Source: Rubritalea profundi (GTDB taxonomy: Bacteria; Verrucomicrobiota; Verrucomicrobiia; Verrucomicrobiales; Akkermansiaceae). From it: a stretch of DNA of 64,000 nt. Shown piece after piece: positions 1 to 64,000 of this stretch. Both the position numbers and the translations under genes were made by a program. Location: assembly GCF_002954445.1 (NCBI RefSeq), contig NZ_MQWA01000001.1, positions 2,506,248-2,570,247 on the forward strand, given 5' to 3'. The notes under the pieces are model-generated. The model had not been told where the DNA came from, did not search any database, and worked only from the letters and a program-made list of their open reading frames with translations. Each line of letters opens with the position of its first letter. Position 1 is the stretch's first letter.

Positions 1-1
1 C

Positions 2-466
2 GAGATAGAGGCATTCAAGTTACGAATAACTGGTCCTTACTGGTGGGCGTACGTGACGATGATGTTCTGCAACGTGATTGTACCGCAGGTCTTTTGGTTC
101 AAGAAATGCCGTGAGAATCTCTGGATTGTCATGGGTATCTGTATGCTGGTGAACATCGGTATGTGGTTCGAGCGATTCGTAATCATTGTGACCACTCTTC
201 CACGTATGTGGCTGCCAGGTGACTGGAAGTACTACGAGGCGAGCCCAGTCGACGTCCTGACATTTGTCGGAACGATCGGGATGTTCCTGACACTCTTCCT
301 TCTCTTCCTCCGATTCCTACCATGTATCAACATAGCTGAGGTGAAGTGGACACTGCTAGAAGCAGACGCCCACTTCGACGACAAGAAGGCGCATCCTGAT
401 AAAGGAGTCGCAGCTGAAGCCGCTTACCAATACGAGCTCGACGTGAATCCAAACGTTGAGTGCTAA
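2..466 (+). CDS. actC: ACIII subunit ActC (NrfD/PsrC-like membrane protein), 3' part
   Basis: The open frame runs in from the left edge, so the first ATG in the window (53) is internal and the gene starts upstream. What is visible is the last ~154 residues: hydrophobic helices with a PYWWAYV stretch, an ERFVI stretch and a final TLFLLFLRF helix, followed by a short polar tail. These match the C-terminal helices of ActC, the NrfD-like quinol-site subunit of alternative complex III, which oxidises menaquinol and passes electrons to cytochrome c or directly to an oxidase. The assignment is supported by actD, actE and actF following immediately in the canonical order. actA and actB should lie just upstream, outside the window. 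Confidence 0.88.
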   Translation, partial: EIEAFKLRITGPYWWAYVTMMFCNVIVPQVFWFKKCRENLWIVMGICMLVNIGMWFERFVIIVTTLPRMWLPGDWKYYEASPVDVLTFVGTIGMFLTLFLLFLRFLPCINIAEVKWTLLEADAHFDDKKAHPDKGVAAEAAYQYELDVNPNVEC

Positions 467-505
467 TTCCGCCCTTATTCTTAATATTTACCTAATCACA
501 GAACA

Positions 506-1057
506 GTGAGTACTACAGTAAAACGCGTCTACGGTTACCTCGCCGAATTCGAAAGCGCATCACACCTCTACAAAGGAGCAGAACAAGTGCGTGATGCAGG
601 ATTCAAGAAGTGGGATTGTTATTCCTCTTACCCGATCCACGGACTCGACGATGCCATGGGCATTCGCCGCTCGATCCTTCCCTACTTTGTTTTCTTTGGT
701 GGTTCTACCGGACTACTCACTGGCTTCAGTTTGGCGTTCATCACTCAGGTGTTGATTTACCCAACAGTGGTTCAGGCAAAGCCAGCGAACATTTTCACCA
801 CAGCAGCGTTCTTCCCAATCATGTTTGAGCTGACGATTCTCTTCTCGGGTTTCACAGTGCTCTTTTGTCTACTCGGTTTGATGGGGCTCCCTCGTTTGAA
901 CCACCCACTTTTCGCTAGCCGCCAGTTCCACCGTGTGACTGACGATGGATTCTTCATCGCTATCGAAGCTCGCGACCCTAACTTCTCTGCCGAAGAGACA
1001 AAAGCCATGCTCGAAGCAGCTGGGGGTAAGAATATCGAACTCGTCGAAGAAGACTAA
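506..1057 (+). CDS. actD: ACIII subunit ActD (DUF3341 membrane protein)
   Basis: This 183-residue protein starts with GTG; no in-frame ATG gives a full N-terminus and the 39-base gap after actC fits. The N-terminal half has the ActD pattern YLAEFESA, a soluble domain with SYPIHGLDDAMG, then two hydrophobic hairpin helices (about residues 60-90 and 105-130) and a soluble C-terminus ending in an acidic tail. In alternative complex III, ActD is a small membrane-anchored subunit without cofactors that packs beside ActC and ActF. It lies between actC and actE in the same operon. Length and order are typical of the family. Confidence 0.9.
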   Translation: MSTTVKRVYGYLAEFESASHLYKGAEQVRDAGFKKWDCYSSYPIHGLDDAMGIRRSILPYFVFFGGSTGLLTGFSLAFITQVLIYPTVVQAKPANIFTTAAFFPIMFELTILFSGFTVLFCLLGLMGLPRLNHPLFASRQFHRVTDDGFFIAIEARDPNFSAEETKAMLEAAGGKNIELVEED

Positions 1058-1082
1058 ACGCAACTTTTTACTAACCACACTC

Positions 1083-1745
1083 ATGCGCTATTTCTTTATC
1101 ATTTACCTACTCCTTGCAGTCCTCGTTGTTAGCATCGGCGGATTCCGCGGAGATAAGTTCAAAAACACACCGATCCGTATCTTTCAAGATATGGACGAGC
1201 AGGACCGTATCAACCCTCAGCAAGCATCTGATTTCTTCAGCGATGGTCTCGGGGCGCGACAGCCTGTGGAGGAAACAGTCCCTCAGGGACTCGAGCCCGC
1301 ATCAATCGCTGACGCATCAACCCAGTCATTCGCTAATGATAACAGCTACTACCATAATGGTATGTATGACGACCAAGTCTTAGGAACTGGCCTGCCAATA
1401 AAGGAACTCGAACTCACTGAGGAAAACCTTCCGGCGTTCATTAATCGTGGAAAGATAGTGTTCAACGCTAATTGTTCTGGCTGCCACGGTATTTCAGGAA
1501 ATGGCAAAGGTGTTGTAGCATCCTACGGTGTTCCCGGTGTCATTAACCTAATTACCTCCGAGCTTCCAGACGGTGGCAAGTACGATGTGATCGTCAATGG
1601 TCGCGGCAATATGTCGGCATTTGGTTACCAAATAGACCTTAAAGATCGCTGGGCAATTATAGCTTACCTTCAGGCTCTTCAATACTCACGCAAAGCTCCG
1701 CTTGACCTCGTCAAGGATGCCTACGAAGCAGGATCTGCTAAGTAA
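1083..1745 (+). CDS. actE: ACIII subunit ActE, monoheme cytochrome c
   Basis: I chose the ATG at 1083 over a longer upstream reading because the protein then begins with a clean membrane anchor (MRYFFIIYLLLAVLVVSIGG), giving 220 residues and a 25-base gap after actD. The C-terminal half is a class I cytochrome c domain with one CSGCH heme site and a downstream Met in the NMSAFG segment as a plausible distal ligand. In alternative complex III, ActE carries electrons from the multiheme ActA and iron-sulfur ActB modules toward the terminal acceptor on the periplasmic side. It is part of the act operon. Confidence 0.9.
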   Translation: MRYFFIIYLLLAVLVVSIGGFRGDKFKNTPIRIFQDMDEQDRINPQQASDFFSDGLGARQPVEETVPQGLEPASIADASTQSFANDNSYYHNGMYDDQVLGTGLPIKELELTEENLPAFINRGKIVFNANCSGCHGISGNGKGVVASYGVPGVINLITSELPDGGKYDVIVNGRGNMSAFGYQIDLKDRWAIIAYLQALQYSRKAPLDLVKDAYEAGSAK

Positions 1746-1788
1746 TTTAATTTTTTAACTCACTCATTTTTTTTAACACACTAGTCCC

Positions 1789-3261
1789 ATGGCACATAAC
1801 GTCACATCACAGGACCTACCAGAGAATGGCGAAAAGATCGCTAAGAAAGACCTCAGTCTTCCTAAGCTCATCGCATTTGGTTTGTTTGTAGCTGGAGCAA
1901 TCGCCAGTTATTTCTTATTCAATGATCAAACATTCGGATCTGGCTACGCCTACTCTTGGTTATTCGCATTCCTTTTCTTTCTCACCCTCGCTTTAGGTGG
2001 AGTCTTCTGGACCACGCTGCACCACCTTACTAACTCAGGTTGGGGCGTCAGCGTGCGTCGCATCATGGAGAACCTAGGATTTATCTTCCCATTCATGGCA
2101 GTGATTGCCGTTCCTCTGATGATCCCATCCGTTCAGGACGATCTTTACGAGTGGATGAACCGCCACCGCGAAGTACAGCAGACGGTGGAAGCTGATCCTG
2201 TAACTTATAGTGATGGCACAACTGGTTATGAGGCAAAATACTCTAACCAAGACACAGTAAAGGCACATGAGCCCGGTGGCGGCTACAAGTCTCCAACAAA
2301 AGCGCAACTTTATGCGACTCATGACGCTCACGACCACCTTCTAAAAGCGAAGCACTGGTACATGACTCTCGATGGGTGGCTCATCCGCATCGTTTGTTTC
2401 TTCGTTTTCCTGAGTGCTGGAATCTTTCTACTGCGTAAAATCTCTATCGACCAGGACACCGATCCTAATCCGACCACTCGCCGCCTGATTCTTGCGCGTA
2501 AGGTTTCTTGCGCAGTGATGCCTATATTTGCAGTTGCTGCCACATTCCTAGCATTAGACTTCTTGATGGCACTCGACTACAAGTGGTTTTCCACGATGTA
2601 CGGAGTTTGGTTCTTTGCCGGTTGTGCGCTCAACTCTATGGCCGTGCTTATTCTGGCGCTCTCATGGCTTCGTTATAAAGGGTACCTTCAGACAGTCACT
2701 TCTGAGGAACACTACCACGTCATGGGCAAGCTAATGCATGCCTTCGTTATCTTCTGGGCCTACGTTTCATTCTCCCAGTTCATGTTGATCTGGTACGCAA
2801 ACATCACCGAGGAGACATCCTACTTCCTCCTGCGTAACTCATCTGACTTTGTGACATTAGCTGATGGTAGTGTGACTGGATCTGTAAACTGGAACGTTTG
2901 GAGCACGCTGCTTGTATTTCTTCACTTTGCAGTGCCATTTGTGATTCTTCTTCCCCACTATATGAAGAAAAAGGTGAAGTTCGTGGTTCCAATCTGTCTC
3001 TACATTCTCGTCATGCACGTACTCGATCTCTACATCGCAGTGATTCCTGAGCGTGGACCATCACTTTCTGTGATGGATAAGCTAGGAGTTGACTGTGAGT
3101 TACTTCTTACCGTACAGCACAATGCCTACCTAGGTGATATCGTGGCCTTCATCACAGTGGGAGCGTTCTTCGTATTTGTCTTCCTTCGCAACCTAGGCAG
3201 CGCAAATACTTACCCGAACCGCGACCCGCGTATCCTCGAGTCAGCGAATCTCCATAACTAA
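1789..3261 (+). CDS. actF: ACIII subunit ActF (NrfD-like quinol-binding membrane protein)
   Basis: A 490-residue polytopic protein with about ten hydrophobic helices, related to ActC/NrfD. Visible family features include GGVFWTTLHHLTN in the second or third helix, a soluble loop with many His and Asp between helices 4 and 5, FLALDFLMALDYKWFST, and the conserved YHVMGKLMHAFVIFWAYVSFSQFMLIWYANI region. ActF is the second large membrane subunit of alternative complex III and may contribute a proton path. It ends the act genes proper; a small gene and the cbb3-like trio follow in the same direction with short gaps. Confidence 0.92.
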   Translation: MAHNVTSQDLPENGEKIAKKDLSLPKLIAFGLFVAGAIASYFLFNDQTFGSGYAYSWLFAFLFFLTLALGGVFWTTLHHLTNSGWGVSVRRIMENLGFIFPFMAVIAVPLMIPSVQDDLYEWMNRHREVQQTVEADPVTYSDGTTGYEAKYSNQDTVKAHEPGGGYKSPTKAQLYATHDAHDHLLKAKHWYMTLDGWLIRIVCFFVFLSAGIFLLRKISIDQDTDPNPTTRRLILARKVSCAVMPIFAVAATFLALDFLMALDYKWFSTMYGVWFFAGCALNSMAVLILALSWLRYKGYLQTVTSEEHYHVMGKLMHAFVIFWAYVSFSQFMLIWYANITEETSYFLLRNSSDFVTLADGSVTGSVNWNVWSTLLVFLHFAVPFVILLPHYMKKKVKFVVPICLYILVMHVLDLYIAVIPERGPSLSVMDKLGVDCELLLTVQHNAYLGDIVAFITVGAFFVFVFLRNLGSANTYPNRDPRILESANLHN

Positions 3262-3322
3262 CAATGAGTTATCAGACTCACACTTCACCTATTAACGGAT
3301 AACAAATAACCGATAACAATTT

Positions 3323-3655
3323 ATGGAACCAAATCTCAGAGATACTCCACTGCGCCGCTTCAATACTTTCTTTTGGGGGTTGGCACTCTTCCTTGTATTC
3401 GCTATCGCAGCAGTGCTTGTAAAAAATATCATAGCCACTGATGTAGTTGACGCAGAAATAGAGCAAGGCAAGGTGCGCACAGAGACATTCAACAGGATCA
3501 ATGCTGAGCAAATCGCTGAGCGCAATACATACAAAGACAACGGGGACGGTACAGTTCAGGTCAAGCCTGAGGACGTATTCGGTCTTGGTAAGCAAATGGG
3601 CCTGCTCGACGGCCCTGAGGCTTCTGATAAGAAGCATGGTAAGCAGTTTGACTAA
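3323..3655 (+). CDS. Small single-pass membrane protein in respiratory operon
   Basis: 110 residues, unrecognised. A short charged N-terminus containing RDTPLRRFN is followed by one membrane helix (about residues 16-36) and a hydrophilic, mostly charged remainder with no Cys, so it cannot bind heme c covalently. It sits 61 bases after actF and 39 bases before the CcoN-like gene, so it is almost certainly co-transcribed. The single-pass layout resembles small accessory subunits of oxidase or ACIII complexes. I infer it is a structural subunit or assembly factor; nothing in the sequence shows a catalytic role. Confidence 0.75.
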   Translation: MEPNLRDTPLRRFNTFFWGLALFLVFAIAAVLVKNIIATDVVDAEIEQGKVRTETFNRINAEQIAERNTYKDNGDGTVQVKPEDVFGLGKQMGLLDGPEASDKKHGKQFD

Positions 3656-3694
3656 AGGTCGAACCTAACAAAATTTCTAACGATATATAGAATC

Positions 3695-5173
3695 ATGGCA
3701 TCCGAAATTACCAGCCAACAAGTCGAAGACAATGTGCTGAGATCGCAAATTGACCGATCTCTCCGTCACCCAGTGATGTTCTTCTTCACCAGCGGCGCAG
3801 CATGGCTCGCGGTCTCACTTATTTTAGGTGTGATAGCATCCGCTAAGTCGCACTCACCAGGGTTCCTCGGTGAATGTTCATTCTTTAACTACGGACGCGT
3901 CTTCCAGGCGCACATGGCTACCTTCATTTACGGATGGGGAGCGCAAGCTGCCTTTGGTGTGATCATCTGGCTGATGGCTCGCCTTTCTCGTCAAGAGAGC
4001 AAGAAGTCTGGCATCATCCTTGCTATCGGCCACTTTTGGAACTTCGCGATTAGTCTTGGAACGCTCTGTATCTTGATGGGCCCGGGCTTCATCCTTGGTA
4101 GTGGTACTGGTAAAGCGTGGATGTACTTCCCCGATTGGGTTTGGCCAGTTCTTCTTGTATGTTACTTCGGTATCGGCATTTGGTCAGTGATCGCATTCCG
4201 CGTTCGCCGTGGTGGTCACGTGTACATTTCTCAATGGTACCTGATGGCTGCACTGTTCTGGTTCCCATGGGTATTCCTCACTGGAAACATCTTTATCAAC
4301 ACATTCGCAGACGCTGGTAACGGCGTGATGGCAGCAGGTATCAATGCCTGGTTCCGTTCTGCCATGCTCTTCCTCTTCTTCACACCAGTAGCCATCGCCA
4401 GCGCTTACTACATCACACCCAAGGTGACTGGCCGCCCGGTTTATTCCTACAAGCTGGCACTACTTGGATTCTGGTCACTCGCAGTCATCGGGCCATGGGC
4501 CGGCATGCAGAAAGTAATGGGAGCACCGATTCCGTCTTTCCTTCAGTTCGCTGGAGCAGGTGCAGCTGTCCTCTTCATCATTCCCGCACTTTGTGTCGCA
4601 GTGAACATTCTCAAGACCGCTACTGGTAAGACATCCGCAGTGGCTCACTCACCTTCACTTCGATTCACTATGGCGGGCATCATTGGCCTTATTGCTACTG
4701 CGGTAGTGGGTGGTTTGCTAGCTCTTCCTGGTGCGCTTCGGTACACCCAGTTCGCCTTCGGCGGTACTTACGGATACGAGATTCTAGCTCTCTACGGGTT
4801 TTTCTCCATGTCAATGTTCGGCGCGATCTACTTCATCGTTCCACGTGTGACTAACCGCGAGTGGATATCCGTTGGTCTTATCCGCCAGCACTTCTGGCTT
4901 TCGCTATATGGAGTGGTCTTCATTGGCCTGTTTTGCTGTATCCTTGGTGCGTTCATGCACGGATACGCACTAGAGACTTTCACCGTGCCGGCTGAGTCAG
5001 CACAGGATCGTCTTTACGCATACACAGTTGGAGTCACCACTGGTTGGGTGTTTGTCGCAGTTGCAAATGTCTTCTTCTGCCTTCACCTCCTGCTCATGTG
5101 GCTCCGCCTAGGTCGTCGCAGTAGTCACCCGACGCTGCTTCAGCACCATACGCCAACTATCCCAGTTGCTTAA
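3695..5173 (+). CDS. CcoN-like heme-copper oxidase subunit I lacking metal ligands
   Basis: 492 residues with about twelve membrane helices, clearly homologous to CcoN of cbb3 oxidases (YGRVFQAHM, SQWYLMAALFWFPW, TGRPVYSY, LYGFFSM, FGAIYFIVPR). The catalytic ligands are gone. By gapless motif alignment with Pseudomonas CcoN, the CuB histidines H207, H257 and H258 are S222, Q272 and K273; cross-link Tyr251 is G266; heme b3 ligand H347 is Y361; heme b ligand H349 is I363. Only the first heme b ligand (H73 here) remains. The reading frame is intact and the fold motifs are strongly kept, so this looks like a preserved non-catalytic paralogue, not a decaying gene. It is followed by CcoO-like and CcoP-like genes and lies between ACIII and an A-type oxidase. 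The role is inferred to be structural. Confidence 0.9.
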   Translation: MASEITSQQVEDNVLRSQIDRSLRHPVMFFFTSGAAWLAVSLILGVIASAKSHSPGFLGECSFFNYGRVFQAHMATFIYGWGAQAAFGVIIWLMARLSRQESKKSGIILAIGHFWNFAISLGTLCILMGPGFILGSGTGKAWMYFPDWVWPVLLVCYFGIGIWSVIAFRVRRGGHVYISQWYLMAALFWFPWVFLTGNIFINTFADAGNGVMAAGINAWFRSAMLFLFFTPVAIASAYYITPKVTGRPVYSYKLALLGFWSLAVIGPWAGMQKVMGAPIPSFLQFAGAGAAVLFIIPALCVAVNILKTATGKTSAVAHSPSLRFTMAGIIGLIATAVVGGLLALPGALRYTQFAFGGTYGYEILALYGFFSMSMFGAIYFIVPRVTNREWISVGLIRQHFWLSLYGVVFIGLFCCILGAFMHGYALETFTVPAESAQDRLYAYTVGVTTGWVFVAVANVFFCLHLLLMWLRLGRRSSHPTLLQHHTPTIPVA

Positions 5174-5213
5174 TTTCTATCTTTTCTAATTTTACCTAAC
5201 GATTCACGAAACC

Positions 5214-5972
5214 ATGACTGTTAAAACATTCTTCATAGGCCTGATTGCAAGTTTTGCACTTCCGTGGCTTGCAGTTGTAGCTGTACCCTACGCCACAATG
5301 CGCGCTGTAGAGATCCCTCAGTTCGATCTTAGTAAAGATGGCAAAGAGGGAGCATACACACCAGTGAAGTCTGGGCATGTTACTTTCGGCTCGACCATCT
5401 ACGGTGCTGAAGGTTGTGCCCAGTGCCATAGCCAGCTTGCTCGTCCTACCTACGCTGGTAATGACTTAGGTCGCCCAGATCTCGCTGGTATCGCTAAAGA
5501 TCCTGACATCGGTGACACCCGCCGTGAGTCCAATCTTTGGGACTACGCTGGTGAGCCCTTCGCCTGGATCGGTGAAACCCGCATGGGCCCTGACCTAGGC
5601 AACTTTGGTCGCCGCATGGAGATACTCGCTCTTAAGGAAAATAAAGTGCGTGCAGAAGAGCTCGGCATCAAAGTGGTTGATCTTCCGCAAGCTGAAAAAT
5701 TTAATATTGTGACATCAGTCAATCTTCACCTTTACGACCCACGTATTGGGAACTATAGTTCCATCTGCCAATCCAACAAGAGCCTCTTCGAGACGAAGAA
5801 AGTATACGGTCAAGGAGCAGTGAATGCCTTACCCATTGAATCAAATGATGGCCAACAGATTATCCCAGGCGAGAAAGTCCTCACGCTCACTTCTTACCTT
5901 CTCGGACTCAAGCGTGACGGTGAAGTGCCAAGCTCGATCAACTACTCCCGTAACAAGAAGTCTTCCAAGTAA
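5214..5972 (+). CDS. CcoO-like membrane cytochrome c
   Basis: 252 residues: an N-terminal membrane anchor (about residues 5-27), then a cytochrome c domain with the CcoO-type site GCAQCHSQLARP (Cys68, Cys71, His72). The later CcoO motif that normally supplies the distal Met (PR...S.MP) reads PRIGNYSSICQ, placing Cys185 where Met is expected, so heme ligation is probably altered or the heme is five-coordinate. The protein is similar in length to or slightly longer than usual CcoO. It is 40 bases downstream of the ligand-less CcoN-like gene and likely pairs with it, passing electrons in the periplasm. Confidence 0.88.
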   Translation: MTVKTFFIGLIASFALPWLAVVAVPYATMRAVEIPQFDLSKDGKEGAYTPVKSGHVTFGSTIYGAEGCAQCHSQLARPTYAGNDLGRPDLAGIAKDPDIGDTRRESNLWDYAGEPFAWIGETRMGPDLGNFGRRMEILALKENKVRAEELGIKVVDLPQAEKFNIVTSVNLHLYDPRIGNYSSICQSNKSLFETKKVYGQGAVNALPIESNDGQQIIPGEKVLTLTSYLLGLKRDGEVPSSINYSRNKKSSK

Positions 5973-6046
5973 TCAATTTTTCGCCATGTCATAGAAAAAA
6001 CCTTGAAGCACCCATCCTTTCAACTCATCAACAGCCAAACATTCCG

Positions 6047-6823
6047 ATGTCATCTGACCAACAACCAGTAGATCCTCCAAAACCGGATCTCGAAGATTCC
6101 ACAAACGTTGCACAGGCCCACGAAGAAGTGAGCTGCACTGCAGCAGCGGCTTCCCGTGAACAACAACTTCGCGAGAATGGCCTCGAGCCAGTCTCCATTT
6201 GGCTAATGGTTGCCGGATTTATCGTCGCAATCGTCGGTGGTAGCGTTCTGTTTGCTTCCAATAACTTTTTCTCCTACGACGAGTTCACTAAACAAGACTA
6301 CGTCCGCGCTGAGTATGATGGGAATAAAATAACAATCCCGATGGCACTCGCTGGAGATACCTACATGAAGAAGGGTGCAGCTCTCTATAAGAACTGTGCT
6401 GCCTGTCACGGTGCTGACGGTGCTGGTGTGGCGGGTGCTTTCCCTACGCTTGCTGGTTCTGAGTGGGTCACTGGCTCCGGTGCAGTTCCTGCGCTTGCGA
6501 TCATTCACGGTGTTAAAGGCAAGATTGAAGTGTCTGGTAATACTTACAATGGTGTAATGCCTGCGATGGCAGACGGTTGGAGTGACTTCGATATTGCCGC
6601 GCTTGTCTACTATGTTCAGAACAGCTTTGGCAACACAGTTGGTGAGATCTACTCAACGGAACAAATCACAGAAATTCGCGCTATCAGCAAAGAACACGGC
6701 AAGAATGCAATGACTGCCGATGACCTTAAAAAGCACCTCGACAAGAAGTTCGTAGCTGCAGCGCTTACCCCTGAAACAATGCTCAACTTAAAGACTGGAG
6801 AAGTCGTTGACGCATCCGAGTAA
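6047..6823 (+). CDS. Membrane-anchored monoheme cytochrome c (CcoP-like)
   Basis: 258 residues: a cytoplasmic N-terminus with Pro and acidic residues, one membrane helix (about residues 50-70), then a periplasmic class I cytochrome c domain with CAACH (117-121) and a candidate distal Met in GVMPAM. True CcoP is normally diheme; this protein has only one CxxCH. The ~35 residues at the C-terminus are charged and look helical. It completes a CcoN/CcoO/CcoP-like trio and lies 38 bases before coxA, so it may hand electrons to the CuA site of the downstream oxidase. That hand-off is inference. Confidence 0.88.
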   Translation: MSSDQQPVDPPKPDLEDSTNVAQAHEEVSCTAAAASREQQLRENGLEPVSIWLMVAGFIVAIVGGSVLFASNNFFSYDEFTKQDYVRAEYDGNKITIPMALAGDTYMKKGAALYKNCAACHGADGAGVAGAFPTLAGSEWVTGSGAVPALAIIHGVKGKIEVSGNTYNGVMPAMADGWSDFDIAALVYYVQNSFGNTVGEIYSTEQITEIRAISKEHGKNAMTADDLKKHLDKKFVAAALTPETMLNLKTGEVVDASE

Positions 6824-6861
6824 CTAATCTAGACCCCACATACCTTTTACATAGCGTAATT

Positions 6862-8706
6862 ATGAGTGACCACGACGACCATCACAACCCGAGTTTCTTA
6901 CAGAAATACGTCTTTTCTACTGATCATAAAATGATCGGTATTCAATATGGAATAACTGCCTTGTTCTTCCTCCTATTTGGATTTTTTCTGATGATGGTAA
7001 TGCGTTGGAGCATTGCCTATCCTAACGAACCCCTCCCAGAGTGGCTCAGCTGGGTCTTCACTGATACATGGAAGGGCCGCTGGCTCACCGACGGTAAAGT
7101 GACAGGAGAGACCTACAACATGTTTGGTGCCATGCACGGGACAATCATGGTTTTCCTTGGAGTGGTGCCACTCGGCTTCGGTGCCTTTGGTAACTACGTG
7201 ACTCCGCTGCAAATCGGCGCTCCAGACATGGCATTTCCTAAGCTCAATATGATGTCGTATTGGACCTACCTAGTTGGTGGTTTGCTGATGTGTGGCTCAT
7301 TTTTCCTTGAGTCTGGTTCCGCTAAATCTGGTTGGACAAACTACCCACCATTGGCGGCGATTGCTGACTCCCAGCATCCCAACCAGTTCTTCACTGGTCA
7401 GACCCAGTGGCTCATAGGTCTAGTTTTCCTGATTTCCTCATCACTGCTAGGATCGGTCAACTTCATCACCACCATCATCAACCTGCGAGCCAAGGGCATG
7501 ACCTGGATGCGTATGCCATTCTTTGTGTGGGCGATGCTTGTGACTGCTTTCCTTCTTCTTCTCGCATTCCCACCACTCGAAGTGGCAGGTATTATGCAGT
7601 TGGTTGATCGATTCTTCGGTTCTTCCTTCTTCCTCCCATCAGGTCTCTACACATCTGACACAGGTGTCATTGAGCATGCTGGTGGTGGTTCACCGCTTCT
7701 GTTCCAGCACTTGTTCTGGTTCCTCGGTCACCCGGAAGTGTACGTTCTTCTTCTACCATCTATCGCCTGTGTCGCGGAGATTATCCCAGCAAACACACGT
7801 AAGCCACTTTGGGGTTACAAGTCCATGGTCTACGCAGTGTTGGTGCTCGGTTTCCTTTCCTTCATCGTATGGGCACATCACATGTACATCACAGGTATGG
7901 GGTCTGGCGTTTCTACCTTCTTCCAGATCACCACAGTGCTGATTTCAGTACCATCAGTGGTGTTGATCACCTCCATGTTGATCTCGCTCTGGGGTGGTTC
8001 TATCCGCTTCACGATGCCAATGATCTGGGCATGTGCTTTCCTTCCGATGTTCGGTATTGGTGGACTCACCGGTCTACCACTGGCCTTCAACCTCGTAGGT
8101 CTCCACCTTCACGATACCTACTACGTGATTGGTCACTTCCACTATGTGGTTGCTCCGGGTATTCTGTTCGGTCTATTCGCCGGTATCTACTACTGGTATC
8201 CCAAGATGTTCGGTCGCCACATGAACACGGTGCTTGGTCACCTTCACTTCTGGCCATCATTGGTAGCGATTAACTTCGTGTTCTTTCCAATGCTGATGCA
8301 GGGAATGGCTGGTTTCCACCGCCGTTGGTACAATGGTGGTGACGCCTACGTGGTTGACGCTGACTCGGCTAACGTTTTCGGCCAGACCGTCCGTAGTTTC
8401 ATCGAACTCAACCAGGTGATGTCCGTAGCAGTATTCGTACTCGCGGCGGCTCAGCTCCCATTCATCATCAACCTCTTCACTGCCTGGTTTGCTGGTAAGA
8501 AAGTGGCTAACGATAACCCATGGGATGCAACGACTCTCGAGTGGGCCACTCCAACGCCTCCGGGCCATGGTAACTTCACTTTCGACATTGCTGTCTACCG
8601 CGGACCCTACGAGTACTCTCGTCCAGACCGCGATACAGACTACTACCCACAGTGGGAAGAGCCAACTAAGAAGGCCGATAAAGCTCAACCCGAGTCCGCT
8701 GAGTAA
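6862..8706 (+). CDS. coxA: Cytochrome c oxidase subunit I (A-family heme-copper oxidase)
   Basis: 614 residues with about twelve helices and all catalytic features. AMHGT carries a low-spin heme ligand. GHPEVY carries the CuB His, the proton-loading Glu and the cross-linked Tyr. HHMYITGM carries two more CuB His. HDTYYVIGHFHYV carries the heme a3 and heme a ligands. The Glu in GHPEVY marks the A1 type. This is therefore the real oxygen-reducing subunit of the operon, unlike the CcoN-like protein upstream. The N-terminus is His/Asp rich and the C-terminus ends in an acidic tail. The gap to the CcoP-like gene is 38 bases and coxC follows after 52 bases. Confidence 0.96.
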   Translation: MSDHDDHHNPSFLQKYVFSTDHKMIGIQYGITALFFLLFGFFLMMVMRWSIAYPNEPLPEWLSWVFTDTWKGRWLTDGKVTGETYNMFGAMHGTIMVFLGVVPLGFGAFGNYVTPLQIGAPDMAFPKLNMMSYWTYLVGGLLMCGSFFLESGSAKSGWTNYPPLAAIADSQHPNQFFTGQTQWLIGLVFLISSSLLGSVNFITTIINLRAKGMTWMRMPFFVWAMLVTAFLLLLAFPPLEVAGIMQLVDRFFGSSFFLPSGLYTSDTGVIEHAGGGSPLLFQHLFWFLGHPEVYVLLLPSIACVAEIIPANTRKPLWGYKSMVYAVLVLGFLSFIVWAHHMYITGMGSGVSTFFQITTVLISVPSVVLITSMLISLWGGSIRFTMPMIWACAFLPMFGIGGLTGLPLAFNLVGLHLHDTYYVIGHFHYVVAPGILFGLFAGIYYWYPKMFGRHMNTVLGHLHFWPSLVAINFVFFPMLMQGMAGFHRRWYNGGDAYVVDADSANVFGQTVRSFIELNQVMSVAVFVLAAAQLPFIINLFTAWFAGKKVANDNPWDATTLEWATPTPPGHGNFTFDIAVYRGPYEYSRPDRDTDYYPQWEEPTKKADKAQPESAE

Positions 8707-8758
8707 TCTAGCTCGCGCTACCACTCTAACTTACGAAACATAAAGAAACACTTTTCCC

Positions 8759-10654
8759 ATGGAAATTCCTTATATCGTCAATGCCCGCAAGGACACAGGA
8801 CTCAACAACTCAAAGATAGCTATCTGGCTGTTCCTCGCATCTGAGGTCATGCTCTTTGGTGGTCTATTCTCCTCGTACATCTTCCTCCGTGTGTTCGCAG
8901 ATTACCCTTGGCCTGAGCGCGCACTTCCAGTGCTGCCAGGTCTGATCAACACCTTCATCCTGATTGCATCCTCAGTCACAGTGGTATTTGCTTGGGCTGG
9001 CCTAAAGCTCCGCAAGTGGAACATGTTTAGAGCAAACATGGCATTCACCATTCTCTGTGCTGCAGTCTTCATGGTTCTTAAAGCCGATGAATATAATAAG
9101 AAACTTCACCACCACGCATCACAGACAGAAGATTACGCTTGGCTAGAAGGGCACCTCGATAAGGACCACCCTAACCAATACACAATCGAAGCTGACACAA
9201 TCAACTTCTCAGTCGAGAGCACGGCTTCTAACTACCTGGATGCCATCATTACTCAAAATGCTGATTATCCTCGTGCCTACTTTGTCGAAAAATTGTACGA
9301 GAAGATTAATTCTGGTGATCTTAGCGAGGTAGCTAAAAATTCCTATAAAGAGTATATTGAACTCTCTAAAGATGTATTACCAAAGAAGATCGATAAAGCT
9401 TCTAAAGTAGTGGTAGATTTACTTGAAGAAGCACACGCTCTTCCGACTATACCAACACTCGCTGAGCCGTACAAGATTCGTACTATCGAAGCTGGGAAGT
9501 TTACTGAAACTGTTCTTTATTCTGCTGGTACTGAGCTTTCTCCGGAAGTACTCGCTGTAGCCAACGATGAATTCATCAGGGCACGCACACACAACCAAGA
9601 ACTTCGCACCCAACTCCTCAAGGATGCTTGGAATGAAATTCGCGACGTAGACAAGCACCCAGAGCTAGCAGATATCGCAGATTTAGAATCTAAGGTCAAA
9701 TCTGCTGTGACGAAGGCGCACAATGCTCTTATCGACAAAGCGGAAGAGAACAATGAGTTTCTGATAGCTAACGGTAACATGATGTTCAACTCCAAAGGTG
9801 CTGAGTTTAGTTTAAACACAGGCTGGGGACGTATCTCTGACTCCACAATTGGCGCGAAGTACTCCAACGTTTCTCTTCTCGACGGCACCGTGCTCAGCGG
9901 AACAGCGGGTGATTCTAGCATTGTCTACCACTACGTTGACGGCATTGATTTCCGGCACCTTGTGCTGAAGGCTGAGGCAAAAGGCCTCAATGCTGAAGAG
10001 CTTATCGAGAGGTCACCTATTCTCAACATTCACGATCACGGTGGCCACCACGGCGGCGCTGATATTCGTGAAATATGGGAAGCTCACAAAGTTTGGCGCG
10101 GATTCCTTGCAGCAGACCTGCTAACTCAGGATGACTGGCTCACTGGAGAAGGACGCGTTCCTACAGAAGTTGACCTTTACCGCGTCACTTGGCACCAAAT
10201 GGTAGCCTATGATAAGTTAAAGAAGGAAATGGTTGTAGCAAAAAAGATTTCAGCAAACGCCCCGTTGAAAGATGCAATTACTGCTGAGAACTGGATGCGA
10301 ATTAATGGCGAGCTTAAGCCATCAATGCTCAATGACGTTAAGTCAAAACTTCCAGAGGAAATAATAGCAACCTTCCCACACCATGTGAGTATCGAACGCG
10401 ATGAAGTAAGGTTCGACTCAGTCTTCTCACCGAAGATGAACAACTACTACGCAATCTACTTCACCATCACTGGTCTTCACGGACTACACGTGATAGGCGG
10501 CGCGATTGTTCTCGGATACTATCTCTTCTTCGGACGCAAGATGTACCTCTCAAACCCTGAGTGGCTTGCTAACCGAGTAGAAGTTGGTGGCCTATTCTGG
10601 CACTTTGTGGACTTGGTCTGGATCCTTGTGTTCCCGCTCTTCTACCTCATGTAA
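8759..10654 (+). CDS. coxC: Cytochrome c oxidase subunit III with giant internal insert
   Basis: 631 residues, roughly three times a normal five-helix COX3. Residues 1-110 hold three membrane helices with typical motifs (IAIWLFLASEVMLFGGLFSSY). The last ~70 residues hold the final two helices (ITGLHGLHVIGG and VEVGGLFWHFVDLVWI). Between them, about residues 115-560 form a hydrophilic, Lys/Glu/Ala-rich, largely helical insert with an HDHGGHHGG stretch near residue 425. The frame is open throughout and the two COX3 halves align as one subunit, so the insert is in a loop between helices 3 and 4 and should project from one membrane face. COX3 stabilises the oxidase; the insert's role is unknown. 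Confidence 0.9.
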   Translation: MEIPYIVNARKDTGLNNSKIAIWLFLASEVMLFGGLFSSYIFLRVFADYPWPERALPVLPGLINTFILIASSVTVVFAWAGLKLRKWNMFRANMAFTILCAAVFMVLKADEYNKKLHHHASQTEDYAWLEGHLDKDHPNQYTIEADTINFSVESTASNYLDAIITQNADYPRAYFVEKLYEKINSGDLSEVAKNSYKEYIELSKDVLPKKIDKASKVVVDLLEEAHALPTIPTLAEPYKIRTIEAGKFTETVLYSAGTELSPEVLAVANDEFIRARTHNQELRTQLLKDAWNEIRDVDKHPELADIADLESKVKSAVTKAHNALIDKAEENNEFLIANGNMMFNSKGAEFSLNTGWGRISDSTIGAKYSNVSLLDGTVLSGTAGDSSIVYHYVDGIDFRHLVLKAEAKGLNAEELIERSPILNIHDHGGHHGGADIREIWEAHKVWRGFLAADLLTQDDWLTGEGRVPTEVDLYRVTWHQMVAYDKLKKEMVVAKKISANAPLKDAITAENWMRINGELKPSMLNDVKSKLPEEIIATFPHHVSIERDEVRFDSVFSPKMNNYYAIYFTITGLHGLHVIGGAIVLGYYLFFGRKMYLSNPEWLANRVEVGGLFWHFVDLVWILVFPLFYLM

Positions 10655-10691
10655 TTTTAACTCGATAGCTAACTTTTAAATCACTCATCAA

Positions 10692-11042
10692 ATGGCAAAT
10701 TCTCCAGAAGAAATTAAGTCACACTTCAAGCAATACTCTATCGTAGGTGCTGGGCTCTTTGCTGGTACAGTCGCTACAGTGCTTGTGGCCACGGTTCCTG
10801 CACTAGATATTGGCGGACACGGATTCGACTCCGCTGACATGATATTAGGATTTGCGATTGCCGCGACTAAGATGTTCTTTGTGGCATTCATCTTCATGCA
10901 CCTTAACCATGAGAAAAAGCTTATTTATTGGGTATTCCTTGGCGCTCTGGTATTTGCTGCAATACTTATTGGTCTCTTCGCACTCGCGATGTACGACCCG
11001 ATCACTTTCAAGACACTCCTACCGGCAAAGCCCGGCCAATAA
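10692..11042 (+). CDS. coxD: Cytochrome c oxidase subunit IV (prokaryotic COX4-like)
   Basis: 116 residues with three predicted membrane helices. The family pattern is visible in the second helix: ATKMFFVAFIFMHLNHEKK, where the MHL and nearby charges are typical of prokaryotic subunit IV proteins (CyoD/CtaF-like). The subunit has no cofactor and stabilises the CuB site and assembly of the complex. It lies 37 bases after coxC in the oxidase operon and is followed by two mini membrane proteins. Confidence 0.88.
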   Translation: MANSPEEIKSHFKQYSIVGAGLFAGTVATVLVATVPALDIGGHGFDSADMILGFAIAATKMFFVAFIFMHLNHEKKLIYWVFLGALVFAAILIGLFALAMYDPITFKTLLPAKPGQ

Positions 11043-11060
11043 TTCAAACAAACTAAAGCT

Positions 11061-11264
11061 ATGTCACTCCGCGGATTTCACATTTTCTTTGTTACTGTAG
11101 TCACTCTCTTTTTTGCGGGCGTTGCAGTATGGGGCTGGACTGTCGGTCCTAGCCAAGATGCGAGCTTCTGGAATATTGTGGCTATAGTATCTACGATCAC
11201 TGCAGTCATCACTCCTATCTACGGAGTGTATTTCATCAAAAAGTCTAAGGCTCTCTACAACTAA
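11061..11264 (+). CDS. Mini membrane protein of oxidase cluster (two helices)
   Basis: 67 residues, nearly all hydrophobic. Two membrane helices (about residues 5-27 and 36-58) flank a short polar loop WTVGPSQDASFW, with a basic C-terminus KKSKALYN on the inner side. There are no Cys or cofactor motifs. It sits 18 bases after coxD and 13 bases before the next small gene. I do not recognise a named family. Size, position and composition suggest a small accessory subunit of the oxidase, which is inference from context only. Confidence 0.75.
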   Translation: MSLRGFHIFFVTVVTLFFAGVAVWGWTVGPSQDASFWNIVAIVSTITAVITPIYGVYFIKKSKALYN

Positions 11265-11277
11265 CACACACACGATT

Positions 11278-11481
11278 ATGGTATTTAGTATGAACATAGC
11301 ATGTCTCACATGCGCTAAGGCATTCCAACACGCAGGCGCGGACGCTGCAGGGTTCGCAATCCTTTTTCTGCTCGCCGTTATTGTTCCTGTGATCACTACG
11401 GTCGGTATTCTCATCTTTCGCATCGCGCGTCGTGAGAAAGAGCACTTCGATCCTCAATATTCAGATTCATTCGATTCCTAA
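11278..11481 (+). CDS. Mini membrane protein with CxxC motif in oxidase cluster
   Basis: 67 residues. The N-terminal segment contains CLTC followed by AKAFQHAG; then one membrane helix (about residues 22-46) and a charged tail RIARREKEHFDPQY. A second ATG at 11290 would shorten the N-terminus by four residues and keep the CxxC. CLTC plus the nearby His could bind a metal, which would suit a copper or heme handling factor for the adjacent oxidase, but this is inference. It lies between the other mini protein and coxB. Confidence 0.72.
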   Translation: MVFSMNIACLTCAKAFQHAGADAAGFAILFLLAVIVPVITTVGILIFRIARREKEHFDPQYSDSFDS

Positions 11482-11508
11482 TCATTTAACCAATTGCTAA
11501 AGCACATT

Positions 11509-12387
11509 ATGTTCAGCAACCACACACTATCCTCATTTTTCTCTCCATCCGAATGGCTCGGACTGCCTGCCAACTATTCACTTCACGGTGACCAAGTCGA
11601 TCACACGATCGATGTTGTTCATTGGTTGATGATTGTTCTTTTCGTCGGTTGGACTATTTTCTTCTTTGTCTGTCTTTTCAAATTCGGTCAGAAGAAAAAT
11701 GCTAAGGCTTCCTACCTCGGTGTGAAGAACCACGTTTCTACTCACCTAGAAATTGGTGTGATCATCATCGAGGCAGTTCTCCTCCTCGGCTTCGCACTCC
11801 CACTATGGGGCGAGCGCACAGACTCCTTTGACCGTGTTATCCAAGAAGAAAACGAAGTGCGTGTTCGAGCAATCGGGTACCAATTCGGGTGGAAATTCCA
11901 CTATGCTGGTAACGACGGGGTGTTTGGCTTCATCGACCGCGACCTTGTGAAGGGACCGGGCGACGCATGTATCTACCCAGATGATCCTAACGGCTTCGAT
12001 GACTTTGTGGCGTCAACGCTCAAGCTTCCAGTGCTCCGCCCAGCAATCGTGCAGGTGACTTCTACCGATGTGATCCATAACTTTGGTATTGTTCCAATGC
12101 GTGTGCAGCAGGATGCCTTCCCAGGTAAAGACATACCAATGTGGTTCACACCGCTCGAGGAACTAGAGACTTCAGTTGTCTGCGGTCAGCTCTGCGGTGA
12201 AGGACACGCTAACATGGTAGGAACTATGGTGATCGAATCTGAAAAAGTCTTCACTAAGTGGTCTGGCGATTTAAGCTCAGATGCCTACGAGTCAAACAAG
12301 GCTGCCTACGACGCTCGTCAAGTCGCCGCCGAAAAGGCTGAAGCTGAGCGCGCCTCTCACGCTGGTCAAAGCAGTCACGACCATTAA
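11509..12387 (+). CDS. coxB: Cytochrome c oxidase subunit II with CuA site
   Basis: The ATG at 11509 is preferred to a TTG 15 bases upstream. 292 residues: a short N-terminus, two membrane helices (about residues 30-60 and 80-105), then a periplasmic cupredoxin domain. The CuA ligands are all visible in CGQLCGEGHANM (Cys, Cys, His, Met), with the earlier His in VIHNFGI. The aromatic electron-entry region reads GYQFGWKFHY. There is no fused cytochrome c, so electrons must come from a separate cytochrome, perhaps the CcoO/CcoP-like proteins or ACIII itself. The tail is Ala/Glu-rich and ends in HDH. This is the last gene of the respiratory operon. Confidence 0.95.
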   Translation: MFSNHTLSSFFSPSEWLGLPANYSLHGDQVDHTIDVVHWLMIVLFVGWTIFFFVCLFKFGQKKNAKASYLGVKNHVSTHLEIGVIIIEAVLLLGFALPLWGERTDSFDRVIQEENEVRVRAIGYQFGWKFHYAGNDGVFGFIDRDLVKGPGDACIYPDDPNGFDDFVASTLKLPVLRPAIVQVTSTDVIHNFGIVPMRVQQDAFPGKDIPMWFTPLEELETSVVCGQLCGEGHANMVGTMVIESEKVFTKWSGDLSSDAYESNKAAYDARQVAAEKAEAERASHAGQSSHDH

Positions 12388-12423
12388 TTGGCTGCGCGCC
12401 TAATGTGCAGCAAACATTTTTTC

Positions 12424-12460
12424 AAAGCCCATGAGTTTACTGCTCATGGGCTTTTCTTTG
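12424..12460 (+). terminator. Rho-independent terminator of the respiratory operon
   Basis: A perfect 12-bp stem (AAAGCCCATGAG pairing with CTCATGGGCTTT) with a 7-base loop is followed by a T-rich stretch. It lies 37 bases after the coxB stop, with no gene in between, so it should end the act-cco-cox transcript. Confidence 0.9.
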
Positions 12461-12552
12461 GAAAGATATCAGAATGCATCCTAGGGGCTGAGCTACGACG
12501 TTTATCTGGAAATGTCCGGCATGATTGACAGCCCAAGCGGCCAAATCCATAA

Positions 12553-12570
12553 GCCGCGTCCTGACGCGGC
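12553..12570. other. Perfect 8-bp GC hairpin in pyrE leader region
   Basis: GCCGCGTC and GACGCGGC pair perfectly across a two-base loop, about 105 bases before pyrE. It lacks a U-tract, so a terminator is unlikely; it may be a leader structure, a protein site or chance. The rest of the 288-base gap between coxB and pyrE shows the terminator and a TTGACA hexamer (12611-12616) without a convincing -10 box. Confidence 0.4.
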
Positions 12571-12675
12571 CCGGCCTTCATTTAGAATAGAGGGAACGCA
12601 AGTCACCGGGTTGACACTTGTTGTTAAGCACGGATTCTTGTTTACATTTTCGACAGCAGGTAAGAATCTCCCGGC

Positions 12676-13245
12676 ATGTCTGAAACGTACGACAAGCTAA
12701 AATCAATTTTGTTAGAAAAGTCTGTTCGCACAGGCGAATTCACTCTTGCCTCCGGTGCCACATCTGACCTTTACATCGATTGTCGCGTCACAGCGCTCGA
12801 TCCAGTAGGAGCTCGGTTGATCGGCCAACTCGGTTGGCATGCCGTGCATGAGCGCATCCAGTCTGAAGGATTAGAGATAGATGCTATCGGAGGCATGACC
12901 ATGGGTGCTGATCCTATCTCTCTGGCAGTTGGGATGACATCTGCGATGGAGCATCCTGATGAGATGATTCAGGTGTTCAACATCCGCAAAGAGCCAAAGG
13001 TACACGGACGTGGTAAACAGATCGAAGGTAACTTTAAGTCCGGCGATCAAGTCGTCGTTGTTGATGATGTGATCACCACTGGCGGCTCTACCCTCCAGGC
13101 GATTGATGTGATCGAGGCTGCAGGAGGCGTAGTAAAATTCGCGCTGGTTCTCGTGGACCGCGAAGAAGGTGGGCGTGCAGCGATCGAAGCGCGCGGCATC
13201 CCAGTCGTGTCACTCTACTCACGCAGCACACTGCTCAACGCGTAG
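12676..13245 (+). CDS. pyrE: Orotate phosphoribosyltransferase
   Basis: 189 residues, a normal size for the short PyrE form. It converts orotate and PRPP to OMP in pyrimidine synthesis. The PRPP-binding loop is visible as VVVVDDVITTGGST, the N-terminal substrate region as FTLASGATSDLYIDCR, and the flexible catalytic loop as RKEPKVHGRGKQIEG. It stands alone between two terminators, so it is probably monocistronic. A neighbouring short open frame that overlaps its start has no family features. Confidence 0.95.
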   Translation: MSETYDKLKSILLEKSVRTGEFTLASGATSDLYIDCRVTALDPVGARLIGQLGWHAVHERIQSEGLEIDAIGGMTMGADPISLAVGMTSAMEHPDEMIQVFNIRKEPKVHGRGKQIEGNFKSGDQVVVVDDVITTGGSTLQAIDVIEAAGGVVKFALVLVDREEGGRAAIEARGIPVVSLYSRSTLLNA

Positions 13246-13267
13246 TATCCTTTAAAAAGAATTTACC

Positions 13268-13302
13268 GAAAGCTTCTATCCGTAATGGATGGAAGCTTTT
13301 TC
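13268..13302 (+). terminator. Terminator after pyrE
   Basis: A 13-bp stem, AAAGCTTCTATCC with GGATGGAAGCTTT (one G-T pair), a GTAAT loop and a following T run, 23 bases after the pyrE stop. Confidence 0.85.
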
Positions 13303-13540
13303 ATTTAGCGCCCGCTGTCTCGACTGCTGTGGCTTGACACCGCTCTGTGGAAGGACGCGGCTCGACGCGCGTGGTCGGGGATCCACCTAGAAATTTCTCC
13401 TCGCCAAAGAAATCCGAGTCAACCTGACAGTTGCTCCGCTCCTCATGTGTCGAGCCACATCCAACCTCAAGAGCTGCGTCTAGCCTCAGCAGTCCAAGGG
13501 TGAATCATGCGCAACGCATCGAGAGCTCATTTTGGGCAAC
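13303..13540. other. Gene-free stretch between convergent genes
   Basis: This stretch between the pyrE terminator and the reverse-strand terminator at 13541 shows no convincing open frame, RNA gene or repeat. It is GC-richer than its surroundings and contains short self-complementary words only. Confidence 0.5.
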
Positions 13541-13570
13541 AAAAAAGCCTATCAACAAAGGTTGAAAGGC
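13541..13570 (-). terminator. Reverse-strand terminator
   Basis: Read on the minus strand, GCCTTTCAAC and GTTGATAGGC form a stem with one mismatch, followed by TTTTTT. It lies 31 bases past the stop of the small exported protein encoded at 13601-13795 and fits as its terminator. Confidence 0.75.
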
Positions 13571-13600
13571 CGGGGTGAATTTGTGTGGTTCGGCTGGAAA

Positions 13601-13795
13601 CTACTGAGATGCGAGGGATACTTCAACTTCCTCTTCTTTTGGAGTCTCAGCATCGACAGCTTCGGCTGAGGCTTGGAGGGCTTTGGCGGCTGGTGAACTG
13701 CGGTAGCTGGAGAGATCCACGGTGTGATTGTATGCCGCTGCAAGCCATACTCCGAGTAAGAGCAATGATGAGGAGAGAAAAAGTTTTATCTTCAT
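13601..13795 (-). CDS. Small exported or membrane-anchored protein
   Basis: 64 residues from the ATG at 13795; a longer reading from 13918 has an N-terminus unlike a signal sequence. It begins with a basic MKIK and a hydrophobic stretch LFLSSSLLLLGVWLAAA, a likely signal peptide or anchor, followed by an Ala/Ser/Glu-rich tail with EEEVEV. No known family is recognised. It follows the GHL10 gene on the same strand with a 150-base gap and ends at its own terminator. The function is unknown. Confidence 0.55.
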   Translation of the reverse strand: MKIKLFLSSSLLLLGVWLAAAYNHTVDLSSYRSSPAAKALQASAEAVDAETPKEEEVEVSLASQ

Positions 13796-13945
13796 ATATA
13801 GGTAGCGCTTGGCGAAAGTTAAGTTTCGTTGATTAGCTATGCATCTTTTCCCGCAGTTGTAAAGCTGAAAATTGCTCTGAACAATGCTGTCTCCGAGCGC
13901 TATGAGTCCCGTTGTCAATCGCAGATGCGAGCTTTGACTGAAGTT

Positions 13946-15382
13946 TCAGCGAGTGTGCAAGCTGAGTACCCGAGGCGCGCTGGTGTTACCATAACGATCC
14001 ACGCTAGACACCGCGATGGCGTCTGGGGAGCCTTTGACGCTGACGCTGCGGTGGGGAACCACTGCTACGGAATGCCACTTTTTGCCGTAACGGACTTGGA
14101 CTGCGAAGTTCTGACAGCCGGGAACTCGGCCAATATTGACAGTGGTGTTGCCGCGGGAGTATTGAGCGCCTAGAGTGGGGGGCTTTGGGACGCTTTTTGA
14201 AATCCATGGCATGGGGGGGACGAGCGCTGGGACCAAGTAGACTCCGCTTTGAAGGCTGCTGGAGATTCCTCCACGGTTTTGCATCAGCGACTTCATGCTC
14301 CAGTGGATAGCACCAGCCCAGTTGCGGCCGATGCTGCGGCTGTAGTTGACTTGCTTTATAATCTCGGAGGCTGGTCGGCCTGGGTCTTCGGTGCTTTTGA
14401 TGCGTGCAGTAGCGATGCCGGGCCAGACTGGGCGGGTCCCTTGCTGGCGCCACCAGCTGAGTAGAGCATTGAAGGATTGCTTACGTGGTACGTCGCGCCA
14501 GTAAAGCTGCGGTGAAAGGTAGTCGAGCCAGCCATTCTTGAGCCATTTCCTGGAGTCTGCACAGAGGTGGTCGTAGGCGTCGATCCCAGCTTCGATCCCA
14601 GCCGGAACACCAGGTTTCCAAATGCCAAATGGGCTGATTCCAACGCGCACCCAGGGTTTTTTAGCCTTGATCGATTGGTACATTTTTTTGACGAAGGCAT
14701 CGACATAAGACCTTCGCTGAGCGTTTGATTTGCCGTCCGGGAAGTTGGGACTGGGGCGGCCATTGACCACGGTAGGGTAAGGGTAGAAGTAGTCATCGAT
14801 GTGCACTCCATCGACATCATAACGTTTGACCACATCCATGATCACCGCAAGAGCGCGCTTCTGAGTGAATGCATCCGCAGGATTGAGCCACTTGTATTTT
14901 TTGTAAGTCACGATGTGCTGCGGGTGCGTACGGCTGACGTGGTCGCGTGAGGTGGGGAGATCCTTATTGGGTAGCGCGCGGAATGGGTTGAACCATGCGT
15001 GCACTTCGATCCCACGAGAGTGGGCTTCCGTAATGCAAAAACTGAGGGGGTCGTAGCCTGGGGTCTTCCCCATTGTGCCGGTCAACCAATGGCTCCATGG
15101 CTCGTAGTTCGACTTGTAGAGGGCGTCAGCATTCGGCCGGACTTGGAAAATAATGGCATTGAGGTTGAGGCTTTTGGCTTTATCTAGCATGGCGATCAAC
15201 TCCGCCTTTTGAGCAGACGCGCTGAGCCCTTTTTTACTGGGCCAGTCGATGTTGTACACTGTGGCGACCCAGGCAGCGCGAAATTCACGAGGAAATGTGG
15301 GTGGTTGTTCGTTGCTAGGTGCGTAATGCTGGGCTTGTGCTAGACTGACTAGTGCGAGGAAAATGAGGAAAATGCGAATCAC
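13946..15382 (-). CDS. Exported GHL10-type glycosidase-like protein (former DUF187)
   Basis: The GTG at 15382 gives a good signal peptide (IRIFLIFLALVSLAQAQ); an extended upstream reading lacks one. The 478-residue protein has the GHL10 TIM-barrel pattern: REFRAAWVATVYNIDWPS at the N-terminus, NAIIFQVRPNADALY, GIEVHAWFNPFRA, and the DVDGVHIDDYFYPYP segment whose acidic residues are the likely active-site group. The last ~80 residues look like a fibronectin III-type beta domain. Members act on bacterial or algal cell-wall glycans in the periplasm or outside the cell. It is read divergently from the neighbouring methyltransferase gene. Confidence 0.85.
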   Translation of the reverse strand: MIRIFLIFLALVSLAQAQHYAPSNEQPPTFPREFRAAWVATVYNIDWPSKKGLSASAQKAELIAMLDKAKSLNLNAIIFQVRPNADALYKSNYEPWSHWLTGTMGKTPGYDPLSFCITEAHSRGIEVHAWFNPFRALPNKDLPTSRDHVSRTHPQHIVTYKKYKWLNPADAFTQKRALAVIMDVVKRYDVDGVHIDDYFYPYPTVVNGRPSPNFPDGKSNAQRRSYVDAFVKKMYQSIKAKKPWVRVGISPFGIWKPGVPAGIEAGIDAYDHLCADSRKWLKNGWLDYLSPQLYWRDVPRKQSFNALLSWWRQQGTRPVWPGIATARIKSTEDPGRPASEIIKQVNYSRSIGRNWAGAIHWSMKSLMQNRGGISSSLQSGVYLVPALVPPMPWISKSVPKPPTLGAQYSRGNTTVNIGRVPGCQNFAVQVRYGKKWHSVAVVPHRSVSVKGSPDAIAVSSVDRYGNTSAPRVLSLHTR

Positions 15383-15507
15383 GCCACACGCTAACAAGTG
15401 GTCAAGTCTATCTCCAATAAAAAATATAGGAAAGAACGTAAATTGAGTTGCTATTACAGTGAGAGCATCGCCCAAAATCCACCCAAGCATTATCTGAGAA
15501 AAGTAAT

Positions 15508-16412
15508 ATGAAAAAAAACAAACCAAGCTCGACCGCTTTATTTGTCTCCAATGGTCTATGGTGGGTAGCCAACCACCCCGGATTATCGATCGAGATTCCA
15601 GAGCGGATGAGGACACTCAATCATGAAATGATGAAGTATCTCAACCTCGGGATTTTTTCCACCCAGAATCGCTTTGGGAGATGTCTTCTGAAGTTCAAGA
15701 CTTCTCTGATGCAGAAATTTGCGATACCAGGATTCTATCTACATTTTGCTCTAAGAAAGCGATGTATTGATGATCACGTTGGAACTGCGATTCGCGAGGG
15801 AGCTGAACAAATCATTGTGATCGGCTCTGGATTTGACACTCTGAGTCTGAGGATAAGCCAAGATTTCCCAAATCTTAAGATCATTGAAATTGATCATCCC
15901 GCCACCCAAAAACCGAAGAGTAAGGCTATCTATAGGTTTGATGAGGCATTTAAGAATCTCCATTTACTCCCACACGACTTCACTGAATGCAGCATTCATG
16001 AGTTACTTTTACAAAGCGAACACTACGATAGCAGTAAATCATCGGTCTTTGTTGCCGAGGGCCTGTTGATGTATCTCGACGAAAAAGAGGTCCGCGGAAT
16101 TTTGGATGGCATACGTCTTCATAGCAGCTCAGATTCGCGGTTTATATTCACTTATATGGAGGTATTTAATGAGGGGGGGGCCAATTCAAATGTGCTTCAC
16201 CCATGACGCTATACTGGCTCAAAATGAAGCGAGAAATGTTAACTTGGGGGCTTAAGGCTGACCAATTGGTCGCATTTCTTGACCACTCAGGATTTGATGT
16301 GCTTGTCTGTAAGACCCATAAGGAGCTGAGAGAGGAATACCTCACTGAGAACAACCTCGATGCCTCTCTTGTCGTTGGTGAAAATATTGTCGTCGCTACA
16401 ATTAGTCAATAA
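15508..16412 (+). pseudogene. SAM methyltransferase (LCMT/PPM1-type), frameshifted at a G8 tract
   Basis: The first frame (15508-16206) encodes a leucine-carboxyl-methyltransferase-like fold. The SAM site is IIVIGSGFDTLSLR, the acidic strand is IIEIDHP, and a later motif is VFVAEGLLMYLDEKEV. It stops soon after GAGGGGGGGG at 16171-16180. From there the other frame continues the same protein (QFKCASP, YWLKMKREMLTWG, FDVLVCKT) to 16412. One extra G would restore a ~301-residue enzyme of usual size. So this is a sequencing indel, a true mutation, or a slippery tract giving phase variation or transcript slippage. The substrate is unknown. Confidence 0.8.
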
Positions 16413-16494
16413 TCACATAGGTATCCACCTGTGCGATGTGAAAACCCAATCCAAACCACCAGTTATAGATAGAGCGACCGAGACGTTCGCGCTA

Positions 16495-17094
16495 CTAGTA
16501 ATGTTCAAGAATACCGTCGACGATCGCGCTGGCGGCGAGTGATTGGTACCAGGAGCGATTACATCTTTGGCGCTCCGAATAATTCGAGATATAGCCGCAT
16601 TCGACGATTACTGCCGGGCAAGTGGTCTTGTTGAGAACCGCGTATTGCTTACCCGGCCGAGCTTTACGATTCTTGAGCTTCAGTTTTTGAATCATTTTTG
16701 ATTGAATAGATTCTGCAAGCTTCTTGCCGCTGTAGCTGGCATAGTAGGTTTCCACACCACGGACATAAGTGTGAGTGGTGGCATTGAAGTGAATACTGAC
16801 GAATATAGCATTGCGCTTGCCATTGGAAATCTGTGCCCGGCGGCTCAGCGCTACCCATTTGTCGCTTCGACGCGTCATTGTCACTGGGATTCCACGGGCC
16901 TTGAGCAGCGTCTCTACCTTGATGGCCACTTTGAGGTTGAGATCAGATTCTCTGACTCCTCCCCAGATAGCCCCCTTGTCTTTACCGCCGTGCCCAGCGT
17001 CGATAACCACATTACTGTAGCTTCCAGCATCGAGCATTCCATTGCCGATGAAGAGGCAAAGTAGGAGCGGGAGTATTTGACGAGTTTTAGACAT
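16495..17094 (-). CDS. N-acetylmuramoyl-L-alanine amidase (Amidase_3 family)
   Basis: The ATG at 17094 is preferred, with AGGTGA just upstream; a GTG 6 bases earlier is possible. 199 residues with an N-terminal signal sequence (ILPLLLCLFIGNGML) and a single Amidase_3 domain. The zinc ligands are visible as His in DAGHGGKD, Glu in VRESDLN and His in SIHFNA, and the catalytic Glu in VECGYISN. It cleaves the bond between N-acetylmuramic acid and the stem peptide in the periplasm. There is no AMIN or SPOR domain, so targeting must come from elsewhere. It is convergent with the methyltransferase gene. Confidence 0.93.
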   Translation of the reverse strand: MSKTRQILPLLLCLFIGNGMLDAGSYSNVVIDAGHGGKDKGAIWGGVRESDLNLKVAIKVETLLKARGIPVTMTRRSDKWVALSRRAQISNGKRNAIFVSIHFNATTHTYVRGVETYYASYSGKKLAESIQSKMIQKLKLKNRKARPGKQYAVLNKTTCPAVIVECGYISNYSERQRCNRSWYQSLAASAIVDGILEHY

Positions 17095-17216
17095 AATCAC
17101 CTGAGATCTAAGATAGTTTTTAAAATTTTAGCTAAAACTTGTCAATTGTTTTTAAAGTATGTTGAATATTTAGAAAAGTTTACAAAAAAATACCCGCAAG
17201 CTGAGAACTCTGCGGA

Positions 17217-17444
17217 TATAGGGCACCTCCGGCAACTCCCGCTGTCGGTGTGTGAGTTATTAATTCTTTAAATTTGCGAGCGTAGCTCGTTTTTGAAGAT
17301 AGGCCCCCTTCGGGCTGGAAAGCCTTTCTGCGCAAGGCTGCGTTATTCTTCGTTCACGGATAGAAATCCGCTCACTCATCACGCCTAGCCTCGCTTGAAA
17401 TTCTTTCCAGCACCACCAACGCTAGTTGCCGGAGGTGCCCTATA
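17217..17444. repeat. Nested inverted-repeat element (MITE-like), 228 bp
   Basis: The ends are a perfect 21-bp inverted repeat (17217-17237 and 17424-17444, core GGGCACCTCCGGCAACT). Inside lies a second pair, GCTGGAAAG and CTTTCCAGC, near 17315 and 17405, and a short palindrome around GCGTAGCTCG. No protein is encoded. It fills the centre of the 570-base gap between the amidase and gltX; the rest of the gap (17445-17671) shows nothing clear. It could be a MITE-like mobile repeat or a folded RNA. Confidence 0.7.
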
Positions 17445-17671
17445 GTAAAATAGTTGATTATCGGTATGTTAACCGAGAATTTTAAGCTGTGCCCGGTGCC
17501 CGGCGTACAAGATCTCTTTTGGCGTCTCCGTGAAGTAGCAAGTAGTTAGCAAAGAAAACCTGGCACGGTTCAGGTTGCAAGGTGCAGATTCACAAATGCG
17601 CTACTCGACAACCCTCAATGCTGGGCAGGTTCTTGATCTGAAAATTGTCGTGGAGCGTGATTATCGGTATG

Positions 17672-18984
17672 CTAGGAAAGTTCTTTAACAGCACGCTGGA
17701 TGCGGCGGATTGATTCGGCTTGGCCTAGAATCTCAAGAATGGTTCCGAGGTCAGGACCGCCAGATGCGCCAGTGAGGGCGACGCGTGTGGGGAACATGAG
17801 TTGCCCGGGCTTCGCTCCGTTCGCCTTTGCTGTCTCGCCGATGGAGGATTTAGCCTCAGCCCAATCGCTGAGATTTGTGAGGGCTTCCGCGAGTTTTTCT
17901 AATAACCCTGCTGCAGCCTCGTTCTTTTTGACTTTTTCAACGACTTCAGCATCGAACGGATAGTCAGGTTTGTAAAAGAAGGCGATCATTGCTGGGACCT
18001 CAGTCAGCAGGCGGACCTTTTCCTGAATCGAGGCTGCGATGGTGATGTATTTGTTGTCGGTGGTGATACCTGCTGCATCGACGTAGGGTTTTGCTGCAGC
18101 CGCAAAATCTTCGACAGAAAGTTTGGCGACGTGCTGTTGGTTGACCCATCCGCACTTATCGATGTCGAACTTTCCAGGAGCGCGGTTGACTGACTCGATG
18201 GAGAATTTCTCGATGAGTTCCGCTGGGGAAAAGATTTCATTCTCGTCTTTAGGCGACCAGCCGAGGAGTGCGAGGAAGTTAAAGACTGCTTCGCTGGTGT
18301 AGCTTGAGTGGCGTATTCGCCGATGGCAGCGCCTTGATCTCGCTTGGACATTTTAGAGCCATCCATGTTGAGGATGAGGGGAATGTGGGCGTAGGCTGGT
18401 GGCTCAACACCGAAGGCTTCGAAGAGCTGAAGGTGTTTCGGTGTGTTCATCAGGTGGTCTTCACCGCGAAGTACGTGGGTCATGCCCATTTCGATGTCAT
18501 CCACGACATTGACAAAGTGGAAGGTGTAAGTGCCGTCTGAGCGTTTCACCACCATGTCTGGGTTGATCGACTCGTCTCTGTAGTCGACTGTGACTTCCCC
18601 ACAAACGAGGTCGTTCATAACCATTGGCCTGCGATCGAATCGGAAACGGTGGGCGCCTCCATCTTCATAGACTCTGTCAGCGGCGACGAGTTTTTCGAAG
18701 TAGCGATCGTAGATATCCATCCGCTCGGACTGGTTGTACGGGCCGAAGTCGCCGCCTATGCTAGGGCCTTCATCCCAGTCCATACCGAGCCAGTTGAGGC
18801 CTTCGAAGATTGCCGCGCGTGCATCGTCTGTGTTGCGTGCTTTGTCCGTGTCTTCGACTCGGAGGATGAATGTTCCGCTGTGTTTGCGGGCAAAGAGGTA
18901 GTTGAAAAGGGCTGTGCGTGCACCACCAACGTGAAGGTAGCCAGTTGGTGAAGGTGCGAAGCGTGTGCGGACAGGTTTGCTCAT
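17672..18984 (-). pseudogene. gltX: Glutamyl-tRNA synthetase, interrupted by one-base deletion
   Basis: The N-terminal part from 18984 carries the class I signature [10 protein letters not shown] (HIGH motif) and SKMSKR (KMSKS motif). After GEYATQA the frame is lost near 18304. The next frame resumes the expected sequence ([17 protein letters not shown]) and runs cleanly to the stop at 17672 through the anticodon-binding region. One added base would give a normal 437-residue enzyme that charges tRNA-Glu, and possibly tRNA-Gln before transamidation. Because the gene is usually essential and both halves are otherwise perfect, an assembly indel is the simplest explanation. A second gltX elsewhere would change that. 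Confidence 0.88.
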
Positions 18985-19087
18985 AGCTGTGGTTTAGAGG
19001 AGCCCGTTGAAAAGTCCTAGCGCAAAAATTATAAATTTCCGGAGAATCGCGACCACGCGATGAGTAATGACTTTGGACAGTCCGACC

Positions 19088-19111
19088 TTTGACACGAGTC
19101 CCCGTGTCAAA
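19088..19111. other. Perfect 9-bp hairpin between gltX and symporter
   Basis: TTTGACACG pairs with CGTGTCAAA over a 6-base loop in the divergent 229-base gap. Flanking GACTTT and AAAGTC could lengthen it. It lies about 100 bases before both starts, so it may be an operator or leader structure; no factor can be named. Confidence 0.35.
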
Positions 19112-19213
19112 AGTCTAAAAGTCGAAGGTGTTGTTAGCAAAGTTTGGTGGCTTTGGGTAGAAAGCCGCAACGCTGACTTGTGCTGAAGCTGTTAGCTCGT
19201 TAGGGTCGGCTCT

Positions 19214-20599
19214 ATGAAAAAGATCGCTGCCCATTGGCAGATTCTCATCGCCCTTGGATTGTCCGTGGTTCTTGGAGTTATTTTCAGGAATTTCTCGGTA
19301 GCCTATGGCTCGGAATCTAGCTTTGCTAGCTTTGCAGTGAAGACTATTGGGGTGAGTTCGTTTATTGGAGACCTGTTCATGAGCGCGCTTAAAATGATCA
19401 TTGTACCGTTGATTGTGAGTTCTATTATTGCGGGGATTGGTGCTCTTGGGGGAGTCAAAGGCTTTGGCCGACTGGGTTTAAAGACTGTTGGCTTTTACGC
19501 TTTGACTTCGCTGGCTGCGATACTCGTGGGGCTTGCGGTGGTGAATCTCTTCGAGCCTGGCTTAGTCGATGGCCAACCGAATGAGGCAATCCATGCCGCC
19601 TTTGATCGCAGTGTTAGCGAGGCCTCGGATAAGGATTTAGCAAAGGTGGGGGCGGCCAATGAACGTCAAGCCACTGACTACTTGGACTTTTTCAAGAAGC
19701 TCTTCCCTCCGAATATCATTAGTGCCGCATCGGATAACGGGCAGATGCTAGGGCTGATTGTCTTTAGTATTCTGTTTGGTGTGGCGATGACTCGTTTACC
19801 TCAGGGGCAAATGAAGACCTTGCAGGGGACGATTCAGGGGATCAATGACGTGATGATTTTGATCACCCGTTGGATCATGATGCTGGCTCCAGTGGGTGTG
19901 TTTGCCCTGATGTTCCCCGTGGTTTTCAACTCTGGTACTCAAATCTTTATAGAGATGGGCAGCTACTTCGGGACCGTATTGACAGCTCTGGCGATCCACA
20001 TGTTTATCACGCTGCCATTGATTCTGAAATTCGTCGGTGGCCTCAATCCCATATCGCATTTCAAGGCAATGCAGACTGCTTTGCTGACTGCATTCTCGAC
20101 CGCTTCGTCCTCAGCCACGCTGCCGGTGACGATGCGCTGTGTGCAGGAAAATGCGGGTGTTAGTAAACGCACGTCGAGCTTCACATTGCCGCTTGGAGCC
20201 ACGGTCAATATGGATGGAACAGCCCTCTACGAATGTGTCGCCGTTATTTTTGTGGCTCAGGTGATGGGTGTCGATTTAGCTTTCGGCGCGCAATTCGTGA
20301 TCGTCGCTGCTGCCTTGCTGACCAGCATAGGTGTGGCGGGTGTTCCTTCTGCTAGTCTGGTGGCAATCCTTCTAATTCTTAAAAACTCTAACATCGAAGG
20401 TGCCGAGACCGCGGTGGTTGCCCTACTTAGTGTTGACCGTCTACTCGATATGTCGCGTACAGCAGTCAATGTCTTTGGTGATAGCTGTGCTGCTGTGGTA
20501 GTCGGAGCGAGCGAGGGTGAAAAGGTGCTGCAGGGCGACCTTCATCACTTTGAAGACGATATAGAAGATGAGGAAGAGCGTCTTTTAAAGGAAGATTAA
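19214..20599 (+). CDS. Dicarboxylate/amino acid:cation symporter (DAACS family)
   Basis: 461 residues with the GltPh-type fold. Visible features are the N-terminal helix QILIALGLSVVLGVIF, the SALKMIIVPLIVSSII segment, the serine-rich hairpin STASSSATLPVT, and the cation/substrate motif NMDGTALYE. It imports acidic amino acids or C4-dicarboxylates with Na+ or H+. A hydrophilic insert around residues 125-165 is longer than in GltPh, and the tail is very acidic (EDDIEDEEER). It appears monocistronic. The exact substrate cannot be read from sequence. Confidence 0.92.
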   Translation: MKKIAAHWQILIALGLSVVLGVIFRNFSVAYGSESSFASFAVKTIGVSSFIGDLFMSALKMIIVPLIVSSIIAGIGALGGVKGFGRLGLKTVGFYALTSLAAILVGLAVVNLFEPGLVDGQPNEAIHAAFDRSVSEASDKDLAKVGAANERQATDYLDFFKKLFPPNIISAASDNGQMLGLIVFSILFGVAMTRLPQGQMKTLQGTIQGINDVMILITRWIMMLAPVGVFALMFPVVFNSGTQIFIEMGSYFGTVLTALAIHMFITLPLILKFVGGLNPISHFKAMQTALLTAFSTASSSATLPVTMRCVQENAGVSKRTSSFTLPLGATVNMDGTALYECVAVIFVAQVMGVDLAFGAQFVIVAAALLTSIGVAGVPSASLVAILLILKNSNIEGAETAVVALLSVDRLLDMSRTAVNVFGDSCAAVVVGASEGEKVLQGDLHHFEDDIEDEEERLLKED

Positions 20600-20693
20600 A
20601 TCACTAGTGGGTTCTCGTTTCTATTTGCTCTCATATAGAGTGGCTCATTATGGATGTTGCTTTTGTCACCAGTGATCTGTAATACTTTGTTTA

Positions 20694-21416
20694 ATGAATA
20701 AAAATTCAACTGCGCGCATGAAAAAGGTGCTCCGAATTCGCAACTCAGTTGTGAATTGTCAGAAGTCTGGAGAGGGCTTGAGTGAAATTTCTAAAAAGTT
20801 AAAAATACCCCTCCAAAAAGTGAGGGAGATTGTGAAGCTGTATGAGGAGAGGGGGGAGACTTACTTGAAAAATTATAGTAAGCCGCCGCTAAGGATTGCT
20901 ACTAGCCTGACTGAGGATGAGAAAGTTGAGCTAGAGGAGGTCTTGATAAATAGTTGCGCTTATAAACAAAAGCTTAAAGGCGGCTGTAAGGATGTCGGGC
21001 ACTGGACCGTGGTGGAATTTCAAGCCTTAGTCCTAAAAATGTTTGGTGTGCGCGTGCCAATGAGTGAGGGCTTAATCGTCTTGCGTGGGCTTGGACTTTC
21101 GGTGGTTCATCATCAAGAGTCTAACGCTCAATTGACCAATCATACTCTTTGGCGAGATCAAATCTCAGATGAATTTAAGGAGTGGAAGAAGAATGTTAAA
21201 CCAAAACAGCTAACTAGAAGAGAGTCTCGGGCTGTTAGTCTTTATAAAGACCCAGATCATTACAGCCAAATGGGGCGTAGGAATAGTGCTCAACAGCTTT
21301 TTTCAAAAATCAGAATAAAGTATCAACTTACAGATTCATTGGTGGAACATAGCTATTATGTGACAGAGCAATTGGCTAAGTGGGAAGAGAAATTACAAAA
21401 GAAGGAGAGTAAATGA
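20694..21416 (+). CDS. IS630-type DNA-binding domain protein without transposase domain
   Basis: 240 residues. The first ~60 contain a helix-turn-helix (SEISKKLKIPLQKVREIVKLYEERG), followed by a Lys/Pro linker and a second winged-helix-like segment around residues 85-140 (GHWTVVEFQALVLKMFGVRVP, LRGLGLS). This double HTH layout is that of the N-terminus of IS630 family transposases. The DDE catalytic domain is absent; the rest is charged and helical. Its stop overlaps the next start by ATGA, so the two products are translationally coupled. I infer a domesticated DNA-binding partner of the RAYT-like protein. Confidence 0.7.
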   Translation: MNKNSTARMKKVLRIRNSVVNCQKSGEGLSEISKKLKIPLQKVREIVKLYEERGETYLKNYSKPPLRIATSLTEDEKVELEEVLINSCAYKQKLKGGCKDVGHWTVVEFQALVLKMFGVRVPMSEGLIVLRGLGLSVVHHQESNAQLTNHTLWRDQISDEFKEWKKNVKPKQLTRRESRAVSLYKDPDHYSQMGRRNSAQQLFSKIRIKYQLTDSLVEHSYYVTEQLAKWEEKLQKKESK

Positions 21417-22012
21417 GAGTGATTAGAAGAAAATCAATGAGCGGTAAATCTGAGTTCACCGTGTTTGTTTATAATGGGTTTAAGAAAGATGTTGAACCAT
21501 TGACATTAGAAGGAAGAGAGATCGTCCGGGGGATTTTGTTTGCGGCTGCTGAGAAGGCTGGCATAGAGATTTTGGCGTGGTGTATTACTCCCGTTTCTTA
21601 CCGTATCATTATCAAGACAACTCAAGGGTTTGCCTCCCGTAAAACCGAGCAGCGTAGACCATTAGTTAGTTTTCAAAAAAGGTTTCAGCAGCGTGTGAGT
21701 AGTTGGGTGAAATACACGACTGGGAGAGAGCATGGAATCTGGAGAGATCGGTATAAGCTGAGCCAGTTGCACTCAACTCCAGAGACTATAGTCGCAGTAG
21801 TGAGTGTGGATGCTTTCCCTATGATCGTGGGATTAGTTGATGAACCAGAGGATTACTTTTTTACCAGTTACTACCATGCTTGCCTAGGTGATAAGAACGC
21901 GCGTAAGGGGATATTGCAGCTTGTTGGAACTCCGAGTGCCTCTTGGCCAGTTGCGAAACGTCGCTACAGAAAGATGCTTCTTGAGGTTACCCAAGACTGT
22001 AGCAAGTCTTGA
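21413..22012 (+). CDS. RAYT/IS200-like (Y1) protein with lost catalytic residues
   Basis: 199 residues resembling REP-associated tyrosine transposases: an N-terminal ferredoxin-like fold with IEILAWCITPVSYRIIIK where RAYTs have a motif like MPNHVHLLV, WRDRYKLSQL, and the C-terminal hallmark GLVDEPEDYFFTSYYHA. The HUH histidines align with Ser62 and Arg64 and the nucleophilic Tyr with Ser131, so single-strand cleavage should be impossible. The frame is intact. It overlaps the IS630-type HTH gene by 4 bases. It may be a retained single-stranded-DNA or hairpin binder, perhaps regulatory. No REP-type flanking hairpins are obvious. Confidence 0.7.
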   Translation: MRVIRRKSMSGKSEFTVFVYNGFKKDVEPLTLEGREIVRGILFAAAEKAGIEILAWCITPVSYRIIIKTTQGFASRKTEQRRPLVSFQKRFQQRVSSWVKYTTGREHGIWRDRYKLSQLHSTPETIVAVVSVDAFPMIVGLVDEPEDYFFTSYYHACLGDKNARKGILQLVGTPSASWPVAKRRYRKMLLEVTQDCSKS

Positions 22013-22065
22013 GCTGGGAGATGGCAGCGAACTTAGATAATGAACGTTTTCTACAAGAGGACTAA

Positions 22066-22803
22066 ATGACTACTGAGCTAGTCATCGTCCTTGCGGTGTC
22101 CGCATTTTTTATTGGTGTATCCAAGGCTGGGTTCTCCGGAGTCTCGTTGATCTCGGTTTTCCTGTTAGCTGAGAATTTTGGTGCCAAAGAATCACTCGGA
22201 GTGGCATTGCCGATGTTGATCATGGCCGACCTGTTAGTTTATCCAGCCTACCGCAAATATGGAAGCTGGGGGCCGGTGTGGAAATTCCTGTGGCCAGCCT
22301 TGATCGGTATTGGCATAGCGCTATGGGGGCTACATGCATTTTCTAACGAAACCGTGCGCGTTGTCATAGGTTCTATCATTCTGAGCATGGTGGGGATGCA
22401 ACTGCTGCGCAAATGGGCTCCCGTGTTTTTTGAGAAAATGGTCCATTCGCATAGTTTTGGTATCGCCGCCGGTGTCAGTGGGGGCGTGGCGACAATGATG
22501 GCAAATGCCGCGGGGCCGATCATGCAGCTTTACCTCTTATCTCGCAGGATGCCGAAGATGGAGCTGATCGGTGTGGGGGCTCGGTTCTTCTTGGTCGTCA
22601 ACTTCCTCAAGCTACCACTCAGTGCCGGGCTCGATCTAATTACCTGGGAGACACTCAAGTGGGATTTCATCATGCTTCCAAGCGTCGTTCTCGGTGTCCT
22701 CATTGGTAAAAAACTTCTAGTGAAAGTCCCTCAAAAAGCCTTCGAAGCTACAGTCGTAGTTTTTGCCCTTATCGCGGGTCTCCGACTAGTTTCAGGAAGC
22801 TAA
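22066..22803 (+). CDS. TSUP family transporter (TauE/SafE)
   Basis: 245 residues with about eight membrane helices in two repeats. The family pattern SKAGFSGVSLISVFLLAE in the first helix and GVSGGVATMMANAAGPIMQLYLL at the start of the second repeat is clear. TSUP proteins export or import sulfite, sulfonates or organic acids; the substrate is not predictable here. The gene lies 53 bases after the RAYT-like gene but has a different function and a terminator behind it. Confidence 0.9.
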   Translation: MTTELVIVLAVSAFFIGVSKAGFSGVSLISVFLLAENFGAKESLGVALPMLIMADLLVYPAYRKYGSWGPVWKFLWPALIGIGIALWGLHAFSNETVRVVIGSIILSMVGMQLLRKWAPVFFEKMVHSHSFGIAAGVSGGVATMMANAAGPIMQLYLLSRRMPKMELIGVGARFFLVVNFLKLPLSAGLDLITWETLKWDFIMLPSVVLGVLIGKKLLVKVPQKAFEATVVVFALIAGLRLVSGS

Positions 22804-22893
22804 TCAGGGAGTGCTCAGCCTCAACTTGTTATTTAATGATCGATGAGAAAAAGAGAATAGCCAGCTAGGTGTGCCTTAGGGTGTTGTATTTCT

Positions 22894-22923
22894 AGCAAGC
22901 TTATCACCAGCTTTGCTTTTTTT
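22894..22923 (+). terminator. Terminator after TSUP gene
   Basis: AGCAAGCT and AGCTTTGCT form a stem with one bulge and a 7-base loop, followed directly by a run of T, about 90 bases after the TSUP stop. Confidence 0.7.
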
Positions 22924-23023
22924 CTGCAAAAATGAAAATGGCTACTTGAGAGTCTTGATAGAGGGAACCAAACCCCACATTCTACTAGTGTAGGATTTGT
23001 GTAATAATTGAGCGTTTATATTG

Positions 23024-23267
23024 GGCTCTTCACGCGCTATGCATGACGCATGCCTACGTATCTCTCCAGTCTGCAAATTAAAGAGAATGGATCAAATGCT
23101 ACCGCCATATAGCTTAGCGGTAGGTTTGTTCGATCTGATTCAACTCAAGTTGAAACCTAGGAATATTGAGTAATATCTAATATCCACCAATCCCTAGCGA
23201 ACCCAATTCGCATATAGAAATTTTTCAGCCTTTATCTAGTTTGATCATGCGTAGCACGTGAAGAGCC
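23024..23267. repeat. Long inverted-repeat element with internal hairpin, 244 bp
   Basis: The ends 23024-23046 and 23245-23267 are inverted copies with two mismatches in 23 bases (core GGCTCTTCACG...GCTA.GCATGA). Inside, CTACCGC and GCGGTAG (23099-23105, 23117-23123) form a perfect hairpin. No protein is encoded. The remainder of the gene-free stretch 22804-23417 holds the TSUP terminator and nothing else that I recognise. It resembles the element at 17217 in architecture but not in end sequence. Confidence 0.6.
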
Positions 23268-23417
23268 TTATATTGTTCATATTTTGCGCAACGGGTTGGC
23301 TATCCCCAGTGCTTTCAATTTTTCGATTTCCTCAGTTGTCAGCCCATTGTCTACCCGTCACTGTGGCTCCCTCCCGCAAGCCTCTTTTTTCAGCAAATTT
23401 CTAGCAATATTAAGATT

Positions 23418-24526
23418 ATGAACGACAGCAATAATATGATGGCTATTCTTTGTCCTGAATGTGGCAGTTAAACCGAAGTTGAGTCGCGATACGTCGGGCG
23501 CAAAGGAAAGTGCCCGGATTCTAGCCACAACTTCATGATCGAACGCATCGAAGTGAAGGCGGTAAAGGAGGAAGCCATTCGCGCAACATGCCCTATCTGT
23601 GACTTCGGTGTGGAAGTCCCCCATGAGATGAATGGGCGAAAGGGGCAATGCGCTTCCTGCGATCACAAATTCATCATCGGAACTTCACCGTCGACAAAAA
23701 GCAGCAAGCAGAAACCAAAAGCGAACAAACCGGACTCGAAGGACGAAGTTGATCCACTGGCGCAAGCCGAAGAAGAGATCCCCAGAGATAGAAAACGATC
23801 CGAATTCTACCGTCTGACAGCTTTGACGGCTGTTCTCCTCATACTAGTAGTAATCGCGTATTTTACATCACCTCATGAGGATGGTAAGCAGGATCCGAAG
23901 CCCAAAGTTGCTAGAACTCCTGAGCCTAAGTCAGTGGTGAAAACCCCAGGGTCTACGGTTTCCCCAGAAGCTGGACCTTTCGAGCTCGTTGCATCAAAAG
24001 CACCTGATAAAACAGCTGATCCACCAGTGACTCCGCAACCGGAGGATCCTGCCCCTATAAACGCACTAGTGACTCCATTAGTGAAGGAGCCTGCACCTCT
24101 AGACGATAGAAAATCGAGATTCACTCGATCGCTGAAACCTCAGACTATCTTATGGCACACTCCTCGAGCGCTTCCGACGATGAGTTGGCTAAACTCAGTT
24201 CACACGCGCAACGCATCCTGTGGTTAAATCTAAACCAGTCCACGATTTCAGATCATTCTTTTCCGCTGATCGGTCAGATGGCAAGTCTTACGAGGCTCCA
24301 GCTCAAGGCATGCTCGATCTCAGACGCCGGTCTGGCCCATCTCGCAAACCATGCAAGCCTCCAGATCCTTTTCCTGAACCAATGTTCGGAGATCACGGAC
24401 TCAAGCCAGGAGGTTTTCGAATCGCTTCCAGCACTCCAAAGCCTTTATATAGAAGGCACTCAAATCACACCAGAATCGTTAGCCCAGTTAAGAGAAACAC
24501 TTCCTAAGCTGAAAATACACTATTAG
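23418..24526 (+). pseudogene. Zinc-ribbon / transmembrane / leucine-rich-repeat protein, decayed
   Basis: The ancestral start is probably ATG 23418: MNDSNNMMAILCPECGS, then an in-frame TAA at 23469-23471. Past the stop the frame continues a zinc ribbon (GRKGKCPDSSHNF, where the last CxxC Cys has become Ser) and a second, intact ribbon (CPICDF...GQCASCDHKF). A membrane helix follows (ALTAVLLILVVIAYF), then a Pro-rich linker. Near 24150 a frameshift leads into leucine-rich repeats (ILWLNLNQSTISD, LTRLQLKACSISDAGLAHL) ending at 24526. Two lesions plus a lost zinc ligand indicate true decay. The layout is typical of large PVC-group regulatory membrane proteins. Confidence 0.7.
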
Positions 24527-25837
24527 ATGAAAAGCTCTTTAATATTTATAGCAACATTCCTATGGGCCCTCACAGCTCAGGCCGCTCCACGCATGAACGC
24601 CATGGTGGTTCACTTCGATCTAGACAGTAACGGTTCTCTATCAGCATCAGAGTTGAAAGATTTGGCACGGTCCCTAGGGGAAATCTTCGAGCCCGACTCA
24701 CCCCAAAAAACACCATCACAGCCTCCATCTGAAAAGTTAGAAACATATGTTGAAACTGAGACGAAAGCACTTCCAACTGAGCGGGAGTTGTATGAGGAGA
24801 GCATCGCTGAGGCCCGACAAGTCGCACTAGACTGGTGTGACACAGATGAGAACCGAAAAATTTCTCGTGAGGAAAAGCAGAGAATCGTGGAGGCGCTGCG
24901 TGGAGACATCAAAGGAACGGAGCTGGGTAGTAAGGATACCGCGATGATCGAAACGTTCCTCCTAGCTTTCAACCAGGACGGCTCCAAAGTTCTCTCGACA
25001 CAAGAAAGGTTGGAGGCTGTGAGGTTTATTGAGACCTATTATACAAAGACGCCAGAGGAATTCGCTGAGCTCCAGGACAAGTGTATTAAGCAGGTTGATC
25101 AAAATGATGACTGGCTACTTTCTCCCGCCGAAAAAAAGCGCGCGAGCGAATTGTTGAGAGCAATCACAAAAGAGACAGATATTTCGGACGAGCTGATCTT
25201 TGCCTTTGATTTCGACGAAAATGAAACCCTCTCCACGGCGGAGCGAAACAGGGCAATGCAACTTATCGAAGACTACTTCCGGCCGATTCCTTTAACTGCA
25301 GTGGAGAAGTCGACAGGAGAATCCTCCGATGCCCCCTCCGAACATAGCCTAGATCTCGAGTATATAGCCGCAAGTTTTCTGAAAGACCACGATGTTGATA
25401 TCAGCCAATCTCTAAACTATGACGAACTCGTAGCGGCACTCAATCAGGCTAAGCTGGACGGTTTGTTTCGCACCCGCTCCCTCACAGTTCAATCATTGAG
25501 GGCCGAACGAGTCTCGAAAATCAGGCGCATTCGTGCCGAATTAATGCAATATTTTGATCAGGATAGCAATGAGTCACTGTCCAAGGGAGAAATAGTACAA
25601 GCTCGCGACGCTCTGAGGGGGAGAATCCGTGGGAAACGGGTTGGTGAGAATGATGACGCTATGGTGGCAAAAGTCATTACTGCATTTGATACCGATGGAT
25701 CGGGCACTGTTTCAGTGGGAGAACGTGATGCTGCAATTAAGTCAATAGGTCGTCATTTTCAACCTGTCCCGCTTGAATCCGGTGGAGGAAAACCCAATAA
25801 AAAGAAGTCTAAGAAAGTAAAACCCAAGGAAAACTGA
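24527..25837 (+). CDS. Exported multi-EF-hand protein
   Basis: 436 residues with a signal peptide (SSLIFIATFLWALTAQA). About eight EF-hand-like loops are spaced along it, for example DLDSNGSLSASEL, DTDENRKISREEK, DQNDDWLLSPAEK, DFDENETLSTAER, DQDSNESLSKGEI and DTDGSGTVSVGER; several are degenerate at position 1 or 12. The protein is strongly acidic with a Lys-rich tail (KKKSKKVKPK). It should bind Ca2+ outside the cytoplasm, perhaps as a calcium-stabilised envelope protein. It begins at the base after the stop of the decayed zinc-ribbon/LRR gene, so the two were likely an operon. Its precise role is unknown. Confidence 0.82.
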   Translation: MKSSLIFIATFLWALTAQAAPRMNAMVVHFDLDSNGSLSASELKDLARSLGEIFEPDSPQKTPSQPPSEKLETYVETETKALPTERELYEESIAEARQVALDWCDTDENRKISREEKQRIVEALRGDIKGTELGSKDTAMIETFLLAFNQDGSKVLSTQERLEAVRFIETYYTKTPEEFAELQDKCIKQVDQNDDWLLSPAEKKRASELLRAITKETDISDELIFAFDFDENETLSTAERNRAMQLIEDYFRPIPLTAVEKSTGESSDAPSEHSLDLEYIAASFLKDHDVDISQSLNYDELVAALNQAKLDGLFRTRSLTVQSLRAERVSKIRRIRAELMQYFDQDSNESLSKGEIVQARDALRGRIRGKRVGENDDAMVAKVITAFDTDGSGTVSVGERDAAIKSIGRHFQPVPLESGGGKPNKKKSKKVKPKEN

Positions 25838-26164
25838 GACTAGAGAAGTCCAGAATTCTGTATGTCCATGTATTTATTGGCCAAGGACGCGGGAATATAT
25901 TTAGCCAATTTCATCGGCAAACTCAAACGCCCCTGCAACGCGAAAATACTTAGCCATGATACCATCTTCCCCGTCATATGAGTAAACTGTCAGTGTATTT
26001 GAACTCTAGAAGACGGTGCGCTCACCGGCCAAGGTAGTTTGGCATAGCGCGCCCGTGATGTGCCGGATTTCTTGCTTGAGTAGGCGCGTATGAAGTTCTC
26101 AGCTCATTGTGGTGTGTCACTTGTCTTTAAGCGACACGGCCTATTTATTTGCTACCAAATAGCC
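25838..26164. other. Gene-free stretch before gene remnant
   Basis: I see no convincing gene, RNA or repeat here. Short open frames have no signal or family pattern. Together with the truncated reading frame that follows it looks like eroded sequence. Confidence 0.5.
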
Positions 26165-26389
26165 ATGAACCCAAAACTCCACGCTCTCCAACTCACGCTC
26201 CTACTCATGTTCACTTGCCTGGGGGTAGCTCAGAATCGAAGCATCCAGGCATTTAACGTCACCCCGGGAAACAGTGCGGCTTTAAATAAAGTAAACCTGC
26301 AAAAGACCATCGATTGGGCGTCTACGAGTGGGTCGGCTTTGTGGGTGGAGTCCTGGTTTGTGATAGAGGTACACGGGGCTTTGCGGTGA
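26165..26389 (+). pseudogene. Truncated 5' end of a secreted beta-helix type protein
   Basis: 74 residues from ATG 26165: a good signal peptide (LQLTLLLMFTCLGVAQ) followed by AFNVTPGNSAALNKVNLQKTIDWA, the kind of start seen in pectate-lyase-like right-handed beta-helix enzymes (a VTPG...N...LQ.AID pattern). The frame then stops, far short of a usual 400-600 residues, and no continuation is visible downstream in any forward frame. I read it as the remnant of a deleted polysaccharide-active enzyme. The family assignment is tentative. Confidence 0.5.
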
Positions 26390-26438
26390 AAGAAGCGCTT
26401 TTAAGCTCCTAGAGGTGTTATGTTTTACGAATTAAGTT

Positions 26439-27050
26439 TTATGAGTAAGCTTGGAACTCTCTGGTGAAAACTGCAATGTGGCGGTCGACGGATTTGTTTG
26501 GAGCATCGGTGATAATACGGGATCTTGGGTTGCGGATGCTGGTGGTGAGTTTGCCGCCCATCGCGCTGATGGCTTGGACGGCCTGCAGGTGCTCGCGATC
26601 GAAGTAGGAGCTGATTACTAGAATGCCATTATCGCGTAATCTGTGGAGAGCGTTGTCGTAGATCCTATGCCAAGACTCTGCACCATTCCAGTAGTTCTGG
26701 TGGCGGATGAAGGCTACGTCATAGGGGCCATCTAGCTGATGGATGTGCGCTATCTGGCTGGCGTCTTGGGTGTAGAATTGAGCTTTAGCAGCCAGCATCT
26801 TGCCCCAGCGTTGTTTTGCTTCGCCTATTTCACGGTTGCGGATGTCGATACCTGTGATCTCTAGCTGCTGGCAATGTGGCGCGAGTGAATCCGCAAGGAT
26901 GCTAGTCTCGTCAGCCCGGCCGCAAGCCATGTTGAGTAATCTAATTTCTAACTGAGCGCTACGGAAGTGCTCCGCTAGGAGTGGAGCCAGCAAAGACCTG
27001 AGCTGCCGGAGGTCATCTTGCGTGTGTGGGTTAGAAAAGGGTAATGGCAT
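26439..27050 (-). CDS. Class I SAM-dependent methyltransferase
   Basis: 203 residues. The SAM-binding motif is RLLNMACGRADETSIL, followed by the acidic strand ITGIDIRNREIGEAK, QFYTQDASQI, and the motif IV-like region YDVAFIRHQNYWN. The Gly-rich first motif is somewhat unusual (NMACGRA) but typical in spacing. The substrate is unknown; it is monocistronic on the minus strand, convergent with the beta-helix remnant and divergent from the nfeD-like gene. Confidence 0.75.
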   Translation of the reverse strand: MPLPFSNPHTQDDLRQLRSLLAPLLAEHFRSAQLEIRLLNMACGRADETSILADSLAPHCQQLEITGIDIRNREIGEAKQRWGKMLAAKAQFYTQDASQIAHIHQLDGPYDVAFIRHQNYWNGAESWHRIYDNALHRLRDNGILVISSYFDREHLQAVQAISAMGGKLTTSIRNPRSRIITDAPNKSVDRHIAVFTREFQAYS

Positions 27051-27174
27051 TGGCTGTTGTACTCTTAGCGTAGCCGACGTGGATTGACGATGGATAGTTT
27101 CAGAGTTTTGTTTATTTGGGTGAACCGCAGCATAAAATGTTGGGGAGTTGAGCTGGCTGTGCTAGAAATTGGGT

Positions 27175-28617
27175 ATGAAGTGCTGCTTTCAAATTCTTGT
27201 CGCTGTAATATGGGCTCAATTTCTTTTTGCAACTGATGAGGCGCCAGCTGACTCACCGCCGCCGGTTGTGAGTGGTGATAGCTATGCTGGCAAGGTTGTT
27301 GTGTTGAAGGTGGGAGAGAAGTCGCTGATGAATAAGCACTCTTTCAAATACTGGCGCAAAGTGATGCGACGCGCTCAGGACGAGAAGGCGCGTGCGATCA
27401 TTTTCGATATAGACACACCCGGCGGTTATGCGGGGGAGACTGCAGACTTGATCACGCGGGTGATGCCAGACCTGACGATCCCATCGATTGCTTTTGTGAA
27501 CCCTGAGGCTACGAGCGCGGGGTCGATGATTGCCTTTGGTTGTGATAAAATTTACATGCACCCGCGTGGGACGATCGGTTCTACTGGGATTGTTTCTGGT
27601 GGTGGTGGCGAAATTGAACCAGTGATGCGTTCAAAGATCGAATCACTCTTTTCTTCCTATGTGAAGATAGTGGCGAAGGAAAAGGGACGGAATGCGGACG
27701 TGATGAAGGCGATGATGTTTCGCGATCAGGAATATGAATTTGCGGATGGCAAGGTGAAGGTGGTGAAGGGGGAGTTGCTTAATTTGATAGCCGATGAGGC
27801 GGTGTTGATGCACGAGGGTAAGCCGTTGTTAGCTGATGGAATTTGTGAGGATATCGAGGCTGTTCTTGCGGCTGAGGGAATGGAGGGCGTGGAAGTCGTA
27901 AATGCCGAGCCGAAGGGCTTGGAGGCATTTGCTAGCTGGGTCGGGATTGTGTCGCCAATATTGATTAGTATTGGGCTGTTGGCCTTATTTATGGAATTTA
28001 AGACGCCGGGCTTGGGAATCTTTGGTTTAGTGGCTTTAGTGGCGTTTTCTTTGTTCTTTGTCGGAAATAACCTCGACGGCAATTTTTCGGGAACTGGTTT
28101 GTTCGTGTTGTTTATCGCGGGTTTGGTTCTCGTGATCTTGGAGTTTTGGGTGATCCCTGGAACCTTTATTGCTGGTGCTGTTGGGGTGGTGATGATGGGA
28201 GTTTCCTTGGTTTTCGCGATGGTCGACGTTGATATGCTAGATAGTTTCAAGGATAGCAAAAACGGGCTGATAAGCTTTAGCGCGCTAGTGGGCTATCCAA
28301 TTATTTATATGACGGTTGGGCTGAGTGTTGCGTTGTTTGGTAGTATTTTTGTCATGCGTTATCTACCATCTATGCCGATGTATAATGCTCTGTCTGTGAG
28401 TGAAGAATTGGCCGCTGGGACTGGTGAGGAAAATCACAATGCCGAGTTGATTGGCCAGCAGGGGGTCGCGGTCACGGAATTGCGACCATCAGGCCGAGTC
28501 AAGATTGGTGACTCGGAGTATGAAGTGGCTTCTCAGCATGGATTTGTAGAGGCCGGAACACCGGTAAAGGTAGTTTCTGCCGATGGAATGAGGATTTTAG
28601 TGGATCTAGTGGGCTGA
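27175..28617 (+). CDS. NfeD long form, membrane-bound ClpP-class serine protease
   Basis: The ATG at 27175 is preferred to a TTG 6 bases earlier. 480 residues: signal peptide, a ClpP/SDH-like protease domain (about 35-240) with ARAIIFDIDTPGGYA and the nucleophile region NPEATSAGSMIAFGCDKI, then about five membrane helices (260-400), and a C-terminal NfeD OB-fold domain (about 430-480; IGQQGVAVTELRPSGRVKI, GTPVKVVSADG). Long NfeD proteins cleave stomatin-type partners or membrane proteins and act in membrane quality control. No stomatin gene is adjacent here. An ECF sigma gene follows after 19 bases, which may be operon linkage. Confidence 0.9.
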   Translation: MKCCFQILVAVIWAQFLFATDEAPADSPPPVVSGDSYAGKVVVLKVGEKSLMNKHSFKYWRKVMRRAQDEKARAIIFDIDTPGGYAGETADLITRVMPDLTIPSIAFVNPEATSAGSMIAFGCDKIYMHPRGTIGSTGIVSGGGGEIEPVMRSKIESLFSSYVKIVAKEKGRNADVMKAMMFRDQEYEFADGKVKVVKGELLNLIADEAVLMHEGKPLLADGICEDIEAVLAAEGMEGVEVVNAEPKGLEAFASWVGIVSPILISIGLLALFMEFKTPGLGIFGLVALVAFSLFFVGNNLDGNFSGTGLFVLFIAGLVLVILEFWVIPGTFIAGAVGVVMMGVSLVFAMVDVDMLDSFKDSKNGLISFSALVGYPIIYMTVGLSVALFGSIFVMRYLPSMPMYNALSVSEELAAGTGEENHNAELIGQQGVAVTELRPSGRVKIGDSEYEVASQHGFVEAGTPVKVVSADGMRILVDLVG

Positions 28618-28636
28618 TATTTGTTTGCATAGAGGA

Positions 28637-29344
28637 ATGCAGGGAAATAGTTCATTTCAAGCCACCCGTTGGACCTTGGTTCAACGAGTTAAAGAGGCCA
28701 ACGCCGCGGATGCACAAGAGGCTCTCAATGTGCTTTGTAGTATGTACTGGAGGCCTCTCTACGCGTTTGCTCGTGGCTATGGCCGGAGCATGGAAGATGC
28801 TGAGGACGTGGTGCAGGGGTTTCTTGCCAAAGGGATAGAGAAGGCATTATTTTCTGCGGCTGATCAAGAGAAAGGAAAAATGCGTACCTTTTTGCTGACA
28901 GCTTTCAAGCGCTACCTGCGAGACGAGCACGTAAAGAGCGTTGCTCTCAAACGTGGTGACGGAAAAGTGGATACTACTGACATTGCGGCTGAGGAAGAAC
29001 GTTGGGCAGATAGTAAGGCGGTTGACCCTACAGTAGGCTTCGATAAACGCTGGGCGATCATTGTGGTCGAGAGCGCACGCGAGCAACTTGAGAAAAAGTA
29101 TGCGAGCGAAGGAAAATCTGATCTTTATGAGGCTCTGGCTGGCAGCCTGACTGGTGAGCTAGAAGAAGATTACCAAAGTATTGCTGATCGCTTGGAGGTG
29201 TCACTCTCGGCAGTCAAAGTGGGAGTGCACCGTTTGCGTAAACGCTTTGGAGAAATGCTCCGAGCTGAGATTGTGGAGACGATTGGTGAGGGCGAGGATG
29301 CTGATCAAGAGTTACGTTACCTGATTGGTATTTTAAGCGACTAA
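28637..29344 (+). CDS. ECF-type RNA polymerase sigma factor (PVC kinase-linked class)
   Basis: The ATG at 28637 is chosen; a TTG at 28625 is possible. 235 residues with region 2 around YWRPLYAFARGYGRSMEDAEDVVQGF and region 4 around DYQSIADRLEVSLSAVKVGVHRLRKRF. The opening FQATRWTLVQRV is characteristic of sigma factors of Planctomycetes and Verrucomicrobia that sit beside Ser/Thr kinase genes. The linker between regions 2 and 4 is longer than in most ECF factors. No anti-sigma gene is present; the kinase gene 19 bases downstream probably controls it by phosphorylation. Confidence 0.9.
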   Translation: MQGNSSFQATRWTLVQRVKEANAADAQEALNVLCSMYWRPLYAFARGYGRSMEDAEDVVQGFLAKGIEKALFSAADQEKGKMRTFLLTAFKRYLRDEHVKSVALKRGDGKVDTTDIAAEEERWADSKAVDPTVGFDKRWAIIVVESAREQLEKKYASEGKSDLYEALAGSLTGELEEDYQSIADRLEVSLSAVKVGVHRLRKRFGEMLRAEIVETIGEGEDADQELRYLIGILSD

Positions 29345-29363
29345 GCGGAGAGCTTTTTTTGTG

Positions 29364-30935
29364 ATGGGAGACAGTTTATTAGATAAGTTAGATGCGCAGA
29401 AGATGCTGGCGTGGGCATTGACTGAGAAGCTCGATGGAGTAGGGACGTCGGCTGACCCAGATCTTCCAGGTTTCGACATCCTGGGTGTCCTCGGGCGCGG
29501 AGGGATGGGAACCGTCTATAAGGCGATGCATCACGGCTTAGATCGAATGGTGGCGCTGAAGGTCTTTACCGCCCGAGGTGGCGAGCAAGATTTATTTATT
29601 GAGAGGTTGAAGCGCGAGGGGCGCTTGATGGCTCAACTGGAGCATCCAAATGTCCTAGGGATTTATGATGGAGATGTACTGAGTGATGGTACTCCCTATC
29701 TAGTGTTAGAGTATGTCAATGGCGAGGATCTGCAGGAGCGCATTTACGAATGCAAGCGGCTGAAGTTGAAGGAATCCATCCGGATAGTAGTCAAGGTCTG
29801 CAATGGCTTGTCCGCGGTGCACTCGCTTGGGGTGATTCACCGCGACATCAAGCCTGCCAATGTCTTGCTTGGAAAAAATGGTTCAGTGAAGGTGACGGAC
29901 TTCGGAGTGTCGAAGGAAACGACGACTGATAATAATACAGCATTGACGATGACCGGGACTGCGATTGGAACTGTCGACTACATGTCTCCTGAGCAATCCA
30001 ATGGTGGAGTCGTGGATGAACGGGCGGATATATATAGTGTAGGAGTGCTGCTCTACGAAATGATCGCTGGAGTAACGCCGAGAGGTGCATTCGAGCCGCT
30101 CGGGAAGTTTGGAGCACCGAAAGAGCTGGAGAAGCTGGTGATGCGTTGTCTCCAGCGTGACCCTGACAAGCGGCCGGCCTCGGCAGCTAGCGTGGCCCAG
30201 CAGTTAAAGAAAATCTATAAACAACTCCGTGGCCGCAAGGTGCGCAATGCTAGTTCTGGAATTTATTCAGGGCTGGCTGGTGTGGCGTGCTTGGGGGTTT
30301 TGGCGATGTTTATCGCGAGGGGAATGCGGGAGCTGGAGACTTCCTCAGCGGATGAGTTGGCTGCTTCAGAGCTGACTGCCACGTCCGAGCTTCCTGTTGT
30401 CACAGACCGTAAAGTTAGAGGGTGGGTAGATCTGTGCGATGGGCTCGATGTTGTCACAGCCACTCGGAATGGTCAGTGGTGGAATGCCGACGGGACACTT
30501 ATTTCCAACGATAAGCCAGCTACTTTAATTCAACTCAATCAGCGGCCGACAGGTGCCTATACTATTGAGTATGCTTTTACTCGAGTGTCAGGTGACGGAG
30601 ACGTTGTAATGATCGTGCCGAGTTCTATCGGCTTGCTCACAGTCAGCCTCGGAACTAATTCGATGCAGATTCCAGAGTTAGGAAAGCATACCCGTGGGCT
30701 GGCTGAGCAAAAAATTCACAATCTCCAGTTGGGAGTTGTCTACCATGTCGTGATTGATGTCACGGATTCGGAGATTGTGGCGCGAGTTGATGACCAGACC
30801 TTGGAGGCTTGGAGTCTCGATGCTCAGGAGAAAAATATACAAGGAAAGTGGAGTCGGGCGGAGGCTGGGAAGCTGGCTCTCGGAGTGGATGGTTCGCAAG
30901 TCCTTTTCAGTCAGTTGCTTATGCAGCTCAAATAA
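29364..30935 (+). CDS. Transmembrane Ser/Thr protein kinase with extracytoplasmic DUF1080-like domain
   Basis: 523 residues from ATG 29364. The kinase domain (about 35-295) has all catalytic motifs: GRGGMGTVYKA, VALKVF (Lys), HRDIKPANVLL, DFGVSK and YMSPEQ. One membrane helix follows (SGLAGVACLGVLAMFIA, about 300-318). The C-terminal ~180 residues form a beta-rich domain beginning RGWVDLCDGLD, like a 3-keto-disaccharide hydrolase/LamG sandwich, facing the periplasm as a likely sensor of a carbohydrate or envelope signal. It is paired with the ECF sigma gene, its probable target. Confidence 0.9.
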   Translation: MGDSLLDKLDAQKMLAWALTEKLDGVGTSADPDLPGFDILGVLGRGGMGTVYKAMHHGLDRMVALKVFTARGGEQDLFIERLKREGRLMAQLEHPNVLGIYDGDVLSDGTPYLVLEYVNGEDLQERIYECKRLKLKESIRIVVKVCNGLSAVHSLGVIHRDIKPANVLLGKNGSVKVTDFGVSKETTTDNNTALTMTGTAIGTVDYMSPEQSNGGVVDERADIYSVGVLLYEMIAGVTPRGAFEPLGKFGAPKELEKLVMRCLQRDPDKRPASAASVAQQLKKIYKQLRGRKVRNASSGIYSGLAGVACLGVLAMFIARGMRELETSSADELAASELTATSELPVVTDRKVRGWVDLCDGLDVVTATRNGQWWNADGTLISNDKPATLIQLNQRPTGAYTIEYAFTRVSGDGDVVMIVPSSIGLLTVSLGTNSMQIPELGKHTRGLAEQKIHNLQLGVVYHVVIDVTDSEIVARVDDQTLEAWSLDAQEKNIQGKWSRAEAGKLALGVDGSQVLFSQLLMQLK

Positions 30936-31122
30936 ACAGCTATTTTGTATAAATTCATGGATATTTTGGTAGCCATGACCCTGTAGTTACTATGGGTGGC
31001 ACAGAGGTGCTTAAGATTTATTAATTACCTTGGACGTGTGCTGATTCAGCTTGGTGAAATTCAGCGGGTTGTGGGAATTTGTAGACGGCTTGAGGTTAGC
31101 TGAAAATCTCCCAAAATAGGGC

Positions 31123-31150
31123 TTGCCAGATCGCATTTGCTGAATAGAGT
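31123..31150 (+). promoter_or_regulatory. Candidate promoter of the str/S10 operon
   Basis: TTGCCA (31123-31128) and TAGAGT (31145-31150) are separated by 16 bases and lie about 70 bases before rpsL. Five of six and four of six bases match the sigma-70 boxes. The rest of the 287-base gap 30936-31222 shows no gene; I see no clear ribosomal-protein leader fold. Confidence 0.4.
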
Positions 31151-31222
31151 CGCCGCCCCACAAAGTGTCTTGAAATATGTATTTCGAGCCATTTTCATCG
31201 AGAAATTAACAAATAGTAAACA

Positions 31223-31597
31223 ATGCCGACTATTAATCAGCTCGTCCGCTACGGACGTAAAAAACCAGTAGAGCAGTCTAAGTCACGTGCTCTCAACTCC
31301 TGCCCACAGCGTCGTGGTGTCTGCCTTCAGGTAATGACACGCACGCCAAAGAAGCCTAACTCAGCTCTCCGTAAGGTAGCCAAAGTACGTCTTACCAATG
31401 GTAAGGAAGTAATGGCTTACATCGGTGGTGAAGGTCACAACCTTCAGGAGCACTCAATCGTCCTCGTTCGCGGTGGCCGAGTGAAGGATCTTCCAGGTGT
31501 ACGTTACCACATCGTTCGCGGTGCTCTTGATACCCTTGGTGTCGCAAATCGTAAGCAGTCCCGTTCTAAGTACGGTGCTAAGCGTCCTAAGAAGTAA
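31223..31597 (+). CDS. rpsL: 30S ribosomal protein S12
   Basis: 124 residues, normal length. Decoding-site loops are intact: [15 protein letters not shown] and [17 protein letters not shown], including the Lys and Pro positions where streptomycin resistance mutations arise in other bacteria; the sequence is wild-type there. It is the first gene of the ribosomal operon. The leader before ATG (AAATAGTAAACA) lacks a Shine-Dalgarno motif. Confidence 0.98.
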
Positions 31598-31642
31598 TCC
31601 ACTTCAATCTAATCAATTTAAATAACTAACTGAAATTTCATT

Positions 31643-32116
31643 ATGGCACGCCGTAGAAAAGTTCACGCAAAAAAAGATCGTCGCGACGCACGTTACGACA
31701 GCCAACTCGTTGGCACACTCATAGCTAAGGTAATGAGAGACGGTAAACGCTCAATCGCTGAGCGTATCGTATACAACGCAATCGAAACTGCAAACGACGG
31801 TGTCGATACTGTTGACCCTCTTGAGGTCATCACTCGCGCTATCGAAAATGCTAAGCCGCGCGTTGAGGTTAAGTCACGCCGCGTTGGTGGTGCTACTTAT
31901 CAGGTTCCTCTCGAAGTTGCTCCTGATCGTTCCGAGTCCCTCGCAATGCGCTGGCTCGTAACATTCGCCCGCAACAAAAAGGGTGTACCAATGCACAGAG
32001 CTCTCGGTAACGAGATAAAAGACGCAGCCAACAATACTGGTACTGCAGTGCGCAAGCGCGACGACATGCACAAGATGGCTCAGGCTAACCGTGCATTCGC
32101 TCACTTCCGCTTCTAA
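31643..32116 (+). CDS. rpsG: 30S ribosomal protein S7
   Basis: 157 residues. It nucleates assembly of the 16S rRNA 3' major domain and contributes to the E site. Recognisable stretches include MARRRKVHAKK at the N-terminus, ENAKPRVEVKSRRVGGATYQVP and the C-terminal DDMHKMAQANRAFAHFRF. It is 45 bases after rpsL and 39 bases before fusA, the classical str order. No Shine-Dalgarno sequence is seen before the ATG. Confidence 0.98.
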   Translation: MARRRKVHAKKDRRDARYDSQLVGTLIAKVMRDGKRSIAERIVYNAIETANDGVDTVDPLEVITRAIENAKPRVEVKSRRVGGATYQVPLEVAPDRSESLAMRWLVTFARNKKGVPMHRALGNEIKDAANNTGTAVRKRDDMHKMAQANRAFAHFRF

Positions 32117-32155
32117 TTGAAGCAAACATTGTAGAAGTAACACAATTCGCTCCGA

Positions 32156-34299
32156 ATGTCCTCTGACCTCAATTCTTTAGACCGTCCATACCCGTTGCTG
32201 CAAACGCGCAACATCGGGATTGCGGCGCATATTGATGCGGGCAAGACGACGCTCACCGAGCGAATTCTCTTCTACACAGGCATGATTCACAAAATCGGTG
32301 AGGTGCACGATGGTGCTGCCACAACCGACCACATGGAGCAAGAGCGTGAACGTGGGATTACAATCACCTCAGCAGCGGTGACTTGTGAGTGGGTGCAAAA
32401 ACCCAACGATGGTATTACCAAGCTTTTTCAAGGTGAAAAGCAGCGTGTCAATATCATCGATACTCCAGGTCATGTCGACTTTACCGCTGAGGTGGAGCGC
32501 TCTCTTCGTGTACTCGATGGCGCGGTCGTCGTATTTTGCGGTGTCGCAGGCGTTCAGCCACAGACTGAGACAGTCTGGCGACAAGCCAATAAGTATGACG
32601 TACCTCGTATCGTATTTGTGAACAAAATGGACCGCACTGGTGCAGACTTCGACAACGTGCTCAATGAAGTACGTGAGAAGCTTGGCGCTACGGCCGCGGC
32701 CGTCCTAATCCCTATCGGCTCCGAAGAAAGTCTTCGTGGCCAAATTGATGTGGTTAACCAAAAAGCAGTCATTTATTCGGATGATGACAAGATTGGTTCC
32801 ACATTCACTATTGAAGAACTCGATAGTGAGTTGCAACTCACCGCTGAAACGGCACGTGAAGAACTTGTCGAGGTGGTAGCTGATCTCGATGATGTTCTTG
32901 GTGAGAAGTTCCTCATGGAAGAGGAAATTACAAATGCAGAGCTCAAGTCTGCTATTCGCCGTCTGACGATAGCGAATAAATTTATTCCAGTTTCTGGTGG
33001 ATCAGCCTTTAAGAATAAAGGTGTTCAGTTTCTGGTGGATGCAGTGATCGACTACTTACCGAGTCCAGTCGATATTGTTCCAGCCAAAGGTCAAAAAGTT
33101 GATGATGAGGATGCTGTCGTTTTAGCACCCGCTGACGACAATGCGCCATTCTGCTCCCTAGCGTTCAAGCTGTGGGCAGACAAGTTTGTAGGCAAGCTTG
33201 TCTTTTTCCGTGTTTACTCAGGAACCGTTTCCAAAGGTGATATGGTTTTTAACCCGCGCACTGGTAAACAGGAGCGCGTTTCGCGTCTCATCCAGATGCA
33301 GGCAGATAAGCATATTGAGATAGAAACCTGCTACTCAGGTGATATCGCAGCTTTCGTCGGTATTAAGAATGTGACGACGGGTGACACGCTCTGCGCTAAG
33401 AAGTTCGATATCCTACTCGAGCCGCCCACATTTCCTGAGCCGGTTATTGCAATGGCTGTTGAGCCACGCACTAAAGCGGATCAAGACAAAATGGGGCTCG
33501 GCCTCGCGCGCCTTCAGGAAGAAGATCCTACATTCGTAGTGAAAACTGACGAAGACACTGGCCAATGCATCATCGCTGGCATGGGTGAACTTCATCTCGA
33601 AGTGATCGTCGATCGCCTCAAGCGCGAATTTAAAGTGGATGCCAGAACGGGTACCCCGCAAATCGCTTACCGCGAAACAATTTCAAAAAAATCCCCAGGA
33701 TTAGGATTGCTGAAGAAGCAAACTGGAGGAACCGGACAATATGCTAAAGTAAACTTAGTAGTCAGGCCGGCAGAAAGAGGAACAGGCCTCACCATTGATA
33801 ATAAGGTCACTGGTGGTGTTATTCCCAAAGAATTTATCAAAGCCGTCTACAATGGAATCGAAGATTCCATGATCAATGGAATCATCGCAGGATATCCTGT
33901 GGTTGACTTACACGTGATTATAGTAGATGGAGACGCCCACGACGTTGATTCCAACGAAAACGCATTTCACATGGCGAGTATATTCGCATGAGAGACGCAT
34001 TGGAAAAGGGGAGTTCGCTCCTTTTGGAACCCGTAATGGATGTTGAGGTAACTACACCAGATGAATATCAAGGCGATATTCTAGGTGATCTCAACCGTCG
34101 CCGCGGTCAAATCTCCGGCATGGAAAGCAAAGGTGCAGCCTGTACGCTCAAGGCTACAGTGCCCCTCGCTGAAATGTTCGGATATATGACAGCACTTAGA
34201 ACAATCTCATCTGGCCGTGCTTCATTTACTATGGAGCCGGCTAGTTTTGAACCAGTCCCACAGGCAATCGTCGATCAAAAGTTCGGCGAAAGCGTGTGA
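32156..34299 (+). CDS. fusA: Elongation factor G, split by one-base shift with ATGA overlap
   Basis: The first frame (32156-33991, 611 residues) holds the GTPase domain ([15 protein letters not shown], switch [14 protein letters not shown]) and domains II-IV; it ends MASIFA and TGA. The second frame starts at 33988 with ATG overlapping that TGA (ATGA) and supplies domain [22 protein letters not shown] to 34299. Joined by one added base, the protein is 714 residues with perfect alignment across the junction. It could be an assembly indel, a coupled split protein, or -1 frameshifting, though no slippery heptamer is seen. EF-G drives translocation in protein synthesis. No tuf follows. Confidence 0.9.
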
Positions 34300-34341
34300 A
34301 AACAACAAATACAAATAAGGTAAAAACAACACATCTTCATT

Positions 34342-34650
34342 ATGTCTAATCAGAAGATCAGAATCCGTCTCCGTGCCTATGACCATCGCGCAATCGATCG
34401 TTCAGCACAGGAGATCGTAGAAACTGCCAAGCGCACAGGCGCAAAAGTAGCGGGCCCGATTCCTCTGCCGACTCACGTTGAAAAATTCAGCGTAAACGCT
34501 TCTGTTAACCAGAACAAAAAGTCAGCCGATCAATTCGAAATCCGTACACACAAGCGCTTGCTTGATATCATAGATCCAACAGCACGCACAGTTGATGAGC
34601 TCAAAAAGCTCAATCTTCCCGCTGGTGTTGACATCACAATCCGTATCTGA
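34342..34650 (+). CDS. rpsJ: 30S ribosomal protein S10
   Basis: 102 residues, full length. Typical stretches are [29 protein letters not shown] and [19 protein letters not shown]10 binds the 30S head and also acts in NusB-linked antitermination. It follows fusA after 42 bases, joining the str and S10 gene sets into one operon. Confidence 0.98.
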
Positions 34651-34678
34651 GCCCTAAACTCGTAGAAATAAAATTACT

Positions 34679-35326
34679 ATGTCACTCGGACTATTAGGTA
34701 AAAAAGTAGGCATGACCCGTGTATTCGATAAGGATGCAGGTATCATGATCCCAGTCACAGTTGTTGACGTTAAAGGCAATGAATTCCTCCAGGTGAAGAC
34801 ATCTGAAACTGACGGTTACTCCGCAGTTCAGGTTGGATTCGACGACCAAAAGGAAAGTCGCCTCAACGCACCAACTAAAGGTCACTTCAAAAAGCACAAC
34901 GGAACAGCTAAAAAGTTGGTTCAGGAATTCCGCTTCGAAGACGACTCAGCACTTCCAAACACAGAAGAAGCTCACCCAGGTGCAGCTCTTTTCGAAGTTG
35001 GCCAAGTAGTTGACCTTATCGGTACCACGAAAGCCAAAGGCTTCCAAGGTGTTGTTAAGCGTTATAACTTCGCAGGTCAGCCAGATTCACACGGTCACAT
35101 GATGCACCGCCGCCCAGGTGGTATTGGCGCTGGCACATGGCCAGGTCGCGTATGGAAGAACAAGAAGATGCCAGGTCGTCACGGTCAGTACCGTCGCACT
35201 GTTCAGAATCTTAAAATCGTTCAGGTTCGTGAAGAAGACGGTGTAGTCCTTATCTCTGGTGCAGTACCAGGTCACAAAGGTTCTTACGTTGTCGTCCGTC
35301 CAGGTGTTAAAGCGAACAAGAAGTAA
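34679..35326 (+). CDS. rplC: 50S ribosomal protein L3
   Basis: 215 residues; a primary 23S rRNA binding protein whose central loop reaches the peptidyl transferase centre. The conserved loop region is seen as FQGVVKRYNFAGQPDSHGHMMHRRPGGIG followed by GRVWKNKKMPGRHG. The N-terminus LLGKKVGMTRVF is canonical. It is followed after 27 bases by rplD. Confidence 0.98.
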   Translation: MSLGLLGKKVGMTRVFDKDAGIMIPVTVVDVKGNEFLQVKTSETDGYSAVQVGFDDQKESRLNAPTKGHFKKHNGTAKKLVQEFRFEDDSALPNTEEAHPGAALFEVGQVVDLIGTTKAKGFQGVVKRYNFAGQPDSHGHMMHRRPGGIGAGTWPGRVWKNKKMPGRHGQYRRTVQNLKIVQVREEDGVVLISGAVPGHKGSYVVVRPGVKANKK

Positions 35327-35353
35327 TCTTAAAATTTAGAAAGAATAACTGAA

Positions 35354-35962
35354 ATGTCAGCTAAAACACTCACAGCAGCAGATGCAGCATCTGCTAACAT
35401 TACTCTCGTTGAGGGACGTAAAGGTACTCAAGCAGTACACGACCTCATCATCGCATATCGCGCAAACCGCCGTTCTGGCACTGCTAACACTAAGACCCGT
35501 GCCGAAGTAAAGTGCACTGGTAAGAAGATGTACAAGCAGAAAGGAACTGGTAACGCACGTCACGGTGATCGTGGTGCTCCTATCTTCGTTGGTGGTGGTG
35601 TCGCGTTCGGTCCTAAGCCGCGTTCATACGCTAAGAAAGTTACTAAAAGCGTTCGTAAGCTCGCTCTTCGTCGCGTTCTCACATCTAAGATTGCAGCTGG
35701 TGAGGTTCTCACTGTGCCAGCATTCGAAGTTGCTGATGCCAAGACTAAGTCCTTCATCGCAGCTGTTGCTTCAATCACAGACGCAAAGAAGGTTCTCATT
35801 ATAGCTCCTAGCTTTACTGAGCAGACTTACCTTGCCGCCCGTAACATCAAGATCGTTCAGCTCATCACTTCTGCGGAAGCGAACATCGAGCAGATCCTTC
35901 ACGCGAACGCAGTGGTAATCACTGAGGACGCAATTGAAGCAATCGCCAAGCGTACTGCTTAA
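35354..35962 (+). CDS. rplD: 50S ribosomal protein L4
   Basis: 202 residues. The extended loop that lines the nascent-chain tunnel is visible: TGKKMYKQKGTGNARHGDRGAPIFVGGGVAFGPKPRSY. In Gammaproteobacteria L4 also represses its own operon through the leader; no such leader is evident here. It lies between rplC and rplW in standard order. Confidence 0.98.
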   Translation: MSAKTLTAADAASANITLVEGRKGTQAVHDLIIAYRANRRSGTANTKTRAEVKCTGKKMYKQKGTGNARHGDRGAPIFVGGGVAFGPKPRSYAKKVTKSVRKLALRRVLTSKIAAGEVLTVPAFEVADAKTKSFIAAVASITDAKKVLIIAPSFTEQTYLAARNIKIVQLITSAEANIEQILHANAVVITEDAIEAIAKRTA

Positions 35963-35984
35963 ACCACTAATCGAAAAGAAAACG

Positions 35985-36269
35985 ATGAAAGATATCTACA
36001 ATGTAATCGACACTGTTCTTCTCAGCGAAAAAGCAACACTCCTTGCGGAGCAGAACAACGAATACGTGTTCAAAGTTGATCGCCGTGCGAACAAACTCGA
36101 AATCAAACGTGCAGTAGAGCAACTCTTCGGTAAGAAGGTTGAAGCTGTACGCACCTGCAACTATGCAGGTAAGTTGAAACGCCAACGCCGTAGCGATGCA
36201 GGACGCACCGCTAACTGGAAGAAAGCTATCGTACGCCTCAAAGAAGGTGACACACTTGATCTCATCTAA
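35985..36269 (+). CDS. rplW: 50S ribosomal protein L23
   Basis: The ATG at 35985 gives the canonical 94-residue protein starting MKDIYNVIDTVLLSEKAT; a longer reading would overlap rplD and has no support. L23 sits at the tunnel exit and docks trigger factor and SRP. The loop with GKKVEAVRTCNYAGK and the basic C-terminal part are typical. Confidence 0.97.
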   Translation: MKDIYNVIDTVLLSEKATLLAEQNNEYVFKVDRRANKLEIKRAVEQLFGKKVEAVRTCNYAGKLKRQRRSDAGRTANWKKAIVRLKEGDTLDLI

Positions 36270-36332
36270 GCACCGAGATCGAACAATTATTAACGCTGAA
36301 AAACGAAATTCATTCGAAACTAATAGCGCATT

Positions 36333-37166
36333 ATGCCTTTAAAAACATTTAGACCCTTCACCCCTTCAAACCGTTATAAGGTTTTACCGGGATTCGAAGA
36401 GATCACAAAATCAAAACCTGAGAAGTCGCTCACGCAGCCTCTCCCGAGAACTGGTGGCCGTAACAACCGCGGTCGTATCACTTGTCGACACATCGGTGGT
36501 GGTCACAAACGTAAGTACCGTCTTGTTGACTTCAAGCGTCGTAACTTCGGCGTGTCAGCAACAGTCGTAGCGATCGAGTATGATCCTAACCGTACATGCC
36601 GTATAGCACTGATTGAGTACACTGATGGACAGAAGAGCTATATCCTAGCTCCAGTTGGTCTTGAAGTTGGCGCTACAGTAGTATCCGGCCCAGATGTTGC
36701 ACCTAAGGTAGGTAACGCAACAATCCTCAGTAACGTACCTCTCGGTACAAGCATCCATAACATCGAGCTCACTCCGGGTTCAGGTGGCAAGGTTGCTCGT
36801 TCCGCTGGTCAGGAAGCAATCCTTTCTAACCGCTCAGAAGAGTACGCACTCGTGAAGATGCCTTCCGGAGAAATCCGTAAGTTCAACCATAACTGCATCT
36901 GCACCATTGGTCAGGTCGGTAACCGCGATCACATGAACGAAGTCTCAGGTAAAGCTGGTCGTTCACGTTGGCAGGGCAAGCGCCCAACAGTTCGTGGTAT
37001 GTGTATGAACCCTGTCGACCACCCTAACGGTGGTGGTGAAGGTAAGTCAAAATCTGGTGGTGGTCGTCAGCACCTCAAGTCTCCTTGGGGCCATGTTAAG
37101 GGTCAGAAGACTCGTAAGAAGATCAAGCACAGCGACAAGCTCATTGTGTCACCTCGCACTAAGTAA
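36333..37166 (+). CDS. rplB: 50S ribosomal protein L2
   Basis: 277 residues. L2 binds near the peptidyl transferase centre. The N-terminal [19 protein letters not shown] and central [13 protein letters not shown] are canonical. In the C-terminal loop the usual DHPHGGGEG reads DHPNGGGEG, keeping the first His (E. coli His229) but replacing the second by Asn, and the following GRNFGKHP is replaced by a Ser/Gly-rich stretch. This is probably a lineage trait, not a defect. Confidence 0.98.
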
Positions 37167-37191
37167 CTTAATCTTATAACCATTTAACATT

Positions 37192-37461
37192 ATGCCAAGA
37201 TCACTCAAAAAAGGACCATTCGTGGACCAAAAGCTTCTTGATAAGGTAGATGCTGCTGTTGAAAGCGGTAACAAAAAGCCTATCAAAACATGGAGCCGCC
37301 GTTCAATGATTACACCTGACTTCGTGGGCCACAACTTCGCAGTACACAACGGCAAAACATTTGTTGCCGTCTACGTTACTGAGAACATGGTTGGACACAA
37401 GCTCGGTGAATTCGCACCAACCCGAATCTTCAAAGCTCACGGAGGAATCGGTAAGAAGTAA
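37192..37461 (+). CDS. rpsS: 30S ribosomal protein S19
   Basis: 89 residues: [35 protein letters not shown] and [17 protein letters not shown] are all diagnostic. S19 forms the intersubunit bridge with S13 in the 30S head. Unusually, the next gene, 25 bases on, is not rplV but an exported coiled-coil protein. Confidence 0.98.
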
Positions 37462-37486
37462 TTCTTAGATCGTCTGATTTCATTTT

Positions 37487-38212
37487 ATGCGCGTTTCTCA
37501 ATTACTACCAGCAATCACAGGGGCTTCACTCCTGACTGCTGGTGTGGGTAGCGCGCAACAAAATGAAAATCGAGATGCTCGCCTATTAAGACTGGAAGCG
37601 AAAGTTGCCAGTCTTCAACAACATAACCAGACGCTCTCCAAGGCTCTTGCGCATGCTAATAAGCAAGAAGAAGTAGCCAACAGAGAGTTAGATGCAATCC
37701 GCTTAGATCTTGAAGCGCTCGGAACCTACCCACTAGGGATAGATGATGAACGACTCAAGCAGGCGGTGGCCAACCGCAAGGTTCTCGAGGATCGCAACAG
37801 CAAGCTGGAAACAGCAGCACTGAAGCTCACCAACCAGGTGCGTGAATACCTCAAGACCGCCTTTGCAGCTGACGCCGAAGCAAGACTAAATGTAGAATCT
37901 GCTATCAGAGGACTTGACGTTGAGCTCGGAATAAGGCACAAGCCGCGTCCCCAAGTAGATTTTGGCTCCCTTCAGGAAGCTAAAATCATCAGTATCGATA
38001 GCCAATCCGGCTTGCTGGTACTGAATGCAGGGGGAAAGCAGCAAGTGCGCATCGGCATGATGTTCCGTATCCTACGCGGTAACGGCCAAATAGCTGAAGC
38101 TATCATTGCTCGGGTTCGTCCAGATATATCTGGCGCCCTTGTAGTGACACTCGAAGACACAAAAAGCGCGGTTCGCCTAGGCGACATCGCATCAATCAAA
38201 ACGATTAAATAA
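37487..38212 (+). CDS. Exported coiled-coil protein inserted in the S10 operon
   Basis: 241 residues. The N-terminus is a signal peptide (SQLLPAITGASLLTAGVGSAQQ). Residues ~28-120 are a long heptad-rich coiled coil (LLRLEAKVASLQQHNQTLSKAL). The last ~75 residues form a beta-rich domain (AKIISIDSQSGLLVLNAGG, VRIGMMFRILR, GDIASIKTI) resembling the C-terminal domain of FlgT-like envelope proteins. It lies between rpsS and rplV on the same strand with 25- and 32-base gaps, so it is co-transcribed with ribosomal genes. It presumably acts in the periplasm or envelope; the function is unknown. Confidence 0.8.
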   Translation: MRVSQLLPAITGASLLTAGVGSAQQNENRDARLLRLEAKVASLQQHNQTLSKALAHANKQEEVANRELDAIRLDLEALGTYPLGIDDERLKQAVANRKVLEDRNSKLETAALKLTNQVREYLKTAFAADAEARLNVESAIRGLDVELGIRHKPRPQVDFGSLQEAKIISIDSQSGLLVLNAGGKQQVRIGMMFRILRGNGQIAEAIIARVRPDISGALVVTLEDTKSAVRLGDIASIKTIK

Positions 38213-38244
38213 TCAGGAATCAATCATCCAACGGAAACAAATCC

Positions 38245-38598
38245 ATGGAAGTAAAATCAACATACAAATACGCTCGCGTCTCCGCTAAGAAGGCCCGCGA
38301 CGTGGCCCGCGAAATCCAGGGTCTTCCTGTGTCCTCCGCACTTGACGCACTGAACTTTACACCAAAGAAATCAGCCGCTCTCATTGCTAAGACACTGAAG
38401 TCCGCCATTGCTAACGCAGAAAATAACTTCGAACTCGATGCAGATGAACTCATCGTAAAAGAAGCGACAGTCGGTGAAGGCCCAACATTCAAGCGTTTCA
38501 AACCACGTGCCCGCGGCTCCGCAGGTGCTATCCGTAAACGCACAAGTCACATCTTCATTACCCTTGCTCCAAAAGCAGAGGCTGAATCTACTAAATAA
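38245..38598 (+). CDS. rplV: 50S ribosomal protein L22
   Basis: 117 residues. It starts MEVKSTYKYARVSAKKARDVAREI and has the tunnel-lining beta hairpin region PTFKRFKPRARGSAGAIRKRTSHI, normal for L22. L22 contacts all 23S rRNA domains and forms part of the exit-tunnel constriction. It follows the inserted exported-protein gene and precedes rpsC. Confidence 0.97.
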   Translation: MEVKSTYKYARVSAKKARDVAREIQGLPVSSALDALNFTPKKSAALIAKTLKSAIANAENNFELDADELIVKEATVGEGPTFKRFKPRARGSAGAIRKRTSHIFITLAPKAEAESTK

Positions 38599-38615
38599 CT
38601 TAAAGAACCAATATT

Positions 38616-39329
38616 ATGGGACAAAAAGTAAATCCGATCGCATTCCGCCTCGCAGTTAGTAAAGACTGGCGTTCGAAGTGGTATGCCAAGGGTAAAGACT
38701 ACTCAGACAAGCTCCACGAAGACCTCAAGATACGTAAGTATATCAAGGGTCGTCTTCAGTTCGCTGCTCTTTCACGCGTCACTATCGAGCGTGCATGGAA
38801 CAGTGTTCGTGTAACTATGCACACATCACGTCCAGGTCTTGTGATCGGACGTAAGGGTTCAGAGATCGAGAAAATGACTTCAGACATCACAAAGATTTGT
38901 GGTGGCTGCCAGGTGAAGATCGACATCATCGAGATTCGCAAGCCAGAGCTCGACGCACAGCTTGTCGCAGAAAACATCGCCGTTCAGCTTGAGCGTCGTA
39001 TCGCTTTCCGCCGCGCAATGAAACGCTCACTCCAGACTGCAATGGAATTCGGTGCCGAGGGCATCCGTGTTCGCTGCGCAGGTCGTCTAGGTGGTGCTGA
39101 CATCGCACGTGCTGAGTGGTACCGCGAAGGCAAAGTGCCTCTTCAAACTCTCCGTGTTCCAATCGACTACGGTTTCGCTGAAGCAGCAACAACATACGGC
39201 ATCATCGGTGTCAAAGTATGGGTCAACAAGAAGGAAGAAAAGCTAACAGCTGGTGGCAATAACCGCAATGATCGTGGTGGTCGTGGTCGCCGTCCAGGTG
39301 GTGACCGCCGCGAGCGTCGTCAGGGCTAA
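38616..39329 (+). CDS. rpsC: 30S ribosomal protein S3
   Basis: 237 residues. [12 protein letters not shown] and the KH domain [14 protein letters not shown] are typical, as is the C-terminal domain ([30 protein letters not shown]). It ends in a Gly/Arg-rich basic tail with repeated GG, RG and RR. S3 lies at the mRNA entry of the 30S subunit and helps unwind mRNA. It is 18 bases after rplV. Confidence 0.98.
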
Positions 39330-39366
39330 TCTCTATATAACTTATAACAATTAGGAATAAAGAATT

Positions 39367-39789
39367 ATGCCATTAATGCCAAAACGGACGAAGTTCCGTA
39401 AGACTCAGCGTGGAAACCGCGGTGGTAATGCACAGCGTGGAACAGAAGTAAGCTTCGGTGACTTCGGTCTTCAATCACTCGGTCGCTCATGGATGAGTAA
39501 CCGTCAAATTGAAGCTTGCCGTATCTCCATCAACCGCTTCCTCAAACGTAAGGGAAAAGTATACATCCGTGTATTCCCTCACAAATCTGTCACAGCCAAG
39601 CCAGCTGAAACTCGTATGGGTAAAGGTAAAGGCGCTGTTGACCGTTGGGTTGCAGTAATCAAGCCAGGTGCGATGATCTTCGAGATCGCAGGTGTACCTG
39701 AAGCCGATGCGAAGGAAGCCCTTCGTCTCGCTTCAAACAAGCTTGGTTTCCGTACTCGTTTCGTTGAGCGTAACAAGCTTATCTCGTAA
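39367..39789 (+). CDS. rplP: 50S ribosomal protein L16
   Basis: 140 residues, starting [16 protein letters not shown] and containing [31 protein letters not shown] and [14 protein letters not shown], all canonical. L16 binds near the A-site tRNA and the 5S rRNA region. It is the usual partner of rpsC and rpmC in gene order. Confidence 0.98.
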
Positions 39790-39823
39790 TCGAACTTAAA
39801 TAACGCGAAATAGAATAAACACT

Positions 39824-40030
39824 ATGTCTACTCAAATTAACGACATCCGCGAGCTTTCCGTTCAAGAGTTGAGCACACGTCTCCGTGAACTCAAGCAGGA
39901 AGCCCTCACACTCCGTCTTCAGCAGGCCACAGGCCAGCTAGAGAATACCGCCCGCATCAAAGCAATCCGTCGCGAAGTCGCACGTGTGAACACTGTTCTC
40001 ACTGAGCTTCGTACTAAGGCTGCTAAATAA
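39824..40030 (+). CDS. rpmC: 50S ribosomal protein L29
   Basis: 68 residues, two helices: DIRELSVQELSTRLRELKQEALTLRLQQATGQLENTARIKAIRREVARVNTVL. This is the standard L29 pattern, located at the tunnel exit next to L23. It is short but correctly placed between rplP and rpsQ. Confidence 0.95.
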   Translation: MSTQINDIRELSVQELSTRLRELKQEALTLRLQQATGQLENTARIKAIRREVARVNTVLTELRTKAAK

Positions 40031-40050
40031 CCCCACAAAGGATTAAAAAC

Positions 40051-40317
40051 ATGAGCGAATCAAACACTACTAAGCCAGGTTTACGCAAGTCCCGCGTCGG
40101 CGTTGTTGTTTCCACAAGCATGAACAAGACTATCGTAGTAGAATACGTAGCTCGCGTTCCGCACCCACGTTTCAAGAAAATCGTTAAGCGCACGAAGAAA
40201 TTCTATGCTCACGACGAAACTGGTCAAGCTGCTGTTGGCGACAAGGTGCGTATCACCGAGACAAAGCCTATCTCTAAGCTTAAGTGCTGGGAACTTACAG
40301 AAGTTCTCTCCCACTAA
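40051..40317 (+). CDS. rpsQ: 30S ribosomal protein S17
   Basis: 88 residues with an OB fold: [42 protein letters not shown] and [22 protein letters not shown]17 binds the 16S rRNA 5' domain early in assembly. Canonical order after rpmC. Confidence 0.97.
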
Positions 40318-40393
40318 TCAACTCAAAGGATTCGGCGTCCCATCAACGGGGCGCGACCTCCATCTCTGTAACAATCTAACTGATTACAAATAT

Positions 40394-40759
40394 ATGATTC
40401 AAATGGAATCCTCGTTCGCGATCGCTGATAATACTGGCGCGCGTTCCGCAAAAATGATTGGTGTCCTCGGAACTCGTTCCAAGGTTGCTAACGTTGGTGA
40501 CATCATCACAGCTCACGTCCGTGAAGCTATCCCTACTTCTACTATTAAGAAGGGAGCAGTTGTGAAATGTGTTATCGTTCGTACCGCTGCACCTGTTCGT
40601 CGTAAAGACGGTTCAGTGCTTCGTTTCGATGGCAATGCTGCAGTCATCATTGATAAGGACAACAACCCTAAAGGTACTCGTATCTTCGGCCCTGTTGCTC
40701 GTGAACTCCGTGAAAAGCAGTTCATGAAAATCGTATCCCTCGCTCCAGAGGTACTCTAA
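40394..40759 (+). CDS. rplN: 50S ribosomal protein L14
   Basis: The ATG at 40394 gives the normal 121-residue protein ([26 protein letters not shown]); an upstream reading would overlap rpsQ and is rejected. [26 protein letters not shown] and [26 protein letters not shown] are diagnostic. L14 contacts the 30S subunit and is the target of ribosome silencing factor RsfS. The 76-base gap before it is the largest within the ribosomal part of the operon after the fusA region. Confidence 0.97.
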
Positions 40760-40779
40760 TTCTAACGAACTGAACTATC

Positions 40780-41001
40780 ATGGCACACGTAAAAAAGGGT
40801 GACAAAGTACAGGTCATCGCAGGCAACCACAAAGGTAAATCTGGCACTGTAACTTCTATCAATGAAGCTAAGCAGCGCGTTATCGTTGAAGGTGTCCGCA
40901 AGATCAAGAAGGCTATCAAGCCCTCCGAAGCTAACCAAGAAGGTGGCATCGTTGAAATCGACGGTACAATCCACATCTCAAACGTTAAGAAAGTAGATTA
41001 A
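40780..41001 (+). CDS. rplX: 50S ribosomal protein L24
   Basis: 73 residues, at the short end for L24. The KOW motif is clear: [25 protein letters not shown], followed by [18 protein letters not shown]24 starts 50S assembly. A terminator follows directly, so rplE, rpsN, rpsH and the rest of the spc set are not in this operon. Confidence 0.96.
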
Positions 41002-41025
41002 TTCTACTCTCTCTACGAGATTTTC

Positions 41026-41060
41026 AAAAAGCGGCTCTCTTCACAGAGGCCGCTTTTTTT
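41026..41060 (+). terminator. Terminator ending the ribosomal operon after rplX
   Basis: AAAAAGCGGC and GCCGCTTTTT form a strong stem, extended by TCT/AGA with one bulged G, followed by T residues, 25 bases after the rplX stop. Confidence 0.9.
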
Positions 41061-41133
41061 GTGCTCTAGAACCATAGCTTACTAGGATTGGGTTTTCGTT
41101 GAATATTGAGCGCATCTGTGGCGTTGTCACCAG

Positions 41134-41610
41134 GTGAGCAGTAAGGAGCAAAGATATGAGGATGTGTTTAAGCGTCTCGAGGCGCTGTTGGCGGGAGTGA
41201 GCGATGAGGTCGCTTGTCTTTCGACGACAGCCTGTGAGTTATTTCATGCGTTCGAAGAATTTCACTGGGTGGGATTCTACCGAGTGACAGTACCAGGAGA
41301 GTTGACTGTCGGGCCATATCAAGGCGGCCATGGTTGTTTAAAGATTAGTTTTGACCGCGGCGTCTGCGGAGCTGCGGCCAGGACCAAGCAAGTGCAGATA
41401 GTCAGTGATGTGAATGCAGTCACGGATCACATCGCTTGTTCAACTACGACCCAATCAGAAATCGTCTTACCAGTGGTGGACGTAAATGATGAGTTGCGAG
41501 CTGTGCTGGATGTCGATTCTGATGAGCTCGCGCACTTTGATGCTATGGATCAGTACCACTTAGCTAAGGTCTGTGATCTGCTGACGCGAACTTGCTATGT
41601 CGTCTCGTAG
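41134..41610 (+). CDS. msrC: Free methionine-(R)-sulfoxide reductase (GAF domain, fRMsr)
   Basis: 158 residues, GTG start. A single GAF domain with the fRMsr signature: VGPYQG, then GCLKISFDRGVCGAAART and DHIACSTTTQSEIVLPV. All three redox Cys positions of the family are present. It reduces free methionine-R-sulfoxide with thioredoxin as electron donor. It is tail-to-tail with truA, overlapping by 16 bases. An oxidative-stress repair role fits an aerobic lifestyle. Confidence 0.9.
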   Translation: MSSKEQRYEDVFKRLEALLAGVSDEVACLSTTACELFHAFEEFHWVGFYRVTVPGELTVGPYQGGHGCLKISFDRGVCGAAARTKQVQIVSDVNAVTDHIACSTTTQSEIVLPVVDVNDELRAVLDVDSDELAHFDAMDQYHLAKVCDLLTRTCYVVS

Positions 41611-42359
41611 CTTACTGAGCTGAGTGTGAGCCCATCAGCTGGAGCGCAGTAGGGGGATTTACCATTGGGGAGATCGGCTGATTGATCAAGTAGGTTGAGG
41701 TGGTCGTCGAGTCTGAGTCGGCCTTGTGCTGCTTGTACTGCAGCTCCCGTCAAAAGGCGGACCATTTTATAGAGAAATCCATTGCCAGTGAAGCGGATGA
41801 GGTAGCCTCCATCGACCGATGTGAGTGAGGCTTCGTTGATGGTGCGTGTGTAGCTTGTCTCTGCTGTTTCGTTGCCACGTAGAGCGGCAAATGCTTTGAA
41901 GTCGTGCGTGCCAATGTAGTGCTGGAGCGCTTGCTCTAGAGTAGCTGGGTCGAGTAATCTAGGGAGATGCCAGGCTCGGCCATTGAGCATGGGGTGGAGC
42001 ACCGGGTTGGTAGCTAGGAAATAGCTATAGGTTTTCGATTTGGCTGAAAAGCGCGCATGGAAATCTTCAGGGACTTCGACGCAATCCATGACTCGGATAG
42101 TTTTTGGTAGTTTGGTGTTGAGAGCTGGAACCCAATTGTAGGGATTCATATCAATACCTTCAGGGCTATCAAAATGAGCTATTTGCGCATTAGCATGCAC
42201 GCCAGTATCCGTTCTTCCTGACCCTTGAATTTTGACTTCTTGTTTGGCAATAGCAGCGAGAGCTGCTTGCAACTTGTCTTGGACTGTTTGTGAACTAGGC
42301 TGAGTGGCCCAGCCTGAATACCGGCGCCCGTCGTAGGCTATTGTGAGTTTGAGGCGCAT
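41595..42359 (-). CDS. truA: tRNA pseudouridine(38-40) synthase TruA
   Basis: 254 residues. The catalytic Asp lies in GSGRTDTGVHANAQIAHF; the N-terminal LTIAYDGRRYSGWATQPS and C-terminal RFTGNGFLYKMVRLLTGA are canonical. TruA modifies uridines 38-40 in the anticodon stem of many tRNAs. Its 3' end overlaps the msrC 3' end by 16 bases, a convergent arrangement. Confidence 0.95.
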   Translation of the reverse strand: MRLKLTIAYDGRRYSGWATQPSSQTVQDKLQAALAAIAKQEVKIQGSGRTDTGVHANAQIAHFDSPEGIDMNPYNWVPALNTKLPKTIRVMDCVEVPEDFHARFSAKSKTYSYFLATNPVLHPMLNGRAWHLPRLLDPATLEQALQHYIGTHDFKAFAALRGNETAETSYTRTINEASLTSVDGGYLIRFTGNGFLYKMVRLLTGAAVQAAQGRLRLDDHLNLLDQSADLPNGKSPYCAPADGLTLSSVSYETT

Positions 42360-42536
42360 GGTTTCTTTTGTGGAGAAGTTGGCACCCGATGGGCTGAAGG
42401 TGAAGTGAATAATGTCACCGAGACACTAAAATACAATTCTTAGATGTCAGGGATCTAAATTCAAATCTTATATGAATCTGTTAGTGTGTTAGATTTACGT
42501 TGTCGCTCTCCTCGCTTCAACATACTCCCACATTAT

Positions 42537-43334
42537 ATGATATCTGACATGGATGCTCGCGCCATAGTGCGCCTACTTGGAAACACTGCTGCGGTTGAGG
42601 GTGGATTATCTGATAAAAAGCGTTTTCTGATGAATGGGCTTTGTGACCTGATAGGAGCTGATGCTTGGTTATGGTCGCTGGGTACTTGGGGGGAGCCTGG
42701 TGATCCGCCAGTTTATGTGGGTATTATGCATGGCGGTTTTGATGAGAATAGGTTTACAAAATTATTGAGTATCATAGAGCATCCAGATAATGAGACAATT
42801 GTCTCGCCGTGGATCGCAGAAGTGACTCGTCAGAAAAAGCATTCAACCTATAGTCTCACAGATTTAGATGAGGCTGGTTTATTTAGTAATAGTGAAGTTG
42901 CTGATCTCATGGAGCAAGCCGACATTGGTGAGCTTTTTCTTAGTGGATATCCAGTTGATGAATCATCAATGAGCGCTATTGGCGTTTATCGTGCTAGCGG
43001 CGAAGCCCTGTTCAGCCGTAGGGAGCTTAAGATTGCTCACCTTCTCTTTAAAGAAATCCCTTGGCTTCACTCGGCTGGGTGGTCACAGGAAATGAGCGCC
43101 AAAGCTCCAAAGCTCTATCCTCGTCAGAGGGTTGTACTTAATCTGATGTTAGATGGTTTGGGGCGTAAGCAAATTGTCTTTGAAATGCAACTTACAGAAA
43201 ACACTGTGGCAGGTTACATTAAAGATATTTACAGGCATTTTGGTGTGAGTTCACATGCCCAGTTGATGAGCAAGTTTCTTGTAGGGAATACCTACACTGG
43301 TGGACTGTCAACTCGTGCTAGTGGTCATTGTTAG
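42537..43334 (+). CDS. LuxR-type transcriptional regulator
   Basis: The ATG at 42537 is preferred to a GTG at 42486. 265 residues. The N-terminal ~190 residues form an alpha/beta sensor region with a DAWLWSLGTW stretch and no recognised ligand motif (PAS- or GAF-like size). The C-terminal ~60 residues are a GerE/LuxR HTH: LYPRQRVVLNLMLDGLGRKQIVFEMQLTENTVAGYIKDIYRHFGV. It is transcribed toward two tandem mini membrane protein genes and may control them. A C9 run follows its stop. Confidence 0.85.
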   Translation: MISDMDARAIVRLLGNTAAVEGGLSDKKRFLMNGLCDLIGADAWLWSLGTWGEPGDPPVYVGIMHGGFDENRFTKLLSIIEHPDNETIVSPWIAEVTRQKKHSTYSLTDLDEAGLFSNSEVADLMEQADIGELFLSGYPVDESSMSAIGVYRASGEALFSRRELKIAHLLFKEIPWLHSAGWSQEMSAKAPKLYPRQRVVLNLMLDGLGRKQIVFEMQLTENTVAGYIKDIYRHFGVSSHAQLMSKFLVGNTYTGGLSTRASGHC

Positions 43335-43337
43335 ATG

Positions 43338-43346
43338 CCCCCCCCC
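43338..43346 (+). repeat. C9 homopolymer tract after the regulator gene
   Basis: Nine consecutive C immediately after the LuxR-type gene's stop codon. A C7 run (43512-43518) and a G6 run (43801-43806) lie in the same intergenic area. Such tracts are prone to slippage; here they lie outside coding sequence. Confidence 0.8.
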
Positions 43347-43536
43347 AATTAGGGGAATAGACAGAATGATACTATCGTTTATTCTTCAAATTAGCAGAGG
43401 GTAATCCTCAAAGCTCATTGATGTAGAAACTAGAAGTGCTGGGTTGTTTGTTAGTTTCAGATGTCGATATCTTTGAAGTGATCTATTTGCTCACTCATCC
43501 TAGAAACTTCGCCCCCCCGAATCCAAGCTTAATTTG

Positions 43537-43562
43537 CGGAGCTAACTTCAATGTTGGCTCCG
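43537..43562 (+). other. 10-bp hairpin before the mini membrane protein gene
   Basis: CGGAGCTAAC pairs with GTTGGCTCCG (one G-T pair) over a TTCAAT loop, ending 30 bases before the ATG of the first mini membrane protein. There is no U-tract, so it is more likely a leader or regulatory structure than a terminator. Confidence 0.5.
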
Positions 43563-43592
43563 TGAGTTAGGTTACTTCCTTCAACCTCTCCA

Positions 43593-43757
43593 ATGTTAAA
43601 AAATACACCTACTAAGGAAAATCAAGACAGGCCCATTGATCCTCGTTTAGCTGAATTTCTCAGTGACGAGAACCGATACCGACAACAGTTACCCGCAGCC
43701 TCACGTGTCGTGTTAGCCATTACGATGAGCTCGATCATCGTGTTTTTGTTACTCTGA
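43593..43757 (+). CDS. Mini membrane protein A (54 residues), tandem paralogue
   Basis: A 54-residue reading frame: a polar N-terminus with PIDPRLAEFLSDENRYRQQ, then one C-terminal membrane helix (VVLAITMSSIIVFLLL) reaching the end of the protein. The next gene encodes a protein of almost the same size and plan with the related segment YAELFSDESNQKQ. Two similar short frames in a row, both with a tail-anchor layout, support real genes. No family is recognised. Confidence 0.6.
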   Translation: MLKNTPTKENQDRPIDPRLAEFLSDENRYRQQLPAASRVVLAITMSSIIVFLLL

Positions 43758-43871
43758 TTATTGTTGCCGCTCACTAATAAAATTTACCAACAATGTATGA
43801 GGGGGGCTGCTAGCATTATTTGTTTCACTTCAATGTTTCTCTCAATCCATCCAATAGCACTCTTCTAAAAA

Positions 43872-44039
43872 ATGAGATCTACCACAGAAAAACAAAAGAA
43901 GAAGCAACCCCTAGATCACACCTATGCCGAACTCTTTTCCGATGAATCAAATCAAAAGCAAGAATGCTTTAGATCTGGTATCTTCATATGGGTGTCAATT
44001 GGGCTGATTGCCATCCGAACAATTTGGGCCCTATTCTAA
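43872..44039 (+). CDS. Mini membrane protein B (55 residues), tandem paralogue
   Basis: 55 residues: a basic start with KQKKKQ, PLDHTYAELFSDESNQKQECF, then one C-terminal membrane helix (GIFIWVSIGLIAIRTIWALF). The polar motif A-E-[FL]-[LF]-S-D-E is shared with mini protein A, 115 bases upstream, so the two arose by duplication. A hairpin and a terminator follow. Possible roles include a membrane-embedded regulator or small accessory subunit. The function is unknown. Confidence 0.6.
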   Translation: MRSTTEKQKKKQPLDHTYAELFSDESNQKQECFRSGIFIWVSIGLIAIRTIWALF

Positions 44040-44045
44040 TAGTTC

Positions 44046-44077
44046 GTGGTTAGAAGTTAGAGGTTCTCTCTAACCAC
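44046..44077 (+). other. Perfect 9-bp hairpin after mini protein B
   Basis: GTGGTTAGA and TCTAACCAC pair perfectly over a 14-base loop, 7 bases after the stop of mini protein B. It may protect the transcript's 3' end together with the terminator that follows. Confidence 0.5.
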
Positions 44078-44083
44078 TTGTGC

Positions 44084-44122
44084 AAAAGCCAGTTCTAGTA
44101 GGAAACTGCTAGAGCTGGTTTT
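44084..44122. terminator. Probable bidirectional terminator between convergent genes
   Basis: AAAAGCCAGTTCTAGTAG and CTGCTAGAGCTGGTTTT form a stem with a few G-U or mismatched pairs and a GAAA loop. An A-run on one side and a T-run on the other let it work for both the mini protein genes and the convergent U32 gene. Confidence 0.7.
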
Positions 44123-44125
44123 ATT

Positions 44126-46582
44126 TTAGGATTTAACCTCAAGTGTGCCTTCAGTGACGCCGAGTTTCTCCATGATACCGAGGTCTTGCCAGAGCATGTG
44201 GCCATCGGTTTTCTTCTCGATGAGTTGCTGGTAGGCTTGGAGTGTGAGGAGGGTGGATTCCTTGTCCTCGTCGAGGAAGTCGATACGGTAGCGGCTGAGG
44301 CCGGTGGCGCGGACTTCATCATAGAACCGGGCGCCCGTTTGAGCGCGTCCGTTGAAGAGGGTGTTACGGCAGCCGACATCGGCGGCTAAGGTGTGGAGTT
44401 GGCCTACGCGGTCGCGCAATTGGACCTTATGTTTTTCGCATGGACGACCGCAGTCCTTATAGCTGGTACCCGTGCTCATGAAGGTGCAGAACACACAGTG
44501 CTCCATATGGAACATGGGCATGTGTTGGTGCAGGGTGAGCTCGAACCACTCGCTCGGAGCTTGGTCGAGCATATCTATGAGTTGCTGGACATTGAGATCG
44601 TAGGAGAGAGTGAGGTGATCGAGTGAGGCTCGCTCTTTAAGAATTTTAGCGGTCGCTGGGTTGGCGCAGTTGAGTGAGAAATCGCCAGTGCGGTAAAGCC
44701 CATCATGGTCTTCGAAATACCTTACGGCTCCGAGGTTGCGGATTAAAACACCATCTGGCTCAGCTTTGTCTATGAATTTAAAATAGCCTGTTTCTTGCGG
44801 CTTTTGAATCCGTGGAGTGGCGAGGTGGATCGTGGCGTCACCGCCGGCGCTGCGGACGATTTCGACAGCTTCTTTGTAGCGGCGGATGTCTTCAAAGTCG
44901 GCGTAGATTCGGTTTATCCCGGCTTCTAGTGCTGCTTCGATCTGGTGGGGGTGGCGGGCGAGTGTTGAAAGTTCTGCAGGTGCTGGCTCAGACTCAGGCT
45001 TTGTTGGCATGATGTCTGAGAGGGTGAGCTTGGAGATCGCTTTATCGATTATCGGCTGGGCTTCCGCGTGTTGGTCGAGCTTTTCGACAAGTGCTCTTCT
45101 TGTGCGGTTGAGGGCTGAAACTGGAATGATTAGACCATCTTCGAGTTTGTTATCTATACTTCCTAATGAGTAGGCTGTGTTGCCTAGTCTGCCGAGTTGA
45201 GCTGTGAGTGAATCGGTTGTGAGTGGGCGGTTTTCTGCTGACTGGAGAAGCTCTGATGTGGAGGCTGTGAGTCCGTTGCTCTCGAGGCTGAGAGGGGTTC
45301 CCTCAGATCCGGTGACTGTGATTTTGAGACCGCTTTTGACGGGTTCGAGTTTGGCATTTTTCCAAAGTGCTTTCACTTCGGAATTGAGCTTTGGGTCGTC
45401 AGTTTTATAAATTTCGATCCCAGGTCTGATCCGGTCCCAGTTGATTCTGCAATGCTTGTTGCTGAAGTTGAGGACGGTGCCCTCGACTGTCCAGATGCGT
45501 GAGCCTTGTTCGAGGTCACGGTTCTCACCCGCGTCAAAGACGATGCCATCGCCAGCTTTGAGTCCGACATTGCCTTCTTGGTTAAAGACGATCCAGCCAG
45601 GGCCACAGTTCTCGACGGTGCCGACGCGGATACCTCGTTTTTTGCCGTATTTACCGTGGGTCAAATACGGATGATCTGTGCCAGCGAGCCAGCCAGTGGA
45701 GAGGCCGCGGGAGAAGGTCATTTCCATCGCGTAGCGTTCATGGTCGGTGATGGTGGAATCGCGCTGGGCCACGGCATCATCGATAGCTTTGCGGTAGACT
45801 CGGGTCACGGCCGCCACATATTCAGGAGTCTTGAGGCGACCTTCGATCTTGTAGGAGACCACGCCTTGGTTGACGAGGTCGGGGACGAGGTCGACTGCTG
45901 CGAGGTCTTGTGGGGAAAGGAGGTAGCGTTTTTCTCCCATGTCCTGAATTTCTCCATCAATTACGAGTTCGTAGGGCATACGGCATGCCTGAGCGCACTC
46001 ACCACGGTTGGCGGAGCGTTGGCCGAGAGATTCGGAGGTCAGGCACTGGCCAGAGTAGGCGACGCAGAGTGCTCCATGGACGAAAACTTCGAGCGGGACG
46101 CATTCGCTGGGGTTGAACTTATTGATCTCCACCAGTGAAAGTTCACGCGAGAGCACAGCTCGGTCAAGTTTGTAAAGTGAATCGATGAACTCCAGTCCTT
46201 CAGGCGAGGTGATGGTCATCTGGGTCGAGGCGTGGATCTCGATGGAGGGAGCCACGGCGCGACAGAGCATAGCGAGCCCGAGGTCTTGGACGATAATGGC
46301 GTCGACTCCAGAGCGCTCGAGCAAACGTAGCTGGACTTCGGCATCTTCCAGCTCAGAGGTGAAAATGAGGGTGTTCATCGTCACGAAGCCTTTGACTCCG
46401 TGGGCGTGAAGAAAGTTCATTAGCTCGGGCAGGTCTTCGTCAGTGAAGTTGTCTGCGCGAAGGCGGGCGTTGAACCTAGAGAGACCAAAGAAGATGGCGT
46501 CAGCTCCATTAGCAACAGCTGCGCGGGCACAGTCCCAGTTACCTGCGGGTGAGAGAAGTTCGGGTGTGCGGTCGTTGTTCAT
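44126..46582 (-). CDS. Peptidase U32 family protein (RlhA/YhbU-like), long form
   Basis: 818 residues. The U32 domain (first ~300) has ELLSPAGNWDCARAAVANGADAIFFGL at its start and the Cys-rich signature CVAYSGQCLTSESLGQRSANRGECAQACRMPYEL; these Cys could hold an Fe-S cluster as in RlhA-type RNA hydroxylases. The middle and C-terminal parts (DUF3656 region) contain another Cys group, HCVFCTFMSTGTSYKDCGRPCEKH. Related proteins hydroxylate 23S rRNA C2501 (RlhA) or tRNA using prephenate-linked chemistry, rather than acting as proteases. Monocistronic on the minus strand. Confidence 0.85.
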   Translation of the reverse strand: MNNDRTPELLSPAGNWDCARAAVANGADAIFFGLSRFNARLRADNFTDEDLPELMNFLHAHGVKGFVTMNTLIFTSELEDAEVQLRLLERSGVDAIIVQDLGLAMLCRAVAPSIEIHASTQMTITSPEGLEFIDSLYKLDRAVLSRELSLVEINKFNPSECVPLEVFVHGALCVAYSGQCLTSESLGQRSANRGECAQACRMPYELVIDGEIQDMGEKRYLLSPQDLAAVDLVPDLVNQGVVSYKIEGRLKTPEYVAAVTRVYRKAIDDAVAQRDSTITDHERYAMEMTFSRGLSTGWLAGTDHPYLTHGKYGKKRGIRVGTVENCGPGWIVFNQEGNVGLKAGDGIVFDAGENRDLEQGSRIWTVEGTVLNFSNKHCRINWDRIRPGIEIYKTDDPKLNSEVKALWKNAKLEPVKSGLKITVTGSEGTPLSLESNGLTASTSELLQSAENRPLTTDSLTAQLGRLGNTAYSLGSIDNKLEDGLIIPVSALNRTRRALVEKLDQHAEAQPIIDKAISKLTLSDIMPTKPESEPAPAELSTLARHPHQIEAALEAGINRIYADFEDIRRYKEAVEIVRSAGGDATIHLATPRIQKPQETGYFKFIDKAEPDGVLIRNLGAVRYFEDHDGLYRTGDFSLNCANPATAKILKERASLDHLTLSYDLNVQQLIDMLDQAPSEWFELTLHQHMPMFHMEHCVFCTFMSTGTSYKDCGRPCEKHKVQLRDRVGQLHTLAADVGCRNTLFNGRAQTGARFYDEVRATGLSRYRIDFLDEDKESTLLTLQAYQQLIEKKTDGHMLWQDLGIMEKLGVTEGTLEVKS

Positions 46583-46716
46583 GGTTCTAGAAGTGGTTGG
46601 CTTTGCAACACGTTGTTGCTGCGAAGCGGTGGTGGACTGAATCTAGCCCTATTCCAAGCAAAATCAAAGTGTGGCTTGCTACTAAGTCGTAAGTCTAAGG
46701 GATTAAAAGGGGTAGA

Positions 46717-46725
46717 GGGGGGGGG
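46717..46725 (+). repeat. G9 homopolymer tract
   Basis: Nine consecutive G, 12 bases beyond the 3' end of the XylR-type gene on the opposite strand. It is intergenic and may be unstable. Confidence 0.75.
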
Positions 46726-46737
46726 CGAGGGCTGCTA

Positions 46738-47892
46738 CTAGTCGTCACTGCGGAACTCTCCTGGAGACTTGCCTGTCATTCTTTTGACGAAATTCGAGAG
46801 CCCAGAGGCTTCAGAGAAACCTGCTTGTTGTGAGATGCTCTCAATCGTCGAGGACTTATCTCGTAACAAGGTAGTGATGGCATTGATGCGCATTTCGCGG
46901 ATCAATGCAGCAGGGCTAGTGTCGGTGCATTTTTCAAATGCTCTTTCGAGTCCGCGCCGTGATACTCCACAGGCGCTTGCAAGTTTAGTGACGCTAGTGC
47001 CCTTGAGCGACTGGGCCGCTAGATAATCGAGAGATTTTTGGTAGGTGAGCATCGACTTGTTGATCTCGTGGCTGGATTCGCGAACCACTGTCTTTGCTGG
47101 TTGCAGCATGCTGGGGGCGTCTTGTTCGAGAACTCCCATAGCTTTGGCTAAAGCAACGGCTGCAGCGCGGCCGATGTCCACGCTCCTGAGATCAATGCTG
47201 CTGAGCGATGGGCTCGTTGTTTCACAAAGAAGTCTGTCGTTGTCCACGCCGATGACAGCCACCTCATCTGGGATGGAGAGGCCTAATTTATTAGCTGCAT
47301 TGATCACGTCGATGCCCGCTTGGTCATTACATGCCAGTATCCCGCAGGGCTTGGGGATTGGGGCCAACCATTCGGCGATAGCTTCGACCGCTGCCCAGCT
47401 ATGGCGCGTTTCGGCAGAAAGGGTAAGGGTCTCATTGTTCACTGCTCTGGCTGTGGCGTAGGAGTGAAAGGATTTTCTACGCGCATCGGACCACACTACG
47501 TCGTCCCAGTGGACGAAGCCCCAGTAGCCTAGATTGAGTAAGCTGAATTCTTCGCCAGCCAATCGACCGATGGCTTGGTCGTCTACGTGCGGGCCGTTGA
47601 TGTACTCGGCTGATTCATCTTCAGTATCTCGGATGAAAATACAAGGGGTGTTGAGTTGAGCGATGGAGCGGGCTAACTCAGGTGTCAGTCCGCGCGCGAT
47701 GATTCCGTCGAAGCCAGCTTGTTTGCGGTGCTTTTCCAGTTCCTCGGCAGTAATAGATGGTCGGATACAGCGGATGTCCCAGTTGAAGCCCTCGGTGCGC
47801 ATTGAGAGTACGCCTCTGAGGATTTCACGTGAAATGAAACCAGATGATTCACCAAGAAAGAGGATTTTGAGTTTTTGGTGGGTAGTTTTCAA
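46738..47892 (-). CDS. XylR-type regulator: sugar-binding domain plus AraC HTH
   Basis: 384 residues. There is no N-terminal LacI HTH; the protein begins with a periplasmic-binding-protein-like ligand domain (ILFLGESSGFISREILRGV, GIIARGLTPELA, CGILACNDQAGIDVI, VAVIGVDNDRLLCETTSPSLSSID). The C-terminal ~100 residues are an AraC/XylS double HTH (LASACGVSRRGLERAFEKC, ISQQAGFSEASGLSNFVKRMTGKSPGEFR). This XylR arrangement is common in Planctomycetes and Verrucomicrobia as a local activator of sugar genes. It is divergent from the transporter-oxidoreductase-epimerase operon, its probable target. Confidence 0.92.
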   Translation of the reverse strand: MKTTHQKLKILFLGESSGFISREILRGVLSMRTEGFNWDIRCIRPSITAEELEKHRKQAGFDGIIARGLTPELARSIAQLNTPCIFIRDTEDESAEYINGPHVDDQAIGRLAGEEFSLLNLGYWGFVHWDDVVWSDARRKSFHSYATARAVNNETLTLSAETRHSWAAVEAIAEWLAPIPKPCGILACNDQAGIDVINAANKLGLSIPDEVAVIGVDNDRLLCETTSPSLSSIDLRSVDIGRAAAVALAKAMGVLEQDAPSMLQPAKTVVRESSHEINKSMLTYQKSLDYLAAQSLKGTSVTKLASACGVSRRGLERAFEKCTDTSPAALIREMRINAITTLLRDKSSTIESISQQAGFSEASGLSNFVKRMTGKSPGEFRSDD

Positions 47893-47999
47893 GGTGTCGT
47901 GATTTGAAATTTGAATGACGTAATATCGATGTGATCACAGCTGCGCTGGTGTAAGTCAACAGAAAATGAATTGTCGTTAAATGTAATGATCCGATGCGC

Positions 48000-48025
48000 A
48001 GCATGTGATTGCTTGTCGACATGCT
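48000..48025. promoter_or_regulatory. Candidate operator in the XylR/transporter divergent region
   Basis: AGCATGT and ACATGCT form a 7-bp inverted repeat spaced by 12 bases, near the middle of the 255-base divergent region and 122 bases before the transporter start. Symmetry and place fit a regulator site; the XylR link is inference. Confidence 0.4.
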
Positions 48026-48147
48026 CTTGTGCAGGATTCACGCACGCTAGACCAATTGAACTTTGAGCGCCAACTGGTGCTGTCAGAGTCCACCGTGATG
48101 AATGTTTTCATTGATGGAATGATCGGCAATTTTAAGACACAACGATA

Positions 48148-49758
48148 ATGGATGATTTAACGAGAGCAAAAGAAGGTGGATTTGGCACGAAGCTCGCCAT
48201 TTATGGCAAGATGTCTGGTCCTGGTTGGATTCAGGCCGCTGTGACATTGGGCGGAGGTTCCTTGGTGGGCGCGCTTTATTTGGGAGTGATTGGTGGCTAT
48301 GAGTTCTTATGGCTGCAACCACTCGCGATGCTCTGTGGCATTGTTATGCTATCAGCTATCAGCTACGTCACACTTTCCTGTGATGAGCGGCCATTCCGCG
48401 TGATGGAAAAGAAAGTTTCACCCACTCTTGCATGGGGCTGGCTGATCGCGACCGTTATTGCGGACACCGTATTCTGTGCCGCCCAATTTTCGTTAGGTCG
48501 AGGTGCGATTGAGGATAATCTAGGATTCACCCCTGGCCCCTATGTCATCACCGGCTCATTATTCGTACTAGCGATGGCTCTGATCTGTATATCTCAGAAA
48601 AACTCGAAAGCAGCAGCGCTCATTGATAATATTCTAAAAGCCCTAGTCGGCATAATCGTCCTCTGCTTCATGGCAGTGGTCGTGACCCTTATTTCCAAGG
48701 GAGCCGTGCAGTGGAGCAGCCTATTCTCAGGGCTTATCCCAGATTTTACAGCACTCTTTAGACCCACCGATCAGATAGCAGCGGCAATCTCAGCTACTGG
48801 TGATGGCGCTAGTTACTGGACCGAGTACGTTACTGGAGAACAGCGCAGTAAAATTATCGCAGCATTCGGAACAGCAGTGGGCATCAACATGACCTTCCTT
48901 CTCCCGTATTCACTTAAGAAAAAAGGCTGGGGAAAACCGCACCGCGAACTCTCGCGCTATGATCTCATGCTCGGTTTGTTTGTGCCATTTGTCCTTGGAG
49001 CCTCAGCGCTCGTCATCGCCTCAGCGGCTTCATTTCACGCCAAGCATGCCGATATGATCACCGCTGACGGTAAGCCACTCCCAGGAATGGAAAGTGCGTA
49101 TTACAAGGTGGTCGATAAGCGTCTTCAGAACGACGTTAGTGGTTTTGCCGAACTAGACGTAGAAGCTAAAGCCGTCCATCGTGAAGGACTAGCACTAGAA
49201 GAAAAACAACTCGCCGCGATGCTAGCGAACAGAGGGGCTAAAAACCTAGCAGCCTCACTGAAGCCCTTCCTCGGCGAGAATGCTCAAGTTATTTTTGGAA
49301 TTGGCGTTTTAGCGATGGCGGTCTCCACATTACTCGTTCACATGATGATGAACGGCTACGCGATAAGCGAAGCATTTAACAAAGTCGGCAACTCGAAGTA
49401 CTTCGTACTAGGAGCCTCGATGCCAGCAATTGCAGGGCTTTTCTCACCTTACCTTTGGAGTGGCGATGCCAAGGCTGCTATGGCAGTCCCCGCATCGGTG
49501 ATAGCAACAACCTTGCTGCCGATCGCGTACTTAGCCTTTCTGCTGTTGATGAACTCTAAGTCCGCATTGGGCGACGAGCTTCCGAAGCGCAGAGGCTTGA
49601 TCAATCTACTCATGGTCATCTCAGCTGGTGCGGCATCGTTCGCATCGATCTGGGCACTCAGCGCTAAAGGAGTTCCAGGAATGATCGGTATGGCCGGACT
49701 CGGAGCGCTCGCAGTTATTGGAATTCTTGGCTTCTTGAAGCGGAATAAAGCAGCATAG
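48148..49758 (+). CDS. Nramp-related transporter lacking metal-binding motifs
   Basis: 536 residues with about eleven membrane helices. The first helix region (SGPGWIQAAVTLGGGSLVGALYLGVIGGYEFLW) and topology match Nramp/MntH-like proteins. The metal-ligand motif DPGN of helix 1 reads TLGGG, and the helix 6 motif MPH reads FLLPYSL. A soluble stretch of ~90 residues sits near positions 290-380. These changes argue against classic Mn2+/Fe2+ transport. It leads an operon with a Gfo/Idh/MocA oxidoreductase and a sugar epimerase beside an XylR regulator, so a sugar or sugar-acid substrate is possible (inference). Confidence 0.8.
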   Translation: MDDLTRAKEGGFGTKLAIYGKMSGPGWIQAAVTLGGGSLVGALYLGVIGGYEFLWLQPLAMLCGIVMLSAISYVTLSCDERPFRVMEKKVSPTLAWGWLIATVIADTVFCAAQFSLGRGAIEDNLGFTPGPYVITGSLFVLAMALICISQKNSKAAALIDNILKALVGIIVLCFMAVVVTLISKGAVQWSSLFSGLIPDFTALFRPTDQIAAAISATGDGASYWTEYVTGEQRSKIIAAFGTAVGINMTFLLPYSLKKKGWGKPHRELSRYDLMLGLFVPFVLGASALVIASAASFHAKHADMITADGKPLPGMESAYYKVVDKRLQNDVSGFAELDVEAKAVHREGLALEEKQLAAMLANRGAKNLAASLKPFLGENAQVIFGIGVLAMAVSTLLVHMMMNGYAISEAFNKVGNSKYFVLGASMPAIAGLFSPYLWSGDAKAAMAVPASVIATTLLPIAYLAFLLLMNSKSALGDELPKRRGLINLLMVISAGAASFASIWALSAKGVPGMIGMAGLGALAVIGILGFLKRNKAA

Positions 49759-49783
49759 AGTAAATCTCAAAAAAGAATATATT

Positions 49784-50830
49784 ATGAAATTTGGAATTAT
49801 AGGAACTGGCATGATCGCAAACTTTCATGCCAAAGCGATCGAAGCGATGGCTGGGGGAACTCTCCATTCTTGTTTTGATCGTAGCCCTGAGCGTGCGACT
49901 GAATACGCGGAAGCAAACGGCATCGTGAGCTATGCTACAATGGAGGAATTTCTGGCCGATCCAGAGCTTGAAATAGTCACGATAGGCACACCATCAGGCA
50001 CCCACCAGGAGCCCGCAATGGCAGCACTGAATGCGGGCAAGCATGTTATTTGTGAGAAACCACTTGAGGTGACACCTGAACGCATCGCTCCTATGATTGA
50101 AGCGGCGGAGAAAAATAAGGTCACGCTAGCCGCGATTCTTAACCGACGCTTCAATGAGTCGGTCGTTGTACTGAAGGATGCGGTCGATCAAAAACGCTTT
50201 GGCACGCTCTCTCTAGTAGAAGCTTCCGTCAAATGGTTCCGATCACAAGAATACTATGACTCAGCAGGGTGGCGTGGCACATGGGCACTAGATGGTGGTG
50301 GAGCACTGATGAATCAGTCTGTTCATATTGTCGACCAGCTTATCCACACCATTGGACCAGTCAAACGACTCACCGCAAGCATGGCGTGTCTGGCACACAC
50401 AGACATCGAAGTTGAAGACACAGCAGTCGCTATTTTAGAATTTGAAAATGGCGCTAAAGGCGTCATTCAAGGGTCGACCGCTTGTTACTCCTCCACTGGA
50501 CACCCAGCTGAGGTGAACATCTGTGGGGATAAAGGCAGCGCATTCCTTGCTGACGAGAAGTTTAAAGTCTGGGACTTTGCGGAAGCGCAAGATGTTGACA
50601 GCTATGTTCACGCAAACCTTATGGTCGGCGGAGAGGAAGCTGGCTTGGGAGCTAACGACCCCAACGCGATTAACTTCACAGGCCATCAGAGAAACTTCGA
50701 AGAGGTGGTAGAGTCTATCGAACAAGGACGCCCTTGCACAGTAAGTGGCTACGAAGCCAGAAAAGCTGTTGAAGTGATCTGTGCTATCTATGAAAGTGCG
50801 CGTAACGACGGCGCATGGGTGAGCCTCTAA
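49784..50830 (+). CDS. Gfo/Idh/MocA family NAD(P)-dependent oxidoreductase
   Basis: 348 residues. The Rossmann motif is FGIIGTGMIANFHAKAIEAM, with the family's catalytic Lys in HVICEKPLEV and the C-terminal dimer domain containing GWRGTWALDGGGALMNQSVHIVDQL, where the later His fits the active site. Such enzymes oxidise hydroxyls of sugars, inositols or N-acetyl sugars. It starts 25 bases after the transporter gene and is followed by a TIM-barrel epimerase, a typical pair for an oxidative sugar pathway. The substrate is not known. Confidence 0.93.
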   Translation: MKFGIIGTGMIANFHAKAIEAMAGGTLHSCFDRSPERATEYAEANGIVSYATMEEFLADPELEIVTIGTPSGTHQEPAMAALNAGKHVICEKPLEVTPERIAPMIEAAEKNKVTLAAILNRRFNESVVVLKDAVDQKRFGTLSLVEASVKWFRSQEYYDSAGWRGTWALDGGGALMNQSVHIVDQLIHTIGPVKRLTASMACLAHTDIEVEDTAVAILEFENGAKGVIQGSTACYSSTGHPAEVNICGDKGSAFLADEKFKVWDFAEAQDVDSYVHANLMVGGEEAGLGANDPNAINFTGHQRNFEEVVESIEQGRPCTVSGYEARKAVEVICAIYESARNDGAWVSL

Positions 50831-50884
50831 GTTGAGGGATTGTTCTCACAAAAGCTCATAGTCATACATAATAGAATTATTTTC

Positions 50885-51745
50885 ATGAAACTCACAGGAT
50901 TCGCTGACGAAGCAGCAAAAGACCTCGCTACTCAAATCAAAGCGACACAGGAGCTGGGATGGCAGTATATTTCAGCACGCGGAATCGATGGGAAAAACAT
51001 CCACGACCTCAGCGATGCTGCATTTAACAATGCGGTAGAGCAATTGGCTGAAGCTGATATCAAGATCGCAGAATTTGGTTCCCTCATTGGAACTTGGGCA
51101 AAGTCGATTCATTCTGATTTTAACATTACGATTGGCGAAATCGAACGCTGCATCGATCGTATGCCCAAACTTGGCACCCAGATCGTTCGCGTGATGTCCT
51201 ACGCTCAAGAGCCTTGGGGAGAGGAGCAATACCTTGACGAAAGGGTCAAAAGGCTCCGCGAGATTGTAGCGAGATTTACAGACGCTGGGATCACGGTTGC
51301 TCACGAGAACTGCATGAACTACGGAGGATTCAGTAGTCAGCATACCTTAGATCTTGTCGAGAAGGTGCCTGGAATGAAGCTCATTTTTGACACAGGCAAC
51401 CCAGTTTTTCAACGGGATAGATCTATGAGCGAGCCGCAACCGTGGCAAGATGCTTGGCAGTTTTATCAAGACGTGAAGGAGCACATCGTGCATGTGCACA
51501 TTAAAGATTGCTTCAATCCGTTGCGCGATGGTGTTGAGCCTGAATACGTTTTCCCCGGTAAAGGGCAGGGCTACGTGGAACAGATCATGGCCGATCTCAA
51601 GGCTTCAAATTATCAAGGTTTTGTGGCTATCGAGCCTCATGTCGCCACTGTCTTCCATGCCAAATCCGATAGCGTGGACTGGGACCAATGCTACCAAAGT
51701 TACGTCGACTACGGCAGAGCTCTAGAAAAAATGACCAGCGAGTAG
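50885..51745 (+). CDS. Sugar phosphate isomerase/epimerase (xylose isomerase-like TIM barrel)
   Basis: The ATG at 50885 gives 286 residues starting MKLTGFADEAAKDL, rather than the longer reading from 50840. AP_endonuc_2 family pattern: ELGWQYISARGIDG, a central TVAHENCMNYGG, MKLIFDTGNPVF, HVHIKDCF and GFVAIEPH, which place the metal-binding Glu, Asp and His residues of the barrel. It likely isomerises or epimerises the product of the neighbouring oxidoreductase. It ends the operon controlled by the divergent XylR gene. Confidence 0.9.
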   Translation: MKLTGFADEAAKDLATQIKATQELGWQYISARGIDGKNIHDLSDAAFNNAVEQLAEADIKIAEFGSLIGTWAKSIHSDFNITIGEIERCIDRMPKLGTQIVRVMSYAQEPWGEEQYLDERVKRLREIVARFTDAGITVAHENCMNYGGFSSQHTLDLVEKVPGMKLIFDTGNPVFQRDRSMSEPQPWQDAWQFYQDVKEHIVHVHIKDCFNPLRDGVEPEYVFPGKGQGYVEQIMADLKASNYQGFVAIEPHVATVFHAKSDSVDWDQCYQSYVDYGRALEKMTSE

Positions 51746-51949
51746 CGCGTGTTGTCATAAAATGTGGAGTCTCTAGGATACGGCACACCAGATCACGGCA
51801 AGCCAAACTGGACTAGGCAATAGAGCAAGATGCCTTTGTCTTGTTTGGAGCGTCGAATCAATACTCGAAGCTACACAGGTGTTGATGGCTGAGCCCATTT
51901 CAACGAAATAGTCTTGCGGAGAGGGCTATTAGAGTAACCATATCCCTAA

Positions 51950-52984
51950 ATGAACAAACTGTTTGCCAGCATTCTTTTCATTGGGCTCTGCTTCTGCATG
52001 AGTGCAAAATCCAAGCCGATTGATGGCGCTACGGAAGCGTTGTCCAAGGGGATTCATAGGGTGGAAAACACTCGGCTCAGAGTTGTCTCTTACAATGGGT
52101 ATTGGACCTCGATTTTCCCTCGGGATAATGGCGAGGTCAGAACCAGCGAGTGGATTGATGGAAAAGGCATTGATGGTGAGGCGCGCTTGAACCGGTTTTC
52201 TGCATGGGCACCCAAGGCGCATGCGGACATCTGGGCCATGCAGGAAATCATCTACAGTAAAGAAGACGGAGCGGATACCACGGCTGAAGCTATCGGTAAG
52301 CATTTCGCCAAAATCACGGGGCAAACCTGGCATGCCGCGGCTGATAGCAAAGGCCGATTGGTGCTGAGTCGCTACCCGATCCTCTGGTCCGGGTCGATCC
52401 GAAACGCCCGAGGGATGGCCGCGTTGATCAATCTACCAGACGATGTGGGTGCCGATCTCTTGATGATCAATTTACACTTCTTCACGAAACCCAAGGAAGT
52501 GCAAATCAAGCAGGCGACACGGACCTTGGACTTCATCGATTCGGTTCGCCAGGGCGAGCACCCTGAGATTCCCAAGCAAACCCCAATTATGATCTGTGGT
52601 GATTTTAACAGCCTTCCTAGCGAAAGACCCTACAACATCCTCGCTAAATTGGCCCGGGATGCAGTGGAGGGAGACGGCAAGCTCAGCCATTTCCACAACC
52701 CAAGGCCACGACAGTTGAGCTCCAAGGCCAGAGGGACCTATGGTGAGGTCGCTTGGTCCGGGACAGTCGGCACATCGACTCCTCAACCACCGACCAGAAC
52801 AATTGACCACATCCTGGCACCCAAGGGCTTTATGGAGCTTCAACAGACTTTTATATTCAATAGCCTGATTCTTCCGGAGAAAACCCTAGCTCAGTATGGA
52901 GTCGAGCGAGAGGCCATACTGTTAAGCCGAGAAGGCCGCCATGAAAAAATAGACCATCTGCCAGTTTTTATGGATCTCAAATGA
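51950..52984 (+). CDS. Exported endonuclease/exonuclease/phosphatase family protein
   Basis: 344 residues with a signal peptide (LFASILFIGLCFCMSA). The EEP-fold catalytic residues can be placed: LRVVSYNGYW, ADIWAMQEI (Glu), LLMINLHFFTKP (His), MICGDFNSLPSERP (Asp-Asn), and TRTIDHILAP / EKIDHLPVFMDL (Asp-His). Family members cleave phosphodiesters in DNA, sphingomyelin or inositol phosphates; an exported form may serve nutrient phosphate scavenging. It is separated from both neighbours by more than 120 bases and the sulfatase is convergent. Confidence 0.88.
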   Translation: MNKLFASILFIGLCFCMSAKSKPIDGATEALSKGIHRVENTRLRVVSYNGYWTSIFPRDNGEVRTSEWIDGKGIDGEARLNRFSAWAPKAHADIWAMQEIIYSKEDGADTTAEAIGKHFAKITGQTWHAAADSKGRLVLSRYPILWSGSIRNARGMAALINLPDDVGADLLMINLHFFTKPKEVQIKQATRTLDFIDSVRQGEHPEIPKQTPIMICGDFNSLPSERPYNILAKLARDAVEGDGKLSHFHNPRPRQLSSKARGTYGEVAWSGTVGTSTPQPPTRTIDHILAPKGFMELQQTFIFNSLILPEKTLAQYGVEREAILLSREGRHEKIDHLPVFMDLK

Positions 52985-53107
52985 AGCGATGAAACACGCG
53001 AGTTTACCCGCTCAGAGTCCCGCCCCTGGAACTGAGTGGTGAAGGTTCTGGATCAGAAGATCTATGTCATGTTCGGCATTTAAATAGCAGTTCACGGAAG
53101 CCGAACA

Positions 53108-54589
53108 TTACCCCTTCTCTTTAATGAGAACGATTTCGGCATCGTTCTTTTGAGCCGCACCCGGAGTGCTTCTTCCTTGTTGGATGTACTGCTTCATCAA
53201 GGCGTGGAGCTGTTCTACTTTTTCTGGGTTTTCTGTGTACAGATTAGTCGTCTCAGCAGGATCAGCTTCTAGATCGAACAACTGCCACTTTGGATCACCC
53301 TTTTTAGCTTTTCTCGGAGTACTCCAACCACCAGATCCACCACAGAAGCAAAGCTTCCACAGGCCTTGGCGGATAGCAAACATGCCTCCAATAGAGTGCA
53401 TCACGATAGGAGCACGGTCTACTTTGGCTGGATCTTCTAGAGTTGGATAAAATGAAACTGAATCAACTCCTTCTGTAACCTTTTGCTCAGCTCCTACGAT
53501 ATCGGCACAGGTCGCATAAAAGTCTACGAGTGAGGTGATTCTTTGAGTTTTTGAACCAGCCTTCACCACCTTTGGCCAACGGGCGATAGTAGGAACACGG
53601 TGTCCGCCTTCGTAGATGTCAGCCTTGTGACCGCGCAGGTCGCCATTCGGCTTGTGCCCCATTTTCACAAGCTCCCCAATTTTCGCTGCTGGCGAACATC
53701 CGTTGTCTGTTGAGAATATAACCAGCGTGTTTTCTGAGATTTTATTTTCATCTAAAGCCTCTAACACCTGGCCAACTACCCAGTCAGTTTCCATTAGGAA
53801 ATCGCCATACTTGCCGATGCTCGACTTACCTAACCAAGCTTTACTTGGAACAATGGGTGTGTGTGGCGAGGTCAGTGGAAGGTAGAGAAAAAAGGGCTTA
53901 TCCTCTTTTGCTTTCTGATTGATGAAATCAACAGACTTTCCCGCAAATACTTTCAGACACTGGTTGGCTTCGAAGTCCTGCGTGGCGGCGCCTTTTCGGA
54001 AAAAAGCTTTGGTCACTGTGGGAATAGCCACCGCTTTATCATTCTCAATGTAGACGTAGGGGGCCATATCGAGAGAGGCTTGGATTCCATAGAAATAATC
54101 AAATCCATTCGCGGTGGGGGTGACTGCGGGTTTGGAATAATCAACATCCCATCCGTCTTCAGATTTTGGGTTGCTCTCGGGCTTGAATTGCCAGCCAATC
54201 CCCATGTGCCACTTCCCTACCACCCCAGTGTTGTAGCCATTCTCTTTGAGCAATGACGCCACGGTTGACTCTCCTTTTTTGATAAGGGGCTTATCATGTG
54301 GAGTGAAGAAAACCGACTTCTGCAGTCGAGTTCTCCAATTATAGCGACCAGTGATCAAGCCGTAACGCGATGGTGTACAAACCGATGCTGTCGTGTGTGC
54401 GTCAGTGAAGCGCATGCCCTCTTTAGCTAAACGGTCCAACGCAGGAGTTGCTGCTTTTCCAGTGGTATGTGACACATCGCCCACCCCCATGTCATCGGCA
54501 AAGATGAAGATGATGTTAGGTTTGTCTGCTGCTCGTAGAGAAACTAATCCCACCGCACTAGCTATCGTCAATAAAGGTATAAATTTCAT
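53108..54589 (-). CDS. Exported sulfatase (formylglycine type)
   Basis: The ATG at 54589 gives a signal peptide (MKFIPLLTIASAVGLVSL) and 493 residues. The N-terminal metal site is NIIFIFADDMGVGD, and the formylglycine motif is VCTPSRYGLITGRYNW with the Cys that is converted. FSTDNGC is a further ligand region. It hydrolyses sulfate esters, probably of marine polysaccharides. No sulfatase-modifying enzyme is adjacent. The 436-base gap behind its start (54590-55025) shows no gene or clear repeat; it contains a divergent promoter region by position. Confidence 0.93.
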   Translation of the reverse strand: MKFIPLLTIASAVGLVSLRAADKPNIIFIFADDMGVGDVSHTTGKAATPALDRLAKEGMRFTDAHTTASVCTPSRYGLITGRYNWRTRLQKSVFFTPHDKPLIKKGESTVASLLKENGYNTGVVGKWHMGIGWQFKPESNPKSEDGWDVDYSKPAVTPTANGFDYFYGIQASLDMAPYVYIENDKAVAIPTVTKAFFRKGAATQDFEANQCLKVFAGKSVDFINQKAKEDKPFFLYLPLTSPHTPIVPSKAWLGKSSIGKYGDFLMETDWVVGQVLEALDENKISENTLVIFSTDNGCSPAAKIGELVKMGHKPNGDLRGHKADIYEGGHRVPTIARWPKVVKAGSKTQRITSLVDFYATCADIVGAEQKVTEGVDSVSFYPTLEDPAKVDRAPIVMHSIGGMFAIRQGLWKLCFCGGSGGWSTPRKAKKGDPKWQLFDLEADPAETTNLYTENPEKVEQLHALMKQYIQQGRSTPGAAQKNDAEIVLIKEKG

Positions 54590-55025
54590 GAAATATATCA
54601 CAGCCATTCCATAGGCTATTTAATTTTTAGGAAGTAGCTGGCGGCCGCCCCACTGAGGAACGGCCAGGTGATAAATAAACCAGCTAAATTCAAACTGTCT
54701 GTACTCACTCAGCTCAGCAAGCGCATTCCTCTACATCTGGCTAATAAACTTGCTCTCAAGCAGGGGGGAGTGAGGTGGATTATAGCTTTGTGGGATATTT
54801 CTATAAAATAAAAGAAGGGCGACTCGAATTGCATCAGAAGCGAACGACCGGTGCGAGGAGGCATGCAGGTTAGGCCAAAATGTTCAGCTTCGACATTTAA
54901 GAAAAAATCCTCTGGGCTGAGAGGGAGGAATGCGGCTGCATGAAAAATTCTGGGTTGTCGTAAAACGTGAAGCAGGAATGCGAAGTGTTTGCTATAAATT
55001 CTTTATGGGTTAAGTATACTGAGTA
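54590..55025. other. Divergent intergenic region between sulfatase and DUF1080 gene
   Basis: I see no open frame with support, no RNA gene and no repeat. The last 40 bases are AT-rich and contain a TATACT hexamer at 55015, too close to the start to be placed with confidence as a promoter. Both flanking promoters should lie here. Confidence 0.5.
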
Positions 55026-55784
55026 ATGACCATATCCTCACTCAATCACAAAGTAGGCTTCGCCTTTAGTGCTGTTCTATTTGTCGCAGCATCGAGCTCT
55101 ACTGCATTCGCAGAATCAAAGGCTCCAACTGAGCAAAAGGCGACACAGCTCGATGAAGCAATCGCGCTATTTAACGGCAAAGACTTGAGTGGCTGGAAAA
55201 TTGTCGGTGGTAATGGCCAATTTAAAGTAGAGGATGGCTGCATTGTCGGATTTGGTGAGAATGTCAAAGGCAATACGTTTCTACGCACTGAGAAGACATA
55301 CACGGATTTCGAACTCACTTTTGAGTTCAAATTCGACGATTGGACAGGTAATTCTGGTTTGATGTTTCGGGCGAATCAAAAACCATCGGACGATGGCAAT
55401 GGTCGCGTGTTCGGCTACCAATGTGAAGGAGATAACACTGGCCGTAGCTGGACAGCGGGGATCTATGATGAAGCCCGTCGTGGCTGGCTTTTCCCAGTGA
55501 AAAAGGGTGGCGATGAGGAAGCCAAAAAGCGCGAAGCATTCACTAAGCAAGGGCAGAAACTTTTTAAGTGGGATGATTGGAACACCATCGTGGTTCGTTG
55601 TGAGGGAAACCATATTCAGACCTGGCTCAATGGTGAAAAGCGCGTCGACCTCATCGATGAAGACAAGAAGAACGACACACGCGAAGGCTTCTTCGGACTT
55701 CAAGTGCACAGTGGGAAATCCTGTAACGTGCGTTGGAAAAACATCCAGCTAAAGCCGATTCAATCGACCACCAAAGGAAAATAG
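55026..55784 (+). CDS. Exported DUF1080 (3-keto-disaccharide hydrolase-like) protein
   Basis: 252 residues with a signal peptide (FAFSAVLFVAASSSTAFA). The DUF1080 sandwich is clear: EAIALFNGKDLSGWKIVGG, FELTFEFKFDDWTGNSGLMFR, and the closing GFFGLQVHSGKSCNVRWKNIQLKPI. Members hydrolyse 3-keto-glycosides made by sugar 3-dehydrogenases or bind glycans. It is translated 6 bases upstream of the PVC-type dehydrogenase/cytochrome gene, a frequent pairing in Planctomycetes and Verrucomicrobia, so both probably serve one polysaccharide pathway. Confidence 0.92.
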   Translation: MTISSLNHKVGFAFSAVLFVAASSSTAFAESKAPTEQKATQLDEAIALFNGKDLSGWKIVGGNGQFKVEDGCIVGFGENVKGNTFLRTEKTYTDFELTFEFKFDDWTGNSGLMFRANQKPSDDGNGRVFGYQCEGDNTGRSWTAGIYDEARRGWLFPVKKGGDEEAKKREAFTKQGQKLFKWDDWNTIVVRCEGNHIQTWLNGEKRVDLIDEDKKNDTREGFFGLQVHSGKSCNVRWKNIQLKPIQSTTKGK

Positions 55785-55790
55785 ACTTTG

Positions 55791-58061
55791 ATGTTTAGCA
55801 GAATCATTTCCATTCTATTGGCTGGTAGTTCCTTTTGTTATGCCCAGCAAGGGGACAAAAAAGGACAAGTCCAGCACGATCCAATACCGGCATCGAAGAT
55901 TCCACCTTCACCACTACTGAATCAAGCTGATGCGCTCAAGTCATTCCAATTGGCTGATGGATTTGTGATAGAACCGATCATTGAGGATGCAAAAATCAAT
56001 ATGCCCGTCGCTTTGGCCTTTGATGCAGGTAGCCGAGCTTGGGTGGTGGAAATGACTCAATACATGGTGGATCTCGACGGTAACCATGAGGAGTTGGCAA
56101 CGGGAAAAATCAAAGTCTTCGAAGATACTACGGGAGATGGGAAGTTAGATAAATCTACCGTCTTTCTAGATAAGTTAGTCATGCCGCGCGCTGTCGCGGT
56201 AACCACCGATGGAGTACTATTTGCTAGCTCCGGAAAGCTACAATTTATCAAACGTAATGGGCTCAAGCCTATCGGTGAACCTGAGGTGATCGACGCTAGT
56301 TACGCAGTGGGAGGCAATGCTGAACACCAAGCAAACGGCCTACTCCTAGCACGTGATAACTGGTACTACAGCGCGAAGTCTGATAAGCGGTTCCGTAGAA
56401 TCAATGGCAAATGGGTGATGCAGAAAACTGCCTTTCGTGGGCAGTGGGGCATTGCTCAAGATGACTTTGGTAGACTATTTCACAACAACAACAGCACCTT
56501 GCTGGTCGGTGATCAGTACCGGCCAAACCTTTTTAGAAATATACCAAGCTTCACGCCTAAGTACAGAATGTCTAATCGGGCGACATCGAACAAAGTGTTT
56601 CCTATTCGGATGACACCAGGTTTGAACAGAGCCTACCAAAAGGGAACCTTGGATAAAGACGGAAAGTTAGTCAACGCGACAGCGGCTGCAGGTATGGCCA
56701 TTTACAGAGGTGAAAACTTTCCAGAATCTTATTATGGTTCAGGGATCACGACTGAGCCCGGTGCTTTCTTGGTTAAATTGATCGATCTAGACCGTGGTGC
56801 TGATAATAAATTGCAAGGAAAGTTTCGTTACGAGGAGAGTGAGTTTCTCGCATCCACTGACGAATGGTTTCGGCCAGTCAACGTCTATACCGCGCCAGAT
56901 GGCTCGCTATGGATTATCGATATGTATTTTGGCCTACTTCAGCATAAAGCGTACATGACGTCTTATCTCAGGAAGCAGTACGCCAGTCGAAAGCTCGACA
57001 AGTCAATGTCTAACAATGGGAGGTTGTACCGTATTCGATATGCTAAGAATCCACTGAATAAAGCGCCAAAACTTTCTGGTAAATCTGTCGATGAGCTGAT
57101 CCCTTATTTATCACATGAAAACGGCACAGTGCGAGATACCGCTCAGAGGTTACTAGTTGGCCTAGTGCAAGATCCAGCTCAGCAAAAGGCGTTTACCGAG
57201 GCGGCCCTTTCGAAGCTTTCTGGAGAACATGCCAAACTCCACGCCCTTTGGGTGTATGAGTCCACTGGATCAATCTCAGTAAGCTTTCTTAAGCATTGCC
57301 TTGAGGCCGATGATTTTGAGCTGAATGCCGCGGCGCTTGAGCTAGCTCATCTCGCTGACAGCCCAATCGATAAAGAAATTTTAGCCTTCCAGCCCAAATC
57401 ACAATCTGCTCTTTCAGTAGTCTATGCTCTAGGCCGACTTGGATCTGAGCAAGGCTACGTCAGAGCTCAAGAACTGATCGCTCAATTCTCGAAACAAGTC
57501 GGTTTGTTAGCCGCAGCCTATGTCAGTGGGCTCGGCAGCAAGCTCCAGCTATCGAAAGATTGGAGTGAACCAAAGGATAAGAACCTGACGAAGCTATTAG
57601 AGCTCGCTAGAGGATCTCTAGACAAATCAAACGTGGCAAAGGCACCGAAAGTGCCGAAGTCTGCCCAAGCAAGATACGATCACGGAAAGAAGCTCTACCT
57701 AGGAAGTGCTACATGCATGGCCTGCCACGGCATGGAGGGCCAAGGGCAAGCTGACTTGTTCCCACCCCTTGCTCCATCAGATTGGGTCAATGGTGACCCT
57801 AGCAGGCTAGCGAAAGTCATTCTGCACGGTCTCGAAGGCCCAATCAAAGTAAATGGAGTTCCCTTCAAAGCTGCGCAAGCTATGCCGAAGTTTGTCCAGC
57901 GCTCTGACCTGACGGATGAAGACTTAGCGTGTGTTATGACCTACCTTCGTTATATGAAAGGCAACAAAGGCGGCGTCGTGAAAGCAGAGCTAGTCAAAAA
58001 AGTGAGAGCTGAGACAAAAGGCCGTACCAAGAATTATACGCAAGCCGAGTTGATGAAATAA
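55791..58061 (+). CDS. PVC-type membrane-bound dehydrogenase with C-terminal cytochrome c
   Basis: The ATG at 55791 gives 756 residues and a signal peptide (IISILLAGSSFCYAQQ). Residues ~40-390 form a beta-propeller-like dehydrogenase domain (EMTQYMVDLDG, DGSLWIIDMYFGLLQHK), followed by a HEAT-like helical region and a C-terminal cytochrome c domain with ATCMACHG and a candidate distal Met in QAMPKF. Such proteins are hallmarks of the PVC group and are thought to oxidise sugars or alcohols in the periplasm and pass electrons through the c-heme. It is an operon partner of the DUF1080 gene. Confidence 0.9.
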   Translation: MFSRIISILLAGSSFCYAQQGDKKGQVQHDPIPASKIPPSPLLNQADALKSFQLADGFVIEPIIEDAKINMPVALAFDAGSRAWVVEMTQYMVDLDGNHEELATGKIKVFEDTTGDGKLDKSTVFLDKLVMPRAVAVTTDGVLFASSGKLQFIKRNGLKPIGEPEVIDASYAVGGNAEHQANGLLLARDNWYYSAKSDKRFRRINGKWVMQKTAFRGQWGIAQDDFGRLFHNNNSTLLVGDQYRPNLFRNIPSFTPKYRMSNRATSNKVFPIRMTPGLNRAYQKGTLDKDGKLVNATAAAGMAIYRGENFPESYYGSGITTEPGAFLVKLIDLDRGADNKLQGKFRYEESEFLASTDEWFRPVNVYTAPDGSLWIIDMYFGLLQHKAYMTSYLRKQYASRKLDKSMSNNGRLYRIRYAKNPLNKAPKLSGKSVDELIPYLSHENGTVRDTAQRLLVGLVQDPAQQKAFTEAALSKLSGEHAKLHALWVYESTGSISVSFLKHCLEADDFELNAAALELAHLADSPIDKEILAFQPKSQSALSVVYALGRLGSEQGYVRAQELIAQFSKQVGLLAAAYVSGLGSKLQLSKDWSEPKDKNLTKLLELARGSLDKSNVAKAPKVPKSAQARYDHGKKLYLGSATCMACHGMEGQGQADLFPPLAPSDWVNGDPSRLAKVILHGLEGPIKVNGVPFKAAQAMPKFVQRSDLTDEDLACVMTYLRYMKGNKGGVVKAELVKKVRAETKGRTKNYTQAELMK

Positions 58062-58093
58062 TTGCCCAGCTTCCGAGTGAGCAACTTAGCTAA

Positions 58094-58301
58094 TACCATC
58101 TTCACAGTTATACTGGATCAATAGAGTTGTTCTAATTCTTTGTAATTGCAGCGGAGCTGATTTTGAGAGCGCGAAACAATCTAGCTATATTAGCTTCGTT
58201 AGTAGTCAGTTGCATAGCTCGCTATGCGTCCTCCTCCTCCTGCCTCGATACTCTCACCATCTTGTTTCGCTATTGATCCACTCTAACTATTCAAATGGTA
58301 T
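58094..58301. repeat. Nested imperfect inverted-repeat element, about 208 bp
   Basis: Outer pair ATACCAT and ATGGTAT; next pair GGATCAATAG (58115-58124) and CTATTGATCC (58270-58279); inner pair GCGAAACAA (58171-58179) and TTGTTTCGC (58262-58270); centre GCATAGC/GCTATGC. It occupies most of the 398-base gap 58062-58459, which encodes no protein. Its nested plan and the centre with CTCGCTATGCG resemble the element at 17217, suggesting a MITE-like family. Confidence 0.6.
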
Positions 58302-58393
58302 AAGCTGGACCACAGAAAAAATCAAAGGCGAGTACGCTCTGATGGGTAGCTGAATGACTGGCTATACCTTTTACCATGTCCAGCGGGGTATAG

Positions 58394-58433
58394 AAAAGCC
58401 CACAATGCCGGGAGATGGCAATGTGGGCTTTAC
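58394..58433 (-). terminator. Terminator of the Ala-rich lipoprotein gene
   Basis: AAAGCCCACAATGCC and GGCATTGTGGGCTTT-type arms pair with one mismatch over a short loop; read on the minus strand a T-run follows. It lies 27 bases past the stop of the lipoprotein gene at 58460-58846. Confidence 0.8.
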
Positions 58434-58459
58434 TTTAAAGAGTTCTCTGAGAGAGAGAG

Positions 58460-58846
58460 TTACTTAACTGGAATGGGTGAACCAGCTGCCTTTTTCACAG
58501 CGTCATCAACGGACTTTTTTGCAGATTCTGTAGTTGAATCTACTGTGTCTTTAGTTGCTTTAGTTACGCTATTGACTGCATCAGTAGCGGCAGACTTAGC
58601 TATATTTGCAGTTGCAGCAGTTGCAGCAGTTGCAGCAGTTGCAGCAGGTGCAGCAGGTGCAGCAGGTGCAGCAGGTGCAGCAGGTGCAGCAGTGTCAGTA
58701 ACGATGACTTCAGTTTTAGTATTAACTGATTTTTCAGCAGCTACTGTTGTCTTTTCAGCAGTATCGGAAACAGTTTTCTTAGCTTCTTCGCAAGAAACCA
58801 TTACAGCAGCAGATGCAGCACAGAGGAGGATAGATTTGAGTTTCAT
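58460..58846 (-). CDS. Ala-rich lipoprotein with tandem tripeptide repeats
   Basis: 128 residues. A lipoprotein signal (LLCAASAAVMVSC) ends at the lipidated Cys followed by EEAKK. The mature protein is Ala/Thr/Lys-rich; its centre is PAA and TAA tripeptides made by nine copies of a 9-base repeat, and its ends look like amphipathic helices with spaced Ala, Val and Lys. It resembles small stress-type envelope lipoproteins. The function is unknown. It lies downstream of hemH with a 121-base gap and its own terminator. Confidence 0.75.
   Translation of the reverse strand: MKLKSILLCAASAAVMVSCEEAKKTVSDTAEKTTVAAEKSVNTKTEVIVTDTAAPAAPAAPAAPAAPAATAATAATAATANIAKSAATDAVNSVTKATKDTVDSTTESAKKSVDDAVKKAAGSPIPVK
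58608..58688. repeat. Nine-copy 9-bp tandem repeat inside the lipoprotein gene
   Basis: Four copies of GCAGTTGCA are followed by five of GCAGGTGCA on the plus strand, coding TAA and PAA tripeptides on the minus strand. Being in multiples of three bases, copy changes alter length but not frame. Confidence 0.85.
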
Positions 58847-58967
58847 AGTTGTGTGTAGTTTTGAGGTGGCTCACTTGATTGTGGTTGCCACACTCGCTAG
58901 AGGTACAGCCATAACCCCACAAACCGAGAAAGAGAAGGTATTTCTGATTATCTGCAAAATTTGAGGA

Positions 58968-59987
58968 TCAAGTCTCCCAGCGCTCGATCTTATCGTTGAG
59001 CCACTTGATCCACGCAGGGTGGGTGTTGAGGCATGGGATAAGCTCGTATTCTTCACCACCAAGGCTAAGAAATTGCTCTTTGCCTTCCATCGCAATTTCT
59101 TCGAGAGTTTCTAGGCAATCTGTGATGAATGCAGGACAGATGACTTTAAGCTTTTTGACCCCTTCTTTAGCGAGGCGCTCGATTTCAAAATCAGTGTAGG
59201 GTTTGAGCCATGGATCTTTGAGTAGACGAGATTGGAACGAGATCGTGACATCGTCATGGTGCAGGCCGCCCTTAGCCATCAGCGCGTAGGCAGCAGCATA
59301 GCATTGGTGGCTATAGCAAGTAGCATGCGCTGGGTGCGGAGTGTTGCAGCAGTCCTTTGTCTTGAGGCAATGGTCGTGAGACGGGTCAGTTTTCTGGACG
59401 TGGCGCTGGGGGATGCCGTGGAAGGACATCATCAGATGCGCTCCAGATCCTTCATAGCTAGGTCGGATGGATTCCCAGAGAGCGTCGATGTACTGAGGGT
59501 CTTTGTAAAATGGCTGAACGAGGACAGTGTTGATCTCTGCCATTCCTTGCGCACGCAGCTGTTCCATTAGTTCGACCACTGCGGATTCGTAGCTGGACAT
59601 AGCATACTGTGGGTACAGTGGGATGATCATGAGGTCGTCAATGTCATCTTTTTTCATTTCGGCGACGATCGACTCGGTCGATGGATTACCGTAGCGCATG
59701 CCAAGGTAGATGGGTGTGTCCGTGTTCTCCTGTACCAGTTTTTGCTGTGCGACACTGGTGACGACGAGAGGTGATCCTTCATCGGTCCAGACCTTGTCGT
59801 AGGCCTCGCCAGCTTGCTTCGGGCGTCTTGGCAAGATGATAAGCTTAAGCAAGAGTTTACGAAAAATCGGATTCAGATCGAGTACGCGATCGTCTGAGAG
59901 AAATTGGTCTAGGTAGGTTCGAACATCCTCGAAGCTAGTCGAGTCTGGGGAACCTAAATTGAGAAGAATGACGCCTTTTTTTGCCAT
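58968..59987 (-). CDS. hemH: Ferrochelatase
   Basis: 339 residues. It inserts Fe2+ into protoporphyrin. The N-terminal GVILLNLGSPDS, catalytic His in MSFHGIPQRH and Glu in ITDCLETLEEI are present. A Cys-rich stretch follows the catalytic His: HCLKTKDCCNTP and ATCYSHQC. Other bacterial ferrochelatases bind a [2Fe-2S] cluster through such internal Cys, so a cluster is plausible here. It works with hemY and hemN just upstream on the same strand, supplying heme for the many cytochromes in this window. Confidence 0.94.
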   Translation of the reverse strand: MAKKGVILLNLGSPDSTSFEDVRTYLDQFLSDDRVLDLNPIFRKLLLKLIILPRRPKQAGEAYDKVWTDEGSPLVVTSVAQQKLVQENTDTPIYLGMRYGNPSTESIVAEMKKDDIDDLMIIPLYPQYAMSSYESAVVELMEQLRAQGMAEINTVLVQPFYKDPQYIDALWESIRPSYEGSGAHLMMSFHGIPQRHVQKTDPSHDHCLKTKDCCNTPHPAHATCYSHQCYAAAYALMAKGGLHHDDVTISFQSRLLKDPWLKPYTDFEIERLAKEGVKKLKVICPAFITDCLETLEEIAMEGKEQFLSLGGEEYELIPCLNTHPAWIKWLNDKIERWET

Positions 59988-60075
59988 AATATGTGAGTGA
60001 TTTTAAGAGTGTTGAACGCCTTTTAGTTTTGTTAGCTGCTATGTTCTACGGTTGAATTTACTAATTCGCAAATTG

Positions 60076-61479
60076 TTAGGAAGAAATTTTCTCGGTGAGT
60101 TTGATCCCGCTGATAATGCAGTCGCCAACGGAGATGCCTCCGCGGTAGTTTCCAGAAAAATGGATACCTGAGAACTTGCGTTCGCATTGTTTGAGTTGCT
60201 CAAGGATCGAGCTGTATCCGATGTTGATCTGAGGGATCGCTTTCTCCCAGCGGACTAGGCTGCTGAAAACGGGACTGCCTTGGATGCCAAGGAGGCGGCG
60301 AAGTTCATCCATGGCTGAGGCTTTCATCGCACTCTCACTCATTTTTCCATGTTCTGGAGTGCGTGAGCCTCCGAGCATGATGTTGATGGTGACACAGTCG
60401 TCTGGAGCTCTACCAGGGAAGAGCGTGGAGGTGAAGAGCGCTCCGAGGATCTTTGATTTCTCGTTGAGAGCATTGAGCATGCCGAAGCCGTCTAGCGGGT
60501 GCTTAACCTGGCTACGTTTGAAGCCTAACATCATGGAGGCTACTGGTGGGTAGTCGAGATGGGGGACGCGCGAGATGGCATCTAGGACTTTCTCCTCAAG
60601 CGGTAGCTCTTCTAACTTGTGGGCTGGCACGGTGATGATGACATCGCTGAAGCTACCTTGGCCGATAGTTCCATTTTTACCCTTCCAGTCGATGTGCCAG
60701 CGCTTGGTTTTCTTGTTGTAAGAAATGCCACCGAGCTTGGTGTCGAGGAAGAGAGTGCCTTCTTCGAGAAGAGCGGCAATCCCCTTGGGCAGAGATTCCA
60801 TGCCATTCTTGAAGGAAATGATTTCGCGCTTTGCTAGTCGATTGGTGTCGCCCTTGCCTGTTTTTATTTCACGAGCTGTCTTGAGCATCCCTTTGAAAAG
60901 TGATCCATGCTCTTGCTCTAGAGCAAATAGACGAGGGAAGGCGTAATTGGTAGAAAGCCTGTTAGGGTCGCCGGCATAGATGCCATTGACGAAGGGGCCA
61001 GCGGCTTTTTCTAGCATTTCTGGTCCCAGCCGGCGCCGGACAAAGTCCGCAAAAGATTCGCCGCCAGCTTCGGCGGGGCGCTTGGCGATGAAGGGCTCCT
61101 TGGCAAGGCGGAGCTTAGCCTTGAAAGAAAAGAGTGAGCAGGTGAGGAAGCTCGCGGGGGAACTGGGCAAGGTGTTGAGTTTTCCCTGGTGTATGACAAA
61201 GCGTTTGTTGGCAGCCTTATTGGCGACGAGGACTTCAGAGCTTAAGTTTGTTTTCTGAATGAGGTTTTCAACCCTTCTGTCATTCACCATCAGTGAATTT
61301 GGTCCATGCTCATAAAGAAAGCCATCCTTAGTAGAGCTCTGAATTACACCACCAATTCTGGAGGAATTCTCGAAGACGACGACGCTGTGCCCAGCTTGCT
61401 GTAAATGATATGCGGCACTGAGCCCGGTGATTCCGGCTCCAATGATAGCAACATGCTTACGTTCTGTGTTTTGTTCCAT
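60076..61479 (-). CDS. hemY: FAD-dependent protoporphyrinogen (or coproporphyrinogen III) oxidase
   Basis: The ATG at 61479 gives 467 residues beginning just before the FAD motif VAIIGAGITGLSAAYHLQQAGHSVVVFE; the upstream extension lacks support. C-terminal GIHFSGNYRGGISVGDCIISG is typical of the family. With a hemH of ferrochelatase type and an oxygen-independent HemN in the same cluster, the protoporphyrin route is likely, but the coproporphyrin route cannot be excluded from sequence. It lies between hemN and hemH. Confidence 0.92.
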   Translation of the reverse strand: MEQNTERKHVAIIGAGITGLSAAYHLQQAGHSVVVFENSSRIGGVIQSSTKDGFLYEHGPNSLMVNDRRVENLIQKTNLSSEVLVANKAANKRFVIHQGKLNTLPSSPASFLTCSLFSFKAKLRLAKEPFIAKRPAEAGGESFADFVRRRLGPEMLEKAAGPFVNGIYAGDPNRLSTNYAFPRLFALEQEHGSLFKGMLKTAREIKTGKGDTNRLAKREIISFKNGMESLPKGIAALLEEGTLFLDTKLGGISYNKKTKRWHIDWKGKNGTIGQGSFSDVIITVPAHKLEELPLEEKVLDAISRVPHLDYPPVASMMLGFKRSQVKHPLDGFGMLNALNEKSKILGALFTSTLFPGRAPDDCVTINIMLGGSRTPEHGKMSESAMKASAMDELRRLLGIQGSPVFSSLVRWEKAIPQINIGYSSILEQLKQCERKFSGIHFSGNYRGGISVGDCIISGIKLTEKISS

Positions 61480-61719
61480 TATGGGGAAATTCGCTGCATA
61501 TTGCATGCGTGATAGAGAGTACATATTCAAGTACGATCATTTACGCAACCTAAACTTCTCTACCTCTCTACCTTCAATTCTTAATAATCTTGCTCGTTAG
61601 TTGAGATCTACGGCCCATGCCAGCCTGCTTTATTAATTGATCCTACGAAACTGTGAATTTTATAAGCCTCTCTCAGAGGGGTGAAAAGCTCGGAAAGGTG
61701 AATTTACTACTAGTTTACC

Positions 61720-63075
61720 TCATACAGTACGCGAGTGTCGGGCTGAGGATTGGGCCAGATGCGCATCAAAGTGCATCGCGATGTTGCGGATGAAGAGCGT
61801 TCCTTGTGGAGTCACTTGGAGTTTGTTGTCTGAAGTCGTTAGGAGCCCGTCTCGTTCCATTTCAGTGAAGCTATGGAGCTCGTCCGCGAAGTACTCTTTG
61901 AAGTCGATTGCTAGATCGCTTGAAAGTTGGGTGTAGTCGAGCGAGTGGTCGCACATCAGTCTCATAATGGTGGTGCGACGGATGCGATCGTCCTCGGTGA
62001 GGATGTAGCCCTTTTCGGTGGGAAACTGATCGACGCTCAGTTTCGCGGTGTATTGCTCGAGGTCTTTGACATTTTGCCGGTAGCTGTTGGCTGTCTGAGA
62101 AATGGAGGAAATTCCGAATGCGCAGATTTCGACATCTTTGAATGTCGAGTAGCCTTGGAAGTCGCGCTGCATCGTTTTGTTGCGCTGAGCGACTGCGAGA
62201 GAGTCGTCGACTTTAGCGAAGTGATCCATTCCGATATATTGGTAGCCGCTGGAGGTGAGTTCCTGAATGATCACGCCGAGCATCTTGATTTTAGCCTCGG
62301 CAGAGGGGAGCCCGTGGCGGTCGAGAATTTTCTGAGCAGTTGCAATCCAAGGAACGTGGGCGTAGGAGAAAATTGCTAGCCTGTCTGGATCGTATTGGAG
62401 GACGTGACGGATGGTGGTGCGAATTGTTTCGGGTGTTTGATAGGGGAGCCCGTAGATGAGGTCGATGTTGAGAGAGTTGATGTCCGCCTCGCGAGCCCAT
62501 TGGATGGCTTGGCGATTTTGCTCGTCGCTTTGCACGCGGTTGACTGCTTCTTGCGTCTTGAGCAGGATGTCTTGCATGCCGAAGGAGACTCGGTTGACTC
62601 CGAGACGGCGGAAGGCTGAAATGTGCTCTTTAGTGAGGCGGCGCGGGTCTAGCTCGGCACTGATTTCAGCATCGTCGGCAAAGGTGAAATTCTTGTGCAG
62701 GTAATCGGAGAACCTGTCGATCTGATCGGGAGTTAGGTAGTTCGGCGTGCCACCACCGAAATGGAGTTGCTGGACGAGTCGTCCAGGCTGAGAGGTTTCT
62801 AGGTAGACGTCGATCTCTTGCTCTAGCTGGTCGAGGTAGGCGTCAGCTGGCTCGCGGCCACGGCTGATGATCTTGGTGCAGCCACAGAAGTTACAAAGCG
62901 ATTGGCAAAAGGGGATATGGAAATAGAGCGACAGTGGGCCTGTTTCGAGACTCGCCTCATGGCGCAGATCTTCGAGGTCAACCGCGTCGGAGAACTGTGG
63001 CGCTGTCGGGTAGGATGTGTAGCGCGGGCCAGGTTTGTTGTATTTTTTAACGAGTCCGAGGTCAGGTTTCAGCAT
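61720..63075 (-). CDS. hemN: Oxygen-independent coproporphyrinogen III oxidase (radical SAM)
   Basis: 451 residues. The radical SAM cluster site is FCQSLCNFCGCTKI (CxxxCxxC plus the extra Cys typical of true HemN). YFHIPF precedes it, and QLHFGGGTPNYLT, SAELDPRRLT and IDLIYGLPYQT follow. The HemN C-terminal domain (DRIRRTTIMRLMCD) is complete, which separates it from HemW. It decarboxylates coproporphyrinogen III without oxygen, so heme synthesis can continue at low oxygen. It is the upstream member of the hem group on the minus strand. Confidence 0.95.
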   Translation of the reverse strand: MLKPDLGLVKKYNKPGPRYTSYPTAPQFSDAVDLEDLRHEASLETGPLSLYFHIPFCQSLCNFCGCTKIISRGREPADAYLDQLEQEIDVYLETSQPGRLVQQLHFGGGTPNYLTPDQIDRFSDYLHKNFTFADDAEISAELDPRRLTKEHISAFRRLGVNRVSFGMQDILLKTQEAVNRVQSDEQNRQAIQWAREADINSLNIDLIYGLPYQTPETIRTTIRHVLQYDPDRLAIFSYAHVPWIATAQKILDRHGLPSAEAKIKMLGVIIQELTSSGYQYIGMDHFAKVDDSLAVAQRNKTMQRDFQGYSTFKDVEICAFGISSISQTANSYRQNVKDLEQYTAKLSVDQFPTEKGYILTEDDRIRRTTIMRLMCDHSLDYTQLSSDLAIDFKEYFADELHSFTEMERDGLLTTSDNKLQVTPQGTLFIRNIAMHFDAHLAQSSARHSRTV

Positions 63076-63303
63076 GCGAGGAATTTGTGCCAGTAGCGGG
63101 TATATCGCTTCGCATATCCTGTGCTGGCTAGAACAAGATATGCAAGGGTGATAGTTGTGATCTTAGTCAAATTACGAGCCAGCAGCGAAGTTGTGGTCAT
63201 CTATCTCCAGCACTCAGAGATAATTTTAGAATGGTGGCACGCTTCGTAGCACTAGTTTTTGGCAAAGCTATCCCTGTTTCTATTCCATTTTAATCCGAGT
63301 AAA

Positions 63304-63337
63304 AAAGAGGCTTCGTCATGATCGACGAAGCCTCTTT
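63304..63337 (-). terminator. Terminator after serC
   Basis: A perfect 14-bp stem (AAAGAGGCTTCGTC and its complement) with a 6-base loop; on the minus strand a T-run follows. It lies 25 bases past the serC stop. The gap 63076-63303 toward hemN shows no gene. Confidence 0.92.
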
Positions 63338-63362
63338 GGTGGAAATATTTATGGGCGTGAAG

Positions 63363-64000
63363 TTATTTTTGGACTTCAGCGTAGGCCCAGTCGAGCCATG
63401 GGATGAGTGCCTCTAGGTCTTCGCTGTTGACGGTAGCTCCACACCAGATGCGGAGTCCAGCTGGGGCGTCACGGTAAGCGCCGATGTCATAGGCTGCGTC
63501 CTCTGCGGCGAGGAGCTTGATCATCGCTTTGACCTTGTCGGCAGCGAGATCGAGGGTGAGGCAGACAGAGGTGGTGGACGCGGTGGCTGGGTCCACAGCT
63601 AGGTTGTTGGCCCAGTCGCGCTCAGCCACGAACTTATCGATGACTGTTGTGTTTGCATCTGCACGAGCGATCATGGCAGGAAGTCCACCAATGGACTCAG
63701 CCCAGTCGAGTGCGTCGATGTAGTCGACGACGGCGAGCATGGATGGTGTGTTGATGGTTTCACCACGGAAGATGCCAGCATTGATTGAGTCGCCTTTGAG
63801 GAGACGGAAGATTTTTGGAAGCGGACGATCTGGCTTGAAGGACTCGAGTCTAGCGACTGCTTTCGGGCTGAGGATGATCATGCCGTGACCACCTTCTCCG
63901 CCGAGAACTTTCTGCCAAGAATAGGTGGTGACATCGAGCTTTGCCCATGGGAGATCCATGGCGAAGGCTGCAGAAGTGGCGTCACAGATGGTGATGCCTT
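63363..64000 (-). CDS. serC: Phosphoserine aminotransferase, 3' part
   Basis: The frame runs off the right edge; the ATG at 63959 is internal because [11 protein letters not shown] is encoded upstream of it. The visible ~212 residues include the PLP-lysine region [16 protein letters not shown], then [24 protein letters not shown] and the C-terminal [25 protein letters not shown]. This matches the SerC form of Alphaproteobacteria and PVC bacteria, which makes phosphoserine from 3-phosphohydroxypyruvate in serine synthesis. A strong terminator follows. Confidence 0.92.

Follow-up and report, generated by a model that had tools for sequence, protein, structure and literature searches.

A CcoN homologue is widely taken as a sign of a high-affinity, oxygen-reducing cbb3 oxidase. 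The window, which is the whole 64,000-nucleotide stretch of the Rubritalea profundi genome analysed here, encodes a CcoN-like protein whose active site is gone, raising the question of what such a membrane protein does between the genes of ACIII and those of an aa3 oxidase. The start of actC lies upstream of the window (full ORF in locus L121), as do actA with five CXXCH motifs and actB with a product of 1149 aa (both in L121); with a pentaheme ActA, ActB and ActD all present, the cluster is assigned to ACIII. The CcoN-like gene is located behind actF and before the ccoO/ccoP-like genes, and a complete aa3 oxidase gene set (coxA, coxC, coxD and coxB) comes directly after the ccoO/ccoP-like pair. 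The features are as follows:

1–466, + strand: 3′ part of actC, NrfD-like membrane subunit of ACIII (position and synteny)
506–1057, + strand: actD (Pfam ActD, 189.6 bits)
1083–1745, + strand: actE, monoheme cytochrome c of ACIII (Pfam cytochrome c and position; start inferred within the ORF 945–1745)
1789–3261, + strand: actF-like gene, second NrfD-like membrane subunit, 490 aa (position and class-wide synteny)
3323–3655, + strand: small single-helix protein between actF and the pseudo-oxidase
3695–5173, + strand: CcoN-like pseudo-oxidase without active site, 492 aa (family profiles, structure-chain alignment and predicted model)
5214–5972, + strand: CcoO-like cytochrome c (CXXCH at 5415–5429; axial Met replaced by Cys185 at 5766–5768)
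6047–6823, + strand: CcoP-like monoheme cytochrome c (CXXCH at 6395–6409; axial Met171 at 6557–6559)
6862–8706, + strand: coxA, A-type oxidase subunit I with the catalytic motifs present (COX1, 438.8 bits)
8759–10654, + strand: coxC, COX3 domain interrupted by an insert of ~430 aa (profile matches)
10692–11042, + strand: coxD-like small subunit (position and synteny)
11494–12387, + strand: coxB, subunit II with the CuA motif (CoxB/COX2 matches)

The Pfam search gave no hit for the actF-like product, and the small single-helix protein matched no family above threshold in Pfam or NCBIfam. The sequence scan of CoxB found no CXXCH and hence no heme c site. The insert of coxC has no confident family, and the homologues from the Methylacidiphilum family (270–291 aa) are without it.

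The CcoN-like frame is uninterrupted over its whole length. Its product matches Pfam COX1 with 140 bits against a cut-off of 34.8, and its best named family is NCBIfam ccoN (TIGR00780), yet with 102 bits it stays far below the equivalog cut-off of 583, under which a ligand-complete ACIII-type CcoN also falls (235 bits in L067). The predicted model (pLDDT 93.7, pTM 0.93) superposes on chain 3mk7_D with a Z of 45.7 and 2.1 Å over 445 residues, placing the protein in the heme-copper oxidase superfamily by descent (COX1 family) and by its CcoN-type predicted fold. The original prediction of a CcoN fold within an intact 492-residue frame is thereby borne out. The ligand positions were mapped by phmmer against the solved CcoN chains 9g83, 9g6b and 3mk7, with 380–440 residues aligned and E-values down to 2.7e-23, and reference residues are numbered as in P. 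stutzeri CcoN. Placed by alignment (for H73, that with 3mk7) and column check, they are:

3911–3913, + strand: H73, corresponding to H60, a low-spin heme b His; the sole ligand position kept
4358–4360, + strand: S222, replacing the CuB His H207
4490–4492, + strand: G266, replacing the cross-linked Tyr Y251
4508–4513, + strand: Q272 and K273, replacing the CuB His H257 and H258
4775–4783, + strand: Y361 and I363, replacing the heme b3 His H345 and the low-spin heme b His H347

All seven positions had been named correctly beforehand, as the alignments with the three chains confirmed. The three CuB His, the cross-linked Tyr and the heme b3 His of a catalytic cbb3 oxidase are thus absent, and so is the bis-His pair of the low-spin heme b, the partner of H73 being I363. 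The true CcoN of the same genome, a fused CcoNO of 829 aa (G000:C1:1080305, L002), reads HHYHHHH at those columns, which argues that the ligand loss is no alignment artefact; misalignment was rejected, as two predicted models and this fused CcoNO give the same picture as the three solved structures. Nor is the loss a matter of chance: the full ligand set was kept in none of the 53 homologues first aligned, a few of which retain one or two residues. The confident superposition taken together with the ligand alignment indicates a CcoN fold from which the active site has gone. Judged from its residues, loss of oxygen chemistry in this protein is nearly certain: neither CuB nor heme b3 can be bound any more, and a bis-His heme b is very probably absent as well.

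The family is present, without internal stops, in 55 of the 58 sampled relatives, and a 56th match, in genome G039, is as weak as an ordinary CcoN. Orthologues with 37–84% identity were detected in almost every genome sampled from the order, the nearest named relative being Rubritalea marina (83–84%). The comparison with R. marina gave a dN of 0.105 and a dS of ~1.7, i.e., a dN/dS of ~0.06 at near-saturated dS, and that with the next relative a dN of 0.158 and a dS of 1.66; pairs of ligand-less copies with unsaturated dS agree (L097/L098, dN 0.038 and dS 0.25; L080/L081, dN 0.092 and dS 0.48). The CcoN-like protein is conserved at about the level of ActF and more strongly than CcoO and CcoP. 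A pseudogene or a sequencing artefact was rejected, the frames being whole in all relatives and dN/dS far below 1. The purifying selection that had been proposed as a check is therefore found, and the claim of a conserved, functional pseudo-oxidase is supported by the spread of orthologues, the low dN/dS, the CcoN fold and the strict residence behind actF.

The ACIII-linked CcoN family is class-wide, and the pseudo-oxidase is not peculiar to the window genome. A total of 241 genomes of the phylum were searched and 60 further loci inspected; the sampling is that of Verrucomicrobiota, the genome-contig scan having returned that phylum only and the genome search having centred on it. Among the fetched loci, 14 have all seven positions intact (HHYHHHH, hereafter active) and 77 do not (dead). 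Replacements at the ligand positions, proposed as a search target beside actF in other genomes, occur widely in the class and differ by lineage: an HSGQKYI-like set in the order of the window, HNSQRYH in a neighbouring family, where the low-spin heme b pair is all that is kept of the ligands, AHSSRRW and QQGRHQQ in the family of genome G154, SESSHFV in the Methylacidiphilum family, and AAGVNQQ in one genome nested among active ones. Two loci, L062 (7712–9172) and L063 (1273–2739), carry an ACIII-linked CcoN with the low-spin heme b His pair only, a natural intermediate. Homologues that retain the ligands, which the original prediction had taken as possible counter-evidence, do exist in other orders, but the window copy shows none of the relaxed selection that was to go with them. 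H73 was rightly called the sole remnant in the window protein, but it is not fixed. Although most of the order has it (83% of the family alignment), several of the order's families carry Phe instead, and Ser, Ala or Gln occurs elsewhere. This variation makes an electron-transfer role through heme b unlikely in general.

The order act–ccoN–ccoO–ccoP is identical in active and dead loci. The genes coxA-C-D-B lie directly downstream in the order of the window and in the Methylacidiphilum family and not in others, and a coxA within ~5 kb is missing from Opitutaceae and from some further dead lineages. An adjoining coxA was observed at 0 of 14 active and 28 of 77 dead loci, a contrast that is only partly informative, since many dead loci are too short to show coxA and descent is ignored. 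A PF00115 check revealed another heme-copper family member in all 24 dead-copy genomes examined; in two small genomes the active copy is the sole member. This distribution is consistent with the active ACIII-linked copies being real oxidases.

Loss in the dead copies reaches beyond the ligands. Of the columns that true CcoN has in common with the active ACIII type, dead copies lack the ligands, R70, E141, T230, S255, Y332, H352 and a few others, the six named residues matching heme-propionate, metal and K-channel positions (P. stutzeri numbering). The scaffold residues W37, W115, W219, K243, W260, G270, P383 and H399 are retained, and D20, G80, W92, N116, P146, P191-W192, P278 and W390 are common to active and dead copies and absent from ordinary CcoN. 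These ACIII-type-specific residues, present in both states, fit a retained interface, as would be expected of one. The CcoO-like partner retains its CXXCH and has lost its axial Met only at loci with a dead CcoN: all 14 active loci have the Met but only 33 of 75 dead ones do (Fisher p 5e-5, without correction for descent), and within the window's family the position is Cys at 32 of 32 loci, where His/Cys ligation would be expected to lower the potential of the heme. The CcoP-like partner keeps its CXXCH, and its Met wherever the column is covered. Such a pattern is what would be expected if CcoO had once passed electrons to the heme b of CcoN and now had no acceptor left, with the CcoP heme still in use. 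Both CcoO and CcoP evolve faster than CoxA.

A careful CcoN tree was built with the ligand columns masked, on which dead and ligand-retaining ACIII-linked CcoN form one clade (100/100 support) apart from the ordinary fused CcoNO. A single clade of dead copies was rejected (AU p = 0.007), in agreement with a larger quick tree; the active site was therefore lost at least twice. A careful tree built from the ActC, ActD, ActE and ActF sequences of these loci gave eight state changes, with seven to eight in bootstraps and at least six forced by well-supported branches. The two trees differ because loci with similar ActC have diverged in CcoN: dead L070 and active L067 are 92% identical in ActC and 61% in CcoN, and dead L039 and active L071 are 95% and 42% identical, respectively. 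By these pairwise comparisons CcoN diverges faster once its ligands are lost, which may pull dead copies together on the CcoN tree; alternatively, dead ccoN genes may have moved from one operon to another. Six to eight losses are likely, and from the ligand-complete outgroup the direction would be loss, not regain.

Taken together, the CcoN-like protein is probably a non-catalytic membrane scaffold, descended from a working, ACIII-tied cbb3 oxidase that was repeatedly retired, a role to which gene order and conservation point. The ancestor would have been a cbb3-type oxidase in Verrucomicrobiia, with ccoN, ccoO and ccoP directly behind ACIII. In the lineage of the window, the aa3 oxidase encoded next door would do the oxygen chemistry, and the CcoN remnant would tie the two cytochromes, CcoO-like and CcoP-like, to ACIII as their membrane anchor. 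Electrons may then pass from menaquinol through the iron-sulfur clusters of ACIII and the ActA hemes to ActE, and from there through the CcoP-like heme c to the CuA of CoxB and on to heme a/a3-CuB, with the CcoO heme, formerly the step into CcoN, now a side branch or dead end. Both the physical assembly with ACIII and aa3 and this order of transfer are inferred, the predicted model being that of a monomer. The heme c donors of the ACIII-(c)aa3 systems of Flavobacterium and Rhodothermus are a sixth ActA heme or a heme c on CoxB (PMC8552683, PMC5928083). The motif scan of the present locus found five hemes in ActA, with no sixth, mobile one, and no heme c in CoxB, so that both known direct routes out of ACIII would be unavailable and CcoP could fill the place. 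A direct partnership with aa3 would not be general, as lineages such as Opitutaceae, without a coxA nearby, indicate, and the retention of H73 in most of the order counts against a pure scaffold, which has no need of it. On a wider scale, there is about an even chance that a heme-copper oxidase became a non-catalytic structural and electron-wiring module of another respiratory complex many times within one bacterial class (seven to eight changes on the ACIII tree), in a recurring order with CuB and heme b3 going first, then the low-spin heme b and then the CcoO ligation, and the CcoP heme never.

H73 bears on an unlikely alternative, in which this residue and a substitute ligand would still hold a single heme b in the CcoN-like protein, and the protein would relay electrons between CcoO and another partner. 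Its retention in most of the order speaks for such a heme, and a heme-b-only state seems to exist in L062 and L063, two loci of a related family, where both low-spin heme b His are kept and the rest are lost. However, the partner of H73 is Ile, Leu, Val or Met in the window's family, H73 itself gives way to Phe in several of the order's families and is lost in Methylacidiphilaceae and most dead Opitutaceae, and the axial Met of CcoO is gone. The one nearly invariant His that remains, H399, also occurs in true CcoN and binds no heme there. Quite unlikely, too, is a function beyond that of a scaffold, in which the protein would be coupled to ACIII and conduct protons or ions or handle quinol in the membrane. 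Its gene at the ACIII locus specifies a large polytopic product, and the cofactor-free, NrfD-like membrane subunits of ACIII have been proposed to move protons (PMC5928083), but in the CcoN-like protein the K-channel positions are lost and no conserved series of buried charges was identified.

Loss of the K-channel positions also weighs against another reaction at a changed metal site, such as reduction of NO or another small molecule. The heme-copper superfamily does include a known class of members whose active sites are altered, but no conserved set of replacement metal ligands emerges from the residues that took over in the different lineages, which makes this explanation very improbable. 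The least probable of the four is a decaying leftover, held only by its position in an essential operon. The faster evolution of CcoO and CcoP relative to CoxA, and of CcoN after ligand loss, would suit decay, whereas the frames are open without stops in every relative, dN/dS is far below 1 and the scaffold residues are invariant over the whole class.

As a probable scaffold at the electron exit of ACIII, the protein resembles cbb3 CcoN (3mk7, 8smr and 9g6b) in predicted fold, scaffold motifs and the CcoO/CcoP gene order and differs from it in lacking the CuB, heme b3 and paired heme b ligands, the cross-linked Tyr and the K-channel positions; in addition, cbb3 CcoP usually has two heme sites, whereas the CcoP-like partner in the window has one. 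The ligand-intact ACIII-linked CcoN of the 14 active loci (e.g., L067 and L065) belongs to the same family by tree and synteny, but its seven positions are intact and no coxA cluster was found directly downstream. Flavobacterium johnsoniae and Rhodothermus marinus share with the window the succession of ACIII genes and an A-type oxidase, as known here from gene order, and direct electron transfer from ACIII to the oxidase has been proposed for their supercomplexes (PMC8552683, PMC5928083). Unlike them, the window has no extra heme c and carries a retired cbb3 module between ACIII and aa3.

A "cbb3-type oxidase" adjoining ACIII has been reported as functional in verrucomicrobial methanotrophs and Opitutaceae (PMC6688271, PMC8498564), and it is the same gene in the same place as the CcoN-like gene of the window. 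The genome paper on Methylacidiphilum kamchatkense Kam1 lists a cbb3 oxidase beside ACIII and links it to high oxygen affinity (PMC6688271), and later papers also list one there in Methylacidiphilum (PMC8498564, PMC11102522, PMC10205796, PMC8170126). In Kam1 (G207), the ACIII-linked CcoN reads SESSHFV while its model is still CcoN-like (Z 46.8 to 3mk7_D), and the rest of the heme-copper inventory consists of two A-type oxidases, a ba3-like oxidase and a nitric oxide reductase. With these residues the ACIII-linked copy cannot be a functional oxidase, and by sequence Kam1 thus has no working cbb3 oxidase. No earlier report of a ligand-less CcoN was found in the open-access literature, a scope outside which the ACIII survey of Refojo 2010 lies. 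Much of Verrucomicrobiia, Kam1 included, thus carries CcoN homologues unable to reduce oxygen, and a series from active to dead of one ACIII-attached oxidase makes the electron hand-over from ACIII testable across close relatives.

Several further loci were recorded in the survey. In L100 (G127) there is a break in the act genes that precede the dead CcoN, which fits the insertion of a nos cluster reported within the ACIII cluster of Methylacidiphilum caldifontis IT6 (PMC11102522). G154 and G074, besides a dead ACIII-linked copy, have another CcoN type that is ligand-complete and comes with a two-heme CcoO (L090, L092), and in another class of the phylum (L101–L107) a ligand-complete CcoN lies beside a seven-heme cytochrome (590–614 aa) and CcoO. 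A divergent heme-copper subunit-I-like protein adjoins a second coxAB-like pair in G130 (L140, 1446–2879), with a similar locus at G146:C1:4498533 (L141), and in G154 a 444-aa heme-copper-like protein (L142, 2447–3781) precedes a fusion of a membrane protein with heme c domains of CcoO/CcoP type.
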